From NCBI GenBank assembly GCA_003248075.1, contig QJYK01000022.1, positions 1 to 64,000 on the forward strand: 64,000 nt of DNA, in the 5' to 3' direction. A program made the translations under genes and the position numbers. The notes under the pieces were generated by a model. It was given only the letters and a program-made list of their open reading frames with translations. It had not been told where the DNA came from and did no database searches. The DNA is from Gemmatimonadota bacterium. Lineage in GTDB: Bacteria; Gemmatimonadota; Gemmatimonadetes; Longimicrobiales; Gaopeijiaceae. Each line of letters opens with the position of its first letter. Position 1 is the first letter of the stretch. Shown one piece after another: positions 1-64,000 of the stretch.

Positions 1-597
1 GTTGAACACGAAATGGGGGTTGAACTGGGCGCGGATGGCCTTCGCCTCCGCCTCCGCCCGCAGCACCGCTTCGCGGGCGACGAGGGAGCGGGTCTCATTG
101 ACCCGCTCGAGCGACTCCGTCCACATGAGAAAGGTCGTGACGACGGCGTACAGGAAGGTCCCGTTGACGGACCACGCCAACACCACCATTGCCGGGCTTT
201 CTCCGATCTCGCTCCGGGGCTCGAGGCGACAGACCCACATCAGCCCGGCCGCGAGTAAGCTCGTCACGGCGACGAACACAAAGGCCTCGACGGCCCGCCG
301 TCCGAGAAAGGCCTTCCAGCTGCCCGCGCCCTCCACCAGGCGGGCGCGGCGTCGCACGAGCTCGAGGGAGGGCAGCCCCGGGGCGAGGACGCTGATCACG
401 GCCCCCAGGACGGCCCGCCCGGGCGCCTCCCCCTGCATCAGCGCCGCCGTGAGGAAGATCGCCCCGTACGCGAGCCACGCGCCCGCGAACACGCTCCAGA
501 ACCCGCGGGGCCCGAGCACGAGGCCGCCGGCTCCCTGACCGTCGACGCGGACGGGAGCTGCCTGGGCAGTCGAGGATGCGGCGCGTACGGGGTTCAT
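1..597 (-). CDS. LytS/YehU-type sensor histidine kinase, N-terminal part (cut by window edge)
   Basis: The reverse strand reads open from an ATG at 597 to the window edge, giving the first 199 residues. Four hydrophobic segments (about residues 33-51, 63-78, 104-124 and 135-158) are followed by a charged coiled-coil-like linker rich in Ala and Glu. The visible part ends in the motif AQFNPHFVFN, whose His195 is the phospho-acceptor block of the LytS/YehU His_kinase family (PF06580). Known members are membrane kinases paired with LytTR response regulators; a partner would lie beyond base 1. The gene follows the ADOP permease at 655-3075 by 57 bases on the same strand and may share its transcript. 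The ATPase domain is outside the window, so the signal sensed cannot be judged. Confidence 0.85.
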   Translation of the reverse strand, partial: MNPVRAASSTAQAAPVRVDGQGAGGLVLGPRGFWSVFAGAWLAYGAIFLTAALMQGEAPGRAVLGAVISVLAPGLPSLELVRRRARLVEGAGSWKAFLGRRAVEAFVFVAVTSLLAAGLMWVCRLEPRSEIGESPAMVVLAWSVNGTFLYAVVTTFLMWTESLERVNETRSLVAREAVLRAEAEAKAIRAQFNPHFVFN

Positions 598-654
598 CGC
601 GGCTCACCATAGGACCGCCGGGGGCCCGCAGCCAGCCGGTCTCCCCCGCCCCGA

Positions 655-3075
655 TCAGATATCGCGGAGCGTGCGCATGGGGTCCACGGACGCGGCCCTT
701 CCTGCCGGAACCAGGCTGGCGGTCATGGTCACCGCGAACAGGACGGCGGCGATCACCAGCAGGATCGCGGGCTGCACCGTCGACAGGCCCTCGAGCAGCG
801 AGCGGAGCACGCCCACGAGCGGGAGCGTCATGAGCGCTCCCAGGACGAGCCCGACGACTCCCAGCCACAGACCCTGGCGGGCGATCATGCGCACCACCTG
901 CCGGCTCTCCGCACCCAGGGCCATCCGGATTCCGATCTCGTGACCGCGCCGGCTCACCGAATAGGAGAGCACGCCGTAGGTGCCCAGGGATGCGAGCAGG
1001 AGGGCGACCAACCCAAAGCCGCCCAGCACGACGTTGAACACGCGCACTCCGACCAGGAATTGATCGACGTACTCCTCCATGGTCAGGATCCCCGAGACCG
1101 TGAGGTCGCGATCGAGGGCCTCGAGCCCGACGCGGAGCGGCTCGGCCACCGCGTGCGGCTCCCCCCGGGTCCGGAGGATCAGGAACCCGACTCCACCGGG
1201 GGACTGCCCCGCCGGCAGGTAGACGGTCTCTCCGTTCCCTGCGCTGCCCGTCCGCAGGAGCACCTGTTGGACGTCCTCCACGACACCGACGATCTCGCGA
1301 GCCCTCCCGTCGACGTGGAGCCGGCGCCCGAGGGGACTCTCGTGGCCGAAACGGGCTTCGGCCAGCTTGCGATTGATCGCCACGACGGGCTCCGTGTCCG
1401 CCCGGTCACCTCGCTGGAGGAACCGGCCCTGTACGAGCGGGATGCCGAGGACGTCCAGGTAGTCCGAGGTCGCCTTCACCACCACGGCCCTGGGGGCCGC
1501 GATGCCGGCTTCGATGGGGGCGCCGTCGACGCGGAAGGTATCCGAGCTCGCGATCGGCGCCTGCGGCAACACGTTGACCATCGCGACGGCCTCCACGGCG
1601 GAGACGGCCGACGCGCGCTCGAGGACCTGTCCCTGGAAGAGCACGCGCTCGTCGTCCGTGGCCCGCCGAGAGGCCGGCACCCGAACGACTGCGGTGAGCA
1701 CCGACTCCCTGGTGAAGCCCGGGTCCGAGGCCTGGATCTGCAGGAAGCTGCGGACGAGGAGGCTCCCTCCACCCAACGCCAGGAACGAGAGCGCGATTTC
1801 CCCGATCACAAGGGCGCGACTCAAGGTCTTCTTCGACCTCCCCGAGCCTCCCCGCCCGCCGCCGTCCTTCAGCGCGTCCGAGTGCCCCTGCCGGAAGGTC
1901 TGGAGCGCGGGCACGACGCCGAACAGGATGCCGGCCACGATCGACACCGCTCCGGTGAAGAGCAGCACCCGCCCGTCGAGCCGCACGTCGAAGCCGGGGG
2001 GGAGGGCGCCGACGAAGTTCGCCGCCAACGCGCGGATCCCCACCGCCCCCAGACCGACGCCCACGAGTCCGCCGCCCGCCACCATGAGCGAGCTCTCGGT
2101 GAGGAGCTGACGGACGATCCGGGCTCGCCCGGCACCGAGGACCGTGCGCAGGGCGATCTCCTGGGCACGCTCCTGACCGCGGGCGAGGAGCAGGTTCATG
2201 ACGTTCACACAGGCGATGACCAGCACGAGGACCACCGAGCCCTGCAGCATGGCGAATAGGATGCGGCTCTGTCTGGTCGGGATATCGTCGCGCAGGTTGT
2301 AGACGTCGACGGTCCACCCACGTTGGATGTCGGGGTGCTCGGACTCCAGCTCTCGCGCGATCCCGGTCAGCTCGCTGCGCGCCTGCTCGGTCGTGGCGCC
2401 CGTCGCGAGGCGCCCGAACACGAAGACGTCCCGGCGGTCGCGCGCGGCGCTCTGGGGGCTGCGTTGCAGCGGCACCCACAGGTCCTGGTTGGGCGTGAGG
2501 AACCCGAACCCCGGGGGGAGCACGCCGATGACCTCGTATGGCTCTCCGTCGATCGTGAGGATCTGGCCGAGGGGATCCCGATCCTCTCCCCAGGTGCGCG
2601 CCCAGTACTCGTGCCCGAGGAGCACCACGCGTGGGCCGCCCTCGACCGACTCCTCGTCGGTGAAGAGGCGCCCCCGCGCGGGGGACACGTCCAGGACCGT
2701 GAACACGCTGGGTGTCGCGGCGACGCCCGACACGGCGTCCGCACGCTCCGTGCCTCGGACGCCGAGTGTTCGCGGCTGCATCACCGCCCAGGAGTCCACC
2801 GTACGACTCCGCTCACGCCAGTCTGCCCAGGCCGGCAGCGAGGATCCGAGGCTCCCGGAGAACTCGGGCTGCGTCTGCTCCCGCTCTCCGACCAGCACGA
2901 CCCTCTCAGGCTCCGGGTAGGGCAGAGGGCGGAAGATGAAGGCGTCGAGAAGGCTGTATACCGCGGCGTTCCCCCCGATCGCGATGCCGAGCGAGAGCAC
3001 GGCGAGTGCCGTGATCAACCACCTCCGGCCCAGTGTCCTGAACGCGAACCTGAGGTCCTGCGCGAGCGTCGACAT
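655..3075 (-). CDS. ADOP-type MacB/FtsX ABC transporter permease
   Basis: An 806-residue protein with the duplicated architecture of ADOP permeases: a first TM helix (about 18-40), a MacB-like periplasmic core, a three-helix FtsX domain (about 270-400), then a second TM helix, a second core domain and a C-terminal FtsX domain ending in DPMRTLRDI. The conserved phrases ACVNVMNLLLARGQ and GIRMALGAESRQVVRMI mark the two FtsX domains. No ATPase gene is adjacent, as is usual for this family, so it probably works with an ATPase encoded elsewhere. Substrate is unknown. The ATG at 3075 was chosen because GGGAGGGGAAC lies just upstream; the frame stays open further 5' but lacks a comparable ribosome site. 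Confidence 0.9.
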   Translation of the reverse strand: MSTLAQDLRFAFRTLGRRWLITALAVLSLGIAIGGNAAVYSLLDAFIFRPLPYPEPERVVLVGEREQTQPEFSGSLGSSLPAWADWRERSRTVDSWAVMQPRTLGVRGTERADAVSGVAATPSVFTVLDVSPARGRLFTDEESVEGGPRVVLLGHEYWARTWGEDRDPLGQILTIDGEPYEVIGVLPPGFGFLTPNQDLWVPLQRSPQSAARDRRDVFVFGRLATGATTEQARSELTGIARELESEHPDIQRGWTVDVYNLRDDIPTRQSRILFAMLQGSVVLVLVIACVNVMNLLLARGQERAQEIALRTVLGAGRARIVRQLLTESSLMVAGGGLVGVGLGAVGIRALAANFVGALPPGFDVRLDGRVLLFTGAVSIVAGILFGVVPALQTFRQGHSDALKDGGGRGGSGRSKKTLSRALVIGEIALSFLALGGGSLLVRSFLQIQASDPGFTRESVLTAVVRVPASRRATDDERVLFQGQVLERASAVSAVEAVAMVNVLPQAPIASSDTFRVDGAPIEAGIAAPRAVVVKATSDYLDVLGIPLVQGRFLQRGDRADTEPVVAINRKLAEARFGHESPLGRRLHVDGRAREIVGVVEDVQQVLLRTGSAGNGETVYLPAGQSPGGVGFLILRTRGEPHAVAEPLRVGLEALDRDLTVSGILTMEEYVDQFLVGVRVFNVVLGGFGLVALLLASLGTYGVLSYSVSRRGHEIGIRMALGAESRQVVRMIARQGLWLGVVGLVLGALMTLPLVGVLRSLLEGLSTVQPAILLVIAAVLFAVTMTASLVPAGRAASVDPMRTLRDI

Positions 3076-3206
3076 GCGTTCCCCTCCCATCCCCGTGGGT
3101 GCTCGACCCATCGAGGTTCGGAAGGAGGACGGGCCCTGTGTAGGTCGCGCCGGCGAACGGGCCGCCAGCGCGTCTGGAGTGGCCGAAAACGGGCTCGAGC
3201 GGCGGC

Positions 3207-3602
3207 CTACCTGCGCTCGGCGCGCCAGCGTCCGCGCATGGGAACCGCCATCGACTCGATGTTCATGTCGTACGTGCCCGCGACTTCGGTGCCGCTCACC
3301 GCGCCGGCGAAGCGCATGACGGCCTTGCCCATGCTCGTGGTGATCTCGAGTCCGAAGGTGAGGCTGTCGCCGGCCACCTCGAGGTCGAGGAGCTCGGAGC
3401 CCGCGCTGAGGTCCGTGGTACCCGCCGCTCCGCGCCCACTCCACCCGGCGCCCTCGGCCTTGAGCTCCACGGCCAGCGGCTGGTCACCGTGAGGGCTGGT
3501 GAACGTCCCCTCCCAACGTCCTTCCGGCCCCGGGACCCAGGCGGTCAGGTAGACCAGGCCGAGAGCGGCGATGGTACGGCGGGTGATGGGGGAGCTGTGC
3601 AT
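3207..3602 (-). CDS. Small secreted beta-rich protein of unknown function
   Basis: A 131-residue protein starting MHSSPITRRTIAALGLVYLTA, a short signal-peptide-like N-terminus. The mature part opens with GRWEGTF and closes with MRGRWRAERR, and alternates short polar and hydrophobic strands with frequent glycines. This G-x-W-x-G...G-x-W pattern resembles small calycin-like or lipocalin-like beta-barrel domains common in secreted proteins of Acidobacteriota and Gemmatimonadota, but no named family is recognised. It sits between two ADOP permeases on the same strand and may be exported or chaperoned together with them, which is only positional evidence. An upstream in-frame extension to 3698 lacks a signal peptide and was rejected. 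Confidence 0.6.
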   Translation of the reverse strand: MHSSPITRRTIAALGLVYLTAWVPGPEGRWEGTFTSPHGDQPLAVELKAEGAGWSGRGAAGTTDLSAGSELLDLEVAGDSLTFGLEITTSMGKAVMRFAGAVSGTEVAGTYDMNIESMAVPMRGRWRAERR

Positions 3603-3722
3603 GGGGGCATCCGCTGAGGAGGGTCGACGTGGCCTCCCGACGGAGGCTGGACCGGGAACACGAGGCTCCCAGAGCAATACACACAATGTAGGGTTCACCG
3701 GCGCCCGCGCAACTCCCCCGCC

Positions 3723-6155
3723 TCACTCGCCCCGCAGCGCCTCCGTCGGCGCGACCGACGCCGCGCGTCGCGCGGGAACCGTGGCCGACGCGAGCACCAC
3801 GACGGCGAGCATCACGGCGACGCTCACCAGGGCCACGGGGTCCACGGGGCTGAGGCCGAGCAGGAGGAAACGGAGGAGCCGCCCGACCCCGAGCGCGCCC
3901 ACTGCCCCCAGCACGAGCCCAGGCAACGCCAACGCCAAGGTGCCCCGGACCACCAGGCCCAGCACGCGCCTCCGGGTGGCCCCCAACGCGAGGCGAACAC
4001 CGATCTCGCGCGTGCGCTGCGTGACCGATACGGCGACCACCCCGTAGATGCCGATCCCCGCCAGGACCAGCGCGAGGGTTCCGAGCGCGGACGTGATCCA
4101 GGCGGCCACGCGCTGCGGAAGGATCCCGATCGACGTGTAGCGCTCCAGGGAGAGAACGGGCGTCAACGCAAGGGTGCCGTCACCGTCGAGGATCGCCCCC
4201 CGAAGCGCCGGAGCCACGGCCGCGATGCCCCCCGGCGCCCGAAGGATGATCTGGGAGGTGGGACGGTACGACTGCCAGAGCGGCACGTACACGAACGGCT
4301 TTGCGGCCTCCGTGATGACCTGGTTCTTCACGTCCTCCACGACGCCAACGATCGTGCTGCTCGTCTCCTGCCGACCGGTCAGCCCGAGGCGCACGCGACG
4401 CCCCAGCGCGCTCTCGCCGGGCCAGACGCGCTCTGCGAACGTACGGCTGACGACGATCGACGGCTCCGATCCGGGCACCTCGTCGTCGGAGAAGTCGCGC
4501 CCCTGCAGGATGGGGATGCGCAGCGCGTCGAAGTATCCGGGCGACACATAGTTGAAGTCGATCGCCAGGCGCTCGTCCTCGGACCACCCCTCGGGGCGAG
4601 CGCCCGTGCCGGACGAGCTCAGGTCGAGGGGCAGATCGGTCGCCAGCGCGGCCCCTTCCGAGAAGGGGAGTGCCCGCAGGCGATCGAGAAGGGCCCGTTG
4701 GAAGACGGCCCCGTCCGACGCACCGTATCCTTCGACCGACAGGTCCACCATGGTCATGTAGGCGTCTGTCGGGTCGAAGCCCGATTCGACCTCGGCCGCG
4801 CGCTGCAACGAGCGGACGAACAGCCCGGCCGCGACCAGCAGCACCAGGGAAAGCCCGACCTGTCCCCCCACGAAGGCACGCCGCATCCATCCGACGCGCC
4901 CGCGTCCACTCCCGTCGTCCTTGAGGGAAGGCACCAGCTCCAACCGGGTGGACTGGATGGCGGGAAGCAGGCCGAAGACCAGCCCCGTGGCCAGCGTCGT
5001 TCCCAGAGCGAAGAGCAGGACGCGCACGTCGGGGGCGAGATCCACGTGGATGGGGATCGGAAAGGGGAGGCGCTGCAACGGCGCGAGTCCCACGAGCCAC
5101 ATACCCGATGCCGCACCCAATGCGCCCGCGAGGGTGAAGACCACGAGCGCCTCGGTCACGAGCTGCCTCACCAGCCTACCCCTTCCCGATCCCAGCGCGA
5201 GGCGCACCGCGATCTCGCGCTCGCGCGTCGCCGCGCGAGCCAGGAACATCCCGGCGACGTTGGCGCACGTGACCAGCAGGATGAGGATCGCCATTCCGGT
5301 GAGCGCTCCCAGGAAGCCGGTAACGCCGCCGCGTACCCCGCCGGGCACGAGGCCGAGGCGGACGACCCGGGCGCCCCGCCGGGCGTAGCGGTCCGGGAAC
5401 TGCTCCCGCAAGGCGACGAAGACACCGGCCACCTGCTCCGACGCGACCTCGATCGACACCCCCGACGCGAGGCGCCCGACCGCCATGTGCCAGCTCGCGT
5501 TGCGCGACGAAAACTCGTCGAGTCCGTTGTCGACCAGCGGAATGGCCCGCATGGGGAGATAGACGTCCGGCTGGAACCCGATCGTGTGCCCCCTGAACTC
5601 CTCGGGCGCGATCCCCACCACCGTGACCGGCACGCGGTTGATCATCACCGTGGTGCCGATCACGTCGTCCCCCCCGAGGCGGTCGCGCCAGAAGGCGTGG
5701 CTGAGGACGACCACGGCGGGGCGGCTCCCGGCCGCGTCCTCTTCCTCCGTGAAGAACCGGCCGGCGGCGGGGCTCACGCGCATCACCTGGAAGTACGCCG
5801 GCGACACGTGCATGCCCGTGATTCGCTCGCCCTCGCTCCCGCGGCTGAGGCTCAGGATCTCGAAGGTGTATGCGGCGATGCTCTCGAGAGCCGGCACCCC
5901 GGCCTTCATGTCCTCGTACTCGGGGTAGGAGAACGTGTCGAAGCCCCGACCTTCGTCACTGCGTCCGAGCTCCACGACCCGCTCCGGCTCTGAGACTCCC
6001 GGGACGGGACGGAGGAGAACGGCGCTCACGACGCCGAAGATCGCCGTGTTTGCGGCGATCCCGACGGCGAGCGACGCGGCCGCGACGAGGGCGAAGACCG
6101 GCCGGCGCCGGATCTGGCGAAGGGCCTGACGGACGTCGGCGAGGAGCGCGTCCAC
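3723..6155 (-). CDS. ADOP-type MacB/FtsX ABC transporter permease
   Basis: An 810-residue protein beginning MDALLADVRQALRQIRRRP, with a TM helix at about 22-42, a MacB periplasmic core, FtsX domain 1 (TCANVAGMFLARAATRERE), a second core, and FtsX domain 2 (TREIGVRLALGATRRRV), ending SVAPTEALRGE. Size and layout match the ADOP family. It is the first gene of a minus-strand run that continues with the small secreted protein and a second ADOP permease, so the three may be one transcript. No PadR regulator or ATPase lies beside it. The 220 bases upstream are shared with the divergent aminotransferase gene and should hold promoters for both. Substrate unknown. Confidence 0.9.
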   Translation of the reverse strand: MDALLADVRQALRQIRRRPVFALVAAASLAVGIAANTAIFGVVSAVLLRPVPGVSEPERVVELGRSDEGRGFDTFSYPEYEDMKAGVPALESIAAYTFEILSLSRGSEGERITGMHVSPAYFQVMRVSPAAGRFFTEEEDAAGSRPAVVVLSHAFWRDRLGGDDVIGTTVMINRVPVTVVGIAPEEFRGHTIGFQPDVYLPMRAIPLVDNGLDEFSSRNASWHMAVGRLASGVSIEVASEQVAGVFVALREQFPDRYARRGARVVRLGLVPGGVRGGVTGFLGALTGMAILILLVTCANVAGMFLARAATREREIAVRLALGSGRGRLVRQLVTEALVVFTLAGALGAASGMWLVGLAPLQRLPFPIPIHVDLAPDVRVLLFALGTTLATGLVFGLLPAIQSTRLELVPSLKDDGSGRGRVGWMRRAFVGGQVGLSLVLLVAAGLFVRSLQRAAEVESGFDPTDAYMTMVDLSVEGYGASDGAVFQRALLDRLRALPFSEGAALATDLPLDLSSSGTGARPEGWSEDERLAIDFNYVSPGYFDALRIPILQGRDFSDDEVPGSEPSIVVSRTFAERVWPGESALGRRVRLGLTGRQETSSTIVGVVEDVKNQVITEAAKPFVYVPLWQSYRPTSQIILRAPGGIAAVAPALRGAILDGDGTLALTPVLSLERYTSIGILPQRVAAWITSALGTLALVLAGIGIYGVVAVSVTQRTREIGVRLALGATRRRVLGLVVRGTLALALPGLVLGAVGALGVGRLLRFLLLGLSPVDPVALVSVAVMLAVVVLASATVPARRAASVAPTEALRGE

Positions 6156-6231
6156 GGCGGAACTCCTAGGCAGGTTGTCGGCGTGCTCGGCGCCCGGCCC
6201 TACGCCGGCGCCGCCCGCGGGGTTTCGTGGC

Positions 6232-6261
6232 TTGCGCCCCCCACCGGCGGGCGCCTACCGT
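6232..6261 (+). promoter_or_regulatory. Candidate promoter for the aminotransferase gene
   Basis: TTGCGC (6232-6237), an 18-base spacer and TACCGT (6256-6261) match the promoter pattern seen elsewhere in this window. A start near 6268 would give a leader of about 107 bases before the ATG at 6375. Weak evidence in a G+C-rich region. Confidence 0.35.
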
Positions 6262-6374
6262 CGTGCTCCCGACCGGCCCCATCCACGGCACCCGCTCGTC
6301 ATGTCCCCGCCCACGCCGCCGCTCCGACAACCATCCGCGACTCGCCCTGGCCCTCCTTCCGCCGGAGGGGGCGC

Positions 6375-7598
6375 ATGACGGTCCTCAATCCCGATACCGT
6401 CGGGCGCGTCGGGAACGACCCGATCTTCGCGCTCAACGCCGAGGCGAGGGCCCGCGCGGAGGCCGGCGAATCCATCCTCAACGCCACACTGGGCGCGCTG
6501 CTTCACGACGACGGCTCGCTCGCGGTGATGCCCTCGGCGACGGCCGCGTTCGACGAGGTGCCGGCCGGCGTCGCCGCTGGCTACGCGCCGATCGGGGGCA
6601 CCCCCGGCTTTCTCGCGGCGGTGCTCGGCGATCTCTTCGGGGCTGGCCCGCTGACCGAGCGCGCGGTCGCCGTGGCGACGCCGGGCTCCACGGGGGCCGT
6701 CTATCAGGCGGTGGGGAACTTCCTGCAGCGTGGGCAGGCCGTGCTCGCTCCGCACCTCTACTGGGGGCCGTACCGGGTCATCGCCGAGCACCAGGATCGA
6801 CGGGTGGAGACCTTCGAAACGTTCACGCCCTCCCTCCGCTTCGACGTGGACGCGCTGGCGGCGGGCATGGACCGCCAGTTGCGCGAACAGGGAAGGGTTC
6901 TCGTGCTGCTCAACTTCCCCTGCAACAACCCCACCGGCTACTCGCTCGACGCCGAGGAGTGGGTGGCGGTGGCGGAGGTGATTGCCGACGCGGGTCGGTC
7001 GGGCCCCGTCGCGGTGGTCCTGGACAACGCCTACGCGCGCTTCGGAGATGCGGCATCGACCGCTTGGCTCGACGTCGTTCCGGTCATCCTGGAGCGCGCC
7101 ACACTCCTGGTGGGCTGGACCGCGTCGAAGTCTTTCACGCAGTACGGCGCCCGGGTCGGCGCCCTGGTCGCGCTCCACGGGGACGGGGAGGAACGGGCGC
7201 GCATCGCGGATGCCGTCGGCTACACGTGCCGCGCCACGTGGTCCAACTGCAACCACCGGGGCATGATCGCGGTGCAGCGGCTGCTCACCGATCCTGTGAT
7301 CGTCGCCCAGGCCGACGAGGAGCGCGGGGCGCTGGTCCAACTCCTGGACGAAAGGGTGGATGCGTTCAATCACGCGGCCCGGGCGGCCGGGCTGAGCTTC
7401 CCGCGCCACCACGGTGGCTTCTTCGTCTCGGTGATGACGGACGACGGTGAGCGGGCGGCTGCCGCCATGAGGGACATGGGCGTCTATGTCGTGCCGGTCC
7501 GGGGCGCGGTCCGGGTCGGCCTGTGCTCGACGCCGGCGGCACAGATGGAGCGGCTGGTGGGCGCCCTCAGCGCCGGGGTCGAGGCGGTCGCCCGGTGA
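6375..7598 (+). CDS. Class I/II PLP-dependent aminotransferase
   Basis: A 407-residue fold-type I aminotransferase. Visible landmarks are the PLP-phosphate region GSTGAVYQ (104-111), the Asn of FPCNNPTGYS (181-190), the Asp/Tyr pair of VVLDNAYARF (214-223), the PLP-binding lysine K252 in WTASKSFTQYG, and R260. These resemble the aspartate/aromatic aminotransferase group, so an amino acid to 2-oxo acid transamination is expected, but the substrate cannot be fixed from sequence. The ATG at 6375 has GGAGGGGGCGC before it; an upstream open extension to 6183 is proline- and arginine-rich and reads as non-coding. The gene is convergent with the serine hydrolase, 22 bases from its stop. Confidence 0.9.
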   Translation: MTVLNPDTVGRVGNDPIFALNAEARARAEAGESILNATLGALLHDDGSLAVMPSATAAFDEVPAGVAAGYAPIGGTPGFLAAVLGDLFGAGPLTERAVAVATPGSTGAVYQAVGNFLQRGQAVLAPHLYWGPYRVIAEHQDRRVETFETFTPSLRFDVDALAAGMDRQLREQGRVLVLLNFPCNNPTGYSLDAEEWVAVAEVIADAGRSGPVAVVLDNAYARFGDAASTAWLDVVPVILERATLLVGWTASKSFTQYGARVGALVALHGDGEERARIADAVGYTCRATWSNCNHRGMIAVQRLLTDPVIVAQADEERGALVQLLDERVDAFNHAARAAGLSFPRHHGGFFVSVMTDDGERAAAAMRDMGVYVVPVRGAVRVGLCSTPAAQMERLVGALSAGVEAVAR

Positions 7599-7620
7599 CG
7601 CACGCGAGCTTGGAAGGACG

Positions 7621-8823
7621 TCAGCGGGGGCCGGTGACCGCGGCGGCGATCGCGTCCGTCACGGCCCGGGCCATCGTGAAATACGCCGGGAACGAGCCGG
7701 TAGGCGTCTCCCAGGCGCTCTGTGTGACGATCACCACGTGAGCCTGCGGGTCGATCCAGATCATTTGACCGAAGATCCCTAGCGCAGCGTAGGCGCCGTT
7801 ACCCTGTAGCCACCAGAACCAGCCGTATCCGGGGTTCGCAGGCGACGGCGTGGTCGAGGCCTCCATCCACCCCTCGGGCACGACGCGCGTGCCGTCGGCG
7901 AGGACACCACCTCTCAGGGCCAGGAGACCGATCCGAGCATAGTCCCGAAGCGACGCGTTCAGTCCCGAGCCGCCGTACTCGCCGCCGCCAGTATCGTAGA
8001 GCATCCAGTAGGCGTCCGCCTCCATTCCCGCGGGCACCCAGATCTTCCGTTCCAGATAGTCGGACAGGTTGCTTCCCACCGCCGCCCGGACGATCGCGCC
8101 GACGAGGTCCGTTTCGCCCGTGTTGTAGTTGAAGATCGTATTGGGGGGCCCTGCCCGCGGGAGGGCGCCCATGTAGGCGATCTGCTCGTCCAGGGTGAGC
8201 CGGAACGTGCGGTTCACGTCCGAGTCCAGATCCAGGTAGTCCTCGTTCCACGAGACCCCTGAAGCCATGTGCAGCAGATCGGTGACGCGCACGCCCTCGT
8301 AGGAGGTGCCGGACAGCGCCGGCAGGTATCGGGACACGGGGTCATCCACGGAACCGATGTAGCCGTCCTGCACTGCCGCGCCCACCAGCAGCGACACCAC
8401 GGACTTCGCGACCGAAAAGGACGTCCAACGCCGGGCGGGGCCGTGCCCGTTCCGATAGGCCTCGTAGGCCACCGCGCCCTCGGCCAGGACGAGGAGTCCC
8501 GACACCCGATGGCGTTCCATGAACCGCTCGACGTCGAGCGTGTCGCCGTCGATCTCGAAGGCCACGCGCCCGAGGTCGGCCGGTCGCTGCGGAAGCACCC
8601 ACGGCGTCGGCCCGGCTGGAATCCGTCGCGTCGGAAAGACGCGCTCCATGTGCGGGAAGCCCGCCGTCTTCTGGGCCGCGGTCCAGATCGTGACGCTGTC
8701 GGGGGAGCCGAAGGCGTCCGCGCCCGAGGCAGCCGTCGAGTCGCGAGACGGCCCCGAGCACCCCAACAGGGTGGTGAGCGTGAACGGTATCGCCCGGATG
8801 GCCGGGCCGCGACGACGGGGCAT
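7621..8823 (-). CDS. Lipoprotein serine hydrolase, class C beta-lactamase family
   Basis: A 400-residue protein. The N-terminus is Arg-rich then hydrophobic and ends in a lipobox (TLLGC, Cys22), indicating a lipoprotein anchored in the envelope. The nucleophile motif SVAK is at 137-140, and the Tyr motif NYNTGE at about 232-237. The third motif (normally KTG/HTG) is likely the GIFGQM region, so it diverges from true beta-lactamases. The overall pattern is like 6-aminohexanoate-dimer hydrolase/EstB-type esterases, so an esterase, amidase or D-aminopeptidase activity is more likely than antibiotic hydrolysis. The ATG at 8823 is chosen for the lipoprotein signal; an in-frame extension to 9009 would destroy it. 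Divergent from the MATE leader region. Confidence 0.85.
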   Translation of the reverse strand: MPRRRGPAIRAIPFTLTTLLGCSGPSRDSTAASGADAFGSPDSVTIWTAAQKTAGFPHMERVFPTRRIPAGPTPWVLPQRPADLGRVAFEIDGDTLDVERFMERHRVSGLLVLAEGAVAYEAYRNGHGPARRWTSFSVAKSVVSLLVGAAVQDGYIGSVDDPVSRYLPALSGTSYEGVRVTDLLHMASGVSWNEDYLDLDSDVNRTFRLTLDEQIAYMGALPRAGPPNTIFNYNTGETDLVGAIVRAAVGSNLSDYLERKIWVPAGMEADAYWMLYDTGGGEYGGSGLNASLRDYARIGLLALRGGVLADGTRVVPEGWMEASTTPSPANPGYGWFWWLQGNGAYAALGIFGQMIWIDPQAHVVIVTQSAWETPTGSFPAYFTMARAVTDAIAAAVTGPR

Positions 8824-8873
8824 CCCGGACGGTAGCCCCTCGGAGCCCGGGCCGCGACAGGCTCCGAGCGAGG

Positions 8874-8902
8874 TTGATCCCGAGGTCCCGAGGGAATAGC
8901 TT
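8874..8902 (+). promoter_or_regulatory. Promoter of the MATE leader transcript
   Basis: TTGATC (8874-8879), exactly 17 bases, then TAGCTT (8897-8902). The predicted start near 8909 lies 27 bases upstream of the small leader ORF. The -10 hexamer is identical to those at 16266, 28437 and (minus) 44228. Confidence 0.6.
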
Positions 8903-8935
8903 CCGCGATCGTATGACTTTCGAGGGAGAGACTCG

Positions 8936-9034
8936 ATGAGCTGCACCGCCACCCGTGCGCTCGACGCGATCCGGCCGGTTCCGGCCGGGACGTTTCCGCT
9001 CGCGCGCACCCTCGCACCTCCCGGGTGGCGGTAG
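8936..9034 (+). CDS. Putative 32-residue leader peptide upstream of the MATE pump
   Basis: ATG at 8936 runs to TAG at 9032-9034, encoding a 32-residue peptide that starts MSCTATRALDAIRPV and ends APPGWR. A clear ribosome site, GAGGGAGAG, sits 5-6 bases before the ATG, and a 17-bp-spaced promoter lies just upstream, so translation is plausible. The peptide has no signal or membrane segment. Its position, followed by two hairpins and then the MATE gene, is the arrangement of ribosome-mediated attenuation. The peptide is not enriched in one amino acid: it has a single Trp next to the stop, with PP before it. That argues against classical amino-acid attenuation and leaves drug-induced ribosome stalling as a possibility. 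Inference from layout only. Confidence 0.45.
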   Translation: MSCTATRALDAIRPVPAGTFPLARTLAPPGWR

Positions 9035-9045
9035 ACGGATCCAGC

Positions 9046-9060
9046 GAGTCCTCACGACTC
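9046..9060 (+). promoter_or_regulatory. Short hairpin in the MATE leader
   Basis: GAGTC (9046-9050), loop CTCAC, GACTC (9056-9060): a 5-bp stem located 11 bases after the leader-peptide stop and immediately before the larger hairpin at 9064-9094. A stalled or terminating ribosome would overlap it. Confidence 0.4.
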
Positions 9061-9063
9061 CGG

Positions 9064-9094
9064 ACGGCCTCCCGGTTCCTCACCGGGAGGCCGT
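9064..9094 (+). terminator. Attenuator-like hairpin upstream of the MATE gene
   Basis: A perfect 13-bp stem (9064-9076 with 9082-9094) closes a 5-base loop and is followed by a moderately T-rich stretch (TCTCGTTTCTCC). It ends 24 bases before the MATE ATG. No gene is transcribed into it from upstream on this strand other than the leader peptide, so it is more likely an attenuator than an ordinary terminator. The leader-peptide 3' end (about 9015-9023, ACCTCCCGG) could compete for the 3' arm. Confidence 0.5.
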
Positions 9095-9118
9095 TCTCGT
9101 TTCTCCTCCGGAGGCGTC

Positions 9119-10546
9119 ATGAGTCCCGACCGTCGAACCCGATCGATGCCTAGCTCCCGAATGGCGGGTACCCTGCGCCTCGTGGCGGACGCACTGCGAG
9201 GCAGAGGCGGCTCACCCACGGAGGGCCCCCTGACCTCGGCGATCCTCATGCTCGCGATTCCCATGGTGCTCGAGATGGCCATGGAGTCGGTGTTCGCCGT
9301 CGTGGACATCTTCTTCGTGTCCCGGCTCGGCTCCGACGCGGTCGCCGCCGTGGGGCTCACCGAGTCCATCATGACGATCGTCTACACCGTCGCCATGGGG
9401 CTCTCCATCGGGGTCACGGCCACGGTGTCGAGGCGCGTGGGCGCTCGCGAGCCCGAGGCCGCGGGCGTGGCGACGGGCCAGGGCATGCTGCTGGGCGTTG
9501 CCGTGGCCCTCGTCTTCGGGACCCTCGGGGCCTGGCAGGCCCCGGCGCTCCTCCACGTGCTCGGGGCGACCGACGCCGTCGTCGCCGAGGGCCTCGGATA
9601 CGCACGGGTCCTCCTGGGCATGAACGGTGTGATCGTGCTCCTGTTCCTGCTCAACGCGGCCTTCCGTGGAGCGGGTGACGCGGCGATCGCCATGCGCGTG
9701 CTCTGGCTCGCGAATGCGCTCAACATCCTCCTCGACCCGATGCTCATCTTCGGTCTCGGACCCTTCCCTGAGCTGGGGGTGACCGGGGCTGCGGTCGCGA
9801 CGACCCTGGGGCGTGGGACCGCCGTGTGCGTGCAGCTCGTGACCCTGTTCGGGTGGTCCGATCGCCTGCGCGTGGCGGCGTCGCACCTTCGCCCCCGCCC
9901 GGATGTGATGAAACGGCTGTTGCGGCTGTCGGCGACCGGTACGCTGCAGATCTTCATCGGTACGGCGTCCTGGATCGGCCTGGTCCGCGTGATCGCGAGC
10001 TTCGGGCCGGAAGCGGTGGCGGGGTATACGGTCGCGATCCGGGTGGTGCTGTTCGCATTGCTACCGGCGTGGGGGCTGTCGAACGCCGCCGCGACGATGG
10101 TGGGTCAGAACATGGGAGCGGGCCAGCCCGACCGCGCCGAGGCGTCGGTCTGGCGCGCCTGCGCCCTGAACCTCGCGTTTCTTGGATCGGTCGGGATCCT
10201 GTTCGTCGCTTTCGCCCCCGAGTTGATCGGTCTGTTCGGAGTCGATGCCCTCACGGCAGGGTACGCGCAACATGGGCTCCGGATCGTGAGCGCCGGCTTC
10301 CTGTTCTACGCGTATGGAATGACGCTCACAGCGGCCTTCAACGGTGCCGGCGACGCGTGGACGCCGACGTGGCTCAACCTGTGCTGTTTCTGGCTCTGGG
10401 AGATCCCGTTGGCGTGGGCGCTGGCCTTCCCCACGGGGCTCGGCGCGGAAGGGGTCTTCACCGCGATAGCGGTCGCCTACACGACGCTCGCGCTGGCCTC
10501 CGGCGTTCTGTTCAGACGCGGTGGGTGGAAGGCCGCGACGGTCTGA
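9119..10546 (+). CDS. MATE-family multidrug/Na+ (H+) antiporter
   Basis: A 475-residue polytopic membrane protein with about twelve hydrophobic helices arranged as two similar halves (about 38-260 and 275-470), as in MATE exporters. It begins with a 37-residue polar N-terminus. Recognisable MATE features are the first helix AIPMVLEMAMESVF with FVSRLGSDAVAAVGL just after it, and NAAFRGAGDA / TAAFNGAGDAWTPTW at equivalent places in the two halves. It should expel cationic drugs or metabolites in exchange for H+ or Na+. The ATG at 9119 has GGAGG six bases upstream. Expression may be controlled by the leader peptide and hairpins at 8936-9094. Confidence 0.92.
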   Translation: MSPDRRTRSMPSSRMAGTLRLVADALRGRGGSPTEGPLTSAILMLAIPMVLEMAMESVFAVVDIFFVSRLGSDAVAAVGLTESIMTIVYTVAMGLSIGVTATVSRRVGAREPEAAGVATGQGMLLGVAVALVFGTLGAWQAPALLHVLGATDAVVAEGLGYARVLLGMNGVIVLLFLLNAAFRGAGDAAIAMRVLWLANALNILLDPMLIFGLGPFPELGVTGAAVATTLGRGTAVCVQLVTLFGWSDRLRVAASHLRPRPDVMKRLLRLSATGTLQIFIGTASWIGLVRVIASFGPEAVAGYTVAIRVVLFALLPAWGLSNAAATMVGQNMGAGQPDRAEASVWRACALNLAFLGSVGILFVAFAPELIGLFGVDALTAGYAQHGLRIVSAGFLFYAYGMTLTAAFNGAGDAWTPTWLNLCCFWLWEIPLAWALAFPTGLGAEGVFTAIAVAYTTLALASGVLFRRGGWKAATV

Positions 10547-10701
10547 GGGCCGGGGCGGCGTCCGCGCTGGAGCGGGCATCGAGACGCGACGGGTCCCTGG
10601 CCGTAAGTTCATGGAGCGGAGAGCGTAGGCCATGGAGGCGCCGTCCCCGGACCGTCGCTGCGGCCGAGGGCGGGCCGACCACCAGGTGGAGGACAAGCCC
10701 G

Positions 10702-11106
10702 ATGCGCACGAGGAAGCCGATGTCGAAGCTCGCCCCCGCGCTCGCCCTGGCCGCGCTGCTGGGCGGGTGCGCCAGCTCCGGCGCCCCGGGGGGAAGCAAC
10801 AGTAGGGGCAATCCCAATCTCATCACGCAAGAGCAGATCACCGAACTCGAGAGCCTGGACGTTTATGCGATCGTGCAGAGGCTCCGGCCGCGGTGGCTGC
10901 AGGTGCGCGGGATGTCGTCCGTCCAGGGCCCCGCGCAGATCGCGATCATCGTCGACTCGGTGCGCCAGCCCGGGAGCGTCGAGGTGCTGCGGAGCATGAG
11001 GGGCCTCGACGTGCGTGAGCTCCGCTTCCTGAACGCCCGGGACGCGACCACCCGATACGGCACCGACATGACGGCCGGCGCCATCGAGGTGTTCACGCGC
11101 CGGTGA
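10702..11106 (+). CDS. Small plug-domain-like lipoprotein
   Basis: A 134-residue protein with a lipoprotein signal (LALAALLGGC, Cys about 21) and a Gly/Ser/Asn-rich linker. The rest resembles the last part of a TonB-receptor plug domain: a conserved Leu-Asp-Val-Tyr helix, a short strand ending in IIVDSV, then a run (VEVLRS, RELRFLN, ATTRYGTDMTAGAIEVFT) that matches the plug signature of an Ile-Glu-Val strand followed by a YG...G.I.V strand. There is no beta-barrel. Such plug-only lipoproteins are typical of Gemmatimonadota-like genomes; function is not established. The ATG at 10702 has GGTGGAGGA nine bases upstream. It follows the MATE gene by 155 bases. Confidence 0.7.
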   Translation: MRTRKPMSKLAPALALAALLGGCASSGAPGGSNSRGNPNLITQEQITELESLDVYAIVQRLRPRWLQVRGMSSVQGPAQIAIIVDSVRQPGSVEVLRSMRGLDVRELRFLNARDATTRYGTDMTAGAIEVFTRR

Positions 11107-11141
11107 CCGGGGGTCCCCCCGGTCCGAAGCGTCGGCCCCGG

Positions 11142-13103
11142 CTACCAGCCGCCGCCGCCGCCGCCGCCCCCGCCGCCTCCTGACGATCCTCCTCCGCCAC
11201 CGCCGCCGCCCCCCGAAGACGGCGCAGCGGACGACGCCGACAGGGAGCTGGAGAAGGCTCCGCCCAGGGCGCTCGCCATCCCCGTCGTGCCACCGCGTCC
11301 GGATCCGTTCGCGGAATACCACGAGGAGCTCGAGCCGTCGCCGCCGGACGGGGTCGGGGCGTCGAGGACGCCCTCGAAGCGCTCCGCCCACCGATTCTCG
11401 ACCCCGAGGGCGATCGCGTGTGGGAGATACCGCTCGAACAGCTCGAGCGGGCGATCCTCGGGTTGGAGCCGGTCGTACCGGTCCGCCTCCGTCGAGGTCA
11501 GGAACGTCGCGAAGCCCTCGAGCTGATCGAGCACGCCGCGACCCTTGAGCGTCGGCCGCTCCAGGAGCTCGTAGAACAGGACGTTGATCGTCGCGAGCAC
11601 CAGGGCGGCGACGAGGAGGTGCCGCGGCGCCGCCTGCCAGAACAGGTAGCCGACGAACAGCTCCGCCGCGATGAAGGGGATCGAGAAGAGCGAGGTGAAT
11701 CCTGCGGTCAGCCAGGCCAGCACGTCACCGCCGAGCGCTTGCCGCCACTCGCGGAACGCTCGGGCCAGGAGCGCGCCGACCCCGAGGCTCCAGCCGGAGA
11801 GCCAGATCCCCATGAACCAACCCTCCGGAGGGATCGAGAATCGAGCCCTCCAGGTGAGGGCTGCGAACCCCGCCAGGGTGACCGCGAGGCCGGCCAAGAA
11901 CCAGCCTCGGTTGTTCACGAAATAGTCCCGGGCCAGCGTGCGGCGCAGCTGACTCCGCACGGACCGGGCCGCCTTTCGCACCGTCGGATTCGAGTTGCCC
12001 GTCAGCGTGACGGTTCCGCCGGAGGCCCACAGCGCGCGAAGGGCCTCGGCCTCCTCCGGTGAGGCGTCCGGGGGGGAGCCTCCCGCGAGGTGGAGGATCC
12101 ACTTTCGGCCCTCCCGCTCGATGGTGAGCGCTCCCTTCACCCCGAGGCTCACCACGGCGGCCACGAGGTGCCGCGCCTGATACCCGCGCTCGCGGATGTA
12201 TCCCAGCGCGGCGGCGGAGAATCCCGCCGGTGGCTCGTACTGGACCACATGCGTCCTCGCCGGAGGATCCCGGCCGACCCGGCTCCACATGAGGAGATAC
12301 AGCGAGAGGACGAGGCCGGCCAGGACCGTTGCGTCGATCCACGGACCCCAGTCGAGCCGGAACCAAGCGGACTCCTGAGCGGCATCGGGGGTGGCGACGA
12401 GACCCTTGGGGAAGCGCACCCGTATCGTCAGCCCCTCCATGGGTCCAAGCCGGGCGGTCGTCCGGAAGTTCGCGACCGACCCGGACGCCCCTTCGGCCTC
12501 GTAGGTGGCCACGAGGTCGGACGCCGTGGACCCCTCCGGGCCGGTCCATCCCTCCAAGGTCACGTCCTGCGCCGCGGGCGTCCCTGGGAGGGCCACCCGT
12601 GCCGATGCGGCGAGGATCGGGAAGCTCCAGCCGTTCCCGGTCACGTTCCAGTAGAGCTCGTCGAACGTCTCGCCGAACGTCAGCCAACGGGCGGTCCTGT
12701 AGGTGAGCAGGTAGGTGTGCTCACCACGGCTCACGAAGACATCGGCGTCTCCGATCCGTATCCGGATTCCCCCTCGCCGCGCCGGTCCGCCGACGCTCTG
12801 GACGACGTACGGCTCGTTCCGACCGTCCAGGAGCACGCGCACCACGTCGAGGGGCGCCGTGACCCGACCGAAGCCCGATTGGCGGGGGAAGCTCGTGGGG
12901 ATGTCGCGGTAGATGCCATGCCGGATCTCGCCGCCCAGCGCCCTGACGCGGATCTCCTCCGTGACCTCCATCGATCCATCGTGCTCGACCACGACGGTGA
13001 CGTCGTAGGAGAGGATCTCCTCGACGTCCTGACCGCTCGCCGGGTCGGGGGCGAGGGTGAGCATGGCCAGCGCCGCGACCCGGCCGGCTGTTCCAAGGCG
13101 CAT
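11142..13103 (-). CDS. DUF2207-family membrane protein with glycine-rich tail
   Basis: A 653-residue protein. A signal peptide (1-24) is followed by an extracytoplasmic beta domain (about 27-240, opening with an ILSYDVTVVVEHDGSMEV stretch and RHGIYRDIP) characteristic of DUF2207. Next come a TM helix near 275-295, a cytoplasmic winged region, further TM helices near 395-440 and 480-525, and a low-complexity C-terminus of Ser and Gly ending in a run of glycines and a final Trp. This is the normal family layout; the tail is a family trait, not an artefact. The molecular role of DUF2207 is unknown. It is convergent with the plug-like lipoprotein and lies 51 bases beyond the stop of the ADOP permease on the same strand. 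Confidence 0.88.
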   Translation of the reverse strand: MRLGTAGRVAALAMLTLAPDPASGQDVEEILSYDVTVVVEHDGSMEVTEEIRVRALGGEIRHGIYRDIPTSFPRQSGFGRVTAPLDVVRVLLDGRNEPYVVQSVGGPARRGGIRIRIGDADVFVSRGEHTYLLTYRTARWLTFGETFDELYWNVTGNGWSFPILAASARVALPGTPAAQDVTLEGWTGPEGSTASDLVATYEAEGASGSVANFRTTARLGPMEGLTIRVRFPKGLVATPDAAQESAWFRLDWGPWIDATVLAGLVLSLYLLMWSRVGRDPPARTHVVQYEPPAGFSAAALGYIRERGYQARHLVAAVVSLGVKGALTIEREGRKWILHLAGGSPPDASPEEAEALRALWASGGTVTLTGNSNPTVRKAARSVRSQLRRTLARDYFVNNRGWFLAGLAVTLAGFAALTWRARFSIPPEGWFMGIWLSGWSLGVGALLARAFREWRQALGGDVLAWLTAGFTSLFSIPFIAAELFVGYLFWQAAPRHLLVAALVLATINVLFYELLERPTLKGRGVLDQLEGFATFLTSTEADRYDRLQPEDRPLELFERYLPHAIALGVENRWAERFEGVLDAPTPSGGDGSSSSWYSANGSGRGGTTGMASALGGAFSSSLSASSAAPSSGGGGGGGGGSSGGGGGGGGGGGW

Positions 13104-13154
13104 GCCGATCCTTGGCGCACGGGGCGACGGCGCGCAAGGCCGTGCCGCTGGGCG

Positions 13155-15824
13155 CTACTCGGCTCGGAGGGCCCGGCTCGGGTCTACCCCGGCGGCCCGA
13201 AGCGCGGGAAGCCAGCTCGCCAGCGTCGCGATCGCCACCAGGAGAGCGGACACGATGACGTACGTGGCCGGGTCGGTCGGACTCACCCCGTACAGGAGCG
13301 AGCCCATCACGCGACTGAGCCCGAAGGCACCGAGGAGGCCGCCGGCGACGCCGCCCGCAGAGAGCACGAGGCCCTGGCGCACGACCATGCCACGAACGGT
13401 GCCCGCGGTCGCGCCCAGGGCCATGCGCACCCCGATCTCGCGCGTGCGCTGGGACACCATGTACGACACCACGCCGTAGATCCCCACGAGCCCCAGGAGG
13501 AGCGCGATGCCGGACGCCGCACCCAGCATCGACATGGTGAACGAGGTGCGGGCGGTCGCCGCCCGAAACACGTCGCCCATGGTGCGCGGGTTCGCCAGAG
13601 GGATGCGGGCGTTGACCGCCTGCATCTCCCGGCGCAGCACCGGCAGGAGCGACGTCGGGTCGCCGTCCGTGCGGATCACGATGTCCTGGGCGCGCGCGGG
13701 GAAATACTGCCCGCCGAAGTCGACGAGGGTCGGGAAGTAGACCGTTTCCTGGGGCGGCTCCTCGAGCCCGCGCTCGAGGACGTCGTCGACCACGCCCACG
13801 ATCGTGTACCAGTCCTCGTCCTGCGCGCCGTACCGGAGCCGCCGTCCGAGCGCTCCGCCGTTCGGCCACCAGTGCTGGGCGAACGAGCGGCTCACGACCA
13901 CCGCACGGGTCCCGTCGCCACCGTCGCCGCGCTCGAACGTGCGTCCCTCCACCAGGTCGATCCCCATCGCCTCGAGATAGCCCACGTCGGCCTGGGGCGT
14001 CGCCGCGAACACGGGCAGCTCGCCCTCCGCGCGCGGTTGGTCCTCGACCTCGATCACCTGGAAGCCGGCCTCCCCGCCGAGGGGAACGGAGGTCGTCAGC
14101 CCGACCGAGACTACACCGCCCTGCTGCGCCATCCGGTCCCGGACCTGACGGAAGTAGGACATCGTCTCTTGCCAGTCCGCGATCTCACCGCTCGGGACGA
14201 TGAGCCGGGCAGTGAGGATGCCGTCGGTATCGAAGCCGGGATCCACGGAACGGAGTGCGAGGAAGCTGCGGAACATCAGCCCCGACCCGACGAGCAAGAC
14301 GAGGGCGAGCCCGATCTGCCCGATGACGAGGCCGTTCCGCAGACGGTTTCGACCCGAGCCGGGGATCGTGCCGCGCGTGCCGCCCTCGCGGAGCTGTGCG
14401 GCCAGATCGTCGTTTCCGTGGCGGAGCAGGGGGAAGAGGCCGAAGAAGATCGCGCAGCCGAGCGCGACGACCGCGGTGAAGGCGAGAACGCGCAGGTCCA
14501 CGCCGACGTCCTCGAGGCGCGGGAGGTCGGTGGGGATCATTCTCGTGGTGACGCGCACGGCGATCGCCGCCACCGCGAGGCCGAGGCCACCCCCGGCAGT
14601 CGCCAGGGCGATGCTCTCACCCATGAAGCCACGAAGCACCTGCAGGCGGCCGGCCCCGACGGCGACGCGCATGGCCAGCTCCCGCTGCCGACCTTCGGCG
14701 CGGACGAGGAGCAGGTTCGCGACGTTCGCACACGCGATCACCAGAACCGTGCCCACGGTGCCGAGCAGGATCCACAGCGTGCGGGCGACGTCTCCGACCA
14801 GGCGCTCCTTCAGCGGCTCGACGCGCGCACGCAGCCCCACCTCCCGCAGGAAGGTGGCGCCACCGTCTCCGGGGAAGATCTCGGGGAGGCGGCTCGTGAG
14901 ACCCTCGATCTCGGAGCGAACCGACTCGAGGGTGGCCCCGTCCGCCATGCGCGCGAGCCCGCTCGCGAAGAAGGCCGCCAACGGCGCGTGGGTCTCGTCG
15001 ACGACCAGGGGAACCCAGAACCGAGCCGTCCGGTCCGGGAAGCCGAACCCGGCCGGCATCACGCCGACCACCCGGCGGGTCGTGCCGCTCATCTCGATGG
15101 TGCGACCGACGATCGCGGGGTCGGCCCCGAAATTCGTGCGCCACAGGCCCTCCGAGAGGAGCACCACGGGCTCGGCGTCGGGGATCGCTTCCTCGTCCCC
15201 GAAGGTCCGGCCCTGGAGCGCGGAGGTCCTCAAGACCCGGAAGAAGCTCGGCGTGGCGGACTGCCCCATGATCCGCTCGGGGCGACCGTCCGTCATGAAG
15301 TTCGCGGCCGTCCCGGTGTACATGGCGACCCCCTCGATGCTGTGTGCCCGGTCCCGATACAGCAGGTAGAGCCCCGGCGAGATGGGGAGCGCGTCCTGCC
15401 CGTCGCGTCCGAGGTGCTCCAGCGACAGGAGTCGCTCCGATTCGGTGAAGGGGAGCGGCTTCAGGAGTACGTGGTCGACGAGTGTGAACACGGCGGTGTT
15501 CGCGCCGATGCCGAGGGCGAGCGTCAGGACCGCAACGGCCGTGAAGGCGCGGTACCGCATCAGTGACCGCGCCGCGAAACGGAGGTCGTTCAGAAGCCCC
15601 GTCATCGTCATCGTCTCCTTCCGCTCCATGAGGGCGTCGATCCAACAGGTGAGCGCCCGCAGGTGCAGGCGTGCGCGCGTGAGGTGTCCGGTGCGTCCTT
15701 CCCGCTCGAGCCGCCGCCACGCGTACGAGACCTCGGCCTCCCATTCGCGGCGCCATGCATGACGGCGAGCCCCGGGCAAGAGGCGTGAGGCCGCGGCGAT
15801 CGAACGGAGGCCCGGCGGGGTCAT
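13155..15824 (-). CDS. ADOP-type permease with extended N-terminus, PadR-linked
   Basis: An 889-residue ADOP permease. Residues 1-75 form a cytoplasmic Arg/Trp-rich helical extension (ARRHAWRREWEAEVSYAW) typical of PadR-associated ADOP proteins. The usual TM-core-FtsX module then appears twice (ACANVANLLLVRAEGRQRE; GVRMALGATAGTVRGMV), ending DPSRALRAE. The ATG at 15824 overlaps the PadR stop codon as ATGA, so the two are translationally coupled. The frame is open far upstream, to 17243, across the PadR gene and part of the divergent ABC gene; that extension is antisense noise. The regulator pair suggests an inducible exporter or lipoprotein-handling machine of unknown substrate. Confidence 0.9.
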   Translation of the reverse strand: MTPPGLRSIAAASRLLPGARRHAWRREWEAEVSYAWRRLEREGRTGHLTRARLHLRALTCWIDALMERKETMTMTGLLNDLRFAARSLMRYRAFTAVAVLTLALGIGANTAVFTLVDHVLLKPLPFTESERLLSLEHLGRDGQDALPISPGLYLLYRDRAHSIEGVAMYTGTAANFMTDGRPERIMGQSATPSFFRVLRTSALQGRTFGDEEAIPDAEPVVLLSEGLWRTNFGADPAIVGRTIEMSGTTRRVVGVMPAGFGFPDRTARFWVPLVVDETHAPLAAFFASGLARMADGATLESVRSEIEGLTSRLPEIFPGDGGATFLREVGLRARVEPLKERLVGDVARTLWILLGTVGTVLVIACANVANLLLVRAEGRQRELAMRVAVGAGRLQVLRGFMGESIALATAGGGLGLAVAAIAVRVTTRMIPTDLPRLEDVGVDLRVLAFTAVVALGCAIFFGLFPLLRHGNDDLAAQLREGGTRGTIPGSGRNRLRNGLVIGQIGLALVLLVGSGLMFRSFLALRSVDPGFDTDGILTARLIVPSGEIADWQETMSYFRQVRDRMAQQGGVVSVGLTTSVPLGGEAGFQVIEVEDQPRAEGELPVFAATPQADVGYLEAMGIDLVEGRTFERGDGGDGTRAVVVSRSFAQHWWPNGGALGRRLRYGAQDEDWYTIVGVVDDVLERGLEEPPQETVYFPTLVDFGGQYFPARAQDIVIRTDGDPTSLLPVLRREMQAVNARIPLANPRTMGDVFRAATARTSFTMSMLGAASGIALLLGLVGIYGVVSYMVSQRTREIGVRMALGATAGTVRGMVVRQGLVLSAGGVAGGLLGAFGLSRVMGSLLYGVSPTDPATYVIVSALLVAIATLASWLPALRAAGVDPSRALRAE

Positions 15825-16138
15825 CGGGCCGGCTCGGTCCGCGCGTCGAACATGCGCACCAGGGACGGGAACCGGCCTACGACGTCGGCCATCGACGCCT
15901 CGCCCACCCGGGTCAGCTTGTAGTAGCGGCGCGGTGGACGCTGCTCGGACTTCGCCACGGCCTCGTCCTCCCAGGCTCCCTCCAGGACCCCGCGTCGCTC
16001 GAGACGCCGCAGGATCGGGTATACGGTTCCGTCGGGGAGCCCGGTCGCGTCCATGACGTCGAAGCCGTACCGATGTCCGAAGCGGATCGCCAAGAGCACG
16101 GCTGCAGTCGGATAAGTGAGGCTGAACAGTCGACCCAT
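15821..16138 (-). CDS. PadR-family transcriptional regulator
   Basis: A 105-residue winged-helix protein. The motif LPDGTVYPILRRLERRGVLEG is the PadR recognition helix and wing, followed by RRYYKLT (the usual R-x-Y-Y-x-L-T). The C-terminal dimerisation helix is short. PadR proteins repress neighbouring genes until a ligand or membrane signal releases them. The ATG at 16138 was preferred because TAGGAG lies 7 bases upstream; an earlier ATG pair at 16165/16168 would add ten residues without a ribosome site. It is the first gene of a two-gene operon with the ADOP permease, overlapping it by four bases. Confidence 0.9.
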   Translation of the reverse strand: MGRLFSLTYPTAAVLLAIRFGHRYGFDVMDATGLPDGTVYPILRRLERRGVLEGAWEDEAVAKSEQRPPRRYYKLTRVGEASMADVVGRFPSLVRMFDARTEPAR

Positions 16139-16242
16139 GGGCGCTCCTACAGAGAATCCTAGGTACATCATCGACCCATCTGACGCCGGGCGGCCGCGAA
16201 GGGTTGCACGGGCCCGGCGAGGGGGTGCGAAGGGCACCGCCA

Positions 16243-16271
16243 TTCCACGTTGCCCCGCGCACGCCTAGCTT
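16243..16271 (+). promoter_or_regulatory. Promoter, predicted leaderless start of the ABC exporter
   Basis: TTCCAC (16243-16248), a 17-base spacer and TAGCTT (16266-16271). The -10 ends seven bases before the A of the ATG at 16278, so transcription should begin at or next to the start codon. No Shine-Dalgarno sequence precedes this ATG, which fits. Confidence 0.5.
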
Positions 16272-16277
16272 CACCGG

Positions 16278-18136
<1,859 letters not shown>

Positions 18137-18137
<1 letters not shown>

Positions 18138-19234
18138 TGGATCCGGACCCGAGACCCGTGTCGCGGATCCCGGTCCTGGATGGTCACAACGACACGCTCA
18201 CCCAGATCCGGAACGCGGCGCCCGATCGCAGACGGGACTTCCTCACCCGCAGCGCTCTCGGACACATCGACCTCCCCCGAGCGCGCGACGGCGGTTTCGC
18301 GGGGGGCTTCTTCGCGATCTTCACGGCATCTCCAGACTGGGATCGCACCCCCAGACCGCTGCTCGGGCCGGACGGTGCGGCGGTGCCCGGAGGCCGCTCC
18401 GTCGCGCTCCCTCCCCGCCTGGACCGTCGCTCCGCCCTGGCCTACACGCTGGCGACGATGTCGGATCTGTTCCGGATCGAGGCCGGGTCGAATGGGGCTG
18501 TACGCGTGGCGCGGACCGCCGCCGACGTCCGCCGATGCCTGGACGAGGGGACGGTGGCGGCGATCCTGCACATCGAGGGCGCGGAGGCGATCGACACGCG
18601 CCTCGAGGCACTCGATGTCTTCCATGCCGCCGGGCTCCGGTCGCTCGGACCGGTGTGGAGCCGCCCCAACGCCTTCGCCCACGGGGTACCCTTCGACTTT
18701 CCCAGGGGGCCGGACACCGGGCCCGGGCTTTCGGCGGCCGGCCGGCGCCTCGTGCGCGCGTGCAATCGTCTCGGGATCCTCATCGATCTCTCGCACCTGA
18801 ACGAGGCGGGCTTCTGGGACGTGGCGCGCGCCTCGGACGCGCCTCTGGTGGCGACCCACTCGTGCGCGCATGCCCTGTCTGCCTCCCCGCGCAACCTGAC
18901 CGACGCCCAGCTGGACGCGATCGGCGACAGCGGCGGCCTTGTCGGGGTCAACTTCCACAAGGGGTTCCTCCGGTCCGACGGGGAGAGCGACCGCCCCACG
19001 TCCATGACCGAGATCGTTCGCCACGCGCGCTACGTGGCGGACCGCATCGGAGTGGAGCATGTCGCGCTCGGCTCGGACTTCGACGGCGCGCGGATGCCCG
19101 ACGACCTCCACGACGTCAGCGCGCTTCCTGCGCTGCTCGAGGCGTTACGGGAGGGCGGCTTCGGCGAGCCCGAGGTGCGGTCGGTGGCACACGGCAACTG
19201 GCTCAGGGTGCTCCAGGAGACGTGGGGGCAATGA
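18137..19234 (+). CDS. Membrane dipeptidase, peptidase family M19
   Basis: A 365-residue TIM-barrel metallopeptidase. The family hallmark DGHND is at 15-19 (His17 and Asp19 as zinc ligands). HIEGAEA holds the bridging Glu, and later HLNEAGF, THSCAHAL and LGSDFDGA supply the remaining ligands and the catalytic Asp. M19 enzymes hydrolyse dipeptides, including those with D-residues, and some act on beta-lactams or lipid-linked amides. No signal peptide is seen, so it is likely cytoplasmic. It overlaps the upstream exporter (TGATG) and the downstream ArsC-like gene (ATGA), so these three form an operon. Confidence 0.9.
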
Positions 19235-19791
19235 CCCGCCTGGAGGAGCGGTTGGCGGAGGTAGTGACGCGACTGGGGGCCGATCCCCGACGCTTCACGA
19301 CGGCGGGCGGAAGGCTCGCCGTGGACGGCCGACCCATCTCCGCGGTGGACGGGATCCTGCCCGACTGGTTGCTGGAAGCGGCGGCGCTGCGCAGTCTCGC
19401 GCCGCGACATGTTCTGTTTCTGTGCGTCGCGAACTCGGCGCGCAGCCAGATCGCGGAGGGCATCGGTCGGTCGCTGGCTCCCGAAGGGGTGCGGGTCTCG
19501 TCGGCCGGCTCGGAGCCGACCTCCGTAAGGCCGGAGGCGGCACAGGCCCTCCGAGAGATCGGGATCGACATCGATGAGCAGCGCTCCAAGGGTCTCGACG
19601 AGGTCGAGCGTCCGGTCGACGCGGTGATCACCCTGTGCGCCGAAGAGGTGTGTCCGGTTTGGCTGGAGCGCGCATGGCGACTGCATTGGGCGCTGGGCGA
19701 CCCCGCCGCGGTGGAGGGGAGCGGGCGCATGGACGCCTTCCGAACCGTGCGGGACGAGCTCCAGCGACGGCTCACTGTCCTCTTCGGCTGA
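19231..19791 (+). CDS. ArsC-like low-molecular-weight protein phosphatase with N-terminal extension
   Basis: A 186-residue protein. Residues 59-180 form a low-molecular-weight phosphatase fold with the P-loop CVANSARS (Cys65, Arg71) at the end of the first strand, a central SSAGSEPT segment and a likely catalytic Asp in ALGDPAA. The P-loop spelling C-x-x-N-S-A-R-S is that of thioredoxin-type arsenate reductases rather than tyrosine phosphatases. The redox cysteines are unclear apart from a Cys-rich LCAEEVC segment. The first 58 residues are an unusual helical extension. No other ars genes are nearby, so arsenate reduction is unproven. It starts inside the M19 stop (ATGA). Confidence 0.8.
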   Translation: MTRLEERLAEVVTRLGADPRRFTTAGGRLAVDGRPISAVDGILPDWLLEAAALRSLAPRHVLFLCVANSARSQIAEGIGRSLAPEGVRVSSAGSEPTSVRPEAAQALREIGIDIDEQRSKGLDEVERPVDAVITLCAEEVCPVWLERAWRLHWALGDPAAVEGSGRMDAFRTVRDELQRRLTVLFG

Positions 19792-19803
19792 GCACGCGCC
19801 ACG

Positions 19804-19832
19804 TTGGTGGCCGTCAGCGCACGCTTTACCTT
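19804..19832 (+). promoter_or_regulatory. Promoter, predicted leaderless start of the PorX-like gene
   Basis: TTGGTG (19804-19809), 17 bases, TACCTT (19827-19832). Seven bases after the -10 comes the A of the ATG at 19839, with no ribosome site between. This is the clearest leaderless arrangement in the window. Confidence 0.6.
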
Positions 19833-19838
19833 CCGGCC

Positions 19839-21416
19839 ATGAGCCAACCCCAACGAGCCTCGAAGCGGATCCTCTGGGTCGACGACGAGATCGACCTCCT
19901 CCGCCCGCATCTCCTGTTTCTGCAGGCCAGGGGATACCACGTCGACGCGATCTCGAACGGTGACGACGCGCTCGCGCTCCTTCGCGACAACGCGTACGAC
20001 CTGGTTCTGCTCGACGAGCAAATGCCGGGCCGGCGAGGCCTCGAGGTCCTCGAGCTGCTGCGCCGCCAGGACCCACACGCTCGTGTGGTGATGGTGACGA
20101 AGTCGGAGGAGGATCACACGATGAACGAGGCCATCGGCCGCAGGGTCGACGACTACCTCGTGAAGCCGACGAGCCCACGCCAGGTCCTCTCCGTCGTGAC
20201 CCGCATCCTCGAGGGCTCGACCATCCGCCAGCAGCAGGTCGCGCAGGACTTCGCGGCCCGTTTCCCCAGGTTGTCGGCGCACGTGCAAGAGGCATCGGAG
20301 CCCGAGGACTTCGCGAGCGTCTTCACCGAGCTCACCGACTGGCATCTCCGGCTGGAGGGAGCGGGAGAGGAGGGGCTGCTCGACACGGTGCGCTCGCTCA
20401 TGACCGATCTCAGGCGAGAGTACGGCGTGTGGGTCATGCGCGAGTATCCTCGCTGGATGCGGCGTCGTGACGGCCGTCCGCTGCTCTCGGTCGACATCGT
20501 GGAGGTCTTCCTGGTGCCGTGGCTGGCAGACGATCCGGTCTATTTCGTCGTCCTCGACTGCATGCGGCTCGACCAGTGGCGCGCCATGACCCCCCTGCTC
20601 GCGGACCTCTTCGAGATCGAGGAAACGCTTCACTTCTCCATCCTCCCCACCGCGACCCCGTACGCGCGCAACGCCATCTTCAGCGGCCAGTTCCCCGACG
20701 AGATCGCGCGACGAAACCCGGGCTGGTGGGATGCCTCGGACGACGAAGGGAGCCTCAACGCCTTCGAGGATCGGCTGCTCACCGAGCAGCTCCGCCGAAT
20801 CACCGGACGTGACGTACCGGTCCACTACGAGAAGATCTTCTCGGACCGTGAGGCGGATCAGGTGAGGGCTCGCGTGAATTCGGCGCTGAGGACGCCGGGA
20901 GGCGTGATCGCGCTCGTATTCAACTTCGTCGATCTGATGACGCACGGCCGCTCCGAATCGCCCATTCTCATGGAGGTGGCGAAGAACGAAGCAGCGCTGC
21001 GCGATCTGACGCGGTCCTGGTTCGAGCGCTCCACCGCCTTCCAGGTCCTCAAGGAGGCGGCGTACGCCGGTCATCGCGTGGTGCTCACGACGGACCATGG
21101 CTCGATCCTCTGCCAGCGACCGTCCACGGTGTTCGCACGCCGCGACGCGACCGCAAACCTGCGCTACAAGTTCGGGCAGGATCTGCGCGTGGAGCAGCGG
21201 TCGACGGCCTTCGCCACCAAGGACGAGCACGACCTGCGGCTCCCGAGCGGACGGCTGGGCATGACCTATCTCCTGGCCCTGGAGGATCACTTCTTCGTCT
21301 ACCCGACCAAGCTTCGCGAGTACCAGTCCCGCTATAAGAACTCGTTCCTCCACGGCGGCATCAGCCCGGAGGAGATGATCGTTCCCGTCGCGCGCCTGAC
21401 CCCACGGCCGCTCTGA
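19839..21416 (+). CDS. PorX-like response regulator with PglZ phosphatase-fold domain
   Basis: A 525-residue two-domain protein. Residues 8-125 are a receiver domain with acidic pair D15-D16, phospho-acceptor D59 (LLDEQMPG), T87 and K109. A helical linker leads to a PglZ/alkaline-phosphatase-fold domain (about 215-520) with metal-binding VVLDCMRLDQW (Asp240), the nucleophile region PTATPYARNAIFSG (Thr271/273) and TTDHGS. Architecture and length match PorX, which in Bacteroidota controls type IX secretion with sensor PorY and whose PglZ domain hydrolyses oligonucleotides. No PorY kinase lies adjacent, and the gene precedes MsbA- and LpxL-like genes by 18 bases, tying it to envelope lipid export. 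The start is fixed by the leaderless promoter. Confidence 0.9.
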   Translation: MSQPQRASKRILWVDDEIDLLRPHLLFLQARGYHVDAISNGDDALALLRDNAYDLVLLDEQMPGRRGLEVLELLRRQDPHARVVMVTKSEEDHTMNEAIGRRVDDYLVKPTSPRQVLSVVTRILEGSTIRQQQVAQDFAARFPRLSAHVQEASEPEDFASVFTELTDWHLRLEGAGEEGLLDTVRSLMTDLRREYGVWVMREYPRWMRRRDGRPLLSVDIVEVFLVPWLADDPVYFVVLDCMRLDQWRAMTPLLADLFEIEETLHFSILPTATPYARNAIFSGQFPDEIARRNPGWWDASDDEGSLNAFEDRLLTEQLRRITGRDVPVHYEKIFSDREADQVRARVNSALRTPGGVIALVFNFVDLMTHGRSESPILMEVAKNEAALRDLTRSWFERSTAFQVLKEAAYAGHRVVLTTDHGSILCQRPSTVFARRDATANLRYKFGQDLRVEQRSTAFATKDEHDLRLPSGRLGMTYLLALEDHFFVYPTKLREYQSRYKNSFLHGGISPEEMIVPVARLTPRPL

Positions 21417-21434
21417 CGAGAGTCGGGACACGAC

Positions 21435-23264
21435 GTGGCCCTCTACCGGCGCATCCTGTCTTTCCTGAAGCCGCACACCGGCGTGTTCGCGGCTGCGGTC
21501 GCGACCACGTTCGTCTTCGCGGTCCTGGACGCCGCCGTGTACATCCTGCTCATCCCCTTCGTGGAGGCTCTCTTCGTCTCGGGTGGCGGCGCGCCGACGG
21601 GCGCGAGGACCACGCCGATGGAGCGGCTCCTGGACGCCACGGTCTACCGCTGGGTCGACCTGCAGGGCGACCCGTTGGACGCGATCGGGCGCGTGATCGT
21701 CTTGATCCTTCTCCTGTTCTGCGTCAAGAACGTATTCCACTTCGCGCGCACCTATCTGGTTGCGCGTGCGGAGCAGGGGGTGAATCGCGACCTGCGCGAC
21801 CGCGTCTACGATCATCTCGTCGGGCTGGACCTCTCCTTCTTCGGTCGCGTGCGCATGGGTCAGATCGTCAGCCGGCTCACCACCGAGGTCGAGCAGCTGA
21901 GGACCCTGGTCACCGCCGAGATGTCTCGCCTGCTCACCTCGGTCTTCGAGTTCGTCACCGCCTTGGCGGGCATGCTGCTGATATCATGGAGGTTGACCCT
22001 TGCGGCCTTCGTCGTGATACCGGGCGCGATGCTGGTGTGGGGTCCGCTGGTGAAGGTATTGCGCCGCCGGGATCGACGCGTGCTCCACCTGGGCGGCGAG
22101 ATCAACGCGCACATCCAGGAGACGCTGGCGGGGATCCGCCTTGTGAAGGCCTCGTCGGCGGAGGAGAGGGAGCGTGAGCGCTTCCATGGCCTGACGAACC
22201 AGCACTTCCGCCTGTTCCTGCGCGCGGAGCGGGTACGCGCCCTCGCGATGCCGATGACGGAGATGCTGGCTGCGGCGGGCACGGTGGTGCTTCTCTGGTA
22301 CGGCGCGGGGCTCGTGGTGCAGGGCGACGTGTCGGGCGCCCAGTTCGTCGGTTTCCTGGGGCTTTCGCTCAAGCTCTACGCACCCGTCAAGAACGTCGCG
22401 AAGTTCCCCGCTACCGCGCAGCCGGGGCTGGTCGCCGCGGAGCGGGTCTTCGAGTTCCTCGATGCCCCCGTCGAGATCAGGGACCGTCCTGGGGCGCGGA
22501 GCTTCCGGCGCTTCGAGCGTGAGATCACGTTCGAGGACGTGTCCTTCGCCTACCGCAACGGCGAGACGGTCTTGAGAGACGTGTCGTTCACCGTGCCCAA
22601 GGGTACGGTGGTCGCCCTGGTGGGACGATCCGGTGCGGGCAAGACGACCCTCGTCGACCTCCTGGGTCGCTTCTTCGACGTGAGCGACGGGCGCATCGCG
22701 ATCGACGGCGTGGACATACGGGACGTTCGCATCCGCGACCTGCGGGCCCAGCTCGGCATCGTCTCGCAGGAGACCGTGCTGTTCCATGACACGGTGCGGG
22801 CGAACATCGCGTACGGCGCACCCGAGGCATCGGACGAGGAGATCGAGCGGGCCGCGCGTGCCGCGCACGCGCACGAGTTCGTGGCTCAGCTGCCGAGTGG
22901 CTATGATACGATGGTCGGCGAGCGCGGCACGGAGCTCTCGGGGGGACAGAGGCAGCGCATCGCGATCGCGCGAGCCATCCTGCGTGATCCGCCGATCCTG
23001 GTGCTCGACGAGGCGACCAGCGCCCTCGATACGGAGAGCGAGCGACTGGTTCAGCACGCAGTCGAGCGGCTGCTGGAAGGTCGGACCGTGTTCGTGATCG
23101 CTCACCGCCTGTCCACGGTCCAGCGCGCGGATCGCATCCTGGTTCTGGAGGGCGGACGGATCGTCGAGCGCGGAACGCACGCCGAGCTCCTGGCCTCGGA
23201 AGGGTTGTACCGGCGCTTGCACGAGCTCCAACTCCAGGGCGTGGACGGCGGCTCGGCGTCGTGA
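21435..23264 (+). CDS. MsbA-like lipid A-type ABC exporter
   Basis: A 609-residue fused exporter. The membrane domain (about 1-330) has a long first periplasmic loop (Gly/Thr/Arg-rich) between the first two helices and LSFFGRVRMGQIVSRLTTE. The ATPase domain (about 350-600) has Walker A GRSGAGKTT, Q-loop SQETVLFHDTV, signature LSGGQRQRI, Walker B LVLDEATSALD and AHRLST. Placed directly before an LpxL-like acyltransferase, it is best read as the exporter that flips lipid A across the inner membrane; homology alone would not exclude other lipids. It starts with GTG, 18 bases after the PorX-like gene, and its stop overlaps the next GTG (GTGA). Confidence 0.88.
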   Translation: MALYRRILSFLKPHTGVFAAAVATTFVFAVLDAAVYILLIPFVEALFVSGGGAPTGARTTPMERLLDATVYRWVDLQGDPLDAIGRVIVLILLLFCVKNVFHFARTYLVARAEQGVNRDLRDRVYDHLVGLDLSFFGRVRMGQIVSRLTTEVEQLRTLVTAEMSRLLTSVFEFVTALAGMLLISWRLTLAAFVVIPGAMLVWGPLVKVLRRRDRRVLHLGGEINAHIQETLAGIRLVKASSAEERERERFHGLTNQHFRLFLRAERVRALAMPMTEMLAAAGTVVLLWYGAGLVVQGDVSGAQFVGFLGLSLKLYAPVKNVAKFPATAQPGLVAAERVFEFLDAPVEIRDRPGARSFRRFEREITFEDVSFAYRNGETVLRDVSFTVPKGTVVALVGRSGAGKTTLVDLLGRFFDVSDGRIAIDGVDIRDVRIRDLRAQLGIVSQETVLFHDTVRANIAYGAPEASDEEIERAARAAHAHEFVAQLPSGYDTMVGERGTELSGGQRQRIAIARAILRDPPILVLDEATSALDTESERLVQHAVERLLEGRTVFVIAHRLSTVQRADRILVLEGGRIVERGTHAELLASEGLYRRLHELQLQGVDGGSAS

Positions 23265-24178
23265 GCGGCAGAAGGGCGAAGCACGGTGTGGAGTATGCGC
23301 TGTTCCGGGTTCTTTCGGCGCTGCTCCGAGCCGTCCCGGAGTCGTGGGCATCGTGGCTGGGCGCCGGACTGGGTCAGCTGGCTGCCACCGTCGTGCGCGT
23401 GCGCCGGCGGGACGTGGACGAGAACCTCCGCACGGCTTTTCCGGACCGAAGCCCGCGCTGGAGGCGTCGGGTGGCCCGCGCCTCGTACCGACACCTCGGA
23501 CGGGAGGCGGTCGCGGTCTTCAGACTCGCCGACGCCGAGCCGGCGGAGGTCGTCGCCCGGACGGAGATCGAGGGCCTGGAGCAGATGAGCGCCGCCCTGG
23601 CGCGGGGAGACGGGGCGGTGCTGGTGACCGGGCACCTGGGCAATTGGGAGATCGGCGGGGCCGCGCTGGCGGCACGTGGAATCCCGGTCGACGCGGTGTC
23701 CAAGGCGATGGCCAACCGTCGCTTCGATGCGGATCTGGTGGCGACGCGTCGGCGCCTCGGGATGACCGTCGTGGACATGGCCGACGCCCCGCGGGCGATG
23801 CTGCGTACGCTCCGACGTGGCAGGGTCGCGGCCCTGGTCGCAGACCAGAATGCCCGCCAGGGTAGTGTCTTCGTGCCCTTCTTCGGCAGGGACGCATTCA
23901 CCGCTCGCGGCCCGGCGCTGTTCTCGCTGCGCGCCGGGTCTCCGCTCTTCCTCGGGATCTGCCTCCGCATCGGATCGAGATCGAGGTACCGGGTCACCCT
24001 CCGGCGGATCGAGGCCGAGCGTACCGGCGATATGGACAAGGACGTGCTGCTCTTGACCGCCGCGCATGTCCGGGCTCTTGAGGACGCCGTGCGGGGCGCC
24101 CCCGAGCAGTACTTCTGGCAGCACAAGCGCTGGAAGACCCGGCCCGGTGAGGAACCGGCCCCGGAGGGGTCGGTATAA
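23261..24178 (+). CDS. LpxL/HtrB-type lipid A acyltransferase
   Basis: A 305-residue member of the lysophospholipid/lipid A acyltransferase family. An N-terminal hydrophobic segment (about 13-45) anchors it to the inner membrane. The catalytic block is VTGHLGNWEIGG, whose His and downstream Glu correspond to the HX4(D/E) motif. The sequence ADQNARQGSVFVPFFGR and the C-terminal EQYFWQHKRWKTRP are the other family signatures. It should add a secondary acyl chain to a lipid A precursor. The GTG start lies inside the stop of the MsbA-like gene, so synthesis of the two is coupled. Confidence 0.9.
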   Translation: MSGRRAKHGVEYALFRVLSALLRAVPESWASWLGAGLGQLAATVVRVRRRDVDENLRTAFPDRSPRWRRRVARASYRHLGREAVAVFRLADAEPAEVVARTEIEGLEQMSAALARGDGAVLVTGHLGNWEIGGAALAARGIPVDAVSKAMANRRFDADLVATRRRLGMTVVDMADAPRAMLRTLRRGRVAALVADQNARQGSVFVPFFGRDAFTARGPALFSLRAGSPLFLGICLRIGSRSRYRVTLRRIEAERTGDMDKDVLLLTAAHVRALEDAVRGAPEQYFWQHKRWKTRPGEEPAPEGSV

Positions 24179-24241
24179 CCGGAAGAGCCGGTCCGATCAC
24201 CCCCGGTCCATCCCACCCGTCGACCCCCGCGAGCGCTTGCC

Positions 24242-25000
24242 TTGATCTACGTCTGCATTCCAGCCCACGACGAGGCCAGAACCGTCGGGGTGCTCTTGTG
24301 GAAGGTACGGAGGGTCCTCGGCGCGTTCGGGCGCGACTACCGGATCGTCGTGCTCGACGACGCGTCCACGGACGGAACCGGCGATGTGCTCGCCCGCTAT
24401 CGACGCAGCCTGCCGCTCACGATCCTGCACAGCGATGTGCGCCTCGGCTACGGCGCATCGGTGGAGCGCCTTCTCCGTTGGGTCGTGGAGGAGGCAGCCT
24501 ATCCCAAGCGGGATTGCGCGGTGGTCCTCCAGGGCGACTTCACGGAGAGCCCCGAGGACGTCGTGGGTCTCGTGAAGATCCTGGAAGGTGGGGCCGACAT
24601 CGTGGCCGGCCAGACCTCGCCCCAGGCGGAGCGCACTGCTCCCCGGCCGGTTCGCTGGGCGCGTCGACTGGCGCGCTTCGCGGCGGGGGGCGTACTGCGG
24701 CGGTCTCCGGTGTCCGACCCCCTCGGTGGGTTACGGGCCTACCGGGTCATCGTGCTGAAGAAAGCCATCAGGGAGCTGCCGGAGGGCGCACCGCTCGTCC
24801 GCTCCGATGGATGGGCGGCGAACCTGGAGCTCCTCCGTGTGCTCGCCCCGTACGCGCGGCGCATCGGGGAGTCCCCACAGGAGATCCGGTACGATCGGAG
24901 GGCACGACCCTCGCGGTTCCATCCCCTGAGCACGCTCGTGTCCCTCGCGCGCATCCGTCGCGGATCGTGGGCGCAGGGACTCGACACGGAAGCGGCGTGA
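24242..25000 (+). CDS. Family 2 glycosyltransferase
   Basis: A 252-residue GT-A enzyme. It opens with YVCIPAHDEARTVG, the usual GT2 first strand and helix, followed by VVLDDASTDGT (nucleotide-binding acidic pair) and LQGDFTESPED (metal-binding region), and a C-terminal SDGWAANLE acceptor-side motif. It resembles dolichyl-phosphate-mannose-synthase-like enzymes but lacks the C-terminal membrane helices. The TTG at 24242 places Met directly before this strand; no strong ribosome site is seen. It overlaps the DUF3108 gene (GTGA). In this context it may modify lipid A, core sugar or a lipid carrier. Confidence 0.85.
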   Translation: MIYVCIPAHDEARTVGVLLWKVRRVLGAFGRDYRIVVLDDASTDGTGDVLARYRRSLPLTILHSDVRLGYGASVERLLRWVVEEAAYPKRDCAVVLQGDFTESPEDVVGLVKILEGGADIVAGQTSPQAERTAPRPVRWARRLARFAAGGVLRRSPVSDPLGGLRAYRVIVLKKAIRELPEGAPLVRSDGWAANLELLRVLAPYARRIGESPQEIRYDRRARPSRFHPLSTLVSLARIRRGSWAQGLDTEAA

Positions 25001-25866
25001 GCGTGGTGCGCACCCGAGGCGTGTTCGCGTTGCTCGTTGCGGGGCCCCTCGCGGGGACCGCGCACGCCCAGACCGCGGACACCGTCCAGCCCGCCATCGA
25101 GCTGCCCGCCGACCCCCGCGCCGCTCGGGTGACGTTCGGTCCCGGGGAGCGCCTCGTCTACGGCGTGAAGGTCGGGATCTTTGGAGCGGGGACGGCGGAG
25201 GTCTCGATCCTCGGCATCGACACGGTGCGGGGGAATCCGACCTACAGGGCTTCGCTCACCATCGTCGGCGGCCTGGGTCCGGCTCACGTGAACGACGCCT
25301 ACACGTCTTGGTTCGACATCAGGAATCTGGTGAGCTGGCGGTTCATCCGCGACATCCACGAGCTCTCGTACAAGAGCTATCGGCACTTCGAGTTCTACCC
25401 GGAGCGCCGCATGTGGGAGAGAGAGGACAACGACGAGTCCGGGCCCCTGGGATCATCGCTCCCGCTGGACGACGTCGCGTTCATCTACTACGTCCGCACC
25501 CTGCCGCTCGAGCAGGGAAGGACGTACACCATGAGCCGGTACTTCAAGGCCGACGGGAACCCCGTGGTCATCAAGGTGATCGGCCGGGGAGAGCGTGAGA
25601 CCGAGGCGGGCAAGTTCAAGACGATCATCGTGAAGCCGATCATCAGGACCGACGGACTCTTCGGCGAAGGTGGGGACGCCGAGCTGCATTTCAGCGACGA
25701 CGAGCGACGCATCCTCGTTTACCTCAAGTCGAACATCCCGAAGTTCCCGGGCTCGCTTTCGTTGCATCTCAAGGAGGTTCACGAAGGGCTTCCCCTCAAT
25801 CCGGAAAGTCGTGCGGCGGCGCTCGAGCGGAGGTCAGGGTCTCCCGGGGGGGGCGCCCCGAATTGA
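24997..25866 (+). CDS. DUF3108 periplasmic protein
   Basis: A 289-residue protein with a signal peptide (hydrophobic 8-24, cleavage after AHA). The mature part starts with a proline-rich stretch, then GPGERLVYGVKVGIFGAGTA, a signature of DUF3108 proteins, and continues as an extended beta-strand-rich domain with many Tyr and Phe residues (SYKSYRHFEFYPERRMWE). DUF3108 proteins are periplasmic and often occur near outer-membrane lipid or LPS genes; their biochemical role is undefined. The GTG at 24997 overlaps the GT2 stop by four bases. Alternative GTG codons follow at 25003 and 25006, so the exact first residue is uncertain. Confidence 0.82.
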   Translation: MSVVRTRGVFALLVAGPLAGTAHAQTADTVQPAIELPADPRAARVTFGPGERLVYGVKVGIFGAGTAEVSILGIDTVRGNPTYRASLTIVGGLGPAHVNDAYTSWFDIRNLVSWRFIRDIHELSYKSYRHFEFYPERRMWEREDNDESGPLGSSLPLDDVAFIYYVRTLPLEQGRTYTMSRYFKADGNPVVIKVIGRGERETEAGKFKTIIVKPIIRTDGLFGEGGDAELHFSDDERRILVYLKSNIPKFPGSLSLHLKEVHEGLPLNPESRAAALERRSGSPGGGAPN

Positions 25867-26408
25867 CCGTGAACATGCGCCGACTCCGCCTGCGGGCGGT
25901 CTGGCTGCTGATCGTGCCCTTCCTGTGGCTGTCCCAGCCCGACGGCACGCTGCTCCTGGTCGGCGGCCTGCTTGCGGTCGCAGGGCTCGCCCTGCGCGGC
26001 TGGGCCGCCGGGACCATCCACAAGGAGGCGGAGCTCACCACCACCGGGCCGTATGCCTTCACCCGCAACCCGCTCTACGTCGGTAGCTTCCTGCTCGGGC
26101 TAGGGGTCACGGTGGCCGGAGGACATTGGATCTGGCCCGTGCTCTTCGTCGCGTTCTACACGGCAGTGTACGGGCGGACGATGACGGGTGAAGCCCGACT
26201 GCTGGGGGAGCTGTTCGGAGAGCGGTTCCACCAATACGCCGCGCACGTTCCCGCCATGGTGCCACGCTTGACGCCCTGGCGCGCACCCTGGGAGCCCAGC
26301 GGCGGGTTCACGGTGGCGCAGTTTCGGCGGAACCGGGAATGGGAGGCGTCGCTGGGGGCCCTCGTCGGCTTCGGGATCCTGGTGGCAAAGTGGTGGTTGG
26401 TGCGATGA
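25863..26408 (+). CDS. Isoprenylcysteine/phospholipid methyltransferase-like membrane protein
   Basis: A 181-residue protein with three to four TM helices (about 11-27, 30-50, 85-110 and 160-178). The SAM-binding motif is TGPYAFTRNPLYVGSF followed by EARLLGELFGERFHQYAAHVP, which matches the ICMT/PEMT family. Bacterial members methylate lipids or terminal carboxyl groups, with usually unknown substrates. It may act on a lipid or isoprenoid carrier made by this locus, an inference from neighbours. The TTG at 25863 overlaps the DUF3108 stop; GTG at 25869 or ATG at 25875 would shorten it by two to four residues. Confidence 0.82.
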   Translation: MTVNMRRLRLRAVWLLIVPFLWLSQPDGTLLLVGGLLAVAGLALRGWAAGTIHKEAELTTTGPYAFTRNPLYVGSFLLGLGVTVAGGHWIWPVLFVAFYTAVYGRTMTGEARLLGELFGERFHQYAAHVPAMVPRLTPWRAPWEPSGGFTVAQFRRNREWEASLGALVGFGILVAKWWLVR

Positions 26409-26441
26409 GGGGCGACCACGGACCGACGAGGTAACCGCGAC

Positions 26442-28109
26442 ATGTGCTCGGTGCTCGGCATTCTCGATATCCGTGCGGACGCCGCGAGACTCAGGGAAAC
26501 CGCGCTGGAGCTCTCGAGGCGCCAACGTCATCGAGGCCCGGACTGGTCCGGCGTGTTCGCCAGCGACCGGGTGGTGCTCGCCCACGAGCGTCTGTCGATC
26601 GTAGACGTGCTCCATGGCGCACAGCCGCTCGGGGATTTCGCGACCGGGCCCGTCTTGGCCGTCAACGGTGAGATCTACAACCACCGGGAGCTTCGCGCCC
26701 GCTATCCGAACCACCCTTTCTCCACGGATTCGGACTGCGAGGTGATCATCCCGCTGTACCTCGACCGGGGTGTCGAGGGGCTCGGCGAGCTGAACGGAAT
26801 CTATGCCTTCGTGCTCTACGACATCGCGAACGACCGCTATGTGATCGCCCGTGATCCTCTGGGCGTGATCCCGCTCTACACCGGCCGAGACGAGCACGGC
26901 AACCTCTACGTGGCATCGGAGATGAAGGCACTCACGCCGGTCTGTCGCACCGTCGAGATCTTTCCGCCGGGCCACGTCCTCGACAGCGCGGCGGGCGCCG
27001 AGCCGACACGGTTCCATAGTCCCGGGTGGGAGCGGTACGACGACATCGAGCCCGCCGGGATCGGCACCGCCCAGATCAGAGAGGCACTCCAGGGTGCCGT
27101 GCATCGCCAACTCATGAGCGATGTGCCGTACGGCGTCCTATTGTCAGGTGGGCTCGACTCCTCCATCGTGTCCGCCGTGGCCAAGAGGTACGCGGCACGC
27201 CGGATCGAAGACGACGACCATTCGGAGGCGTGGTGGCCGCGCCTCCACTCCTTTGCGATCGGCTTGGAGGGCTCTCCCGACCTCGTCGCCGCGGCGCAGG
27301 TCGCCGAGCACATCGGGACCGTCCACCACGAGTTCCACTTCACCATCCAGGAGGGGCTCGACGCGCTCCGGGACGTCATCTACCACATCGAAACATACGA
27401 CGTGACGACGATCCGGGCCTCGACACCGATGTATCTGATGGCCCGACGCATCCGGGCCATGGGCATCAAGATGGTTCTGTCGGGCGAGGGCGCCGACGAG
27501 GTTTTCGGAGGCTACCTGTATTTCCACAGGGCGCCGAACCCGAGGGAGTTCCACGACGAGACCGTTCGCAAGCTCCAACGCCTCCATTGGTACGACTGCC
27601 TGCGGGCGAACAAGTCGATGGCGGCGTGGGGGGTGGAGGCGCGGGTGCCGTTCCTCGATCTCGAGTTCCTGGACACCGCGATGAACCTGGATCCGGCGCT
27701 GAAGATGGTCGGGCCCGACGGCATGGAGAAGCGCATCCTGCGGGAGGCGTTCAGCGACCACCTGCCGGACGTCGTGCTCCGGCGACAGAAGGAGCAGTTC
27801 TCCGACGGCGTGGGGTACGGCTGGATCGACGCCCTCAAGGGGCACGCCGGCTCGCGGGTGTCGGACCGCGACCTGGAGAACGCGCGTTTCCGCTTCCCGC
27901 ACAATACGCCCGACTCGAAGGAGGCCTATCTGTATCGGTCGATCTTCGAAGAACATTTCGGGCTCCCGTCCGCCCAGGCGACCGTGCCGGGGGGAAAGTC
28001 GGTCGCGTGCAGCACGCCGGAAGCGCTCGCGTGGGACGCCGCGTTCCAGACCATGAACGAGCCGTCGGGTCGCGCGGTCCGTGGCGTGCACAAGGACGCC
28101 TACGCGTGA
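26442..28109 (+). CDS. asnB: Asparagine synthetase (glutamine-hydrolysing)
   Basis: A 555-residue enzyme, nearly identical in length to the E. coli AsnB type. Mature Cys2 (MCSVLGI) is the glutaminase nucleophile. RHRGPDWSG, LAVNGEIYNHRELR and the SDCEVI segment complete the N-terminal Ntn domain. The synthetase domain has the PP-loop LLSGGLDSSIV and the conserved SGEGADEVFGGYLYF block. It converts aspartate, glutamine and ATP to asparagine, glutamate, AMP and pyrophosphate. All catalytic landmarks are present. GACGAGG lies 11 bases before the ATG. It follows the ICMT-like gene by 33 bases and could be cotranscribed with the envelope block. Confidence 0.93.
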   Translation: MCSVLGILDIRADAARLRETALELSRRQRHRGPDWSGVFASDRVVLAHERLSIVDVLHGAQPLGDFATGPVLAVNGEIYNHRELRARYPNHPFSTDSDCEVIIPLYLDRGVEGLGELNGIYAFVLYDIANDRYVIARDPLGVIPLYTGRDEHGNLYVASEMKALTPVCRTVEIFPPGHVLDSAAGAEPTRFHSPGWERYDDIEPAGIGTAQIREALQGAVHRQLMSDVPYGVLLSGGLDSSIVSAVAKRYAARRIEDDDHSEAWWPRLHSFAIGLEGSPDLVAAAQVAEHIGTVHHEFHFTIQEGLDALRDVIYHIETYDVTTIRASTPMYLMARRIRAMGIKMVLSGEGADEVFGGYLYFHRAPNPREFHDETVRKLQRLHWYDCLRANKSMAAWGVEARVPFLDLEFLDTAMNLDPALKMVGPDGMEKRILREAFSDHLPDVVLRRQKEQFSDGVGYGWIDALKGHAGSRVSDRDLENARFRFPHNTPDSKEAYLYRSIFEEHFGLPSAQATVPGGKSVACSTPEALAWDAAFQTMNEPSGRAVRGVHKDAYA

Positions 28110-28140
28110 GGACCTTGCGGCCGCTGGGACCGGAGTCCGC

Positions 28141-28416
28141 CTAAGCTCGGACGGGTTCGGGAAGAACCGCATCACCCTGCGTGGGACCTTCGTGGGGTCG
28201 TGCCTTCCCATGCTGGTGCTCGAGGGCATGGCGATCCATCCACCCTGGGAGGGCATCCTGGAGGTCCAGGTCATCGAGGGGGTCGAGGTCTATCCACGTC
28301 CGTCGCAAATCCCCGCGCGGTTCGAGAACCTGACCGCGGACCGGAGCCGCGGAGGAGCGAGCGCCCAGTGCGGAATCGTCGTCGCTTGGAACCGCCAGGG
28401 TCCACGGGAGGATTGA
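28141..28416 (+). pseudogene. Remnant of a plug/carboxypeptidase-regulatory-like protein
   Basis: An open stretch of about 91 codons that has no ATG/GTG/TTG at a suitable place and no ribosome site. Its translation looks like the C-terminal end of a plug-type protein: a CLPMLVLEGM segment (the usual Cys-x-Pro...x-x-Asp-Gly), VIEGVEVYPRPSQIPARF and a final CGIVVAWNR (the usual CG-hydrophobic-WTR ending). The N-terminal half is absent and the gene sits between asnB and an independent promoter. It is best read as a decayed gene. It might instead be a short gene with a rare start such as CTG. Confidence 0.5.
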
Positions 28417-28442
28417 GTCCGGCCTTCTCGCGAGCGTAGCTT
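28413..28442 (+). promoter_or_regulatory. Promoter of the CigR-like gene
   Basis: TTGAGT (28413-28418), 18 bases, TAGCTT (28437-28442). The predicted start near 28449 gives a leader of about 46 bases before the ATG at 28495. Confidence 0.5.
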
Positions 28443-28494
28443 GTAGAGAGGCCCCCTCCCCGGGCGCGACACGCAGGTCTTGGAGCGCCTAGCC

Positions 28495-28920
28495 ATGAAA
28501 CGTCGATTCCCGCACCATCTGCTCGGCCTGCCGGCCGCCGCGTTCATCGTGACCGCGTTCGCCGCGTCACCCGCCGTCGCGCAAAGCAACGGAAAGGGCA
28601 AGCCCAAGGGAAGCGGGGCCCCCGCGGTCGAGGTCTCCGTGGGGGTGGTGTTCTCGCAGTCCGAGCGGAGCCGGATCGTGGAGTTCTACCAGGTCCACCC
28701 GATATCCGGGGCGAAGGCGCTGCCGCCGGGGATCCGCAAGAACCTCGCGCGAGGCAAGCCCCTGCCGCCCGGCATCGCCAAGCAGGTCCTGCCACAGGAT
28801 CTGGAGCATGCGCTGCCGCCGCGCGATGGCTACCACCGCGTGGTCGTCGGCCTCGACGTCCTCCTGGTGGAGGTTGCGACCGGGATCATCCACGACGTTC
28901 TCATGGACGTGATCCGGTAG
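28495..28920 (+). CDS. CigR/RcnB-like periplasmic protein
   Basis: A 141-residue protein with a signal peptide (1-29, cleavage after AVA). After a Lys/Gly-rich linker, the C-terminal half has two repeats of LPPGI (ALPPGIRKNLARGKPLPPGI) and ends VVVGLDVLLVEVATGIIHDV. This is the layout of the CigR family (anti-virulence regulator CigR of Salmonella) and of RcnB-type proteins. Those are small periplasmic or inner-membrane-associated proteins; the role outside enterobacteria is not known. The ATG at 28495 has TTGGAG about ten bases upstream. It is convergent with the M14 peptidase gene, 29 bases away. Confidence 0.8.
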   Translation: MKRRFPHHLLGLPAAAFIVTAFAASPAVAQSNGKGKPKGSGAPAVEVSVGVVFSQSERSRIVEFYQVHPISGAKALPPGIRKNLARGKPLPPGIAKQVLPQDLEHALPPRDGYHRVVVGLDVLLVEVATGIIHDVLMDVIR

Positions 28921-28949
28921 GAGACTGTCAGGGTCCCTGGGGGCGTTCC

Positions 28950-31535
28950 CTACATCGCTTCGGCCCGCAGGAGCGTGTTGAACAGGAGCTTGAAGGTGCC
29001 GTGCGTCTGCGCTCGATGCTGCACGCGGAAGCCCAGGAGCACCACATGGCCCTGTCCAAGACCGACGGTGACCACGGCGGCGCGCTTCGCGATGTGCTGT
29101 TCCCCCAGCAGCCAGCCGCTCTGCAGGATGTCCCGGTCGACGTAGGTCACGGGTCGCTCGATACGCTGGGTTTGCGGACCGGGCACCGTCTCGTACACCT
29201 GGCTTCCGGCGAGGAACGTGGCCAGACTCCTCCCCGGCATGCCCCAGGCGAGCGGATGCGACCCGTCCACGTCGACACGCAGGGTCGATCCCGGCGACCA
29301 GAACTCCCTGCCCGGCAGGCCAGCGACCACGTTTCGAACCGGTAGGCCGAACTTCACGATGGGCAGGTCGCCGGCCTCGCCGAACGTGACCAGGGTTCCG
29401 CCGGCCCGGACGAAGGCCTCCAGGGCGTTCACACCCTCCGGGCCGAAGCCGCTCCGGAATTGCGGGGGATATTCCTGACGATCTCCAGGACCCTCCCGCC
29501 CTTCGCCCGTCATCGTCTCCAGGTCGTCCTCCGGAAGGATGATGACGTCGTACTTGCGGTTGAGGTTCCCGGCCTTCAGCTCCGGATCGAAGAGCGACGT
29601 GTAGGGAAAGGAGAAGTCCTCGAGAAGCCAGCGCGTCCACCCCTCGTCGATGTTCCCGCCGTAGTACCGCTGGTACATGGCTACGCGCGCCCGCTGGACT
29701 CGAGCTGCCGCGTTCCCGCCGTCCACGTTCATCGGCCCGAACGGGACACCGGTCTGCCCGGCGATCTCCGTCACGAGCGCCTCGGGTGCCTCCGGCACCC
29801 AGAAGTCACCGGGCATGTGGGGTCCATGCGGTTGGACGAAACGGCGCACGGCGACGCCGCGGTCCAGGAGAAGGTTGACCGCCTCGAACGCGTCGTTCAG
29901 GCGACCGTCGACGTGGTATCCGAAGGACCCGGCTTCGATCCGTCCGCGTAGCTTCATGGGCTCACCGATGACGGTCGTCGGTGCCTCGACGGGAGCGCGG
30001 ACCGGGTCCACGCGCACCCCCATGAACTCCGCCATGTTGTCGGTGGACATGTCGTACGGTCGGATGGGATCGCCCTCGGCGTCGCGCGTGTAGCTGTTGT
30101 CCGGATAGTGCGTCCGTCCGAGTAGCCAGCGCACCACGCCCCGCTTGGGCTGTGCCGTCGTCACCACGAAGGTGCCGGCGTCGTAGACGCGGCCCTCGTG
30201 CTCGAAGCCCTGGGCCGCGCGCCTGACTTCGATGCCTTGGGCCAGGAGCTTGTTCACCATCTTCGACGCCGTGAGTGGATCGTGCTGATCGGCGGGGATC
30301 ACAAAGGCCTTCACGTCTCCCTGTGCCCCACGCTCGGTCTGCCGCGACGCCTTCAGGTACGCATTGCGAAGCACGGTCTCGCGGTTCTTGGCGGCCATCT
30401 CCAGGGGCGCGAAGGAGGCGACCTTCTGTCGCTCCACGATGTCGCGCACGTGCCACCACCCGCCGGGCCACGGGTTCGGGAAGGTCGTCTGCGCCTCGTA
30501 CTCGGGGAGCTGGCGAGAGCCCCCGAGCTGATCCGGGTGAACGTAGAGCGGCGTCGCCAGCCTCGCGCTCGCGGATTCGGTGAGCATCCCCGCGATGTTG
30601 TGGAAGGGCGTGATCCAGTGGAAACCGAAATGCCCCCAACCGGAGTAGATCGCCGCGTTCACCGCGCCGTCCAGGCCGGCCTCCTCCATCTTGTAGGCGA
30701 TGTGGGCGCCGTACCATGACATCTCGCGCCAGACCAGCGGGTCGCCGTCGGGGCGGATCGGCTCCGCGTAGGGCGGCAGGTAGATCCGGGCCGTGTACGG
30801 TCCCATCTGGTGGTGATCGATGTAGGCCTGCGGGATCCAGTCCCGGAAGATGATCTGGGCCCCGTACTGCGACTCGACCGTGTTCTGCATGAACGCGTCA
30901 CGGTTGTTGTCGTGCCCGATGTAGTGATGGTACAAGCCTGGCGGTCCCAGGCCCTCGTACTCGGTACCTACGTATTGGTCGTACCAATCGGTCACCATGA
31001 TCTCACCGTCGGGATTGAAGCAGGGGATCATGATGGCCACGGTGTTGTCCAGGATCTCTAGGATCTCGGGATCGGTGCGCGTCGCGAGCTCGTACATCAC
31101 CTCGGCCGCGGTCTGGCTGGCCGCCACCTCGGTGGAGTGGAGTCCATAGGACTGCACGAAGACGACCTTCCCGCTCGAGACGGCCGCGTTCACGTCCGCC
31201 TGTGACCGTCCACGCGGATCGTTGAGCGTGGCGTTCATCCGCTGGATCGCGTCCAGATTCGCCAGGTTCTCCGGAGAGGACACGAAGATCGCGAGGAAGG
31301 GATTGCCCAGCGTGGTCGGTCCCATCTCGATCACTCGGACCCGTGGGCTGGCCTCGTCCAGGAGGCGGTAGTACTCGACCAACCGGTCCCACCGCGCGAG
31401 CTTCCGATCCTCACCCATGCGGAAGCCGAAGAAATCGGCGGGCGAGGGGATCTGTTGAGCCCGGACCGAGGCGGCGGAGAGGACGAGCAGGGCGCCGAGC
31501 GCCAGGACGGGAAAAGCCTTCCGGCGTGTGCTCAT
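28950..31535 (-). CDS. Secreted M14-family zinc carboxypeptidase
   Basis: An 861-residue exported protein. It has a signal peptide (1-26, ending SVRAQ) and an N-terminal M14 catalytic domain (about 40-400). Zinc ligands are in LHSTEVAAS (His and Glu of the HxxE motif) and YIDHHQMGP (third ligand), with a conserved IPCFNPDGEIMV stretch. The C-terminal third contains a flavodoxin/ThuA-like region (YDVIILPEDDLE, LVTFGEAGDLP), common in large M14 enzymes of this group. It should trim peptides in the periplasm or outside the cell. The start at 31535 has GGGAG seven bases upstream. It lies 118 bases beyond the LPS gene cluster on the same strand. Confidence 0.9.
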   Translation of the reverse strand: MSTRRKAFPVLALGALLVLSAASVRAQQIPSPADFFGFRMGEDRKLARWDRLVEYYRLLDEASPRVRVIEMGPTTLGNPFLAIFVSSPENLANLDAIQRMNATLNDPRGRSQADVNAAVSSGKVVFVQSYGLHSTEVAASQTAAEVMYELATRTDPEILEILDNTVAIMIPCFNPDGEIMVTDWYDQYVGTEYEGLGPPGLYHHYIGHDNNRDAFMQNTVESQYGAQIIFRDWIPQAYIDHHQMGPYTARIYLPPYAEPIRPDGDPLVWREMSWYGAHIAYKMEEAGLDGAVNAAIYSGWGHFGFHWITPFHNIAGMLTESASARLATPLYVHPDQLGGSRQLPEYEAQTTFPNPWPGGWWHVRDIVERQKVASFAPLEMAAKNRETVLRNAYLKASRQTERGAQGDVKAFVIPADQHDPLTASKMVNKLLAQGIEVRRAAQGFEHEGRVYDAGTFVVTTAQPKRGVVRWLLGRTHYPDNSYTRDAEGDPIRPYDMSTDNMAEFMGVRVDPVRAPVEAPTTVIGEPMKLRGRIEAGSFGYHVDGRLNDAFEAVNLLLDRGVAVRRFVQPHGPHMPGDFWVPEAPEALVTEIAGQTGVPFGPMNVDGGNAAARVQRARVAMYQRYYGGNIDEGWTRWLLEDFSFPYTSLFDPELKAGNLNRKYDVIILPEDDLETMTGEGREGPGDRQEYPPQFRSGFGPEGVNALEAFVRAGGTLVTFGEAGDLPIVKFGLPVRNVVAGLPGREFWSPGSTLRVDVDGSHPLAWGMPGRSLATFLAGSQVYETVPGPQTQRIERPVTYVDRDILQSGWLLGEQHIAKRAAVVTVGLGQGHVVLLGFRVQHRAQTHGTFKLLFNTLLRAEAM

Positions 31536-31653
31536 GGGGATCTCCCGGAATGGACCACCGATGTCGCCGACACCGTAGACCCTCCCCGACGGGCGAGCAA
31601 GCCGTCCCCTCTGGACGGGGCGCCGCCCCGCGCGGGGCGCCATGATCAGCTCG

Positions 31654-32736
31654 TCAGCGGACGTAGCGACTCATGGCCAGGTCCACCTTCTCCAGCACCG
31701 CGTCCACCGACACACGACTCATGCCGTCGCGGTAGGTGTGCTCGATCGGATACTCCTCGCCCGGGTGTGTCGCGTACCCGTCCACGACCAGATCCTGGTA
31801 GAGGCGATAGGGTCCGGAGCGCTTGGGGTTGGTATACCCGAACAAGCCGACGACCGGCGTCTCGAGCGCTCGGCTGATGTGAAGGGGTCCCGTATCTGGA
31901 CTGATGGCGATCGCGCTGCCGTCCAGGATCCATACCAGCCGTCGGAGATCGTCTCCCAGCGCGTCCACGACGGTCGCGGAGGTGCGCGCCAGGATCTCGT
32001 CTGCCAGGCTCCGCTCCACGGCCGAGGGCCCACCCACGAGGACGGGTCGAAGGCCGTGCGCCCGCTCCACCTCCTCGAGGACCCGTGCGAAGCCTTCGGC
32101 CGACCAGTTCTTCTCCGGCTTGCTCGTGCCCACCACGACGGCACACGCCCGGGCGTCGAGCCGACCGAAGAAGGTCGCCTGGGCCTCGCGCTCTGCGTCG
32201 CTCAGGCCGAGGCCCCACACGACGGGCTCGGGATCGACCCCGAGGTATCGGAGGAACTCGAAGTACTGATCTTGAACGTGCTGTGGCGGGTGCGGCGGAA
32301 TCCGACGGTTCGTGAACAGCCACTGCGCGTCCCGCGCGCGTACCCTGTCGAAGCCGACCTTGACGTCCGCCGGCGCCAGGGCGGTGAGGACCCCGGCCTT
32401 GAAATACACCTGGAGTCCGAGAAGCAGGTCGAAGTGACGCTCCCGCACTTCGTGCGCGAAGTCCGCGAAGCCGAGCCAGGCCTCGAGCCCGTGTCGACGT
32501 CGGAAGACCACGAAGTCGTCGATTGCCGGATGATCGCGAACCAGGGCGTGCGGCACGGGCTGGATCACCCAGGTGACGCGGGCATCCGGCCAGGCCCGCT
32601 TCAGGGCGTTGGCCACCGGAAGCACGTGTACCGCGTCTCCGATCGCCGACAGCATGATCAGGCAGATCTCCCTGGGCGGGGGACCCGACCAACCGGGCTG
32701 GTTCTCGCCCGCCCGGGTTACCGACGCCGGCGTCAC
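31654..32736 (-). CDS. GT9 heptosyltransferase-like glycosyltransferase
   Basis: A 360-residue GT-B enzyme of family 9 (WaaC/WaaF/WaaQ type). The N-terminal domain has LIMLSAIGDAVHVLPVANAL, the acceptor-side loop with the family Gly-Asp, and WVIQPV. The C-terminal domain has VVGTSKPEKNWSAEGFA and the ADP-sugar-binding ISPDTGPLHISRALETPVVGLFG. It probably transfers a heptose or related sugar to the LPS inner core. It begins with GTG, three bases after the stop of the kinase gene. A second GT9 lies two genes upstream in the same operon, so a two-step core synthesis is likely. Confidence 0.9.
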   Translation of the reverse strand: MTPASVTRAGENQPGWSGPPPREICLIMLSAIGDAVHVLPVANALKRAWPDARVTWVIQPVPHALVRDHPAIDDFVVFRRRHGLEAWLGFADFAHEVRERHFDLLLGLQVYFKAGVLTALAPADVKVGFDRVRARDAQWLFTNRRIPPHPPQHVQDQYFEFLRYLGVDPEPVVWGLGLSDAEREAQATFFGRLDARACAVVVGTSKPEKNWSAEGFARVLEEVERAHGLRPVLVGGPSAVERSLADEILARTSATVVDALGDDLRRLVWILDGSAIAISPDTGPLHISRALETPVVGLFGYTNPKRSGPYRLYQDLVVDGYATHPGEEYPIEHTYRDGMSRVSVDAVLEKVDLAMSRYVR

Positions 32737-32739
32737 CGC

Positions 32740-33507
32740 TCAGTGCTCCCAGCCCCGGGCAAGAGCCTCCCATTCCTCGCCGGCGAGGGGACTCTGGGTC
32801 CGCCTCTCGAGCTTGCGCAGGGAGCGCGCGAGGCGGCGGCGCATGGGGAACGCCGGTGCGGCCACACCTTCCATGCGCACGCGGCAACGGTCCAGGTCGA
32901 CCATGTGCGCCTCGACCTGTCCCTCGCCGATCGAGATCACGATGTTCTTGGCGTTCAGATCCAGGTGGTGTACGCCCGCGAGCTCGAGCCTCCGGATCAG
33001 GCGCCCCGACGCCCTCAACGCTTCGATGCGGGGTGTCGCCCCGTCATAAGGGGCGAACAGGATCTCACCCAGGTCGGCCCCTTCCGGGATGAGCTCGGTG
33101 ATCAGGTCGGCGCGATAGAAGGCTCCCGCCGGGTAGGTCACGCCGGCGATCACCGCGGGGGTGGGAATGCCGCGGGCGCGCGCCGCACTGGCGGCATGCG
33201 CTTCCCTCTCGGGCCGGGGCGACCCCGCGGCGAGATATCGGTCTTCGAGGAGCGGCCTCACCCAGCCGCCGCGGTGGTAGTGACGCACGACCCACCGCGC
33301 CCGTGCGTCGGGGCCGCGCACGGGGGCGGGAACGGCGTAGACGCGCCCACGGCCGCTCATCGACAGCGCCTCCGGGTGCGCGGCCGCCCATTCGTATGCC
33401 GTGCTCCCCGCGCGCAGAAGGCCCCGAAGCCATTCCGCCGCTGCCTCGAGCGCGAAGCCGCGGGGCCCGGCCGCCTGCACCTCCGTGTATCCCCGGGGAG
33501 GGGTCAC
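32740..33507 (-). CDS. LPS core kinase of the Kdo kinase (KdkA/WaaP) family
   Basis: A 255-residue protein kinase-like enzyme. WVVRHYHRGGWVRPLLEDRYL is the hallmark segment of 3-deoxy-manno-octulosonate kinase, with the ATP-binding strand. The catalytic loop is HHLDLNAKNIVI (HLDLN instead of HRDLK) and the metal-binding motif is VDLDRC. The expected reaction is phosphorylation of Kdo or heptose in the inner core at the membrane surface. Its GTG overlaps the stop of the upstream GT9 gene (GTGA) and its stop is three bases from the next GT9 start, so all three are tightly co-translated. Confidence 0.88.
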   Translation of the reverse strand: MTPPRGYTEVQAAGPRGFALEAAAEWLRGLLRAGSTAYEWAAAHPEALSMSGRGRVYAVPAPVRGPDARARWVVRHYHRGGWVRPLLEDRYLAAGSPRPEREAHAASAARARGIPTPAVIAGVTYPAGAFYRADLITELIPEGADLGEILFAPYDGATPRIEALRASGRLIRRLELAGVHHLDLNAKNIVISIGEGQVEAHMVDLDRCRVRMEGVAAPAFPMRRRLARSLRKLERRTQSPLAGEEWEALARGWEH

Positions 33508-34589
33508 AGGTATCGCGATCGTGCCACCTCGATCTTGGCGATGACGTCGTCCACGGTGATCCGCTCCATGCGGTCATCCTTGGGAAGATACGCCGTGGGG
33601 TCGGGTGGCGCCCCCGGCTCGGTGTAGCGGTCCACGATCAGGTCGCGATAGCGCTGCCAGGGACCCACCCTCCAGGGGTTGGTGTGGGCGAACAACCCGA
33701 CGACGGGCACGTCCAGGGCGTGGGCCAGGTGGAGCGGACCGGTGTCCGGGGCCACGACCAGGTCCGCGCCGGCCAGGAGCGTCGTGAGCCGGCGCACGGA
33801 GTCGGTCAGGGCATCGAGCGGGCGGATCCGCGCGCGTGCAGCGATCTCGGCGGCGGTGGCGCGCTCCCTCATCGAGGGTCCCCCCAGAAGAACGACCCGG
33901 AAGCCGAGGTCGGCGCTCAACCTGTCCGCCAGAGCCGCCTGCAGCGCTGCAGGCCAGTCCTTCTTCGAATTCGCGGAGCCTACCACCAGGGCCACGACGG
34001 GCTCCCCGTCGGGGCTCGCATCCTCGTAGAAGCGGCGGCGGGTTTCGACCTCCTCGTCCGAGAAGGTCAGCCCCCATCGAACCGGGGCCTGGCGCGGCAT
34101 CCCGAGTGCCCACCGGAAGTCGAGAAACAGATCCTGTGTGTGCTTCCAGGGACCGTCCGGAAGCACGTGCGTGCTGAAGTAGTGGACGCCGTCCCGCGTC
34201 TTGTCTCGAGGCAGGCCAACCCTGACACGTGCACCCGAGAACATGGTAGGCCAAGCGCTCTTGATGTAGCGCTGCACGTTGAGGGTGAGATCGGCTCGGG
34301 TGCCGGCCATGTCGCGCCGGAGCGCGCGCACGCCTGCGAGACCGTCCCGGGGGCGGAACTCGACGACACGGTCGACGGAGGGGTGGTGGCGGAGGATCTG
34401 TGCCGGGGCCGGCTCCGCGACCCAGGTGATCTCGGCTTCCGGGTCCAGCGACCTCACGTCGTTGGCGAGGGGCAGGCCGTGCACGACGTCGCCGATACCC
34501 GAAAGCAGCACAAGGCAGACCCGACGCGGGGCGCGCTCGGGAAAGAGGACCGGGCCTTCCGCGGTGACGATCCCAGGGCTCAACCCCAC
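33504..34589 (-). CDS. GT9 heptosyltransferase-like glycosyltransferase
   Basis: A 361-residue GT9 enzyme, paralogous to the one at 31654-32736. Conserved parts are VCLVLLSGIGDVVHGLPLAND, WVAEPAPAQIL, VVGSANSKKDW, VLLGGPS and VVAPDTGPLHLAHALDVPVVGLFAHTNPWRVGPW. The last carries the Asp-Thr-Gly-x-x-His donor-binding motif. Function should be addition of an inner-core sugar. The start is uncertain: the frame is open to 34814, but the DUF6941 gene occupies that region. The GTG at 34589 (or TTG at 34583) starts just after its stop and gives a length equal to its paralog. Confidence 0.87.
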   Translation of the reverse strand: MGLSPGIVTAEGPVLFPERAPRRVCLVLLSGIGDVVHGLPLANDVRSLDPEAEITWVAEPAPAQILRHHPSVDRVVEFRPRDGLAGVRALRRDMAGTRADLTLNVQRYIKSAWPTMFSGARVRVGLPRDKTRDGVHYFSTHVLPDGPWKHTQDLFLDFRWALGMPRQAPVRWGLTFSDEEVETRRRFYEDASPDGEPVVALVVGSANSKKDWPAALQAALADRLSADLGFRVVLLGGPSMRERATAAEIAARARIRPLDALTDSVRRLTTLLAGADLVVAPDTGPLHLAHALDVPVVGLFAHTNPWRVGPWQRYRDLIVDRYTEPGAPPDPTAYLPKDDRMERITVDDVIAKIEVARSRYL

Positions 34590-34599
34590 GGAGGTGCCG

Positions 34600-35013
34600 T
34601 CACGTCGGATCGGGAGCCTCGTCGGCCTCGACCAGGTAGAGGCTCGGGCCCGCATAGGTCCGCCCCTTGATGCGGATCTGGAACCGGTACGCTCCCGGGC
34701 GCGGAAAGACGACCTCGTCCAGCGGCAGCACGAGCCGGGTGCGCGGGGGAGGGCGGTCGTCGGGTCTCCGATCCACGTCCGAATAACCCTCGACGGAGAG
34801 CGTCGGCTTGCCATCGTCGTCCTCGAGATCGACCCGGAATCTGTGACGTCCCTCGTCCTGGCGATCCCATTCGACGACCACGACCAGGACCATGCGGTCC
34901 TGCTTCGCGGGGAAGCCCGGGGCGTAGAGATCGTTGAAGACGCCGTGGACGTCGAGCTTTCCGTCCGGGGTCAGCCCGGCATCGTCGCATACGAGCGTCA
35001 GTAGCATCTGCAT
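34600..35013 (-). CDS. DUF6941-like cytoplasmic protein
   Basis: A 137-residue protein starting MQMLLTLVCDDAGLTPDGKLDVHGVF, a pattern seen in DUF6941 proteins (a first strand naming a Cys-Asp-x-Ala segment, then Gly-Lys-x-x-x-x-Gly). The remainder is a beta sandwich-like sequence with LVLPLDEVVFPRPGAYRFQI at the end. No catalytic motif is visible and the family role is unknown. It lies three bases after the HyuB stop and ten bases before the GT9 start, so it is part of the operon. A connection to core-sugar synthesis or to HyuB is only positional. Confidence 0.7.
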   Translation of the reverse strand: MQMLLTLVCDDAGLTPDGKLDVHGVFNDLYAPGFPAKQDRMVLVVVVEWDRQDEGRHRFRVDLEDDDGKPTLSVEGYSDVDRRPDDRPPPRTRLVLPLDEVVFPRPGAYRFQIRIKGRTYAGPSLYLVEADEAPDPT

Positions 35014-35016
35014 GGG

Positions 35017-36654
35017 TCAGGCTTCCGGGGGCTGGGAAGGGTCTTCCTCTGCGGGACGCGGTTCGGGTGCGGGTCCCCAGCCACCCCCGCCCGGCGAGCG
35101 GATGCTCACGACGTCACCGGCCTCGACGAACAGGTCGACCTTGGCCGGGAGGGGGCGCTCCACGCCGCCGCGGATCAGGACGTTTCGCCCCGGGGCGCCA
35201 TCGCGTCCTCCGCGGACGCCGGCCGGCCCGACCTCCCGTCGCTCGCACAGCAGGGCGACCCGGGCCGGAACCAGGATCTGGAGATCTCTGCGGAGGCCGT
35301 CGCCTCCCGGGTGAAGGCCGGCGCCGCCGGTGCCGCGTCGGATTCCGTAACGGGTCACCCGAAACGGGTAGGCGTGCTCGAGCGCCTCGACCGGGGTGTT
35401 GAGGGAGTTGGACATGTGTACGTGCACTCCGCTCAGGCCCGGGCCGGACGGGCCGGCGCCCATGCCTCCGCCAACGGTCTCGTAGTACGCGAAGGTTCCT
35501 CCCGTCCGCGGGTCCGGACCTCCGACCGTGGTGTTGTTCATGGTTCCCTGGGACAGCGCGGGCATGACGCCCGGAAGCGCGGCCCCGAACGCCCTCAACA
35601 GGACGTCGGTGATGCGCTGGCTGGTCTCCACGTTTCCAGCAGCTACGGAAGCCGGGGGGCGCGCATGGACCAGCGTCCCCTCCGGGAGGACGAGCTCCAC
35701 CGCGCTCATGGACCCTCCGCCGGCCGGGAGGGGCTCGCCGAGGAGCGCCTCGACCACGCATCGGACCACGTACCGGCACGCCGAAGACGTGATGGCGGAG
35801 ACCGCGTTGATGCCGCCCGGCACCTGCGCGTCCGTGCCGGTGAAGTCGATGCGCAGCCTGCCGCCGGCGACGGTGAGCGCCGCGCGCACCGCCACGGGTC
35901 CCGATCCGAATCCGTCGTCTTCCAGGGAGTCTTCCGCCCGATAGATGCCGTCCGGTACCCGCTCGAGCCCCGCTTCGACGAGCCGATCCGCATAGGCCAC
36001 CAGCGCTTCCATCGCGACGAGCGTGGCCTCCACGCCCCGCCTGCTCGCGATCTCGCGGAGCCGCTTCGTCCCGGCGTGCAACGCCGCCAGCTGTGCGTCC
36101 AGGTCGCCTGCACGCTCCACCGGGGTGCGCACGTTCGCCAGGACGGTGCGCCACAAATCCTCGTTCCGGGACCCGCGTCGATACAGGAGGACCGGAGGGA
36201 TGCGGAGCCCTTCCTGATAGATCTCCCTCGCCAGGGGCATCGAGCCCGGGCTCATTCCCCCGACGTCGGAGTGGTGCGCCCGCGAGGCGACGAACCCCAG
36301 CAGTCGTCCGTGCTCCGTGTGGACCGCCGACAGGAGGGTGATGTCCGGTAGATGGGTCCCCCCGCGGAACGGGTCGTTCAGACACACCACGTCTCCCGGC
36401 TGGAGAACCCCGAGCTCTTCGAGCGCCGCCGAGACGCTCATGGGCATGGCGCCCAGGTGCACCGGCATGTGGTCGCCCATCGACACGGCGGTACCGTCCG
36501 GGTCGAAGAGCGCGCAGGAGTAATCGCGCCTCTCCTTGATATTCGGGGAGAACGAGGCCCGCCGCAGGGCCGCTCCCATTTCCTCCGCCAGCGCGGCGAA
36601 GAGGTGGCGGAAAACCTCCAGGGCGATGGCGTCGGAACGCTGTACTCGCTTCAC
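35017..36654 (-). CDS. hyuB: Hydantoinase B/oxoprolinase-family subunit
   Basis: A 545-residue protein of the HyuB/acetone carboxylase alpha/5-oxoprolinase C family. Landmarks are EVFRHLFAALAEEMGAALRRASFSPNIKERRDYSCALFD, DHMPVHLGAMP, LNDPFRGGTHLPDI and ASRAHHSDVGGMSPGSMP, which hold the family's metal and substrate residues. HyuB normally works with an ATP-binding HyuA subunit to open cyclic amides such as 5-oxoproline or N-methylhydantoin. No hyuA is in this window, so the partner is elsewhere or absent. The GTG start at 36654 sits upstream of the operon DUF6941-GT9-kinase-GT9, of which this would be the first gene. Confidence 0.88.
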   Translation of the reverse strand: MKRVQRSDAIALEVFRHLFAALAEEMGAALRRASFSPNIKERRDYSCALFDPDGTAVSMGDHMPVHLGAMPMSVSAALEELGVLQPGDVVCLNDPFRGGTHLPDITLLSAVHTEHGRLLGFVASRAHHSDVGGMSPGSMPLAREIYQEGLRIPPVLLYRRGSRNEDLWRTVLANVRTPVERAGDLDAQLAALHAGTKRLREIASRRGVEATLVAMEALVAYADRLVEAGLERVPDGIYRAEDSLEDDGFGSGPVAVRAALTVAGGRLRIDFTGTDAQVPGGINAVSAITSSACRYVVRCVVEALLGEPLPAGGGSMSAVELVLPEGTLVHARPPASVAAGNVETSQRITDVLLRAFGAALPGVMPALSQGTMNNTTVGGPDPRTGGTFAYYETVGGGMGAGPSGPGLSGVHVHMSNSLNTPVEALEHAYPFRVTRYGIRRGTGGAGLHPGGDGLRRDLQILVPARVALLCERREVGPAGVRGGRDGAPGRNVLIRGGVERPLPAKVDLFVEAGDVVSIRSPGGGGWGPAPEPRPAEEDPSQPPEA

Positions 36655-36662
36655 GGGCCTGG

Positions 36663-36691
36663 TTTCCCCTCCGGGGGATCTCCGTTAGGTT
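36663..36691 (+). promoter_or_regulatory. Candidate promoter for the 86-residue protein gene
   Basis: TTTCCC (36663-36668), 17 bases, TAGGTT (36686-36691); predicted start near 36698, leader about 62 bases. Confidence 0.4.
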
Positions 36692-36759
36692 ATTCGGCTG
36701 GAACCCACAGGTGCCCCGCCGCGAGCGGGCGCGCGTCAAAAGGATACAGGGAGGAACGC

Positions 36760-37020
36760 TTGAGTAAAGAGAAGCTCATGGATCGAGCTCGGGACGAGCT
36801 CTTCAGCCATATCAACCGGTGTGGTGTTCTCCGAGCCGCCGAAGAGGACCAGCGGCAATGGATGGACGAGACCATCGAGTACCTCGGGGAGCGGTACCCG
36901 GACCTGGCGGATGCGGACCTCAGCGTGCTGTACGAGATCGGGATCCGCTTCTGCAAGCCGGCCATCGCCCACGGGGCCTCGAACACCGCGCGCACCATGG
37001 AAGACGCAGGCGTCGCCTAG
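36760..37020 (+). CDS. Small helical protein of unknown function
   Basis: An 86-residue protein, not recognised. The TTG at 36760 is favoured because GGGAGG ends five bases before it; the later ATG at 36778 has no ribosome site. The sequence is mostly amphipathic helix: a charged N-terminus ([16 protein letters not shown]), a Cys-Gly pair, a second helix rich in Glu/Asp/Trp ([20 protein letters not shown]), and a C-terminal half with [20 protein letters not shown]. Two cysteines and no membrane segment suggest a small cytoplasmic protein. It has its own promoter and is followed by a strong terminator, so it is monocistronic and possibly abundant. Confidence 0.65.
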
Positions 37021-37054
37021 AAGGCGAGCCACCGTATTCCGCGCGCCTGTCGAG

Positions 37055-37094
37055 GGGCGGGGGGCCGAGCGGGCTCCCCGCCCTTCTGTTTTTG
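37055..37094 (+). terminator. Rho-independent terminator
   Basis: A 12-bp stem (37055-37066 with 37072-37083, one G-U pair) with a 5-base loop, followed by TTCTGTTTTT. It ends the 86-residue gene transcript, 35 bases after its stop. Confidence 0.8.
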
Positions 37095-37119
37095 TTCGGG
37101 TTCGCGAAAGCTGAGCGGC

Positions 37120-37148
37120 TTGGCTACGGACCGGGGGCCACCTATACT
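37120..37148 (+). promoter_or_regulatory. Promoter of the histone-H1-like gene
   Basis: TTGGCT (37120-37125), 17 bases, TATACT (37143-37148), the best -10 match in the window. It yields a leader of about 117 bases that contains a 7-bp hairpin (GGGGCCG/CGGCCCC at 37150-37168), so translation may be modulated. Confidence 0.65.
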
Positions 37149-37271
37149 TGGGGCCGCTTTTCGGCCCCCCTGGGGGCCGGAAAGTCCGTCACGGAGCGCG
37201 CTCGACGGAAGCCCCGCCGCTGCGACCCGGGTCCCTCTTCGCGCTTACCCCCCTCTGGAAGCGAGCCTGGG

Positions 37272-38264
<993 letters not shown>

Positions 38265-38383
38265 AGGCCCGTTCGAGGCGTCCCGTTCCAGGGTGGTTCC
38301 GTCCCTCGGCGGACATTACATTGGTCCTCAGCGCTCATCGGCGGGCCGCGCGCCCGTCCACCGGCCCGCTCAGGAGCTCCCAC

Positions 38384-39514
38384 ATGCCTGAAGGATTCCT
38401 CAGCTCCGAGGAATACGACGAGCAGGCGCACAAGCTGTACAACGACGGTGACTACGACGGGGCCCTCGAGATGCTCAAAGAGGGCCTCGCTCTGTATCCG
38501 AACGCCGTGGACCTGTACGTGGGTCTGGGGTATGCGCGGTTGGCGCGGGAGGAGTATGCTTGGGCTCGAAAGGCCTTCGAGCGCGCGGTGGTGCTCGATC
38601 CGGGGCACGAGGACGGGCTCGTGGGGCTCGGCGAGACACTGCTCCGTTTCGGAGACCGCGCACAGGCGCTCAAGCTTTTCGGGCAGGTGACCTCGCTCGG
38701 CTACGACGACGACATCGAGCTCATGCTGACGATGGGGCGTGCCCTTTATCGCGAAGCGATGTACGCCGAGTGCCGAGATGTCTTCGCCAAGGCCGCATCG
38801 GTTCGGCCGGACAGCTCTGAGGCGGCTGCGTCCCTGGGGTATGCGCTCCACCGTCTGGGCGACGACGTGGGGGCCGGTAGGCAGATCCGGCGCGCCTTGC
38901 GTCTGGATCCGGATCTGTACGAGGCCCGGGTGTACCTGGGACACCTGCTGTACGAGCGTGGCGACTGGGAGGGAGCGCTGAGGGAATTCGAGCGTGTGGC
39001 GCCGCAGGAGCATTGGGATGCGCTCGCCGTGTGGCGGCTCATGGAGCTGAAGCGGGCGCTCTGGCACATCGAAAGCGGAGACGCCCGACTGGCCCCGTGG
39101 GAGCAACGGCTGCGTGAGCTGGAGGAGGGGGACGACCCCGTCGACCGACTCCTGCGCGAGGTCGAGTCGACCATGGGCCAGGGTCGCGAGGCGCCGTACG
39201 ACCCGAGCCAGCTCGAGCTCTTCGAGCGCGAAGCACACCTGACGACGACCTCCCACGCGATCCGCACCGAGGATGGACATCTGGTGAGGGGTACCTGGCA
39301 CGAGATCGTTCGGCAGATGCGAGACCAGGCGGGCTTCGCCCATGAACCGGTCGGGCAGTACATGAGGAGGCTCGCGGAGCGCTGGCATGAGCGAAGCGGT
39401 GTGGAGATCCCCTTCACGGATCCCGAAACGTTCTTGAGGACCGCTGCCGGTGCGGGGCTGATCCACCTCGTCACGGAAGGCGATGCCGAAGCCGAAAAGG
39501 AGCTTGATCCATGA
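38384..39514 (+). CDS. Tetratricopeptide-repeat protein
   Basis: A 376-residue protein with about six TPR units in residues 5-210 (EEYDEQAHKLYNDGDYDGALEMLKEGLALYP; VDLYVGLGYARLAREEYAWARKAFERAVVLDP and so on). A C-terminal helical domain (about 215-376) carries a WHEIVRQMRDQAGFAHEPVGQYMRRLAERW region of unknown fold. No signal peptide or membrane helix, so it is a cytoplasmic scaffold. AGGAG lies seven bases before the ATG. Its stop overlaps the next start (ATGA), coupling it to the zinc-ribbon protein. A partner in the same operon is likely. Confidence 0.88.
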   Translation: MPEGFLSSEEYDEQAHKLYNDGDYDGALEMLKEGLALYPNAVDLYVGLGYARLAREEYAWARKAFERAVVLDPGHEDGLVGLGETLLRFGDRAQALKLFGQVTSLGYDDDIELMLTMGRALYREAMYAECRDVFAKAASVRPDSSEAAASLGYALHRLGDDVGAGRQIRRALRLDPDLYEARVYLGHLLYERGDWEGALREFERVAPQEHWDALAVWRLMELKRALWHIESGDARLAPWEQRLRELEEGDDPVDRLLREVESTMGQGREAPYDPSQLELFEREAHLTTTSHAIRTEDGHLVRGTWHEIVRQMRDQAGFAHEPVGQYMRRLAERWHERSGVEIPFTDPETFLRTAAGAGLIHLVTEGDAEAEKELDP

Positions 39515-40239
39515 GCGACGCAACCGCGGTCCTGGACCGATTCCATTCGACGCTGGTCGAAGAGATCGCTTCCCGGCGCCCGGAGTATCTCAGCACCCCA
39601 TTCACGGTCGCCGAGATCTACCAGAACCTCATCCCCTATGGAACGCACAGGGACCGCCTCGGCGTCGAGATGAACGGGGATTACGAGCATGCGCTGGTGC
39701 GACTCCTGGCAGGTGAGGGCGGCTTCCTCCTGCTCGATTCGGAGGCTGCGCTCAAGGTCCTGCGGGACGAGCTCCGGTCGTCGAATCCGGACACCGGGAT
39801 CTACCGGGAGTTCGCCGCCCTGGACGTCAGGCTCAACCCGGCGATCACGCCTCCGGCGAGCGAGTTCGGTCTCTCGGACTCCGGAGCAGAGGATCTCGCG
39901 CCCGCAGATCCGATGATCCCGGTCGCGGACCTCGCTCCCGCGGCCCGGTCGGGTGTGGCCGCGTCGGTAGAGGCAACCCCGAACGGATCGACGGGCCCTG
40001 GTGCCTCGGCGGCCGGCGCCGACTCGACCGAGACCTGGCCCGAGGAGGTGTCGGATCGCGAAACGGCGGCGCCCGACAGATGTCTGTGGTGCCGTGCCGA
40101 CCTGCCTCAGCGCGACGGACTGAAGTACTGCCCGTTCTGCGGAACGGACGTGAGCTTCGTGCCCTGCGCCAGCTGTGGTCGCGAACTCGAGCCGGGATGG
40201 CGCTTTTGCATCGGGTGCGGCACGGCCGTCAGCGACTGA
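39511..40239 (+). CDS. Double zinc-ribbon protein with helical N-terminal domain
   Basis: A 242-residue protein. Residues 1-115 are a compact helical domain (TPFTVAEIYQNLIPYGTHRDRLG). An Ala/Pro/Ser-rich linker follows, and residues 190-240 carry two zinc ribbons: CLWCRADL...CPFCG and CASCGREL...CIGCG. Double zinc ribbons of this kind usually act as protein-protein or protein-nucleic-acid contacts. The N-terminal domain is not recognised. It overlaps the TPR gene and the following lipoprotein gene, so the three are one transcription unit, and the TPR protein is its likely partner. Confidence 0.8.
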   Translation: MSDATAVLDRFHSTLVEEIASRRPEYLSTPFTVAEIYQNLIPYGTHRDRLGVEMNGDYEHALVRLLAGEGGFLLLDSEAALKVLRDELRSSNPDTGIYREFAALDVRLNPAITPPASEFGLSDSGAEDLAPADPMIPVADLAPAARSGVAASVEATPNGSTGPGASAAGADSTETWPEEVSDRETAAPDRCLWCRADLPQRDGLKYCPFCGTDVSFVPCASCGRELEPGWRFCIGCGTAVSD

Positions 40240-40721
40240 AAGGTCGGTCCGCCGCGACCGTCTCGCTCGGCCGAGCGATCGCCGCGGGGGTGGCGCTCGC
40301 GCTGGTCCTGCTGTCGGTCGGGGCCTGTGATCGGGGGGTCCCCCCGGAGCTGCGCCCGGACGAGGTCCTGCGAAGCGAGCTGGGCCTCGGCGACGACGAC
40401 GAGGTCCACCGTGTGCTTCTCACCGGTGGCTCCGGCGAGCGCGTGGACCCCGTCGAAACCGTCGTTCCTCCCGGGGCCTGGGTCGAGTTCGTGAGTGGCG
40501 ACTTCCGCTTGCGCGAGGTCCGCTTCGTCACGGAGGAGATGGGCACGGAGCTGGTCGGGTTCCTGGAGCGGACGGATCAGCTCGATTCTCCTCCGATGGT
40601 GGACCGGGACACCCGCTTCGTGGTCTCCTTCGCGGGCGCTCCCCCGGGACGTTATCCATTCAAAGTGGCGGGTGAGACGGAGCCCGGCCGCGGTGTCGTG
40701 ATCGTCGCAGCGCCCCGCTGA
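40197..40721 (+). CDS. Cupredoxin-like lipoprotein lacking copper ligands
   Basis: A 174-residue protein if started at the ATG at 40197 (a GTG at 40215 would give 168). A hydrophobic segment with lipobox LLSVGAC makes it an outer-facing lipoprotein. The mature domain (about 75-174) shows the strand order of cupredoxin folds: VVPPGAWVEFVSGDFRLREVRF, then PPMVDRDTRFVVSFAGAPPGRYPFKV. None of the usual His, Cys or Met copper ligands is present, so it is a fold-only relative or an independent beta sandwich. The start lies 43 bases inside the zinc-ribbon gene in a different frame, suggesting translational coupling. Confidence 0.6.
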   Translation: MALLHRVRHGRQRLKGRSAATVSLGRAIAAGVALALVLLSVGACDRGVPPELRPDEVLRSELGLGDDDEVHRVLLTGGSGERVDPVETVVPPGAWVEFVSGDFRLREVRFVTEEMGTELVGFLERTDQLDSPPMVDRDTRFVVSFAGAPPGRYPFKVAGETEPGRGVVIVAAPR

Positions 40722-40784
40722 CGAGCCGGCCGCGCCGCCCTCCTGACAGGCGCCCCCCTCGCGCGGCCCGCGAGTCGGCTCGTC
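40720..40784 (+). terminator. Long-loop inverted repeat, possible terminator
   Basis: GACGAGCCG (40720-40728) and CGGCTCGTC (40776-40784) are perfectly complementary, with a 47-base G+C-rich loop that can form inner hairpins. It follows the lipoprotein stop but lacks a T-run. Confidence 0.3.
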
Positions 40785-40886
40785 GGCCCGCTGTCCGACC
40801 CCGGGAGACGTGAACCGAAGGGGGCTCGCGGGGTAGGCTCAGTCTACCTGCACCTCACCCGAAAACTCCGCACGAAGCGAGGACGG

Positions 40887-42098
40887 ATGCCCACCCAGGG
40901 ACACCACCGAGAGGTCGTCTTCCTCTCCGGAAAGCGCACCGGATTCGGCACATTCGGAGGCTCGCTCAAGGACTTCTCGGCCACCGACCTTGCCGTGGTC
41001 GCGTCCAAGGCTGCCCTGGACGCCGCTGCGGTGACGCCCGATCAGGTCGAGCACACGTTCTTCGGAAACGCCCTCCAGACTTCGTCGGACGCGATCTACC
41101 TGGCACGCCACGTAGCCCTGCGTGCCGGCCTGCCGGTGGACCGCCCGGCCCTGACGGTCAATCGCCTGTGCGGATCCGGCTTCGAGGCGATCGTACAGGG
41201 GGCCAAGGAGATCATCCTCGGCGAGTCGGAAGTGTGTCTGACCGGCGGGACGGAATCGATGAGTCAGGCTCCACACGTTGTACGAGGAGCCCGCTGGGGA
41301 GGGCTGCGCCTCGGTGAGGCAGGGGGATACTTCGAGGACGTGCTGTGGCAGTCCCTCCTGGACACACAGTGCAGCCTCACGATGGCGCAGACGGCCGAGG
41401 AGCTCGCCGACCGCTACGGCGTTACCCGCGAGGAGGCCGACGAGGTCGCCTTTCGGTCCCAGCAGCGCGCCAAGGCAGCTTGGGACTCGGGGCGGTTCGC
41501 CGCCGAGATCGCCCCGGTGACCATCAGGACACGAAAGGGTGAGGTCGAGTACGCCGCCGACGAGCACATGCGCCCGGAGACGACGCCGGAGGCGCTTGCC
41601 AGATTGAAGCCCTACTTCCGCAAGGACGGTTTCGTCACGGCGGGGAACGCCAGCGGCATCGGTGACGGAGCCGCGGCGGCCGTGCTGGCGAGCGCCGAAT
41701 GGGCCGAGCGCGTCGGTGCCAAGCCCATCGGGCGACTGGTGTCCTGGGCCTTCGTGGGTGTCGAGCCCAGGATCATGGGGATCGGACCGGCCCCTGCGGC
41801 GCGCAAGGCGCTCGAGAAGGCCGGACTGACGCTGGAGGACATGGATCTCGTCGAGGTCAACGAGGCCTTCGCCCCGCAGTACGCGGCGGTGGAGAAGGAC
41901 CTCGGCCTGGACCCGTCCAGGACCAACGTCGACGGGGGCGCCATCGCCATCACGCATCCCCTTGCGGCGTCCGGCGCGCGCATCACCATCCACCTGCTGC
42001 ACGAGCTGCGGCGGCGCGGCGCGCGCTATGGCCTCGGCTCGGCCTGCATCGGAGGTGGCCAGGGAGGCGCCGTCGTCGTGGAGGCGTTCACGGGTTGA
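40887..42098 (+). CDS. Acetyl-CoA acyltransferase (thiolase)
   Basis: A 403-residue type II thiolase. The acylated nucleophile is Cys95 in NRLCGSGFEA. VNEAFAPQ holds the conserved Asn, GGAIAITHPLAASGAR the catalytic His, and CIGGGQGGA the second Cys. The residue before the catalytic His is Thr, where most family members have Gly, and the following GAS is AAS; the active-site residues themselves are kept. It should condense or cleave acyl-CoAs. With the 3-hydroxyacyl-CoA dehydrogenase at 43023 and the enoyl-CoA hydratase at 48601, it makes a fatty-acid or butyrate/hydroxybutyrate-type pathway likely. Confidence 0.92.
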   Translation: MPTQGHHREVVFLSGKRTGFGTFGGSLKDFSATDLAVVASKAALDAAAVTPDQVEHTFFGNALQTSSDAIYLARHVALRAGLPVDRPALTVNRLCGSGFEAIVQGAKEIILGESEVCLTGGTESMSQAPHVVRGARWGGLRLGEAGGYFEDVLWQSLLDTQCSLTMAQTAEELADRYGVTREEADEVAFRSQQRAKAAWDSGRFAAEIAPVTIRTRKGEVEYAADEHMRPETTPEALARLKPYFRKDGFVTAGNASGIGDGAAAAVLASAEWAERVGAKPIGRLVSWAFVGVEPRIMGIGPAPAARKALEKAGLTLEDMDLVEVNEAFAPQYAAVEKDLGLDPSRTNVDGGAIAITHPLAASGARITIHLLHELRRRGARYGLGSACIGGGQGGAVVVEAFTG

Positions 42099-42105
42099 GT
42101 CGTCG

Positions 42106-42966
42106 ATGAGCGACGAGAAGGGTCACGGGCTCACGCGGTACGAGTTCGACGCCGTCATCAGACGTGCGTCCGAGCTGGCGGCGTCCGAGTCGGACGGCGG
42201 AGAGCATCCGGTGTCCGAGGCCGAGCTCTTCCGCATCGCTCGAGAGGTCGGGCTCAGTGAGCGGCATGTGCGGACCGCGCTCTCGGAGGTTCGATCCGGT
42301 GCGACCTCCGGACGGATCATCGACCGGATGTTCGGCGGCGCGCTCGTACACGCGAGTCGAGTCGTGCCGGGTGGCCCCGACACGCTGGGGGCGGCGCTCG
42401 ACGAGTTCTTTGTCGCTACGCAGCTCTTGCAGCGGGTCCGCCGGGGGAACGGCATCCTGCAATATCGGCCGGCCCTCGACTGGGCCTCGCAGCTTGCCCG
42501 CGCAGCGTCCTTCACTTCGCGGAAGTACTACGTCGCTTCCTCGAAGTCGGTGGAGGTGAGGTTAGAGGCGGTCGACAGCGGGCGCACCCTGGTCGAGCTG
42601 GTCGTGGATCCGGGCACACGTAAGGACGCCCTCTGGGGTGCCGGCCTCGGGGGCGGGGCGGCGGGTATCGCCGCAGGCGTGGGCGCGGCGGCGCTCCTGG
42701 CAGGGGGGCCTTTCATCCTCGCCGTCGCGGTGGGAGTGGGCGGCGGAGCGGTGACGGCGGCGACCGTCAGCAGAGCCGTAGGTGCATCGCACAAGCGCAA
42801 GCTCGGCGAGGTCCAGTCGGAGGTGGAGGGCATCCTCGACCGCCTGGAGCTCGGCGAGTCGCTGGAGCCCCCGCCGCCGTCGTGGAGACGGTGGGTGAAG
42901 CGCCAGTTCCACGGCGTGGCCCGCGATCTTTCCGGGGCTGACGACGAGCCCGGGAACCCTCGCTGA
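42106..42966 (+). CDS. Unknown protein with helical N-domain and a membrane hairpin
   Basis: A 286-residue protein, not recognised. Residues 8-65 form a helix-rich domain (LTRYEFDAVIRRASELAASE ... LSERHVRTALSEVR) that resembles a small DNA- or protein-binding bundle. Residues 70-170 are beta-rich with conserved Trp and Arg. Residues 175-228 are a Gly/Ala-rich membrane hairpin of two helices, and a charged tail follows. It sits eight bases after the thiolase stop and 56 bases before the hydroxyacyl-CoA dehydrogenase, so it is embedded in a fatty-acid operon. The hydrophobic hairpin suggests peripheral or integral membrane attachment. No function is proposed. Confidence 0.65.
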   Translation: MSDEKGHGLTRYEFDAVIRRASELAASESDGGEHPVSEAELFRIAREVGLSERHVRTALSEVRSGATSGRIIDRMFGGALVHASRVVPGGPDTLGAALDEFFVATQLLQRVRRGNGILQYRPALDWASQLARAASFTSRKYYVASSKSVEVRLEAVDSGRTLVELVVDPGTRKDALWGAGLGGGAAGIAAGVGAAALLAGGPFILAVAVGVGGGAVTAATVSRAVGASHKRKLGEVQSEVEGILDRLELGESLEPPPPSWRRWVKRQFHGVARDLSGADDEPGNPR

Positions 42967-43022
42967 AAGGGAACGCTCCGGGGGGCTGGACCATCGATCA
43001 GAAGACGAACACGGAGGGATTC

Positions 43023-43901
43023 GTGAGCATCGAGAGAGTCGGGGTCGTGGGCTGTGGGCTCATGGGCAGCGGCATCGCCGAGACGGCGGCAAAGAGTGGC
43101 TTCGAGGTCATCGTTCGGGAGGTGAGCGAGGACCTGGTCGATGCCGGTCGGAAGCGCATCCGCAAATCGATGGACAAGGCGGTCGAGAAGGAGAAGCTCT
43201 CCGCCGAGGATCGTGACGCGGCCTGGGCGCGCCTGACCTTCACCACAGAGGTCAAGGACCTCGCGCCGTGTGACCTCGTCATCGAGGCGATCGTAGAAAG
43301 CCTGGAGGCCAAGAACGAGATCTTCGCGGAGCTCGACGGGCTGTGTGGTGAGCACACGTTGTTCGCGTCCAACACGAGCTCGCTCACGATCGCCGACATG
43401 GCAGCCGCCACCTCACGTCCGGACCGCTTCGTCGGGTTGCACTTCTTCAATCCGGTCCCGGTCATGAAGCTGGTGGAGGTGGTGCGTACGATCGCGACCG
43501 CACAGGAGGCTTTCGATCGGGCCTTCGCCTTCGCCAAGGCCCTAGGAAAGGTCCCGATCGCCGCGAAGGACAACTCGGGGTTCGTGGTGAACCTGCTGCT
43601 GGTGCCCTACATGCTCGACGCGATCCGGCAGCTCGAGCGGGGGGTGGCCAGCGTCGAGGACATCGACACGGGGATGACCCTCGGCTGCGGCTATCCGATG
43701 GGCCCATTCGTTCTTTGCGACTTCGTGGGCATCGATACGCTCTACCGGATCAGCGAGATCATGTTCGAGGAATACCGCGAGCAGCGCTACGCGCCCCCGC
43801 CTCTGCTCAAGCGGATCGTGGCCATGGGGCGATACGGTCGGAAGACGGGGAAGGGATTCTACGACTGGTCGGGAGAAAAGCCGGTAGCGCTTCCGGTCTG
43901 A
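43023..43901 (+). CDS. 3-hydroxyacyl-CoA (3-hydroxybutyryl-CoA) dehydrogenase
   Basis: A 292-residue NAD(P)-dependent dehydrogenase of the Hbd/FadB2 type. The dinucleotide motif GCGLMGSG is at 10-17. SSLTIADM, RFVGLHFFNPVPVMKLVEVV (catalytic His), and DNSGFVVN with the C-terminal domain GRYGRKTGKGFYDW follow. It oxidises 3-hydroxyacyl-CoA to 3-oxoacyl-CoA or the reverse. The GTG at 43023 has GGAGGGAT immediately upstream. The gene is last in the plus-strand unit and ends 33 bases before a perfect palindrome that acts as terminator. Confidence 0.93.
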   Translation: MSIERVGVVGCGLMGSGIAETAAKSGFEVIVREVSEDLVDAGRKRIRKSMDKAVEKEKLSAEDRDAAWARLTFTTEVKDLAPCDLVIEAIVESLEAKNEIFAELDGLCGEHTLFASNTSSLTIADMAAATSRPDRFVGLHFFNPVPVMKLVEVVRTIATAQEAFDRAFAFAKALGKVPIAAKDNSGFVVNLLLVPYMLDAIRQLERGVASVEDIDTGMTLGCGYPMGPFVLCDFVGIDTLYRISEIMFEEYREQRYAPPPLLKRIVAMGRYGRKTGKGFYDWSGEKPVALPV

Positions 43902-43934
43902 CCAACGCGCTCGACGTGTCGGGTGGAAACAAGA

Positions 43935-43958
43935 ACGGCCCTCCCGCGGGAGGGCCGT
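43935..43958. terminator. Perfect palindrome between convergent genes
   Basis: A 24-base self-complementary sequence (12-bp arms, ACGGCCCTCCCG and its complement) followed by TCTCGG on the plus strand. It lies between the stop of the dehydrogenase gene (43901) and the stop of rpsU (43986), so it can terminate both. Confidence 0.7.
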
Positions 43959-43985
43959 CTCGGCCAGTGGCTGGAGAATGTCAGC

Positions 43986-44180
43986 TCAGCGGCGGTTCCG
44001 ACGCTGTCTCCTCCTCTCGCGCCGGATGGCGGCCTCTCGCTTCCGCTTCCGCTGCGCACTGGGCTTCTCGTAGTAGCGCCGCTTCCGCAGCTCGGAGTAT
44101 AGCCCGGACCGCTGCACCTTGCGCTTGAAGCGACGCAACGCCCGCTCGAGGCTCTCGTTCTCCTGGACGACCACTTCCAA
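43986..44180 (-). CDS. rpsU: 30S ribosomal protein S21
   Basis: A 64-residue very basic protein. The body [20 protein letters not shown] and [29 protein letters not shown] matches S21, including the poly-Arg/Lys tail. S21 helps ribosomes base-pair with Shine-Dalgarno sites on the small subunit. Start: AAGGAG lies at 44191-44196, ten bases before the TTG at 44180, whereas the GTG at 44189 follows it by one base. The TTG start (LEVVVQENE) fits better. The promoter at 44223-44252 is strong. It is convergent with the dehydrogenase and downstream, same strand, of the LPPFEIW gene A. Confidence 0.92.
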
Positions 44181-44222
44181 GACGACCACGCTCCTTGGCT
44201 CAGGAATCTGGAAAAGCTCTAA

Positions 44223-44252
44223 AAGCTAAGCGCGGCCAGGTGGCGCGGTCAA
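44223..44252 (-). promoter_or_regulatory. Promoter of rpsU
   Basis: On the minus strand TTGACC (44252-44247), an 18-base spacer and TAGCTT (44228-44223). Predicted start near 44217, about 37 bases before the TTG. Confidence 0.65.
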
Positions 44253-44281
44253 CGGCGCGGCGGGCGGGGCAGCGAAGCGAA

Positions 44282-44956
44282 TCAGGCGGGCCGACCCTCG
44301 CGGTGCAACGCGTGCGTATAGAGCTCGTAGGCCTCCGGATGCGCGAGGAAGTCGGAAACCCAGATCTCGAACGGGGGCAGCGGCAGCAGGTTCTCGATTC
44401 GCTCAACGACCATCATCGCGAACTGAATGCGGTCCGAAGGCCGGAAGTCGATTCGCTCGCCTTCGAGAATGCGGTCGACGGCTTCCACGAAATCGTCGGG
44501 CTCGACCAGGGTGACCAGATGGGCCACCTGGTCGAGTCGATACGACGCGTACAACGACCTCAGGGCCGCGAGCTCCGTCCGATCCGGCGTCCGTCCGCTC
44601 CAACGTTCCGACAGCTCACGGGCGTTCTCCACGAGGAGATCGCAGAACTGACGGCGAAGGCGCGGAGATCCAGAGACCGCCCGACGGTTCTTGTGAAGCG
44701 CGGAGGACAGAAGCCCGCCGAGGAGCGGTCGGCCGAGCCCACGGGCCTTCTGATCGATCTCGGCCTCGGAGTCCTCGAGGAAGATGTCCGCCGTCCGCAC
44801 CTCGTCATCGTCGGACCCGCCGCTACCCGGTCGGAACGAGAAGCACCCCTTCCAGCGGCCGGCCTCGCCACGATACGTGACGAGGAAGCAGGCCCACTGC
44901 TCCTCCTCGTGATCGAGGAACGTGACGGAGCGTTTTCGCTCGGTGAGCGGGTCCAT
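44282..44956 (-). CDS. LPPFEIW-domain protein A: beta domain then helical domain
   Basis: A 224-residue protein, no family recognised. Residues 11-86 form a beta-type domain with W21-x-A...Y28-x-x-x-x-G33-R-W35-K-G37...F41 and a closing acidic helix that ends LLSSAL. Residues 132-215 form a helical domain starting LYASYRLDQVAHL and ending LPPFEIW (193-199), SDFLAHPEAY. The same two domains occur in protein B (46332-46931) in reverse order, and the second alone in protein C (47634-47957). The pattern is clearest in the Leu-Pro-Pro-Phe-Glu-x-Trp...Asp...His-Pro...Tyr core. It has no membrane or signal segment. It is divergent from protein D, with a 491-base spacer rich in hairpins. Confidence 0.65.
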   Translation of the reverse strand: MDPLTERKRSVTFLDHEEEQWACFLVTYRGEAGRWKGCFSFRPGSGGSDDDEVRTADIFLEDSEAEIDQKARGLGRPLLGGLLSSALHKNRRAVSGSPRLRRQFCDLLVENARELSERWSGRTPDRTELAALRSLYASYRLDQVAHLVTLVEPDDFVEAVDRILEGERIDFRPSDRIQFAMMVVERIENLLPLPPFEIWVSDFLAHPEAYELYTHALHREGRPA

Positions 44957-45081
44957 GGGCTACCGGCGTGCGTGAGGGAACGGCGGCCGCGTTTGTCGCA
45001 CAGGTCACCGAACGAACGGCCCGGCCGCCGCAAGATGACCGCACCCGGTCTGGGGAGCAAGGCGCGTGCCCGACACCGTCC

Positions 45082-45111
45082 TTGCTCGCTCCGTAAACAG
45101 ATTGTTATCGT
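45082..45111 (+). promoter_or_regulatory. Candidate promoter for the structured intergenic transcript
   Basis: TTGCTC (45082-45087), 18 bases, TATCGT (45106-45111), in an A+T-richer patch. The predicted start is near 45118, the first base of the hairpin described next. Confidence 0.4.
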
Positions 45112-45117
45112 ATCACT

Positions 45118-45210
45118 GGGCCCATAAATGGGCCCCGGACAAGGCTGTCCTCCCGGGGCTCACGTGATACCTGGGGGGGACGATCACCCGGCCGCGGCCG
45201 GGTTTCTTTT
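45118..45210 (+). ncRNA. Putative structured small RNA with intrinsic terminator
   Basis: Starting right after a candidate promoter, the segment folds as successive hairpins: GGGCCCAT/ATGGGCCC (45118-45135), a second stem around CCCCGGACA...TGTCC...CCGGGG, GTGAT/ATCAC (near 45164-45187), and the perfect 16-base palindrome at 45187-45202 followed by TTTCTTTT. The end has the form of a Rho-independent terminator although no protein gene lies upstream on this strand. It does not resemble 4.5S, 6S, tmRNA or a riboswitch that I recognise. It could be a small RNA of about 93 bases, or the leader of a terminated transcript for protein D. Confidence 0.4.
45187..45210 (+). terminator. Rho-independent terminator of the putative small RNA
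   Basis: Sixteen-base perfect palindrome (CCCGGCCG/CGGCCGGG) then TTTCTTTT at 45203-45210. Confidence 0.65.
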
Positions 45211-45271
45211 CCGGAAAGCCGAGATCGGGACGGGCGTTCCGGTCGCGGCTCCAACATGCACACCACGAAAA

Positions 45272-45303
45272 GGAGCGTCCCCGGCTGGCACCGGAGACGC
45301 TCC
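45272..45303 (+). promoter_or_regulatory. Second hairpin in the spacer before protein D
   Basis: A 13-base stem with one C-A mismatch (GGAGCGTCCCCGG and CCGGAGACGCTCC) closing a 6-base loop. It lies 145 bases before the start of protein D and may belong to its leader. Confidence 0.45.
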
Positions 45304-45309
45304 TCGACA

Positions 45310-45335
45310 CGGGCTGGCGGCCCGCTTGGTCTTTT
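45310..45335 (+). terminator. Small terminator-like hairpin before protein D
   Basis: CGGGC (45310-45314), 5-base loop, GCCCG (45320-45324), then CTTGGTCTTTTT. A weak attenuator-type structure. Confidence 0.4.
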
Positions 45336-45447
45336 TGGCTCGAGTCCAAGCTACCCGGGCCGTCCGGCGAGTGTCAAGGTGTAGGTATGTGCGTTGACCC
45401 CGCCCGCAGTCGGGACCTGCCAGGGCCCCGGGTGCTGGAGAACGAGG

Positions 45448-46332
45448 ATGAGTCCGAGCGTGCTGACGGACACCCGGCCGGAGGCCATGGGGGACGTCCC
45501 CGGCGTCTGCGAGGTCCCGTTGACCCGCGCCGTGGTGCAGTACCGGGACGTGCACGAGATGGACGCGGCGGGTGGCCGCATCGAGGATATCGGCCTCGGG
45601 CTCGTTGTGGACGGTCGCTACGCGGCGTCGGCGGAAGCCGTCGATCTGGGCAGCGGGCGCCTCAAGCTCCTCGACCTGAGCACGGAGCTGGTGGTCCTGG
45701 ACTGGGTCTACGAGCCCACCCTGAGGCACGTGACGTCGCTGGTCGCGGCGGCCGGCGCGAACTCCGGTGAGGAGGCGCTGAGGCGGTACGTCTTTCGTCT
45801 CGGGCTCCGGGTTCTGGAGCGCGTCGGATTCGGCCCGCTGACCCGCCCCAGCGTCCTACGGATCGGCTTCCGCGATATCTGTCGGGACATGGACCTGCAC
45901 GAGGGCACGTCGATCCGGATCGTTCTGGGTCCCGGTCGCCTCACCCGGATCCACCTCGACTACGACTCGGCGGCGCTCATCTTCCGTACGGCGTTTCTCG
46001 ACCCGGACGCGGCCCTGGAGCGCGCGCTCGTCGAAGCGTTCGACGGCGCCGAGGTGCGACGCCTGGTGCCGGCCGCCCCGACCGACGCGCTCTCCTACCA
46101 GGTGAGGTTCCCGCTCCCGGAGAGCCTCGAGGACGCGCGTCGGGACCTCGCGGCGATGCGCAAGGGAATCGCGTCCGTCGTGGCCCGCTTCGAGCCGAAG
46201 CGCTTCGAGGCGCTGGGTCGCGTGCTGGAAACGTTCGGCACCCGGGAGACGCTTGCCGCGTTGCGCGCCCACGAACCCTCGGTCCGGCCCGTCAGGGTGA
46301 CCGCTACCCCCGGGTCGAAGGTGATTCACTGA
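45448..46332 (+). CDS. Unknown protein D, coupled to the LPPF-domain protein B
   Basis: A 294-residue protein, not recognised. The first half (about 20-140) alternates strands such as RIEDIGLGLVVDGRYAASAEAVDLGSG and KLLDLSTELVVLDWVYEP. The second half has helices (EEALRRYVFRLGLRVLERVGFG) and a segment LEDARRDLAAMRKGIASVVARFEPKRFEALG. No signal, membrane or zinc motif. The ATG at 45448 has GGAG seven bases upstream. Its TGA overlaps the ATG of protein B by one base (TGATG), so it is translated with B, which implies a shared role. It stands in the middle of the LPPFEVW cluster; no function is proposed. Confidence 0.65.
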   Translation: MSPSVLTDTRPEAMGDVPGVCEVPLTRAVVQYRDVHEMDAAGGRIEDIGLGLVVDGRYAASAEAVDLGSGRLKLLDLSTELVVLDWVYEPTLRHVTSLVAAAGANSGEEALRRYVFRLGLRVLERVGFGPLTRPSVLRIGFRDICRDMDLHEGTSIRIVLGPGRLTRIHLDYDSAALIFRTAFLDPDAALERALVEAFDGAEVRRLVPAAPTDALSYQVRFPLPESLEDARRDLAAMRKGIASVVARFEPKRFEALGRVLETFGTRETLAALRAHEPSVRPVRVTATPGSKVIH

Positions 46333-46931
46333 TGCCGGCGCAGCTCGGGGTCGGTGACGGCATACGTGGCGGCTCCCGCCGTGCGGACACCATCGGGGAG
46401 GATTGGCTGGATCGGTATCGATCCTACAGGCGGCGTCAAGCCATGCGCTTGATCCACATGCTCCCCAAGGGCGCTGTTCGGCCGCTCTATCGGCGCGCGC
46501 GCGACTTCGCCCAGAGGGCCGGGGTTTCCGAATCCGAGTTGTCGGACGACCCGTTGGGCGTGCTCGTGTGGTTCTGTCAGAAACTGCTTCCTCTCCCACC
46601 CTTCGACGTGTGGCTGACCGACGTCGAGAGCCATCCCGGGGCCTACTTCCTGGACATGGCAGACTCCGTGGATCAGCCGACTCCCGAGGCGCCGGCGACG
46701 GTGGAGTCGCGCCCCTTCGCATGCGGCGGTCGGAGCTGGACCGCGCACCTCCGCTCCTACCAGGACTCGGGGCTTTGGCGGGGTTACATCGCGTTCACCG
46801 GCGACAGCGACGCACGCGTGCATCGAACGGCTCCCGTCTTCTGCGAGCAGGATCCCTCGGAGCTTCGTGACCGGTTCCTCTCGTTCGAGCCAGCCGCGCT
46901 CCAGGCCTTCCTCCGATCCGCGCTTCCCTGA
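46332..46931 (+). CDS. LPPFDVW-domain protein B: helical domain then beta domain
   Basis: A 199-residue protein, no known family. Residues 24-110 are the helical domain (WLDRYRSYRRRQAMRL ... LPPFDVW at 88-94, DVESHPGAY). Residues 126-199 are the beta domain (SWTAHLRSYQDSGLWRGYIAFTG ... RSALP). These match the two domains of protein A (44282-44956), where the beta domain comes first, so the order is swapped. The beta domain keeps W-x-A-x-L-x-x-Y...G-x-W-R-G...F and ends in the same LRSAL/LSSAL motif. Translationally coupled to protein D. No membrane or secretion signal, so it is likely cytoplasmic. Confidence 0.65.
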   Translation: MPAQLGVGDGIRGGSRRADTIGEDWLDRYRSYRRRQAMRLIHMLPKGAVRPLYRRARDFAQRAGVSESELSDDPLGVLVWFCQKLLPLPPFDVWLTDVESHPGAYFLDMADSVDQPTPEAPATVESRPFACGGRSWTAHLRSYQDSGLWRGYIAFTGDSDARVHRTAPVFCEQDPSELRDRFLSFEPAALQAFLRSALP

Positions 46932-46933
46932 GT

Positions 46934-46953
46934 CGATTTTTCCCAAAAAATCG
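46934..46953. terminator. A+T-type hairpin after protein B
   Basis: CGATTTTT (46934-46941) and AAAAATCG (46946-46953) form an 8-bp stem around a 4-base loop just after the stop of protein B. It is unusual for this G+C-rich sequence; it could be a weak terminator or protein-binding site. Confidence 0.35.
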
Positions 46954-47080
46954 GCAACGGTCCGCGTGGGCGCACCGGCCTGACCCCGCCGCGCAAGCTC
47001 ATGCGTGTTCAGGGTTTTGAGCGTTGTGTCCTCGGTTGCGGTATGCTGCGATCCACGCTGGGAACAACTGGATTTGATTC

Positions 47081-47108
47081 TTCCGTCGTTTTTGTAAGTT
47101 GTTATAAT
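47081..47108 (+). promoter_or_regulatory. A+T-rich candidate promoter upstream of the small RHH-like gene
   Basis: The region 46932-47310 holds no gene I can support. Its central part (47070-47130) is markedly A+T-rich and contains a consensus TATAAT at 47103-47108 with TTCCGT at 47081-47086 (16-base spacer). A transcript from about 47115 would reach the gene at 47311. Confidence 0.4.
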
Positions 47109-47310
47109 ACAAACACTTCCGTATAACCTGCGGATCTGACGAAGGGCCCGATGCGGGGGTTGCGTGGGCCGCGAACCCAGTGTATCATGGTCCCACTTCG
47201 AGGAGGCCGGACTCCCCTCGCCGTGGTCTCGCGCTCGGCTGACCGAGCCGCTCGCGGCGCCCCAAAAAGCGTGATTTCTTCACCCTTCGACCGTTGGCCG
47301 AGGTGCGCCC

Positions 47311-47520
47311 ATGTGGGATACGTGCTCCGTTCAGCTCACAGTGCAGCTGCCACGGGACATCGCAGCTCAGGCGGAGGAGGTCCAGAAGGCCGATCCCGAC
47401 TTTCTGAGCCGGGTCGTGCTGTACGGGCTGACGAGGCGCTCCATCTATCGCCACCTGCGCGGCCCGGAGAGACAGGCGGGCGATGCCGAGACGGAAGAGT
47501 CGGTCCAACCCGGTCGCTGA
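47311..47520 (+). CDS. Small protein with a ribbon-helix-helix-like N-terminus
   Basis: A 69-residue protein. The first strand-and-helices LTVQLPRDIAAQAEEVQKADPDFLSRVVLYGLTRRSIYRHL resembles the RHH fold of CopG/antitoxin-type regulators: a beta strand with Leu-Pro, then two helices. A short charged tail follows. The similarity is a shape match, not a family assignment, so a DNA-binding or antitoxin role is a guess. CGAGGTG sits a few bases before the ATG. It is followed, 113 bases later, by LPPFEVW protein C, with no toxin-like gene beside it. Confidence 0.45.
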   Translation: MWDTCSVQLTVQLPRDIAAQAEEVQKADPDFLSRVVLYGLTRRSIYRHLRGPERQAGDAETEESVQPGR

Positions 47521-47633
47521 GGCTTGCGCGACCCTCCCCTCCGGATCATAGGTTTGGCGCGACCGAGACCCCCGGACAGGAATCGACGAGGGCAATTCCG
47601 AGGGGTCTTTCTACGTCCATTGGGAGGACCGGC

Positions 47634-47957
47634 GTGGACGCAGGCCGACCTGGGAGTGAGCCCGTCGAAATCCTGCGCGCGAAGTATCTCGACTACTGTT
47701 CGGCGCAGGTCGCCGATCTACTTCTCTACCTGAGTCCGGACGAGATCTATCTCCTCGCCCAGCGAGCCCACCGCGAGAAGGGCGGCGCGGGCCAACTGTC
47801 CTACATCGAAATGGTTCAGATCGCGACGGACTGGCTCTCGGCGCGCGTTGCACTCCCGCCCTTCGAGGTGTGGGTCGACGACTATCGCGAGCACCCCGAC
47901 CGGTACGCCGAGTACTTCATGGGACTCTGGGAATCGGAGACCGACTCCTCGGAGTGA
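47634..47957 (+). CDS. LPPFEVW-domain protein C: stand-alone helical domain
   Basis: A 107-residue protein consisting only of the helical domain shared with A and B: YLDYCSAQVADLLLYLSPDEIYLLAQRAHREK at 18-49, then LPPFEVW (74-80), VDDYREHPDRYAEY (81-94). The GTG at 47634 is favoured by GGGAGG six bases upstream; an open extension to 47151 contains no ribosome site and reads as non-coding. It lies 33 bases from the stop of ssb, convergent. The common motif with A and B makes chance resemblance unlikely. Function unknown. Confidence 0.7.
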   Translation: MDAGRPGSEPVEILRAKYLDYCSAQVADLLLYLSPDEIYLLAQRAHREKGGAGQLSYIEMVQIATDWLSARVALPPFEVWVDDYREHPDRYAEYFMGLWESETDSSE

Positions 47958-47989
47958 GGGTCCTCGAGCCAGCCGCCGAGGTGGCCTAC

Positions 47990-48430
47990 TCAGAACGGAA
48001 GGTCGTCGTCGTGCCCGTCCGCCGCCGGGGGCGGCGTGCCGTATCCCGAGCCACCTTCGTAGCCGGAGGTGCCGCCCGCTGGAGGTGACCCGCCCCCGGT
48101 GGCTCCGAGCATCACCATTTCGTTGATGACGATGTCGGTCCAATATCGCACGCCGCCCTGATCGTCCTGGGTTTGCGAGTACTCGATGCGGCCTTCGACG
48201 TACAGGCGGTCCCCCTTGTGGACCCACTGCTCCACGATGTCGACGAGGCGCCCGAAGAAGGTGAGTCGGTGCCACTCGGTCTTCTCCTGCTGCTGACCGG
48301 ACCGATCCGACCACGATCGATTGGTGGCGAGCGAGAGCTTGGCGACGCGGGCGCCGGAGGCCAGGGCCCGAATCTCGGGATCGTTCCCGACGTTGCCGAT
48401 GAGCATGACCTTGTTGAGGGACCGACTCAT
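47990..48430 (-). CDS. ssb: Single-stranded DNA-binding protein
   Basis: A 146-residue SSB. The OB fold begins SRSLNKVMLIGNVGNDPEIR, with WHRLTFFGRLVDIVEQWVHKGDRLYVEGRIEYS the conserved core. A Gly/Ser/Pro-rich linker leads to the acidic tip DDDLPF, the interaction peptide for recombination and replication proteins. It binds single strands during replication and repair. The gene is the first of a minus-strand unit, divergent from the enoyl-CoA hydratase gene across 170 bases. No partner (rpsF/rpsR) is adjacent. Confidence 0.95.
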   Translation of the reverse strand: MSRSLNKVMLIGNVGNDPEIRALASGARVAKLSLATNRSWSDRSGQQQEKTEWHRLTFFGRLVDIVEQWVHKGDRLYVEGRIEYSQTQDDQGGVRYWTDIVINEMVMLGATGGGSPPAGGTSGYEGGSGYGTPPPAADGHDDDLPF

Positions 48431-48534
48431 GGGGTGAGAGCTCCTGCTGGCGGGCGAGCGGCCATGCGGGCCAGCACGCGTGTGAGGGGCGGCGAGGGCG
48501 CCGCGGAGGCCAAAGGTAAGGGTGGCCGCAGCGT

Positions 48535-48563
48535 TTTTCCATCGCGCGACGGGACACTATTTT
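48535..48563 (+). promoter_or_regulatory. Candidate promoter for the enoyl-CoA hydratase gene
   Basis: TTTTCC (48535-48540), 17 bases, TATTTT (48558-48563), leaving a leader of about 31 bases. Confidence 0.4.
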
Positions 48564-48600
48564 TCCTCGATCCGACGATCCCCGAACACGACCTGGACAC

Positions 48601-49386
48601 ATGACCGACCTGACCCACATCCGTGTCGAGTGGGACGGTGACCTCGCCGTCGTGACCATCGACCGGCAGGAGAAGCTCAACGCCCTGAATGCCGAAGTCA
48701 TCTCGGAGCTCGGCGAGGTCTTCGACGGCCTGCGCGACGACGACAAAGTGCGTGGCGTCCTCCTCACGGGGGCCGGGCAGAAGGCGTTCGTGGCCGGTGC
48801 TGACATTGGGGAGCTGGCCAAGATGGACTCGATCACGGGCGTGCGGGTGAGTCGCGACGGGCAGGACGTCTTCCGCTTCATCGAGCGCTTCCCGAAGCCC
48901 GTGCTCGCGGCGGTGGGGGGCTACGCCTTGGGCGGCGGCTGCGAGCTGGCACTGGCCTGCCACCTTCGCATCGCCTCCGACAACGCGCGCTTTGGCCTTC
49001 CCGAGGTATCCCTCGGAATCATTCCCGGCTACGGAGGCACCATCAGGCTCGCCAGGCTCATCGGGCTCGGTCGCGCGCTCGAGATGACACTGACCGGAGA
49101 GATGGTGAGCGCGACCCGGGCAGCAGAGATCGGCCTGGTCTCCGAGGTCGTCCCCGGGCCGGAGCTCCAGGGGCGGGGCAAGGCCCTCCTGAGGAAGGTG
49201 ACGAAGAACGGCCCCCTCGCCGTTCGGATGGCTCTGGAGTCCATCTACCGTGCCCTGGACACATCCACGGCCGAGGCCCTCGATTTCGAGTCTTCGCTCT
49301 TCGGGCTGCTGGCGAGCACGCAGGACATGAGGGAAGGAATGGCGGCTTTCCTGGAGAGGCGCACGGCGGACTTCCGGGGGCGCTGA
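48601..49386 (+). CDS. Enoyl-CoA hydratase/isomerase (crotonase)
   Basis: A 261-residue crotonase. The oxyanion-hole segments KAFVAGADIGEL and GGYALGGGCELALACHLRIAS, and LPEVSLGIIPGYGGTIRL, are intact. The two catalytic Glu positions (in GGGCELAL and LPEVSLG) are both present, so hydratase activity is expected. It hydrates 2-enoyl-CoA to 3-hydroxyacyl-CoA. With the thiolase and 3-hydroxyacyl-CoA dehydrogenase in this window it completes the set for butyrate-type or beta-oxidation chemistry, although it lies 5 kb away and next to replication genes. Confidence 0.92.
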   Translation: MTDLTHIRVEWDGDLAVVTIDRQEKLNALNAEVISELGEVFDGLRDDDKVRGVLLTGAGQKAFVAGADIGELAKMDSITGVRVSRDGQDVFRFIERFPKPVLAAVGGYALGGGCELALACHLRIASDNARFGLPEVSLGIIPGYGGTIRLARLIGLGRALEMTLTGEMVSATRAAEIGLVSEVVPGPELQGRGKALLRKVTKNGPLAVRMALESIYRALDTSTAEALDFESSLFGLLASTQDMREGMAAFLERRTADFRGR

Positions 49387-49520
49387 ACCGCTCCTCCGGG
49401 CGCCGCGCCCGTCGGTCCGGACGCCACGGAGAACGACCGACCGAAAGTCATTGAAGGCCAAGAAGTTCGGGCTCCTCCTCCGGGGTGGTCGGAGGGGGGT
49501 CGTCAGGTTAAATTTCCGGG

Positions 49521-49562
49521 ATGCTTCCAGGGCCCTCCTCCGCATCCGGTTCGTGCGCCTGA
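49521..49562 (+). promoter_or_regulatory. Possible leaderless upstream ORF overlapping the recF start
   Basis: TAAATT (49509-49514) is followed seven bases later by ATG at 49521, which would encode a 13-residue peptide (MLPGPSSASGSCA) ending TGA at 49560-49562, overlapping the GTG start of recF at 49553. It would couple recF translation to the upstream ORF. Speculative; the -35 is weak. Confidence 0.25.
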
Positions 49563-50671
49563 GCCGGCTCACACTGCGCAACTTCCGCAACCTCGGAAGG
49601 CAGGATCTCGAGTTCCCGCCGGAGGGCGTCGCCGTTGTCGGGAACAACGCCCAGGGGAAGACCAACCTCCTGGAAGCGATCTACTATCTGGAGACGTTCC
49701 GCTCCTTTCGCGCGACCACGGACGACCACCTCGTGGCCTTTGGCGAGGGCGTTTTCCGGGTCGTAGGTGAGCTCGATTCCGAGGACGGCGAGCGCGTCAG
49801 CGTTACGGCGGCTTTCGAGAAGAGGGGAAAACGCAAGAAGGTAACGCTGGACGGTGTCGAACAAGGGAGGATCGCGGATGCCCTGGGGCGTCTCGCCGCC
49901 GTGATCTTTTCGCCTTCCGACGTGGATCTGGTGAGCGGCGGCCCGTCCCAGCGGCGACGGTACCTCGATATCGTGCTCTCTCTCAGCGAGCCAGGCTATC
50001 TCCGGTCCCTTCAGGATTTCCGCGCGATCCTCAGCCGTCGTAACGCCGCGCTCAAGGGTGGCCAGGGCCAGGCATCGGTTCAGGCCTGGGACACCGGCCT
50101 CGTGCGGTCCGGCGCCGCGGTGACGCAAACACGGCGAGACTGGGTCTCGACGCGCTGCGAAGCGTTTTGCGGATATTACTCAGCGGTGTCGGGAGGCTTC
50201 GGAGCCTGCATGGAGTACCGGCCCGGCGTGCGCCTGGATGGTGCTGCGGGGCGCGAGGACATCGAGGCGGCCTATGGTGCTTCGCTGGCGGCATCGACGG
50301 AGCGCGAGCGGCGTCTTGGCACCACGGTGGTCGGCCCGCACCGCGATGAGCTCTGGATGACGTTGGAGGACGAAGGTGACCACCTCGATTTGAGGGAGTA
50401 CGGGTCCGGCGGCCAACGCCGCACCGCCGCCTTGGCGCTGCGGCTGGTCGAGGCACGTACGATCCGGGAGACGAGAGGCCACGAGCCGCTGATCCTCCTC
50501 GATGATGTCTTCGCCGAACTCGACGCTCCCCGGAGCGAGCGGATCCTCGGGCTCCTCGAGACTGAGGAAAGTGGTCAGGTCGTGATCACCGCGCCCAAGC
50601 CGAGCGACGTGCGCATCCGCGGGGGCGCGCTTCCCCGCTGGTCGATCGACGCAGGGCGGATCGCCTCGTGA
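49553..50671 (+). CDS. recF: DNA replication and repair protein RecF
   Basis: A 372-residue ABC-type ATPase. Walker A is GNNAQGKT (30-37). The signature region is LREYGSGGQRRTAALALRLVE and Walker B PLILLDDVFAELDAPR. RecF loads RecA at gaps with RecO and RecR. The GTG at 49553 (VRLSRLTLRNFRNL) matches the usual family start; no Shine-Dalgarno site precedes it. The frame is open to 49451 but lacks family similarity there. It overlaps dciA by four bases (GTGA). Downstream dciA and gyrB complete the typical origin block. Confidence 0.93.
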   Translation: MRLSRLTLRNFRNLGRQDLEFPPEGVAVVGNNAQGKTNLLEAIYYLETFRSFRATTDDHLVAFGEGVFRVVGELDSEDGERVSVTAAFEKRGKRKKVTLDGVEQGRIADALGRLAAVIFSPSDVDLVSGGPSQRRRYLDIVLSLSEPGYLRSLQDFRAILSRRNAALKGGQGQASVQAWDTGLVRSGAAVTQTRRDWVSTRCEAFCGYYSAVSGGFGACMEYRPGVRLDGAAGREDIEAAYGASLAASTERERRLGTTVVGPHRDELWMTLEDEGDHLDLREYGSGGQRRTAALALRLVEARTIRETRGHEPLILLDDVFAELDAPRSERILGLLETEESGQVVITAPKPSDVRIRGGALPRWSIDAGRIAS

Positions 50672-50979
50672 AGTCGCGAAAGACCCGGCCCGTTCGGATC
50701 GACGCGGTCCTGGATGGCGTGCTGAGGGATCGCGGCCTGCGGGACCAGGTGAGGCGCTGGGATGCCCTCGAGGACTGGAAGGAGATCGTGGGCCCGCACG
50801 TCGCGGAGGTGACGCGGGCCCGCGCGGTGGAGGAGACCACGCTGATCGTGGAAGTGGCCACGAGTGCTTGGTTGATGGAGCTGAATATGATGAAGGGAGA
50901 GTTCCTGCAGCGCATCAACGAGCGCTTGAGGGACACCCCGATCGAGCGGATCGTCTTCGTTCTGGCGGAGACCTCGTAA
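50668..50979 (+). CDS. dciA: DciA (DUF721) replicative helicase loader
   Basis: A 103-residue DUF721 protein with the KH-like domain: LRDQVRRWDALEDWKEIVGPHVAEVTRA and TTLIVEVATSAWLMELNMMKGEFLQRINE. In bacteria lacking DnaC/DnaI, DciA loads the DnaB helicase. The GTG start is inside the recF stop. Its place between recF and gyrB is the most common context for the gene, supporting assignment. Confidence 0.9.
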   Translation: MKSRKTRPVRIDAVLDGVLRDRGLRDQVRRWDALEDWKEIVGPHVAEVTRARAVEETTLIVEVATSAWLMELNMMKGEFLQRINERLRDTPIERIVFVLAETS

Positions 50980-50990
50980 CGGCAACGTAG

Positions 50991-54340
<3,350 letters not shown>

Positions 54341-54487
54341 TGGCGCCCGATCAGTCACTACAGAAACAAAAATAGCGTAATCAAAATAATGTTCTTGGTC
54401 CTTGAGAAGCGAGGGTCGGGGTCCGACCTTCAAGCGTCGGGTCCCCACCGTGACCCGTGCACCGCCATCGCCCGAGGAGAGCCGCCC

Positions 54488-56680
54488 ATGACCCGAGTCG
54501 TGCCCCGCTTCGATACCCTTGCCGCAGCCCGCCACACGTCGCCCGCGCACAACGGCCAGGACGAGAAGGCCAGGAAGAGGATCAACCTGGAGGAGGTCTT
54601 TGGCGAGAACGTCTTCGGCCTCAGTCAGATGAAGGCACGCCTTCCCAAGCCCGTCTACCAGGCGCTGCTCTCGACCATACAGAACGGATCCGAGCTCGAC
54701 CCGTCCGTGGCAGACGCGGTGGCGGTGGCGATGAAGGAGTGGGCCATCGAGCGCGGGGCGACGCACTTCACGCACTGGTTCCAGCCGCTCACCGGCCTCA
54801 CTGCAGAGAAGCACGACTCGTTCCTACGCCCCACGGGAGACGGCCGTGCCATCACCGAGTTCGGCGGCAAGGAGCTGGTTCAGGGCGAGCCCGATGCCTC
54901 TTCGTTCCCGTCGGGCGGTCTGCGCGCGACGTTCGAGGCCCGCGGCTACACTGCTTGGGACCCCACGTCTCCGGCGTTCCTCATGGAGGGACCGGGCGGC
55001 GCCTATCTGTGCATCCCCACCGCCTTCGCATCCTGGGCGGGTGACGCGCTGGACAAGAAGACCCCCCTCCTTCGGTCGATGCACGCCTTGGATCAGCAGG
55101 CGCGGCGGGCGCTCGAGCTCTTCGGCAGCCCGGCCCGTCCGGTGCGCGCCACGCTTGGGCCGGAGCAGGAGTTCTTCCTGGTGGACGAAGAGTTCTACTA
55201 CCGTAGGCCGGACCTGGTGACCTGCGGCCGAACCCTGTTCGGCACCAAACCGCCCAAGGGTCAGGAAATGGAGGACCATTACTTCGGATCCATCCCGGGG
55301 CGGGTGCTCGAGTACATGAACGAGGTCGAGCTCGAGCTCTACAAGCTCGGGGTCCCGGTGACCACCCGACACAACGAGGTTGCACCGGGTCAGTACGAGA
55401 TGGCCCCGATCTACGAGGGAGCCAACCCGGCAGCGGACCATCAGCAGCTCATGATGTCCACCATGCGGAGCGTCGCCCGCAAGCACGCCCTGGTCTGTCT
55501 GCTGCACGAGAAGCCGTTCCAGGGCGTCAACGGAAGCGGCAAGCACCTGAACTGGTCGTTCGGAACCGCGGACCAGAACCTACTCGAGCCAGGCGACACG
55601 CCCCACGACAACATCCAGTTCCTGTTCTTCTGTTCCGCGGTCCTCAAGGCGGTGGCGAGGCACCAGGATCTGCTGCGCGCGGCCGTGGCGCACGCGGGGA
55701 ACGATCACAGGCTGGGGGCCAACGAGGCGCCGCCTGCCATCATCTCGGCGTTCCTGGGCGATCAGCTGCAGGACGTCTTCGAGCAGCTGGAGAAGGCCGG
55801 AGCCGCGAAATCGTCGAAGTCGAGCGGCCTCATGGGTCTGGGAGTCAAGGTGCTTCCTCGCCTGCCGAAGCACGCGGGCGATCGCAATCGGACGTCACCG
55901 TTCGCGTTCACCGGCAACAAGTGGGAATTCCGCGCGCTCGGCTCGAGCCAGAGCGTCTCGTTCCCGGCCACGGTGCTGAACACGATCGTGGCCGAGGCCA
56001 TCGACGAGCTGTGCACGAAGTTGGAGACGGCGCTGACCAAGGGAGCCACCTTCGACGACGCCCTGCGGGAGCTTCTGGCTGCGGAGATCCACGAGTTCAA
56101 GCACGTGATCTTCAACGGCGACAACTATGCTCCCGAGTGGGTGGAAGAGGCGGAGCGTCGTGGGCTGCTGAACTTGCGGTCGACGATGGACGCTCTTCCG
56201 CGCCTGGTCTCGGAGAAGAACACCACCCTGTTCGAGAAGTACGGCGTTCTGTCACACCGGGAGCTCGAGTCCCGCTACGAGATCTACGTCGACCAGTACT
56301 TCAAGACCGTGAACATCGAGGGTGAGACCGGGCAATACATCGCCCAGACGATGATTCTACCGGCGGCGACGCGCTACCTGAGCGATCTGCTCGAGACCGC
56401 GGAGCGGGCGGCCGACGTGGGGATGAAGACCGAGGGCGTCCTCGCCACGGCGGAGCAGGTCAACCAGCTCGTGGACCTGCTCACGGACAGGATCGCCGCG
56501 CTGGCGGTGCAGAATCAGGAGCTCGGGGGAGACGATGTGGTTTCGAAAGCCGGGCACATGAGAGAGAACATCATTCCAGCGCTCAACGCTGTGCGCGACG
56601 TGGTCGACCGGCTGGAACGAATCGTTCCGGACGACCTGTGGCCCATCCCGACGTACAGGGAAATGCTCTTCGTGAAGTGA
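54488..56680 (+). CDS. glnN: Type III glutamine synthetase
   Basis: A 730-residue enzyme of the GSIII type (normally 700-730). The N-terminal basic region ([38 protein letters not shown]) precedes the catalytic barrel with [38 protein letters not shown] and [14 protein letters not shown]. The C-terminus is the long helical domain of this class. It makes glutamine from glutamate, ammonia and ATP. The ATG at 54488 has GAGGAGAG upstream. The 54341-54487 spacer is A+T-rich, with a likely promoter. Followed by a strong hairpin terminator. Confidence 0.95.
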
Positions 56681-56715
56681 TCGCCCCGGCCGCGGCTTCC
56701 GCGGTCGACCCGGGC

Positions 56716-56744
56716 GGGGGCGCCGGCTATCCGCCGGCGCCCCC
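56716..56744 (+). terminator. Terminator after glnN
   Basis: A perfect 12-bp G+C stem (56716-56727 with 56733-56744) closing a 5-base loop, 36 bases after the glnN stop; the T-run is short. Confidence 0.65.
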
Positions 56745-56864
56745 TGTTGGACTGGGTACCCCCCCGACCACGCTTCTGCCCCGGCCTGGTGGGCTCCCGC
56801 GCCCGGCGTGTGTCCTCTATCTTCGCGAGGTCCGTCTGCCGGAAGCAGGAGAGCCAGCCCGTCC

Positions 56865-59800
56865 ATGCCTCCCTCTGCGGTCGCCGCTCCCCGACTCGTC
56901 GAAGCGCTGGCTGAGGTCGGCCGAAGGCACCCACTAGACCCCAAGCTCGTCGTGGCGCCGAGCTTCGGCGTGGGCCGTGAGCTGCTTCGATGTCTTTCCC
57001 GGCGCGGTCAGGCGTGGGTGGGATTCGAGGTCACCACGCCCGCTGCGCTCGCCCTTCGCATCGCCGGGCGAAGCCTGGCTTCCGACGGCCTGCGGCCGAT
57101 CGACGGCTTCGCCCAGCAGGCCCTGCTGGACGAGGCCCTGGACGGAGCCCTGAGCCAAGGGGCCCAGGCGGGACTGGGCGAGCTCTCGGAGGGCGTGGGG
57201 TTCCGGGCATCCGTCCACGGCGCCGTGCTCGCACTCCGCGCCGCCGACGTGTCGGTCTCGGACGTGCGATCCGGACACTTTCGCGAGCTGTCGCGAAAGC
57301 TCTTTCTGGCCCGGGTGCTGGAGCGTCATGAGGAGCTGCTCCGGGAGCGTCGCGCGGCGGACTCCGCCACGATCTACCGCTTGGCGATCGAACAGCTCGC
57401 GGCGGGAACCGATCTCGACGCGCCTCTCGGCGCCGGCCTCGTGCTGCTTGTCCCTGGTATCGGCCTCCGAGGGCTGGCGGGGCACTTCGTGCACACGCTC
57501 AAGGACCTGGGCGCCCGCGTCCTCAGAACGGATCCGACCGTGGGGCTCCCCGCACCCGACTCGGTGCTCTGGGAGGAGGGGACGCCGGCGACGCCCCTCG
57601 CCTTCCTCCACACTCCGGACCACGCCCCGAGCCTGGAGGGAGGAATCGAGCTGTTTCATGCGGCCTCGATCACCGACGAGCTGCGCGAGGTGCTTCGGCG
57701 CGTGGTGCACTCGGGGCGTCGCTGGGACGAGGTCGAGCTCATCACCCCTTCGCCGTCCGCGTACGGCTCCGCACTCCACGCGCTGGCATCGGGTCTCGGC
57801 ATCCCGGTTACCTACGGAGCCGGTCTTCCGCTGGAGCGAACCCGACCCGGCCGGGTGGTCCACGGATACCTGGACTGGATCGGCGGCGGATTCCAGGCCG
57901 ATCCGATCCGGCGCCTCCTCGAGGCGGGAGATCTGCGTCCCCCGACCGGTGCGGGCTTCCATGCGCCGGCGAGCCTGGCCAGACGGTTTCGATCGCTACG
58001 CATCGGGTGGGGCCGACGGCGTTACCGGACCGAGATCCGGAAGGCTTTGGCCGCACTGGACGCGCTCACTCCCGGAGCCTGGGAGTCCCAGGACGGCTTC
58101 GAGCGACGCGTCCGGGGAGCTCGGGCCGAGCTCGAGGCCCTCCGCTCGATCCTGTTTCCCGCGCTCAAGGCGACGCCGTCGGTCCCGGACCGGCTGGGGG
58201 AAGGCGGTGCCCCCGTCGCGCCCGCCGAGCTGGCTCACGGTCTGAAAGCCTTCCTCAAGCGCGTGCCGGCAGGTCGCGGCCCCGACGCACTCGCGAAGGA
58301 GGAGGTCCTCAGGACCCTCGATCGGGTGGAGGCGACGCTGCGACGGAGAACGGGCTTCGAGGCCGCCCTTACCATCCTTCGCAGCCATCTCGACCTGCGG
58401 GTACGCGCGGCGGATCTCCGCGGCGCCGAGGACCCCGATGACCGAGGCGCGCCGTGGCTTTCGCAGGGCGGCCACCTACACATGTCCGATCTCGCTCACG
58501 GAGGCTTCACCGGGCGGCCTTTCACGTTCGTGCTCGGTCTGGACGCCGATCGAGTGCCCGGGTCACCGGGCCAGGACCCGGTCTTCCCAGACGTGGACCG
58601 TCGCGCCGTCGGCGCCGACCTTCCCACGTCGAGCGACCGCGTGCGGGAGCAGGCGCACGCGCTGGCGGCCCTGCTGGCACGCTTGCGTGGTGAGGTGACG
58701 TTGAGCTTCGGCGCCTGGGATGCGACCGCGGCGCGGTCCGTCGGTCCGTCACCGGTGCTCCTGCGGGGCCTCCGGGTCCGAGCCCGGAGCGACCTTCCCA
58801 CCTTCCAGAAGCTCCGGGACCACCTCGGCGGTGTCGCCTGTCCGATCCCGAGGATCGGCTTCGACGCCCTGGACGCGGATGACGTCTGGATGTCGCTGCT
58901 CACGGACGGCGGCGTCCTGCGCCCCGGAATCGAGGCCGTGCGACACGCCTTTCCCTTCCTGGACAGGGGGCTTGGTGCGGAGCGGTCCCGACGGGAAGGC
59001 GTCCCGGGCCCGTACCACGGACTTGTGGCCCCGCGCCCGGAGCTCCTCGACCCGCGCCGAAATCAGGAGATCGTGCTCTCCGCGAGTCGCCTCGAGAGCC
59101 TCGGCGCTTGTCCCTTGCGCTACCTGCACGCGACCGTGTTGCGCTTGCGGCCTCCCGATGACCCGGAGCTCCACCCGGACCGTTGGCTGGATCCGCTCCA
59201 ACGCGGCACCCTGCTGCATGCTCTCTTCGAACGGACCCTGAGCACCGCCAGACGACTCGGGATCGAGGAATCGGAGCCCGGCTTCGAAGAGTTGGCACTC
59301 TCGGCGCTGGAACGGCTGGCGGAGGACGCCACGGTCGAGATTCCCTCGCCCGGTGAGGGTGTGCGTCTCCGTGAGCTGGCCGGCCTCCGTGAGGACGCAC
59401 GGTCGTTCGTACGGATGATTCGGGAGCACGGGGCGCTGTGGTCCCGGCTCGAGATGCGCTTCGGAGTCGGGGTGTCGGATGAGGTGAGCATTCCGATCGC
59501 GGGCGGGCCCCTGCGCTTACGAGGCGCGGTCGACCGCGTCGACGAAGACCTCCAGGGCTTACACGTCATCGATTACAAGACGGGCACACCCCGAGACTAC
59601 GAGGAAGGGAAGGGCACCTACAACGGCGGGCGGCGCCTCCAGCACGCCATCTACGCCCAGGTCGCTGAACAGATCATGGACCGCGACGTCGCGACGGGCG
59701 CCTATCACTTCCCGACACGGCGGGGGCAGAACCTCATCGTGAACTTCTCCAGGGAGCGCTTCACGGACCTGGGCGAGCTTCTCGGCCGGATGCTGGACGG

Positions 59801-59999
59801 GGTGGGTGAAGGGGCATTTCTCCCGACAGACGACCCCGGCGATTGCCGATACTGCGATTTCGCTGCGATCTGTCGTGCGCGCGGCGGAGACTGGGGACGG
59901 GTCGATTCCCCCCTGGCAGCCTGGTCGGAGGAGATGTCGGCGATGGGCCTCCATGCGCCCGTCCGGCACCTCAAGGGGGTGCGCGGCTTCGAACGGTGA
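56865..59999 (+). CDS. AddB-like PD-(D/E)XK nuclease, inactive helicase domain
   Basis: A 1044-residue protein. The C-terminal domain has the nuclease core (RLRGAVDRVDEDLQGLHVIDYKTG, Asp and the Asp-x-Lys pair) and a later QHAIYAQV helix. A four-cysteine set (LGACPLRYL plus CRYCDFAAICR) would hold the Fe-S cluster of AddB/RecB-type nucleases. The N-terminal region resembles the AddB helicase fold but the usual Walker A (GxxxxGKT) is absent: VVAPSFGVGREL stands in its place. So it is a nuclease scaffold rather than a helicase. No AddA/UvrD partner lies in the window. Start at ATG 56865 (weak ribosome site); GTG at 56808 is an alternative. Confidence 0.82.
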   Translation: MPPSAVAAPRLVEALAEVGRRHPLDPKLVVAPSFGVGRELLRCLSRRGQAWVGFEVTTPAALALRIAGRSLASDGLRPIDGFAQQALLDEALDGALSQGAQAGLGELSEGVGFRASVHGAVLALRAADVSVSDVRSGHFRELSRKLFLARVLERHEELLRERRAADSATIYRLAIEQLAAGTDLDAPLGAGLVLLVPGIGLRGLAGHFVHTLKDLGARVLRTDPTVGLPAPDSVLWEEGTPATPLAFLHTPDHAPSLEGGIELFHAASITDELREVLRRVVHSGRRWDEVELITPSPSAYGSALHALASGLGIPVTYGAGLPLERTRPGRVVHGYLDWIGGGFQADPIRRLLEAGDLRPPTGAGFHAPASLARRFRSLRIGWGRRRYRTEIRKALAALDALTPGAWESQDGFERRVRGARAELEALRSILFPALKATPSVPDRLGEGGAPVAPAELAHGLKAFLKRVPAGRGPDALAKEEVLRTLDRVEATLRRRTGFEAALTILRSHLDLRVRAADLRGAEDPDDRGAPWLSQGGHLHMSDLAHGGFTGRPFTFVLGLDADRVPGSPGQDPVFPDVDRRAVGADLPTSSDRVREQAHALAALLARLRGEVTLSFGAWDATAARSVGPSPVLLRGLRVRARSDLPTFQKLRDHLGGVACPIPRIGFDALDADDVWMSLLTDGGVLRPGIEAVRHAFPFLDRGLGAERSRREGVPGPYHGLVAPRPELLDPRRNQEIVLSASRLESLGACPLRYLHATVLRLRPPDDPELHPDRWLDPLQRGTLLHALFERTLSTARRLGIEESEPGFEELALSALERLAEDATVEIPSPGEGVRLRELAGLREDARSFVRMIREHGALWSRLEMRFGVGVSDEVSIPIAGGPLRLRGAVDRVDEDLQGLHVIDYKTGTPRDYEEGKGTYNGGRRLQHAIYAQVAEQIMDRDVATGAYHFPTRRGQNLIVNFSRERFTDLGELLGRMLDGVGEGAFLPTDDPGDCRYCDFAAICRARGGDWGRVDSPLAAWSEEMSAMGLHAPVRHLKGVRGFER

Positions 60000-60026
60000 C
60001 CGACGACGCTCCCGGGGCGAGATAAC

Positions 60027-60060
60027 TTGTCCTCTACTATAGTAGCTACTACTATATTAT
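60027..60060 (+). promoter_or_regulatory. PadR operator overlapping its own promoter
   Basis: TTGTCC (60027-60032), 17 bases, TACTAT (60050-60055) form a promoter. The spacer and -10 are covered by two overlapping perfect palindromes, CTACTATAGTAG (60034-60045) and TAGTAGCTACTA (60040-60051), followed by a TATATTAT run. Occupancy by PadR would block RNA polymerase, giving auto-repression of the padR-ADOP operon. Confidence 0.65.
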
Positions 60061-60096
60061 CGAGTCACTGGATGGGAGCGACGCGGGGGGGGTGAC

Positions 60097-60456
60097 ATGG
60101 AACAGCCGGACGCCAGGGATCACCTGCCGGTGAGCAACTTGTCCTTCCACGTGCTCCTGGCGCTGGGCGACACGGAGGCCGCGCACGGCTACGCGATCGG
60201 CAAAGAGGTCTCGCGGCGCTCGGACGGACGGCTCGACCCCACCACCGGCGGGCTCTACCAGGCGCTCAAACGCCTGGTGGAGGATGGCCTGATCGAGCAC
60301 GCGCAGCCGGCAGAGGCCGACTCCTCGGACGGGCGGCGAAAATACTTCCGACTGACGACCCTTGGGCGGAGGGTGGCCGCGCTGGAGGCACGACGCCTCC
60401 ACGGTCTGGTCGCCGTCGCTCGCGAGCGCAGGCTGTTCACGGAGCCGCCGAGTTAG
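60097..60456 (+). CDS. PadR-family transcriptional regulator
   Basis: A 119-residue winged-helix regulator: SNLSFHVLLALGDTEAAHGYAIGKEV, then LDPTTGGLYQALKRLVEDGLIEHAQ and RKYFRLTTLGRRVAALE. The recognition helix region (TTGGLYQALKRL) is the standard PadR motif. It represses from the palindromic operator at 60034-60051 and its gene is followed after three bases by the ADOP permease start, giving a two-gene operon like that at 13155-16138. The ATG follows a G-rich ribosome-site-like stretch. Ligand unknown. Confidence 0.9.
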   Translation: MEQPDARDHLPVSNLSFHVLLALGDTEAAHGYAIGKEVSRRSDGRLDPTTGGLYQALKRLVEDGLIEHAQPAEADSSDGRRKYFRLTTLGRRVAALEARRLHGLVAVARERRLFTEPPS

Positions 60457-60459
60457 GCC

Positions 60460-63210
60460 GTGTTCCTGACCTTCTCCACATGGCTGTATGGCCTCGCGCT
60501 CGGCCTGTACCCGGCCGGCTTCCGCGCGGCCTATGCCGTCGAGATGGACCTCACCTTCCGCGCCCGGGCTCGGGAAGCGTGGCGCTCCCGGGGAGTGCTG
60601 GGTCGTGTCGGCTTCGTCGTGAGGGAGCTCTGCGGTGTGGTCGGGGCGGCGCTCCTGGAGCGCGGCCGGTCGATCGGGGGAGCGGACGAACGAGGACGGG
60701 GGGAGGGGAACACGATGTCGAGCTGGCTCGAGGAAATTCGACACGCGCTGCGACGGCTGCGCCGAGCTCCGGGCTTCGCATTCGCGACGCTGGTTACCTT
60801 GAGCCTCGCGATCGGCGCCAACACGGCGATCTTCAGCGTGGTCGATTCGGTCGTGCTGAGCCCGCTGCCCTACCCGGACGCCGACGAGCTGGTCTGGCTG
60901 GATCACGAAGGGCCGGGGCTGGGTCCCGACGTGCGCCTCCAGATGACCCCCGGCCTCTACGCCCACTATGGTCGTCGCGGCCATACCCTGGCGGCGAGCG
61001 CGCTGTGGAGCGATTCCGAGGTCACGTTGACCGGCCGAGGCGAGCCGATGCGGATGGGTGTCACCTCCGTCACGCACACGCTCGCGGACGTTCTCCGTGT
61101 TCCCCCGATGCTCGGCCGATGGTTGGTCGCCGAGGACGGGCTCGACGCGGGCGCCGGCGTCGTGGTCCTCTCCTTCGAATTGTGGGAGTCTCGCTTCGGT
61201 GCCGACCCGAACGTCGTGGGGCAAACGATCGTGTTGAACGACATGCCGCTCGAGATCGTGGGCGTGATGCCGGCGTCGTTCACCTTCCCCAACGAAGCGA
61301 TGCGGGCGTTCAGGGGTGGCAATGCGGGCACGAAGGCGTGGGTTCCAAGGACCGACGTCGATCCCTCGACGGCGCGCTTGAGCGCCTTCAGCACACAGGC
61401 CATCGCGAGGCTCGCCCCCGGGGCCACGCCCCGGGAGGCACAGGCCGAGTTGAACTCCCTGCTACCGATGCTGCCGGACGTCTACCCGGACCAACGCGGA
61501 CAGGCGGTCCAGCTGATCGACGACGTCAGACTGTCTCCCATCGTGATCCCGCTGAAGGAGCACGTGGTCGGCAACGTCCGACGGACGCTGTGGATCCTCC
61601 TGGGGACTGTCGCCTTCGTTCTGCTCATCGCGTGTGCCAACGTAGGGAACCTCTTCCTGGTTCGGTCCGAGACGCTGGAGCGAGAGGTCGCGGTGCGCAC
61701 GGCCTTGGGAGCGGGACGTCGCCACGTTCTTCGTTTCCACGTCACCGAGAGCTGCCTGTTGTCCGCGGCTGGGGCCACCCTGGGTCTCGTCCTGGCGCGC
61801 GCCGGCGTGTGGGCGCTGACCCGGTTCGCGCCAGAGGCGCTACCCCGGCTCGACGCGGTCGGCCTGCATCCGTCTGCCCTGCTGTTCACCGGAGCTTTGG
61901 CGACACTGGCCGCGGCGCTGTTCACGACAATCCCTCTGGTCCGCCGCTCTCGAGGGGTCGTCACCGCGCTGAAGGATGGCAGTCGCGGCGTGACCGTGGG
62001 ACGGGCGCGGCTCGGCGCCCGCCAGGCCCTCGTCGTGAGCGAGGTGGGGCTGGCCGTCGTGCTCCTCGTGGGCAGTGGCCTCATGGTGCGGAGCTACTGG
62101 TCCCTGAGCACGGTCGATCCCGGCTTCGCGGGACGCGAGGACGTGTTGACGTTCCAGACCGGACTGCCTCGCGCGTCATACCCCGACCGTGCGGCCGTCG
62201 CTGCGTTCTATCACCAGCTGGTCGACCGACTGGCCGCGCTTCCCGGAGTAGAGGCGGTCGGTGCGGTGAGCTGCCTCCCGCTGGGGGGGTGGTGCGGGGG
62301 GGATCCACTTCAGGTCGAGGGTCGCCCCGTAGAGCCGGGCGTGATCCCCAAGGTCGTCGCGATGCGCCGGGTGACCGACGGCTACTTCGAGGCCATGGGT
62401 ATCCCTCTCATCCGCGGCCGAGCCATGGTCCGCGCGGACTCGGAGCGGCGCACCGGCGCGGCCGTGATCAGCCAGGATCTCGCCGACAGGTACTTCCCCG
62501 GCGAGGACCCGATCGGTCGGCGCGTGTACCCGGGCGGGATGGCTTCCGAGGCGGGATGGTATACCGTCGTGGGCGTCGTCGGCGACACTCCGACCCGCAC
62601 TCTGGCCGACTTGTCCGATCCGCTGATCTACATGCCGTTGGAAGGAACGGACGATCGGGGCGTCTCTCCATACGCCATGACCCTGACCATCCGTACGTCG
62701 GAGTCGGCGATCGGCCTCGCCGCCGCTGCGCGCGCCACGGTGTGGAGCCTGGATCCGTCGCTCGCCCTCGCGCACGTGCGCTCGCTGGACGACATCCTCT
62801 CTGCATCCGAGGCACCCACGGCGTTCACTATGGTGCTGCTGCTGATCGCCTCCGTGGTCGCGCTGCTGCTCGGCGCCATCGGCACGTATGCGGTGGTCGC
62901 GTACGTCGCCAATCAGCGCCGGGCGGAGCTCGGCATCCGCATGGCGTTGGGCGCCAGCGGGGGTGACATGTACCGTCTGGTCCTCAGGGCTGGCGGCGTC
63001 CTCGCGGTGACCGGCGCGGGGATCGGACTGGCGGGCGCCTTCGCCCTCACCGGAGTCATGAGGTCGATTCTGTTCAACGTCTCTCCGTCCGATCCGGCCA
63101 CCTATGTGGGCGTAACCCTGGTCGTGCTGTTCGCCGCGACGCTGGCCACGTTCCTTCCCGCCCGTCGCGCGGCCTCCATCGATCCGGCGATGGCGCTGAA
63201 GAGCGACTAG
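60460..63210 (+). CDS. ADOP-type permease, PadR-linked
   Basis: A 916-residue ADOP permease. Residues 1-85 are an extended N-terminus with a membrane-like stretch and a basic cytoplasmic region. The duplicated TM-core-FtsX modules follow (GVMPASFTFPNEAMRA; ACANVGNLFLVRSETLERE; GIRMALGASGGDMYRL), ending DPAMALKSD. The GTG at 60460 starts three bases after the padR stop. The pair is of the same kind as the minus-strand operon at 13155-16138, and the two are likely paralogous regulation units. Substrate unknown; no ATPase partner is near. Confidence 0.9.
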   Translation: MFLTFSTWLYGLALGLYPAGFRAAYAVEMDLTFRARAREAWRSRGVLGRVGFVVRELCGVVGAALLERGRSIGGADERGRGEGNTMSSWLEEIRHALRRLRRAPGFAFATLVTLSLAIGANTAIFSVVDSVVLSPLPYPDADELVWLDHEGPGLGPDVRLQMTPGLYAHYGRRGHTLAASALWSDSEVTLTGRGEPMRMGVTSVTHTLADVLRVPPMLGRWLVAEDGLDAGAGVVVLSFELWESRFGADPNVVGQTIVLNDMPLEIVGVMPASFTFPNEAMRAFRGGNAGTKAWVPRTDVDPSTARLSAFSTQAIARLAPGATPREAQAELNSLLPMLPDVYPDQRGQAVQLIDDVRLSPIVIPLKEHVVGNVRRTLWILLGTVAFVLLIACANVGNLFLVRSETLEREVAVRTALGAGRRHVLRFHVTESCLLSAAGATLGLVLARAGVWALTRFAPEALPRLDAVGLHPSALLFTGALATLAAALFTTIPLVRRSRGVVTALKDGSRGVTVGRARLGARQALVVSEVGLAVVLLVGSGLMVRSYWSLSTVDPGFAGREDVLTFQTGLPRASYPDRAAVAAFYHQLVDRLAALPGVEAVGAVSCLPLGGWCGGDPLQVEGRPVEPGVIPKVVAMRRVTDGYFEAMGIPLIRGRAMVRADSERRTGAAVISQDLADRYFPGEDPIGRRVYPGGMASEAGWYTVVGVVGDTPTRTLADLSDPLIYMPLEGTDDRGVSPYAMTLTIRTSESAIGLAAAARATVWSLDPSLALAHVRSLDDILSASEAPTAFTMVLLLIASVVALLLGAIGTYAVVAYVANQRRAELGIRMALGASGGDMYRLVLRAGGVLAVTGAGIGLAGAFALTGVMRSILFNVSPSDPATYVGVTLVVLFAATLATFLPARRAASIDPAMALKSD

Positions 63211-63322
63211 GGAAACTCCGGCGACGTTGCGCGAGGGCGCGGAGCTGCCGAGGATTCCCCACGGGCCGGCATCGGTCGACCCGCCCACTGATCCTTCGGG
63301 CCGCCCCTTCGGAGCCACCCTC

Positions 63323-64000
63323 ATGAAGCGCATCTTCACCTCTATCCTCGTCGTCGGAGCCATGTGCGCGGCCGCGCCGTCCTCTGCGTCGGCCCAGCGG
63401 ACGCAGAAGCCGGTGCTCCATGGTCGCCACTGGGTGGCCATCACAGGCAAGCCGATGGCAGCCACCGCCGGGGCCATGATGTATCAGAAGGGCGGCAACG
63501 CGGTCGACGCCGCTGCGGCGATGCTCGCGGCGGCGGCCACGATGTGGGACGCCCTCTCGTGGGGGGGCGAGACACAGGCGCTCATCTACCACCCGGTCGA
63601 AAAGCGGGTTATCGGGCTGAACGCGCTGGGTGTGGCGCCGTCCGGTGCCACTGCAGAGCACTTCCGCACGAAGGGCATGGAGTACCCGCCTGAGACCGGA
63701 GTGGAGGCGATGGTCACGCCGGGGACGCCAGGTGGGCTTATGACCATGCTCGCCGAATGGGGAACGCTGTCGTTGGCCGACGTGCTCGGTCCCGCGATCG
63801 AGATGGCCGAAGGCTACCCCCTCGAGGCGGGAGCGGTGCGGAGCATTCGGGCCAACGCCGAGGAGATGAAGACATGGCCATACACCCGAGCCGTCTTCTT
63901 CCCCGACGGAGGGGATGGCCCCGAGGCGGGCGAGATCCTCGTCCAGTCGGACCTGGCGACCACCCTGCGCAAGCTGGTCGCGGCAGAACGCATGGCCCTG
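63323..64000 (+). CDS. Gamma-glutamyltransferase, N-terminal part (cut by window edge)
   Basis: The frame starts at ATG 63323 and is open to the window edge, giving the first 226 residues. A signal peptide (1-24, SASAQ) is followed by GRHWVAITGKPMAATAGAMM, YQKGGNAVDAAAAMLAAAATM, MWDALSWGGETQAL and VTPGTPGGLMTMLAEWG, all typical of the GGT/Ntn-hydrolase precursor large subunit. The autoprocessing Thr of the small subunit is beyond the window. GGT is exported and cleaves gamma-glutamyl bonds, for instance in glutathione. GGAG is about 9 bases before the ATG. Confidence 0.9.
   Translation, partial: MKRIFTSILVVGAMCAAAPSSASAQRTQKPVLHGRHWVAITGKPMAATAGAMMYQKGGNAVDAAAAMLAAAATMWDALSWGGETQALIYHPVEKRVIGLNALGVAPSGATAEHFRTKGMEYPPETGVEAMVTPGTPGGLMTMLAEWGTLSLADVLGPAIEMAEGYPLEAGAVRSIRANAEEMKTWPYTRAVFFPDGGDGPEAGEILVQSDLATTLRKLVAAERMAL

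Follow-up and report, generated by a model that had tools for sequence, protein, structure and literature searches.

Five neighboring genes in a Gemmatimonadota genome, here called A, D, B, R, and C, may represent a Gemmatimonadota-specific protein family that is built from two modules, is arranged around an R-C operon co-regulated with pilin, and acts in the control of pili or surface behavior; we put this reading forward tentatively, as the best explanation of the data given below. The strongest functional clue is a pilin-type palindrome in the 380-bp gap between B and R. An earlier note on this DNA, which had drawn attention to the modules shared by A, B, and C, overlooked this palindrome, as well as the R-C core and the presence of the modules in other gene contexts. 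The features of the locus are listed here, with positions counted in the window (i.e., the whole 64-kb stretch of DNA that was analyzed):

44282–44956, minus strand: protein A (28-sequence alignment with 30 invariant columns; hhalign to B and C), consisting of an N-terminal beta module, a linker helix, and a C-terminal helical module.
44306–44581, minus strand: helical module of A, residues ~126–217 (hhalign to B and C).
44687–44938, minus strand: beta module of A, residues ~7–90 (hhalign to the C-terminal module of B).
45082–45111, plus strand: candidate promoter of D, TTGCTC-N18-TATCGT (a block conserved in an alignment of 25 A-D intergenic regions).
45448–46332, plus strand: protein D, 294 aa (40-sequence alignment).
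46332–46931, plus strand: protein B (33-sequence alignment; hhalign), with an N-terminal helical and a C-terminal beta module.
46401–46661, plus strand: helical module of B, residues ~24–110 (hhalign).
46692–46928, plus strand: beta module of B, residues ~121–199 (hhalign).
47061–47074, plus strand: conserved element GGAACAnnTGnnTT, present in 46 R promoters.
47094–47120, no strand: 27-bp palindrome, the best match in the 64-kb window of a motif trained on pilin promoters.
47160–47188, plus strand: sigma70-type R promoter, TTGCGT-N17-TATCAT, a pattern kept across R promoters.
47311–47520, plus strand: protein R, 69 aa (39-sequence alignment), with a sequence pattern like that of ribbon-helix-helix (RHH) proteins.
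47634–47957, plus strand: protein C, a lone helical module with a GTG start (43-sequence alignment).

All five open reading frames were found where the earlier note had placed them. In an HMM comparison, whose failure the note had named as a refutation, the helical module that it had seen in three proteins aligns between A, B, and C (profile-profile probability 98–98.9%, E = 2e-13 to 2e-17 by hhalign; for the module of A, 98.9% to B and 98.0% to C), and the N-terminal beta module of A aligns with the C-terminal beta module of B (98.7%, E = 3e-16). For the control pairs, which involve D or R or combine unlike modules, the probability is below 0.5% throughout, save for one pair at 4.3%. The similarity is also seen in BLASTP, with E = 2e-10 for A-C, 8e-6 for B-C, and, for A-B, 2e-8 over the helical and 1e-5 over the beta module. 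Given these profile matches and the empty control pairs, the swap of domain order between A and B, which the note had also described, is genuine.

The note's remark that no known family could be recognized holds as well: no match above threshold was obtained for A, B, C, or D in Pfam, NCBIfam, PHROGs, or PADLOC, and no family match for A, C, or D among PDB sequences. AF2 models were obtained for A (pLDDT 81.6, pTM 0.58) and D (pLDDT 84.5, pTM 0.80), and a PDB fold search returned no reliable match for the former and only weak, unconvincing ones for the latter. Among the best fold matches of D are class I type III secretion chaperones (SpcU, SigE), which have a strand and helix order similar to the helix-EEE-helix-EE-helix order predicted for the middle and C-terminal parts of D; however, with a best E of 0.022 and a query TM of at most 0.20, this is no real match. 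A likeness of the helical module to DnaA domain I (E = 0.44) was judged to be noise.

Loci of this kind were surveyed by a pattern scan of genomes, confirmed by tblastn, which yielded 36 loci, almost all of them labeled Gemmatimonadota or orders within it. (The record of one locus, L064, is labeled Gammaproteobacteria; its flanks are gemmatimonad-like, and the label is probably wrong.) The block S21-A / D-B-R-C / SSB-recF-dciA-gyrB is syntenic in ~30 named Gemmatimonadota loci, the usual order being the gene for ribosomal protein S21 (downstream of A and in the same direction), A (reverse), D, B, R, C, SSB (reverse), often an enoyl-CoA hydratase gene, recF, dciA, and gyrB. Because orthologs are ~30%–76% identical and syntenic, the genes are not chance reading frames; the conservation of gene order, which the earlier note had wanted to see checked, is thus present, and the doubt that it raised as to non-conserved frames is removed. 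SSB, although a constant neighbor of C, is convergent with it and therefore lies outside the operon, so its nearness, which had been taken as a functional clue, finds no support as such. The stop codon of D overlaps the start codon of B in the window (TGATG), as it does in loci L073, L075, L077, L080, and L097, and this recurrence is consistent with the proposed translational coupling of B to D, which we regard as probable. The conserved block between A and D is presumably the promoter of D. With regard to anti-phage defense, PADLOC was empty, as mentioned, and the locus is syntenic in the core chromosome and not a patchy island. A reading of the region as a replication origin was dropped: DnaA is found on other contigs of the assembly, and the GC skew of the window has no clear switch.

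The distribution of the genes was followed in a sample of 249 Gemmatimonadota genomes, mostly MAGs, with families labeled f1–f9 and genera such as g12 and g26. Matches at E ≤ 0.001 were found in 87 of the 249 genomes for R (one match per genome) and in 110 for C, the latter count taking in weak cross-family matches; R and C are spread over nearly all of f1, part of f2, f7, f9, and one member each of f3 and f4, and R adjoins C in nearly all genomes having both. A is strong in f1 and f2 only, B is found chiefly in f1, and D is nearly restricted to f1, most f2 genomes being without D and B. Of the five genes, only A is missing from genus g26, whereas genus g12 has R and C and none of the others. 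Taken together, the family distribution and these two genera identify R-C as the core, i.e., the most widespread and most conserved unit, and A and D-B as narrower units that have been added or lost.

This lineage-restricted distribution bears out the alternative that the earlier note had offered, a lineage-specific paralog family. We consider it improbable, however, that the genes are plain paralogs lacking a joint function, with co-regulation of R-C and pilin as the sole link: the independent losses of A, D, and B in g26, g12, and most of f2 fit such a view, but the conserved gene order, the D-B overlap, and the finding of the modules fused both ways or encoded by adjacent genes do not.

The helical and beta modules are in fact found fused, in either order, and also unfused. 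Six f7 genomes (G095, G106, G134, G187, G237, and G241) have a gene for the beta module directly 3′ of C. An operon in f1 ends with the gene for a lone beta protein of ~100 aa; its other genes encode a MoxR ATPase, confirmed by Pfam, and what we take, from their sequences, to be DUF58-like and transglutaminase-like proteins. In f4 and f5, the helical module is located at the N terminus of a methyltransferase-like protein (Pfam TehB, E = 0.035, and Methyltransf_25, E = 0.041; NCBIfam TehB, E = 5e-7); unlike these TehB-like or class I SAM methyltransferases, A, B, C, and D have no methyltransferase domain. Fusion in both orders, together with the occurrence as separate adjacent genes, is a classical sign of cooperating domains, and for this reason the helical and beta modules are likely to work together. 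The beta modules may dock on the helical modules, in cis within A and B, and in trans between C and a beta protein in f7.

B and R are separated by a nearly constant distance (~374–393 bp), which prompted an alignment of 55 regions upstream of R. The palindrome found there is 27 bp long and reads GTAAGTCGTTGT-N3-ACAACGACTTAC; in 45 of the 46 R promoters that carry it, the element GGAACAnnTGnnTT lies 32–35 bp 5′ of the palindrome, and a TTGCNN-N16..18-TANNNT box, usually 37–40 bp and typically 38–39 bp 3′ of the palindrome, is present in 49 of 50 R promoters (shuffle 0.2). A sigma54 −24/−12 element, found at 6 of 50 R promoters versus 3 in shuffles, is not a feature of these promoters. A structured RNA in the 380-bp gap was considered and rejected: no Rfam match in the window reached the gathering level, those at the locus were no better than chance, and no consensus RNA fold was found in the R leader.

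A pattern search of 39 whole genomes (up to 3 mismatches; zero hits in a reversed-pattern control) returned six near-perfect palindromes. Three belong to R promoters; of the others, one is at a type IV pilin promoter, another precedes an amidase-like gene, and the last, in genome G047 and next to a tRNA-like sequence, resembles a terminator hairpin. This last site was set aside, as was a related palindrome before recF (window position 49443, 14.3 bits), whose scores across loci are not above chance.

To follow the pilin site, pilin homologs were collected and N_methyl and PilA-type models were applied. Among 55 pilin upstream regions from R-containing families, 21 reach 10 bits or more with a matrix trained on R promoters, compared with 0.3% of shuffles. 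The same palindrome sites are seen at pilin promoters in families f3–f5, nearly all sampled genomes of which gave no match to R. Of all the pilin copies scanned, fewer than half have a recognizable site. In an independent test, a de novo motif trained on 37 pilin promoters of R-less families only, GTAAgtCgTTGc...gCAAcGacTTAC, is the same palindrome (LLR 245, versus 39–49 on shuffled sets); scored with it, 50 of 55 R promoters exceed the 99.8% shuffle threshold, with the sites nearly all 203–219 bp upstream of R. The best match of this motif in the 64-kb window is at the R promoter (19.7 bits; next, 14.3). It should be noted that R-less status was taken from an R search covering f4–f6 and part of f3, and that the f3 training genomes G048, G050, G054, and G058, which were outside this search and give weak C-like matches, may in some cases have R; f4 and f5 make up most of the clean R-less training cases. 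Because a contig end cuts off the pilin promoter of the genome from which the window comes, the link to pilin is read in relatives, among them a genus-mate (G001) whose pilin promoter scores 17.1 with the R-trained matrix.

On the pilin side, the palindrome is followed by a sigma54 GG-N10-GC element in 21/21 and 29/33 sites, mostly 15–19 bp apart. (In f5, a palindrome plus sigma54 element is also found just 3′ of the helical-module methyltransferase-like gene, ahead of a small ORF.) As judged from the promoter sequences, the same palindrome serves both sigma54 pilin promoters and the sigma70-type R promoter, in a strict geometry. Relative to the start site, the pilin and R placements differ by ~30 bp, which would correspond to three helical turns, such that the same face of the DNA may be used at both. 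R-C thus probably shares a regulator with pilin.

That regulator is probably not R. By its alignment pattern, R resembles RHH (MetJ/Arc/CopG) proteins, which is suggestive; its best match to Pfam Arc is weak (E = 0.008, in 2 of 39 members), and no RHH match was found in f7/f9 members or among PDB sequences. The tail of R is variable, and its putative strand residues vary between families, with the palindrome persisting. One might nevertheless imagine, from the RHH-like pattern and the position of the palindrome upstream of R's own promoter, that R autoregulates through this site and itself controls the pilin promoter as an AmrZ-like repressor or activator; AmrZ of Pseudomonas, an RHH regulator of type IV pili, is a precedent for such control (PMC3325190; PMC3946381). 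R and AmrZ are alike as small RHH or RHH-like proteins connected with type IV pilus expression, but AmrZ binds its targets itself and has a solved RHH domain, whereas R has a weak Arc match, an operon partner in C, and a pilin site that occurs without R. Because f3, f4, and f5, nearly all without R, keep the palindrome at the same pilin position, R is unlikely to be a necessary binder of the palindrome; it was rejected as the palindrome's factor, and autoregulation of this kind appears very improbable.

Scarcely more credible, and if anything less so, is the reading of R-C as a type II toxin-antitoxin pair at a fixed chromosomal site. Such pairs likewise consist of two small adjacent genes, with an RHH antitoxin gene 5′ of a small toxin gene, and the palindrome ahead of the promoter would fit. 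Against this, R-C is vertically kept and syntenic across the family instead of sporadic or mobile, the R tail is variable, neither C nor R matched a toxin or antitoxin family, except for R's weak similarity to Arc, and the module of C is reused in larger, multidomain proteins.

A more serious alternative, though still a rather unlikely one, is that R-C (and A, B, and D) are effectors or housekeeping partners that have a global regulator in common with the pilin genes and act elsewhere, e.g., in envelope growth or division. The palindrome works with two promoter types, as the site of a general factor would; beta modules also close the MoxR-DUF58-transglutaminase-type operon; and no palindrome is found in the A-D intergenic region. 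On the other hand, whole genomes contain few near-perfect sites, which cluster at R and pilin, and their fixed spacing argues for a dedicated circuit.

In the explanation that we tentatively favor, a co-regulated family acting in pilus or surface control, a transcription factor other than R, perhaps of the NtrC/PilR type, would turn on or gate pilin and R-C together. R would be a small DNA-binding or adaptor protein with C as its dedicated helical partner, and R-C, together with the larger same-module relatives A and B, would act in the control of pilus production or surface behavior. Several points weigh against this explanation: R is only weakly assigned to the RHH proteins; pilin can do without R, given that its site is also present in R-less families; no palindrome lies between A and D; many pilin copies have no recognizable site; and the shared factor could be global, in which case the link to the pilus would be incidental.

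Control of pilA, the major pilin gene, by sigma54 and PilR (PilS-PilR) is well known (PMC6058289). The pilin genes studied here resemble that system in having sigma54-like promoters with a fixed upstream palindrome such as an enhancer-binding protein might use; they differ in that the palindrome also serves the sigma70-type R-C promoter, at 38–39 bp instead of 15–19 bp. The abstracts on AmrZ and PilR do not describe the cluster. Gemmatimonadota are common in soil and water, with very few cultured species (PMC10581226), and our search of the Gemmatimonadota literature found no study on the A/B/C/D/R cluster or on pilus regulation. It is conceivable, if less readily accepted than the explanation above, that the locus represents an undescribed, phylum-specific type IV pilus control module, with two new modules, an RHH-like partner, and one dual-promoter factor.

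A cluster without any database match has thus become testable through a precisely defined regulatory motif, two kinds of promoter architecture, and an R-C operon tied to pilin. If true, it would be unusual for one factor to act from fixed distances on sigma54 and sigma70-type promoters alike. The pilin-type control site at the two-gene core R-C provides the first testable clue to the role of the cluster.

Immediately 3' of the stop codon of B, which encodes both a helical and a beta module, lies a conserved A/T palindrome (consensus ATTTTTTGCAAAAAAT; 46932-46955 in the window, and present in relatives) that is retained also where B is reduced or absent. Between A, the other two-module gene, and D, the minus strand carries strong, terminator-like hairpins (window 45266-45338), with a weak match to Rfam BjrC68 that falls below the cut-off of that family. 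The cluster's typical neighbourhood was also found in public records labelled Gammaproteobacteria (L064), probably wrongly, and Gemmatimonas phototrophica (L097), a doubtful label.

Family f1 encodes the beta module alone as a protein of ∼100 residues (L208-L213, ∼4800-5300), which closes a MoxR-DUF58-transglutaminase-type operon and has a MazE/AbrB-like gene nearby. In families without the core pair R-C, the helical module is joined to a methyltransferase-like domain in one protein:

Helical module/methyltransferase-like fusions (coordinates of each locus)
L217 5027-5869, fusion
L218 4697-5812, fusion
L219 4969-5829, fusion; RlmI-like gene nearby
L220 4958-5764, fusion
L221 4466-5245, fusion; RlmI-like gene nearby

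One f5 genome (G067) holds 13 pilin-like genes, the majority dispersed at separate sites. Upstream of recF, a weaker match (14.3 bits; window 49443-49469) resembles the 27-bp palindrome common to R and type IV pilin promoters, and similar matches precede recF in L063, L083, L085 and L087; across the recF upstream regions of all loci, palindrome scores are no higher than chance. The palindrome, together with a sigma54-like promoter, also precedes a small ORF (MVDIAMQAELEQEPVGIVISRGSR...; L217 5964, L218 5889, L221 4362), which is likely a further member of the pilin regulon.
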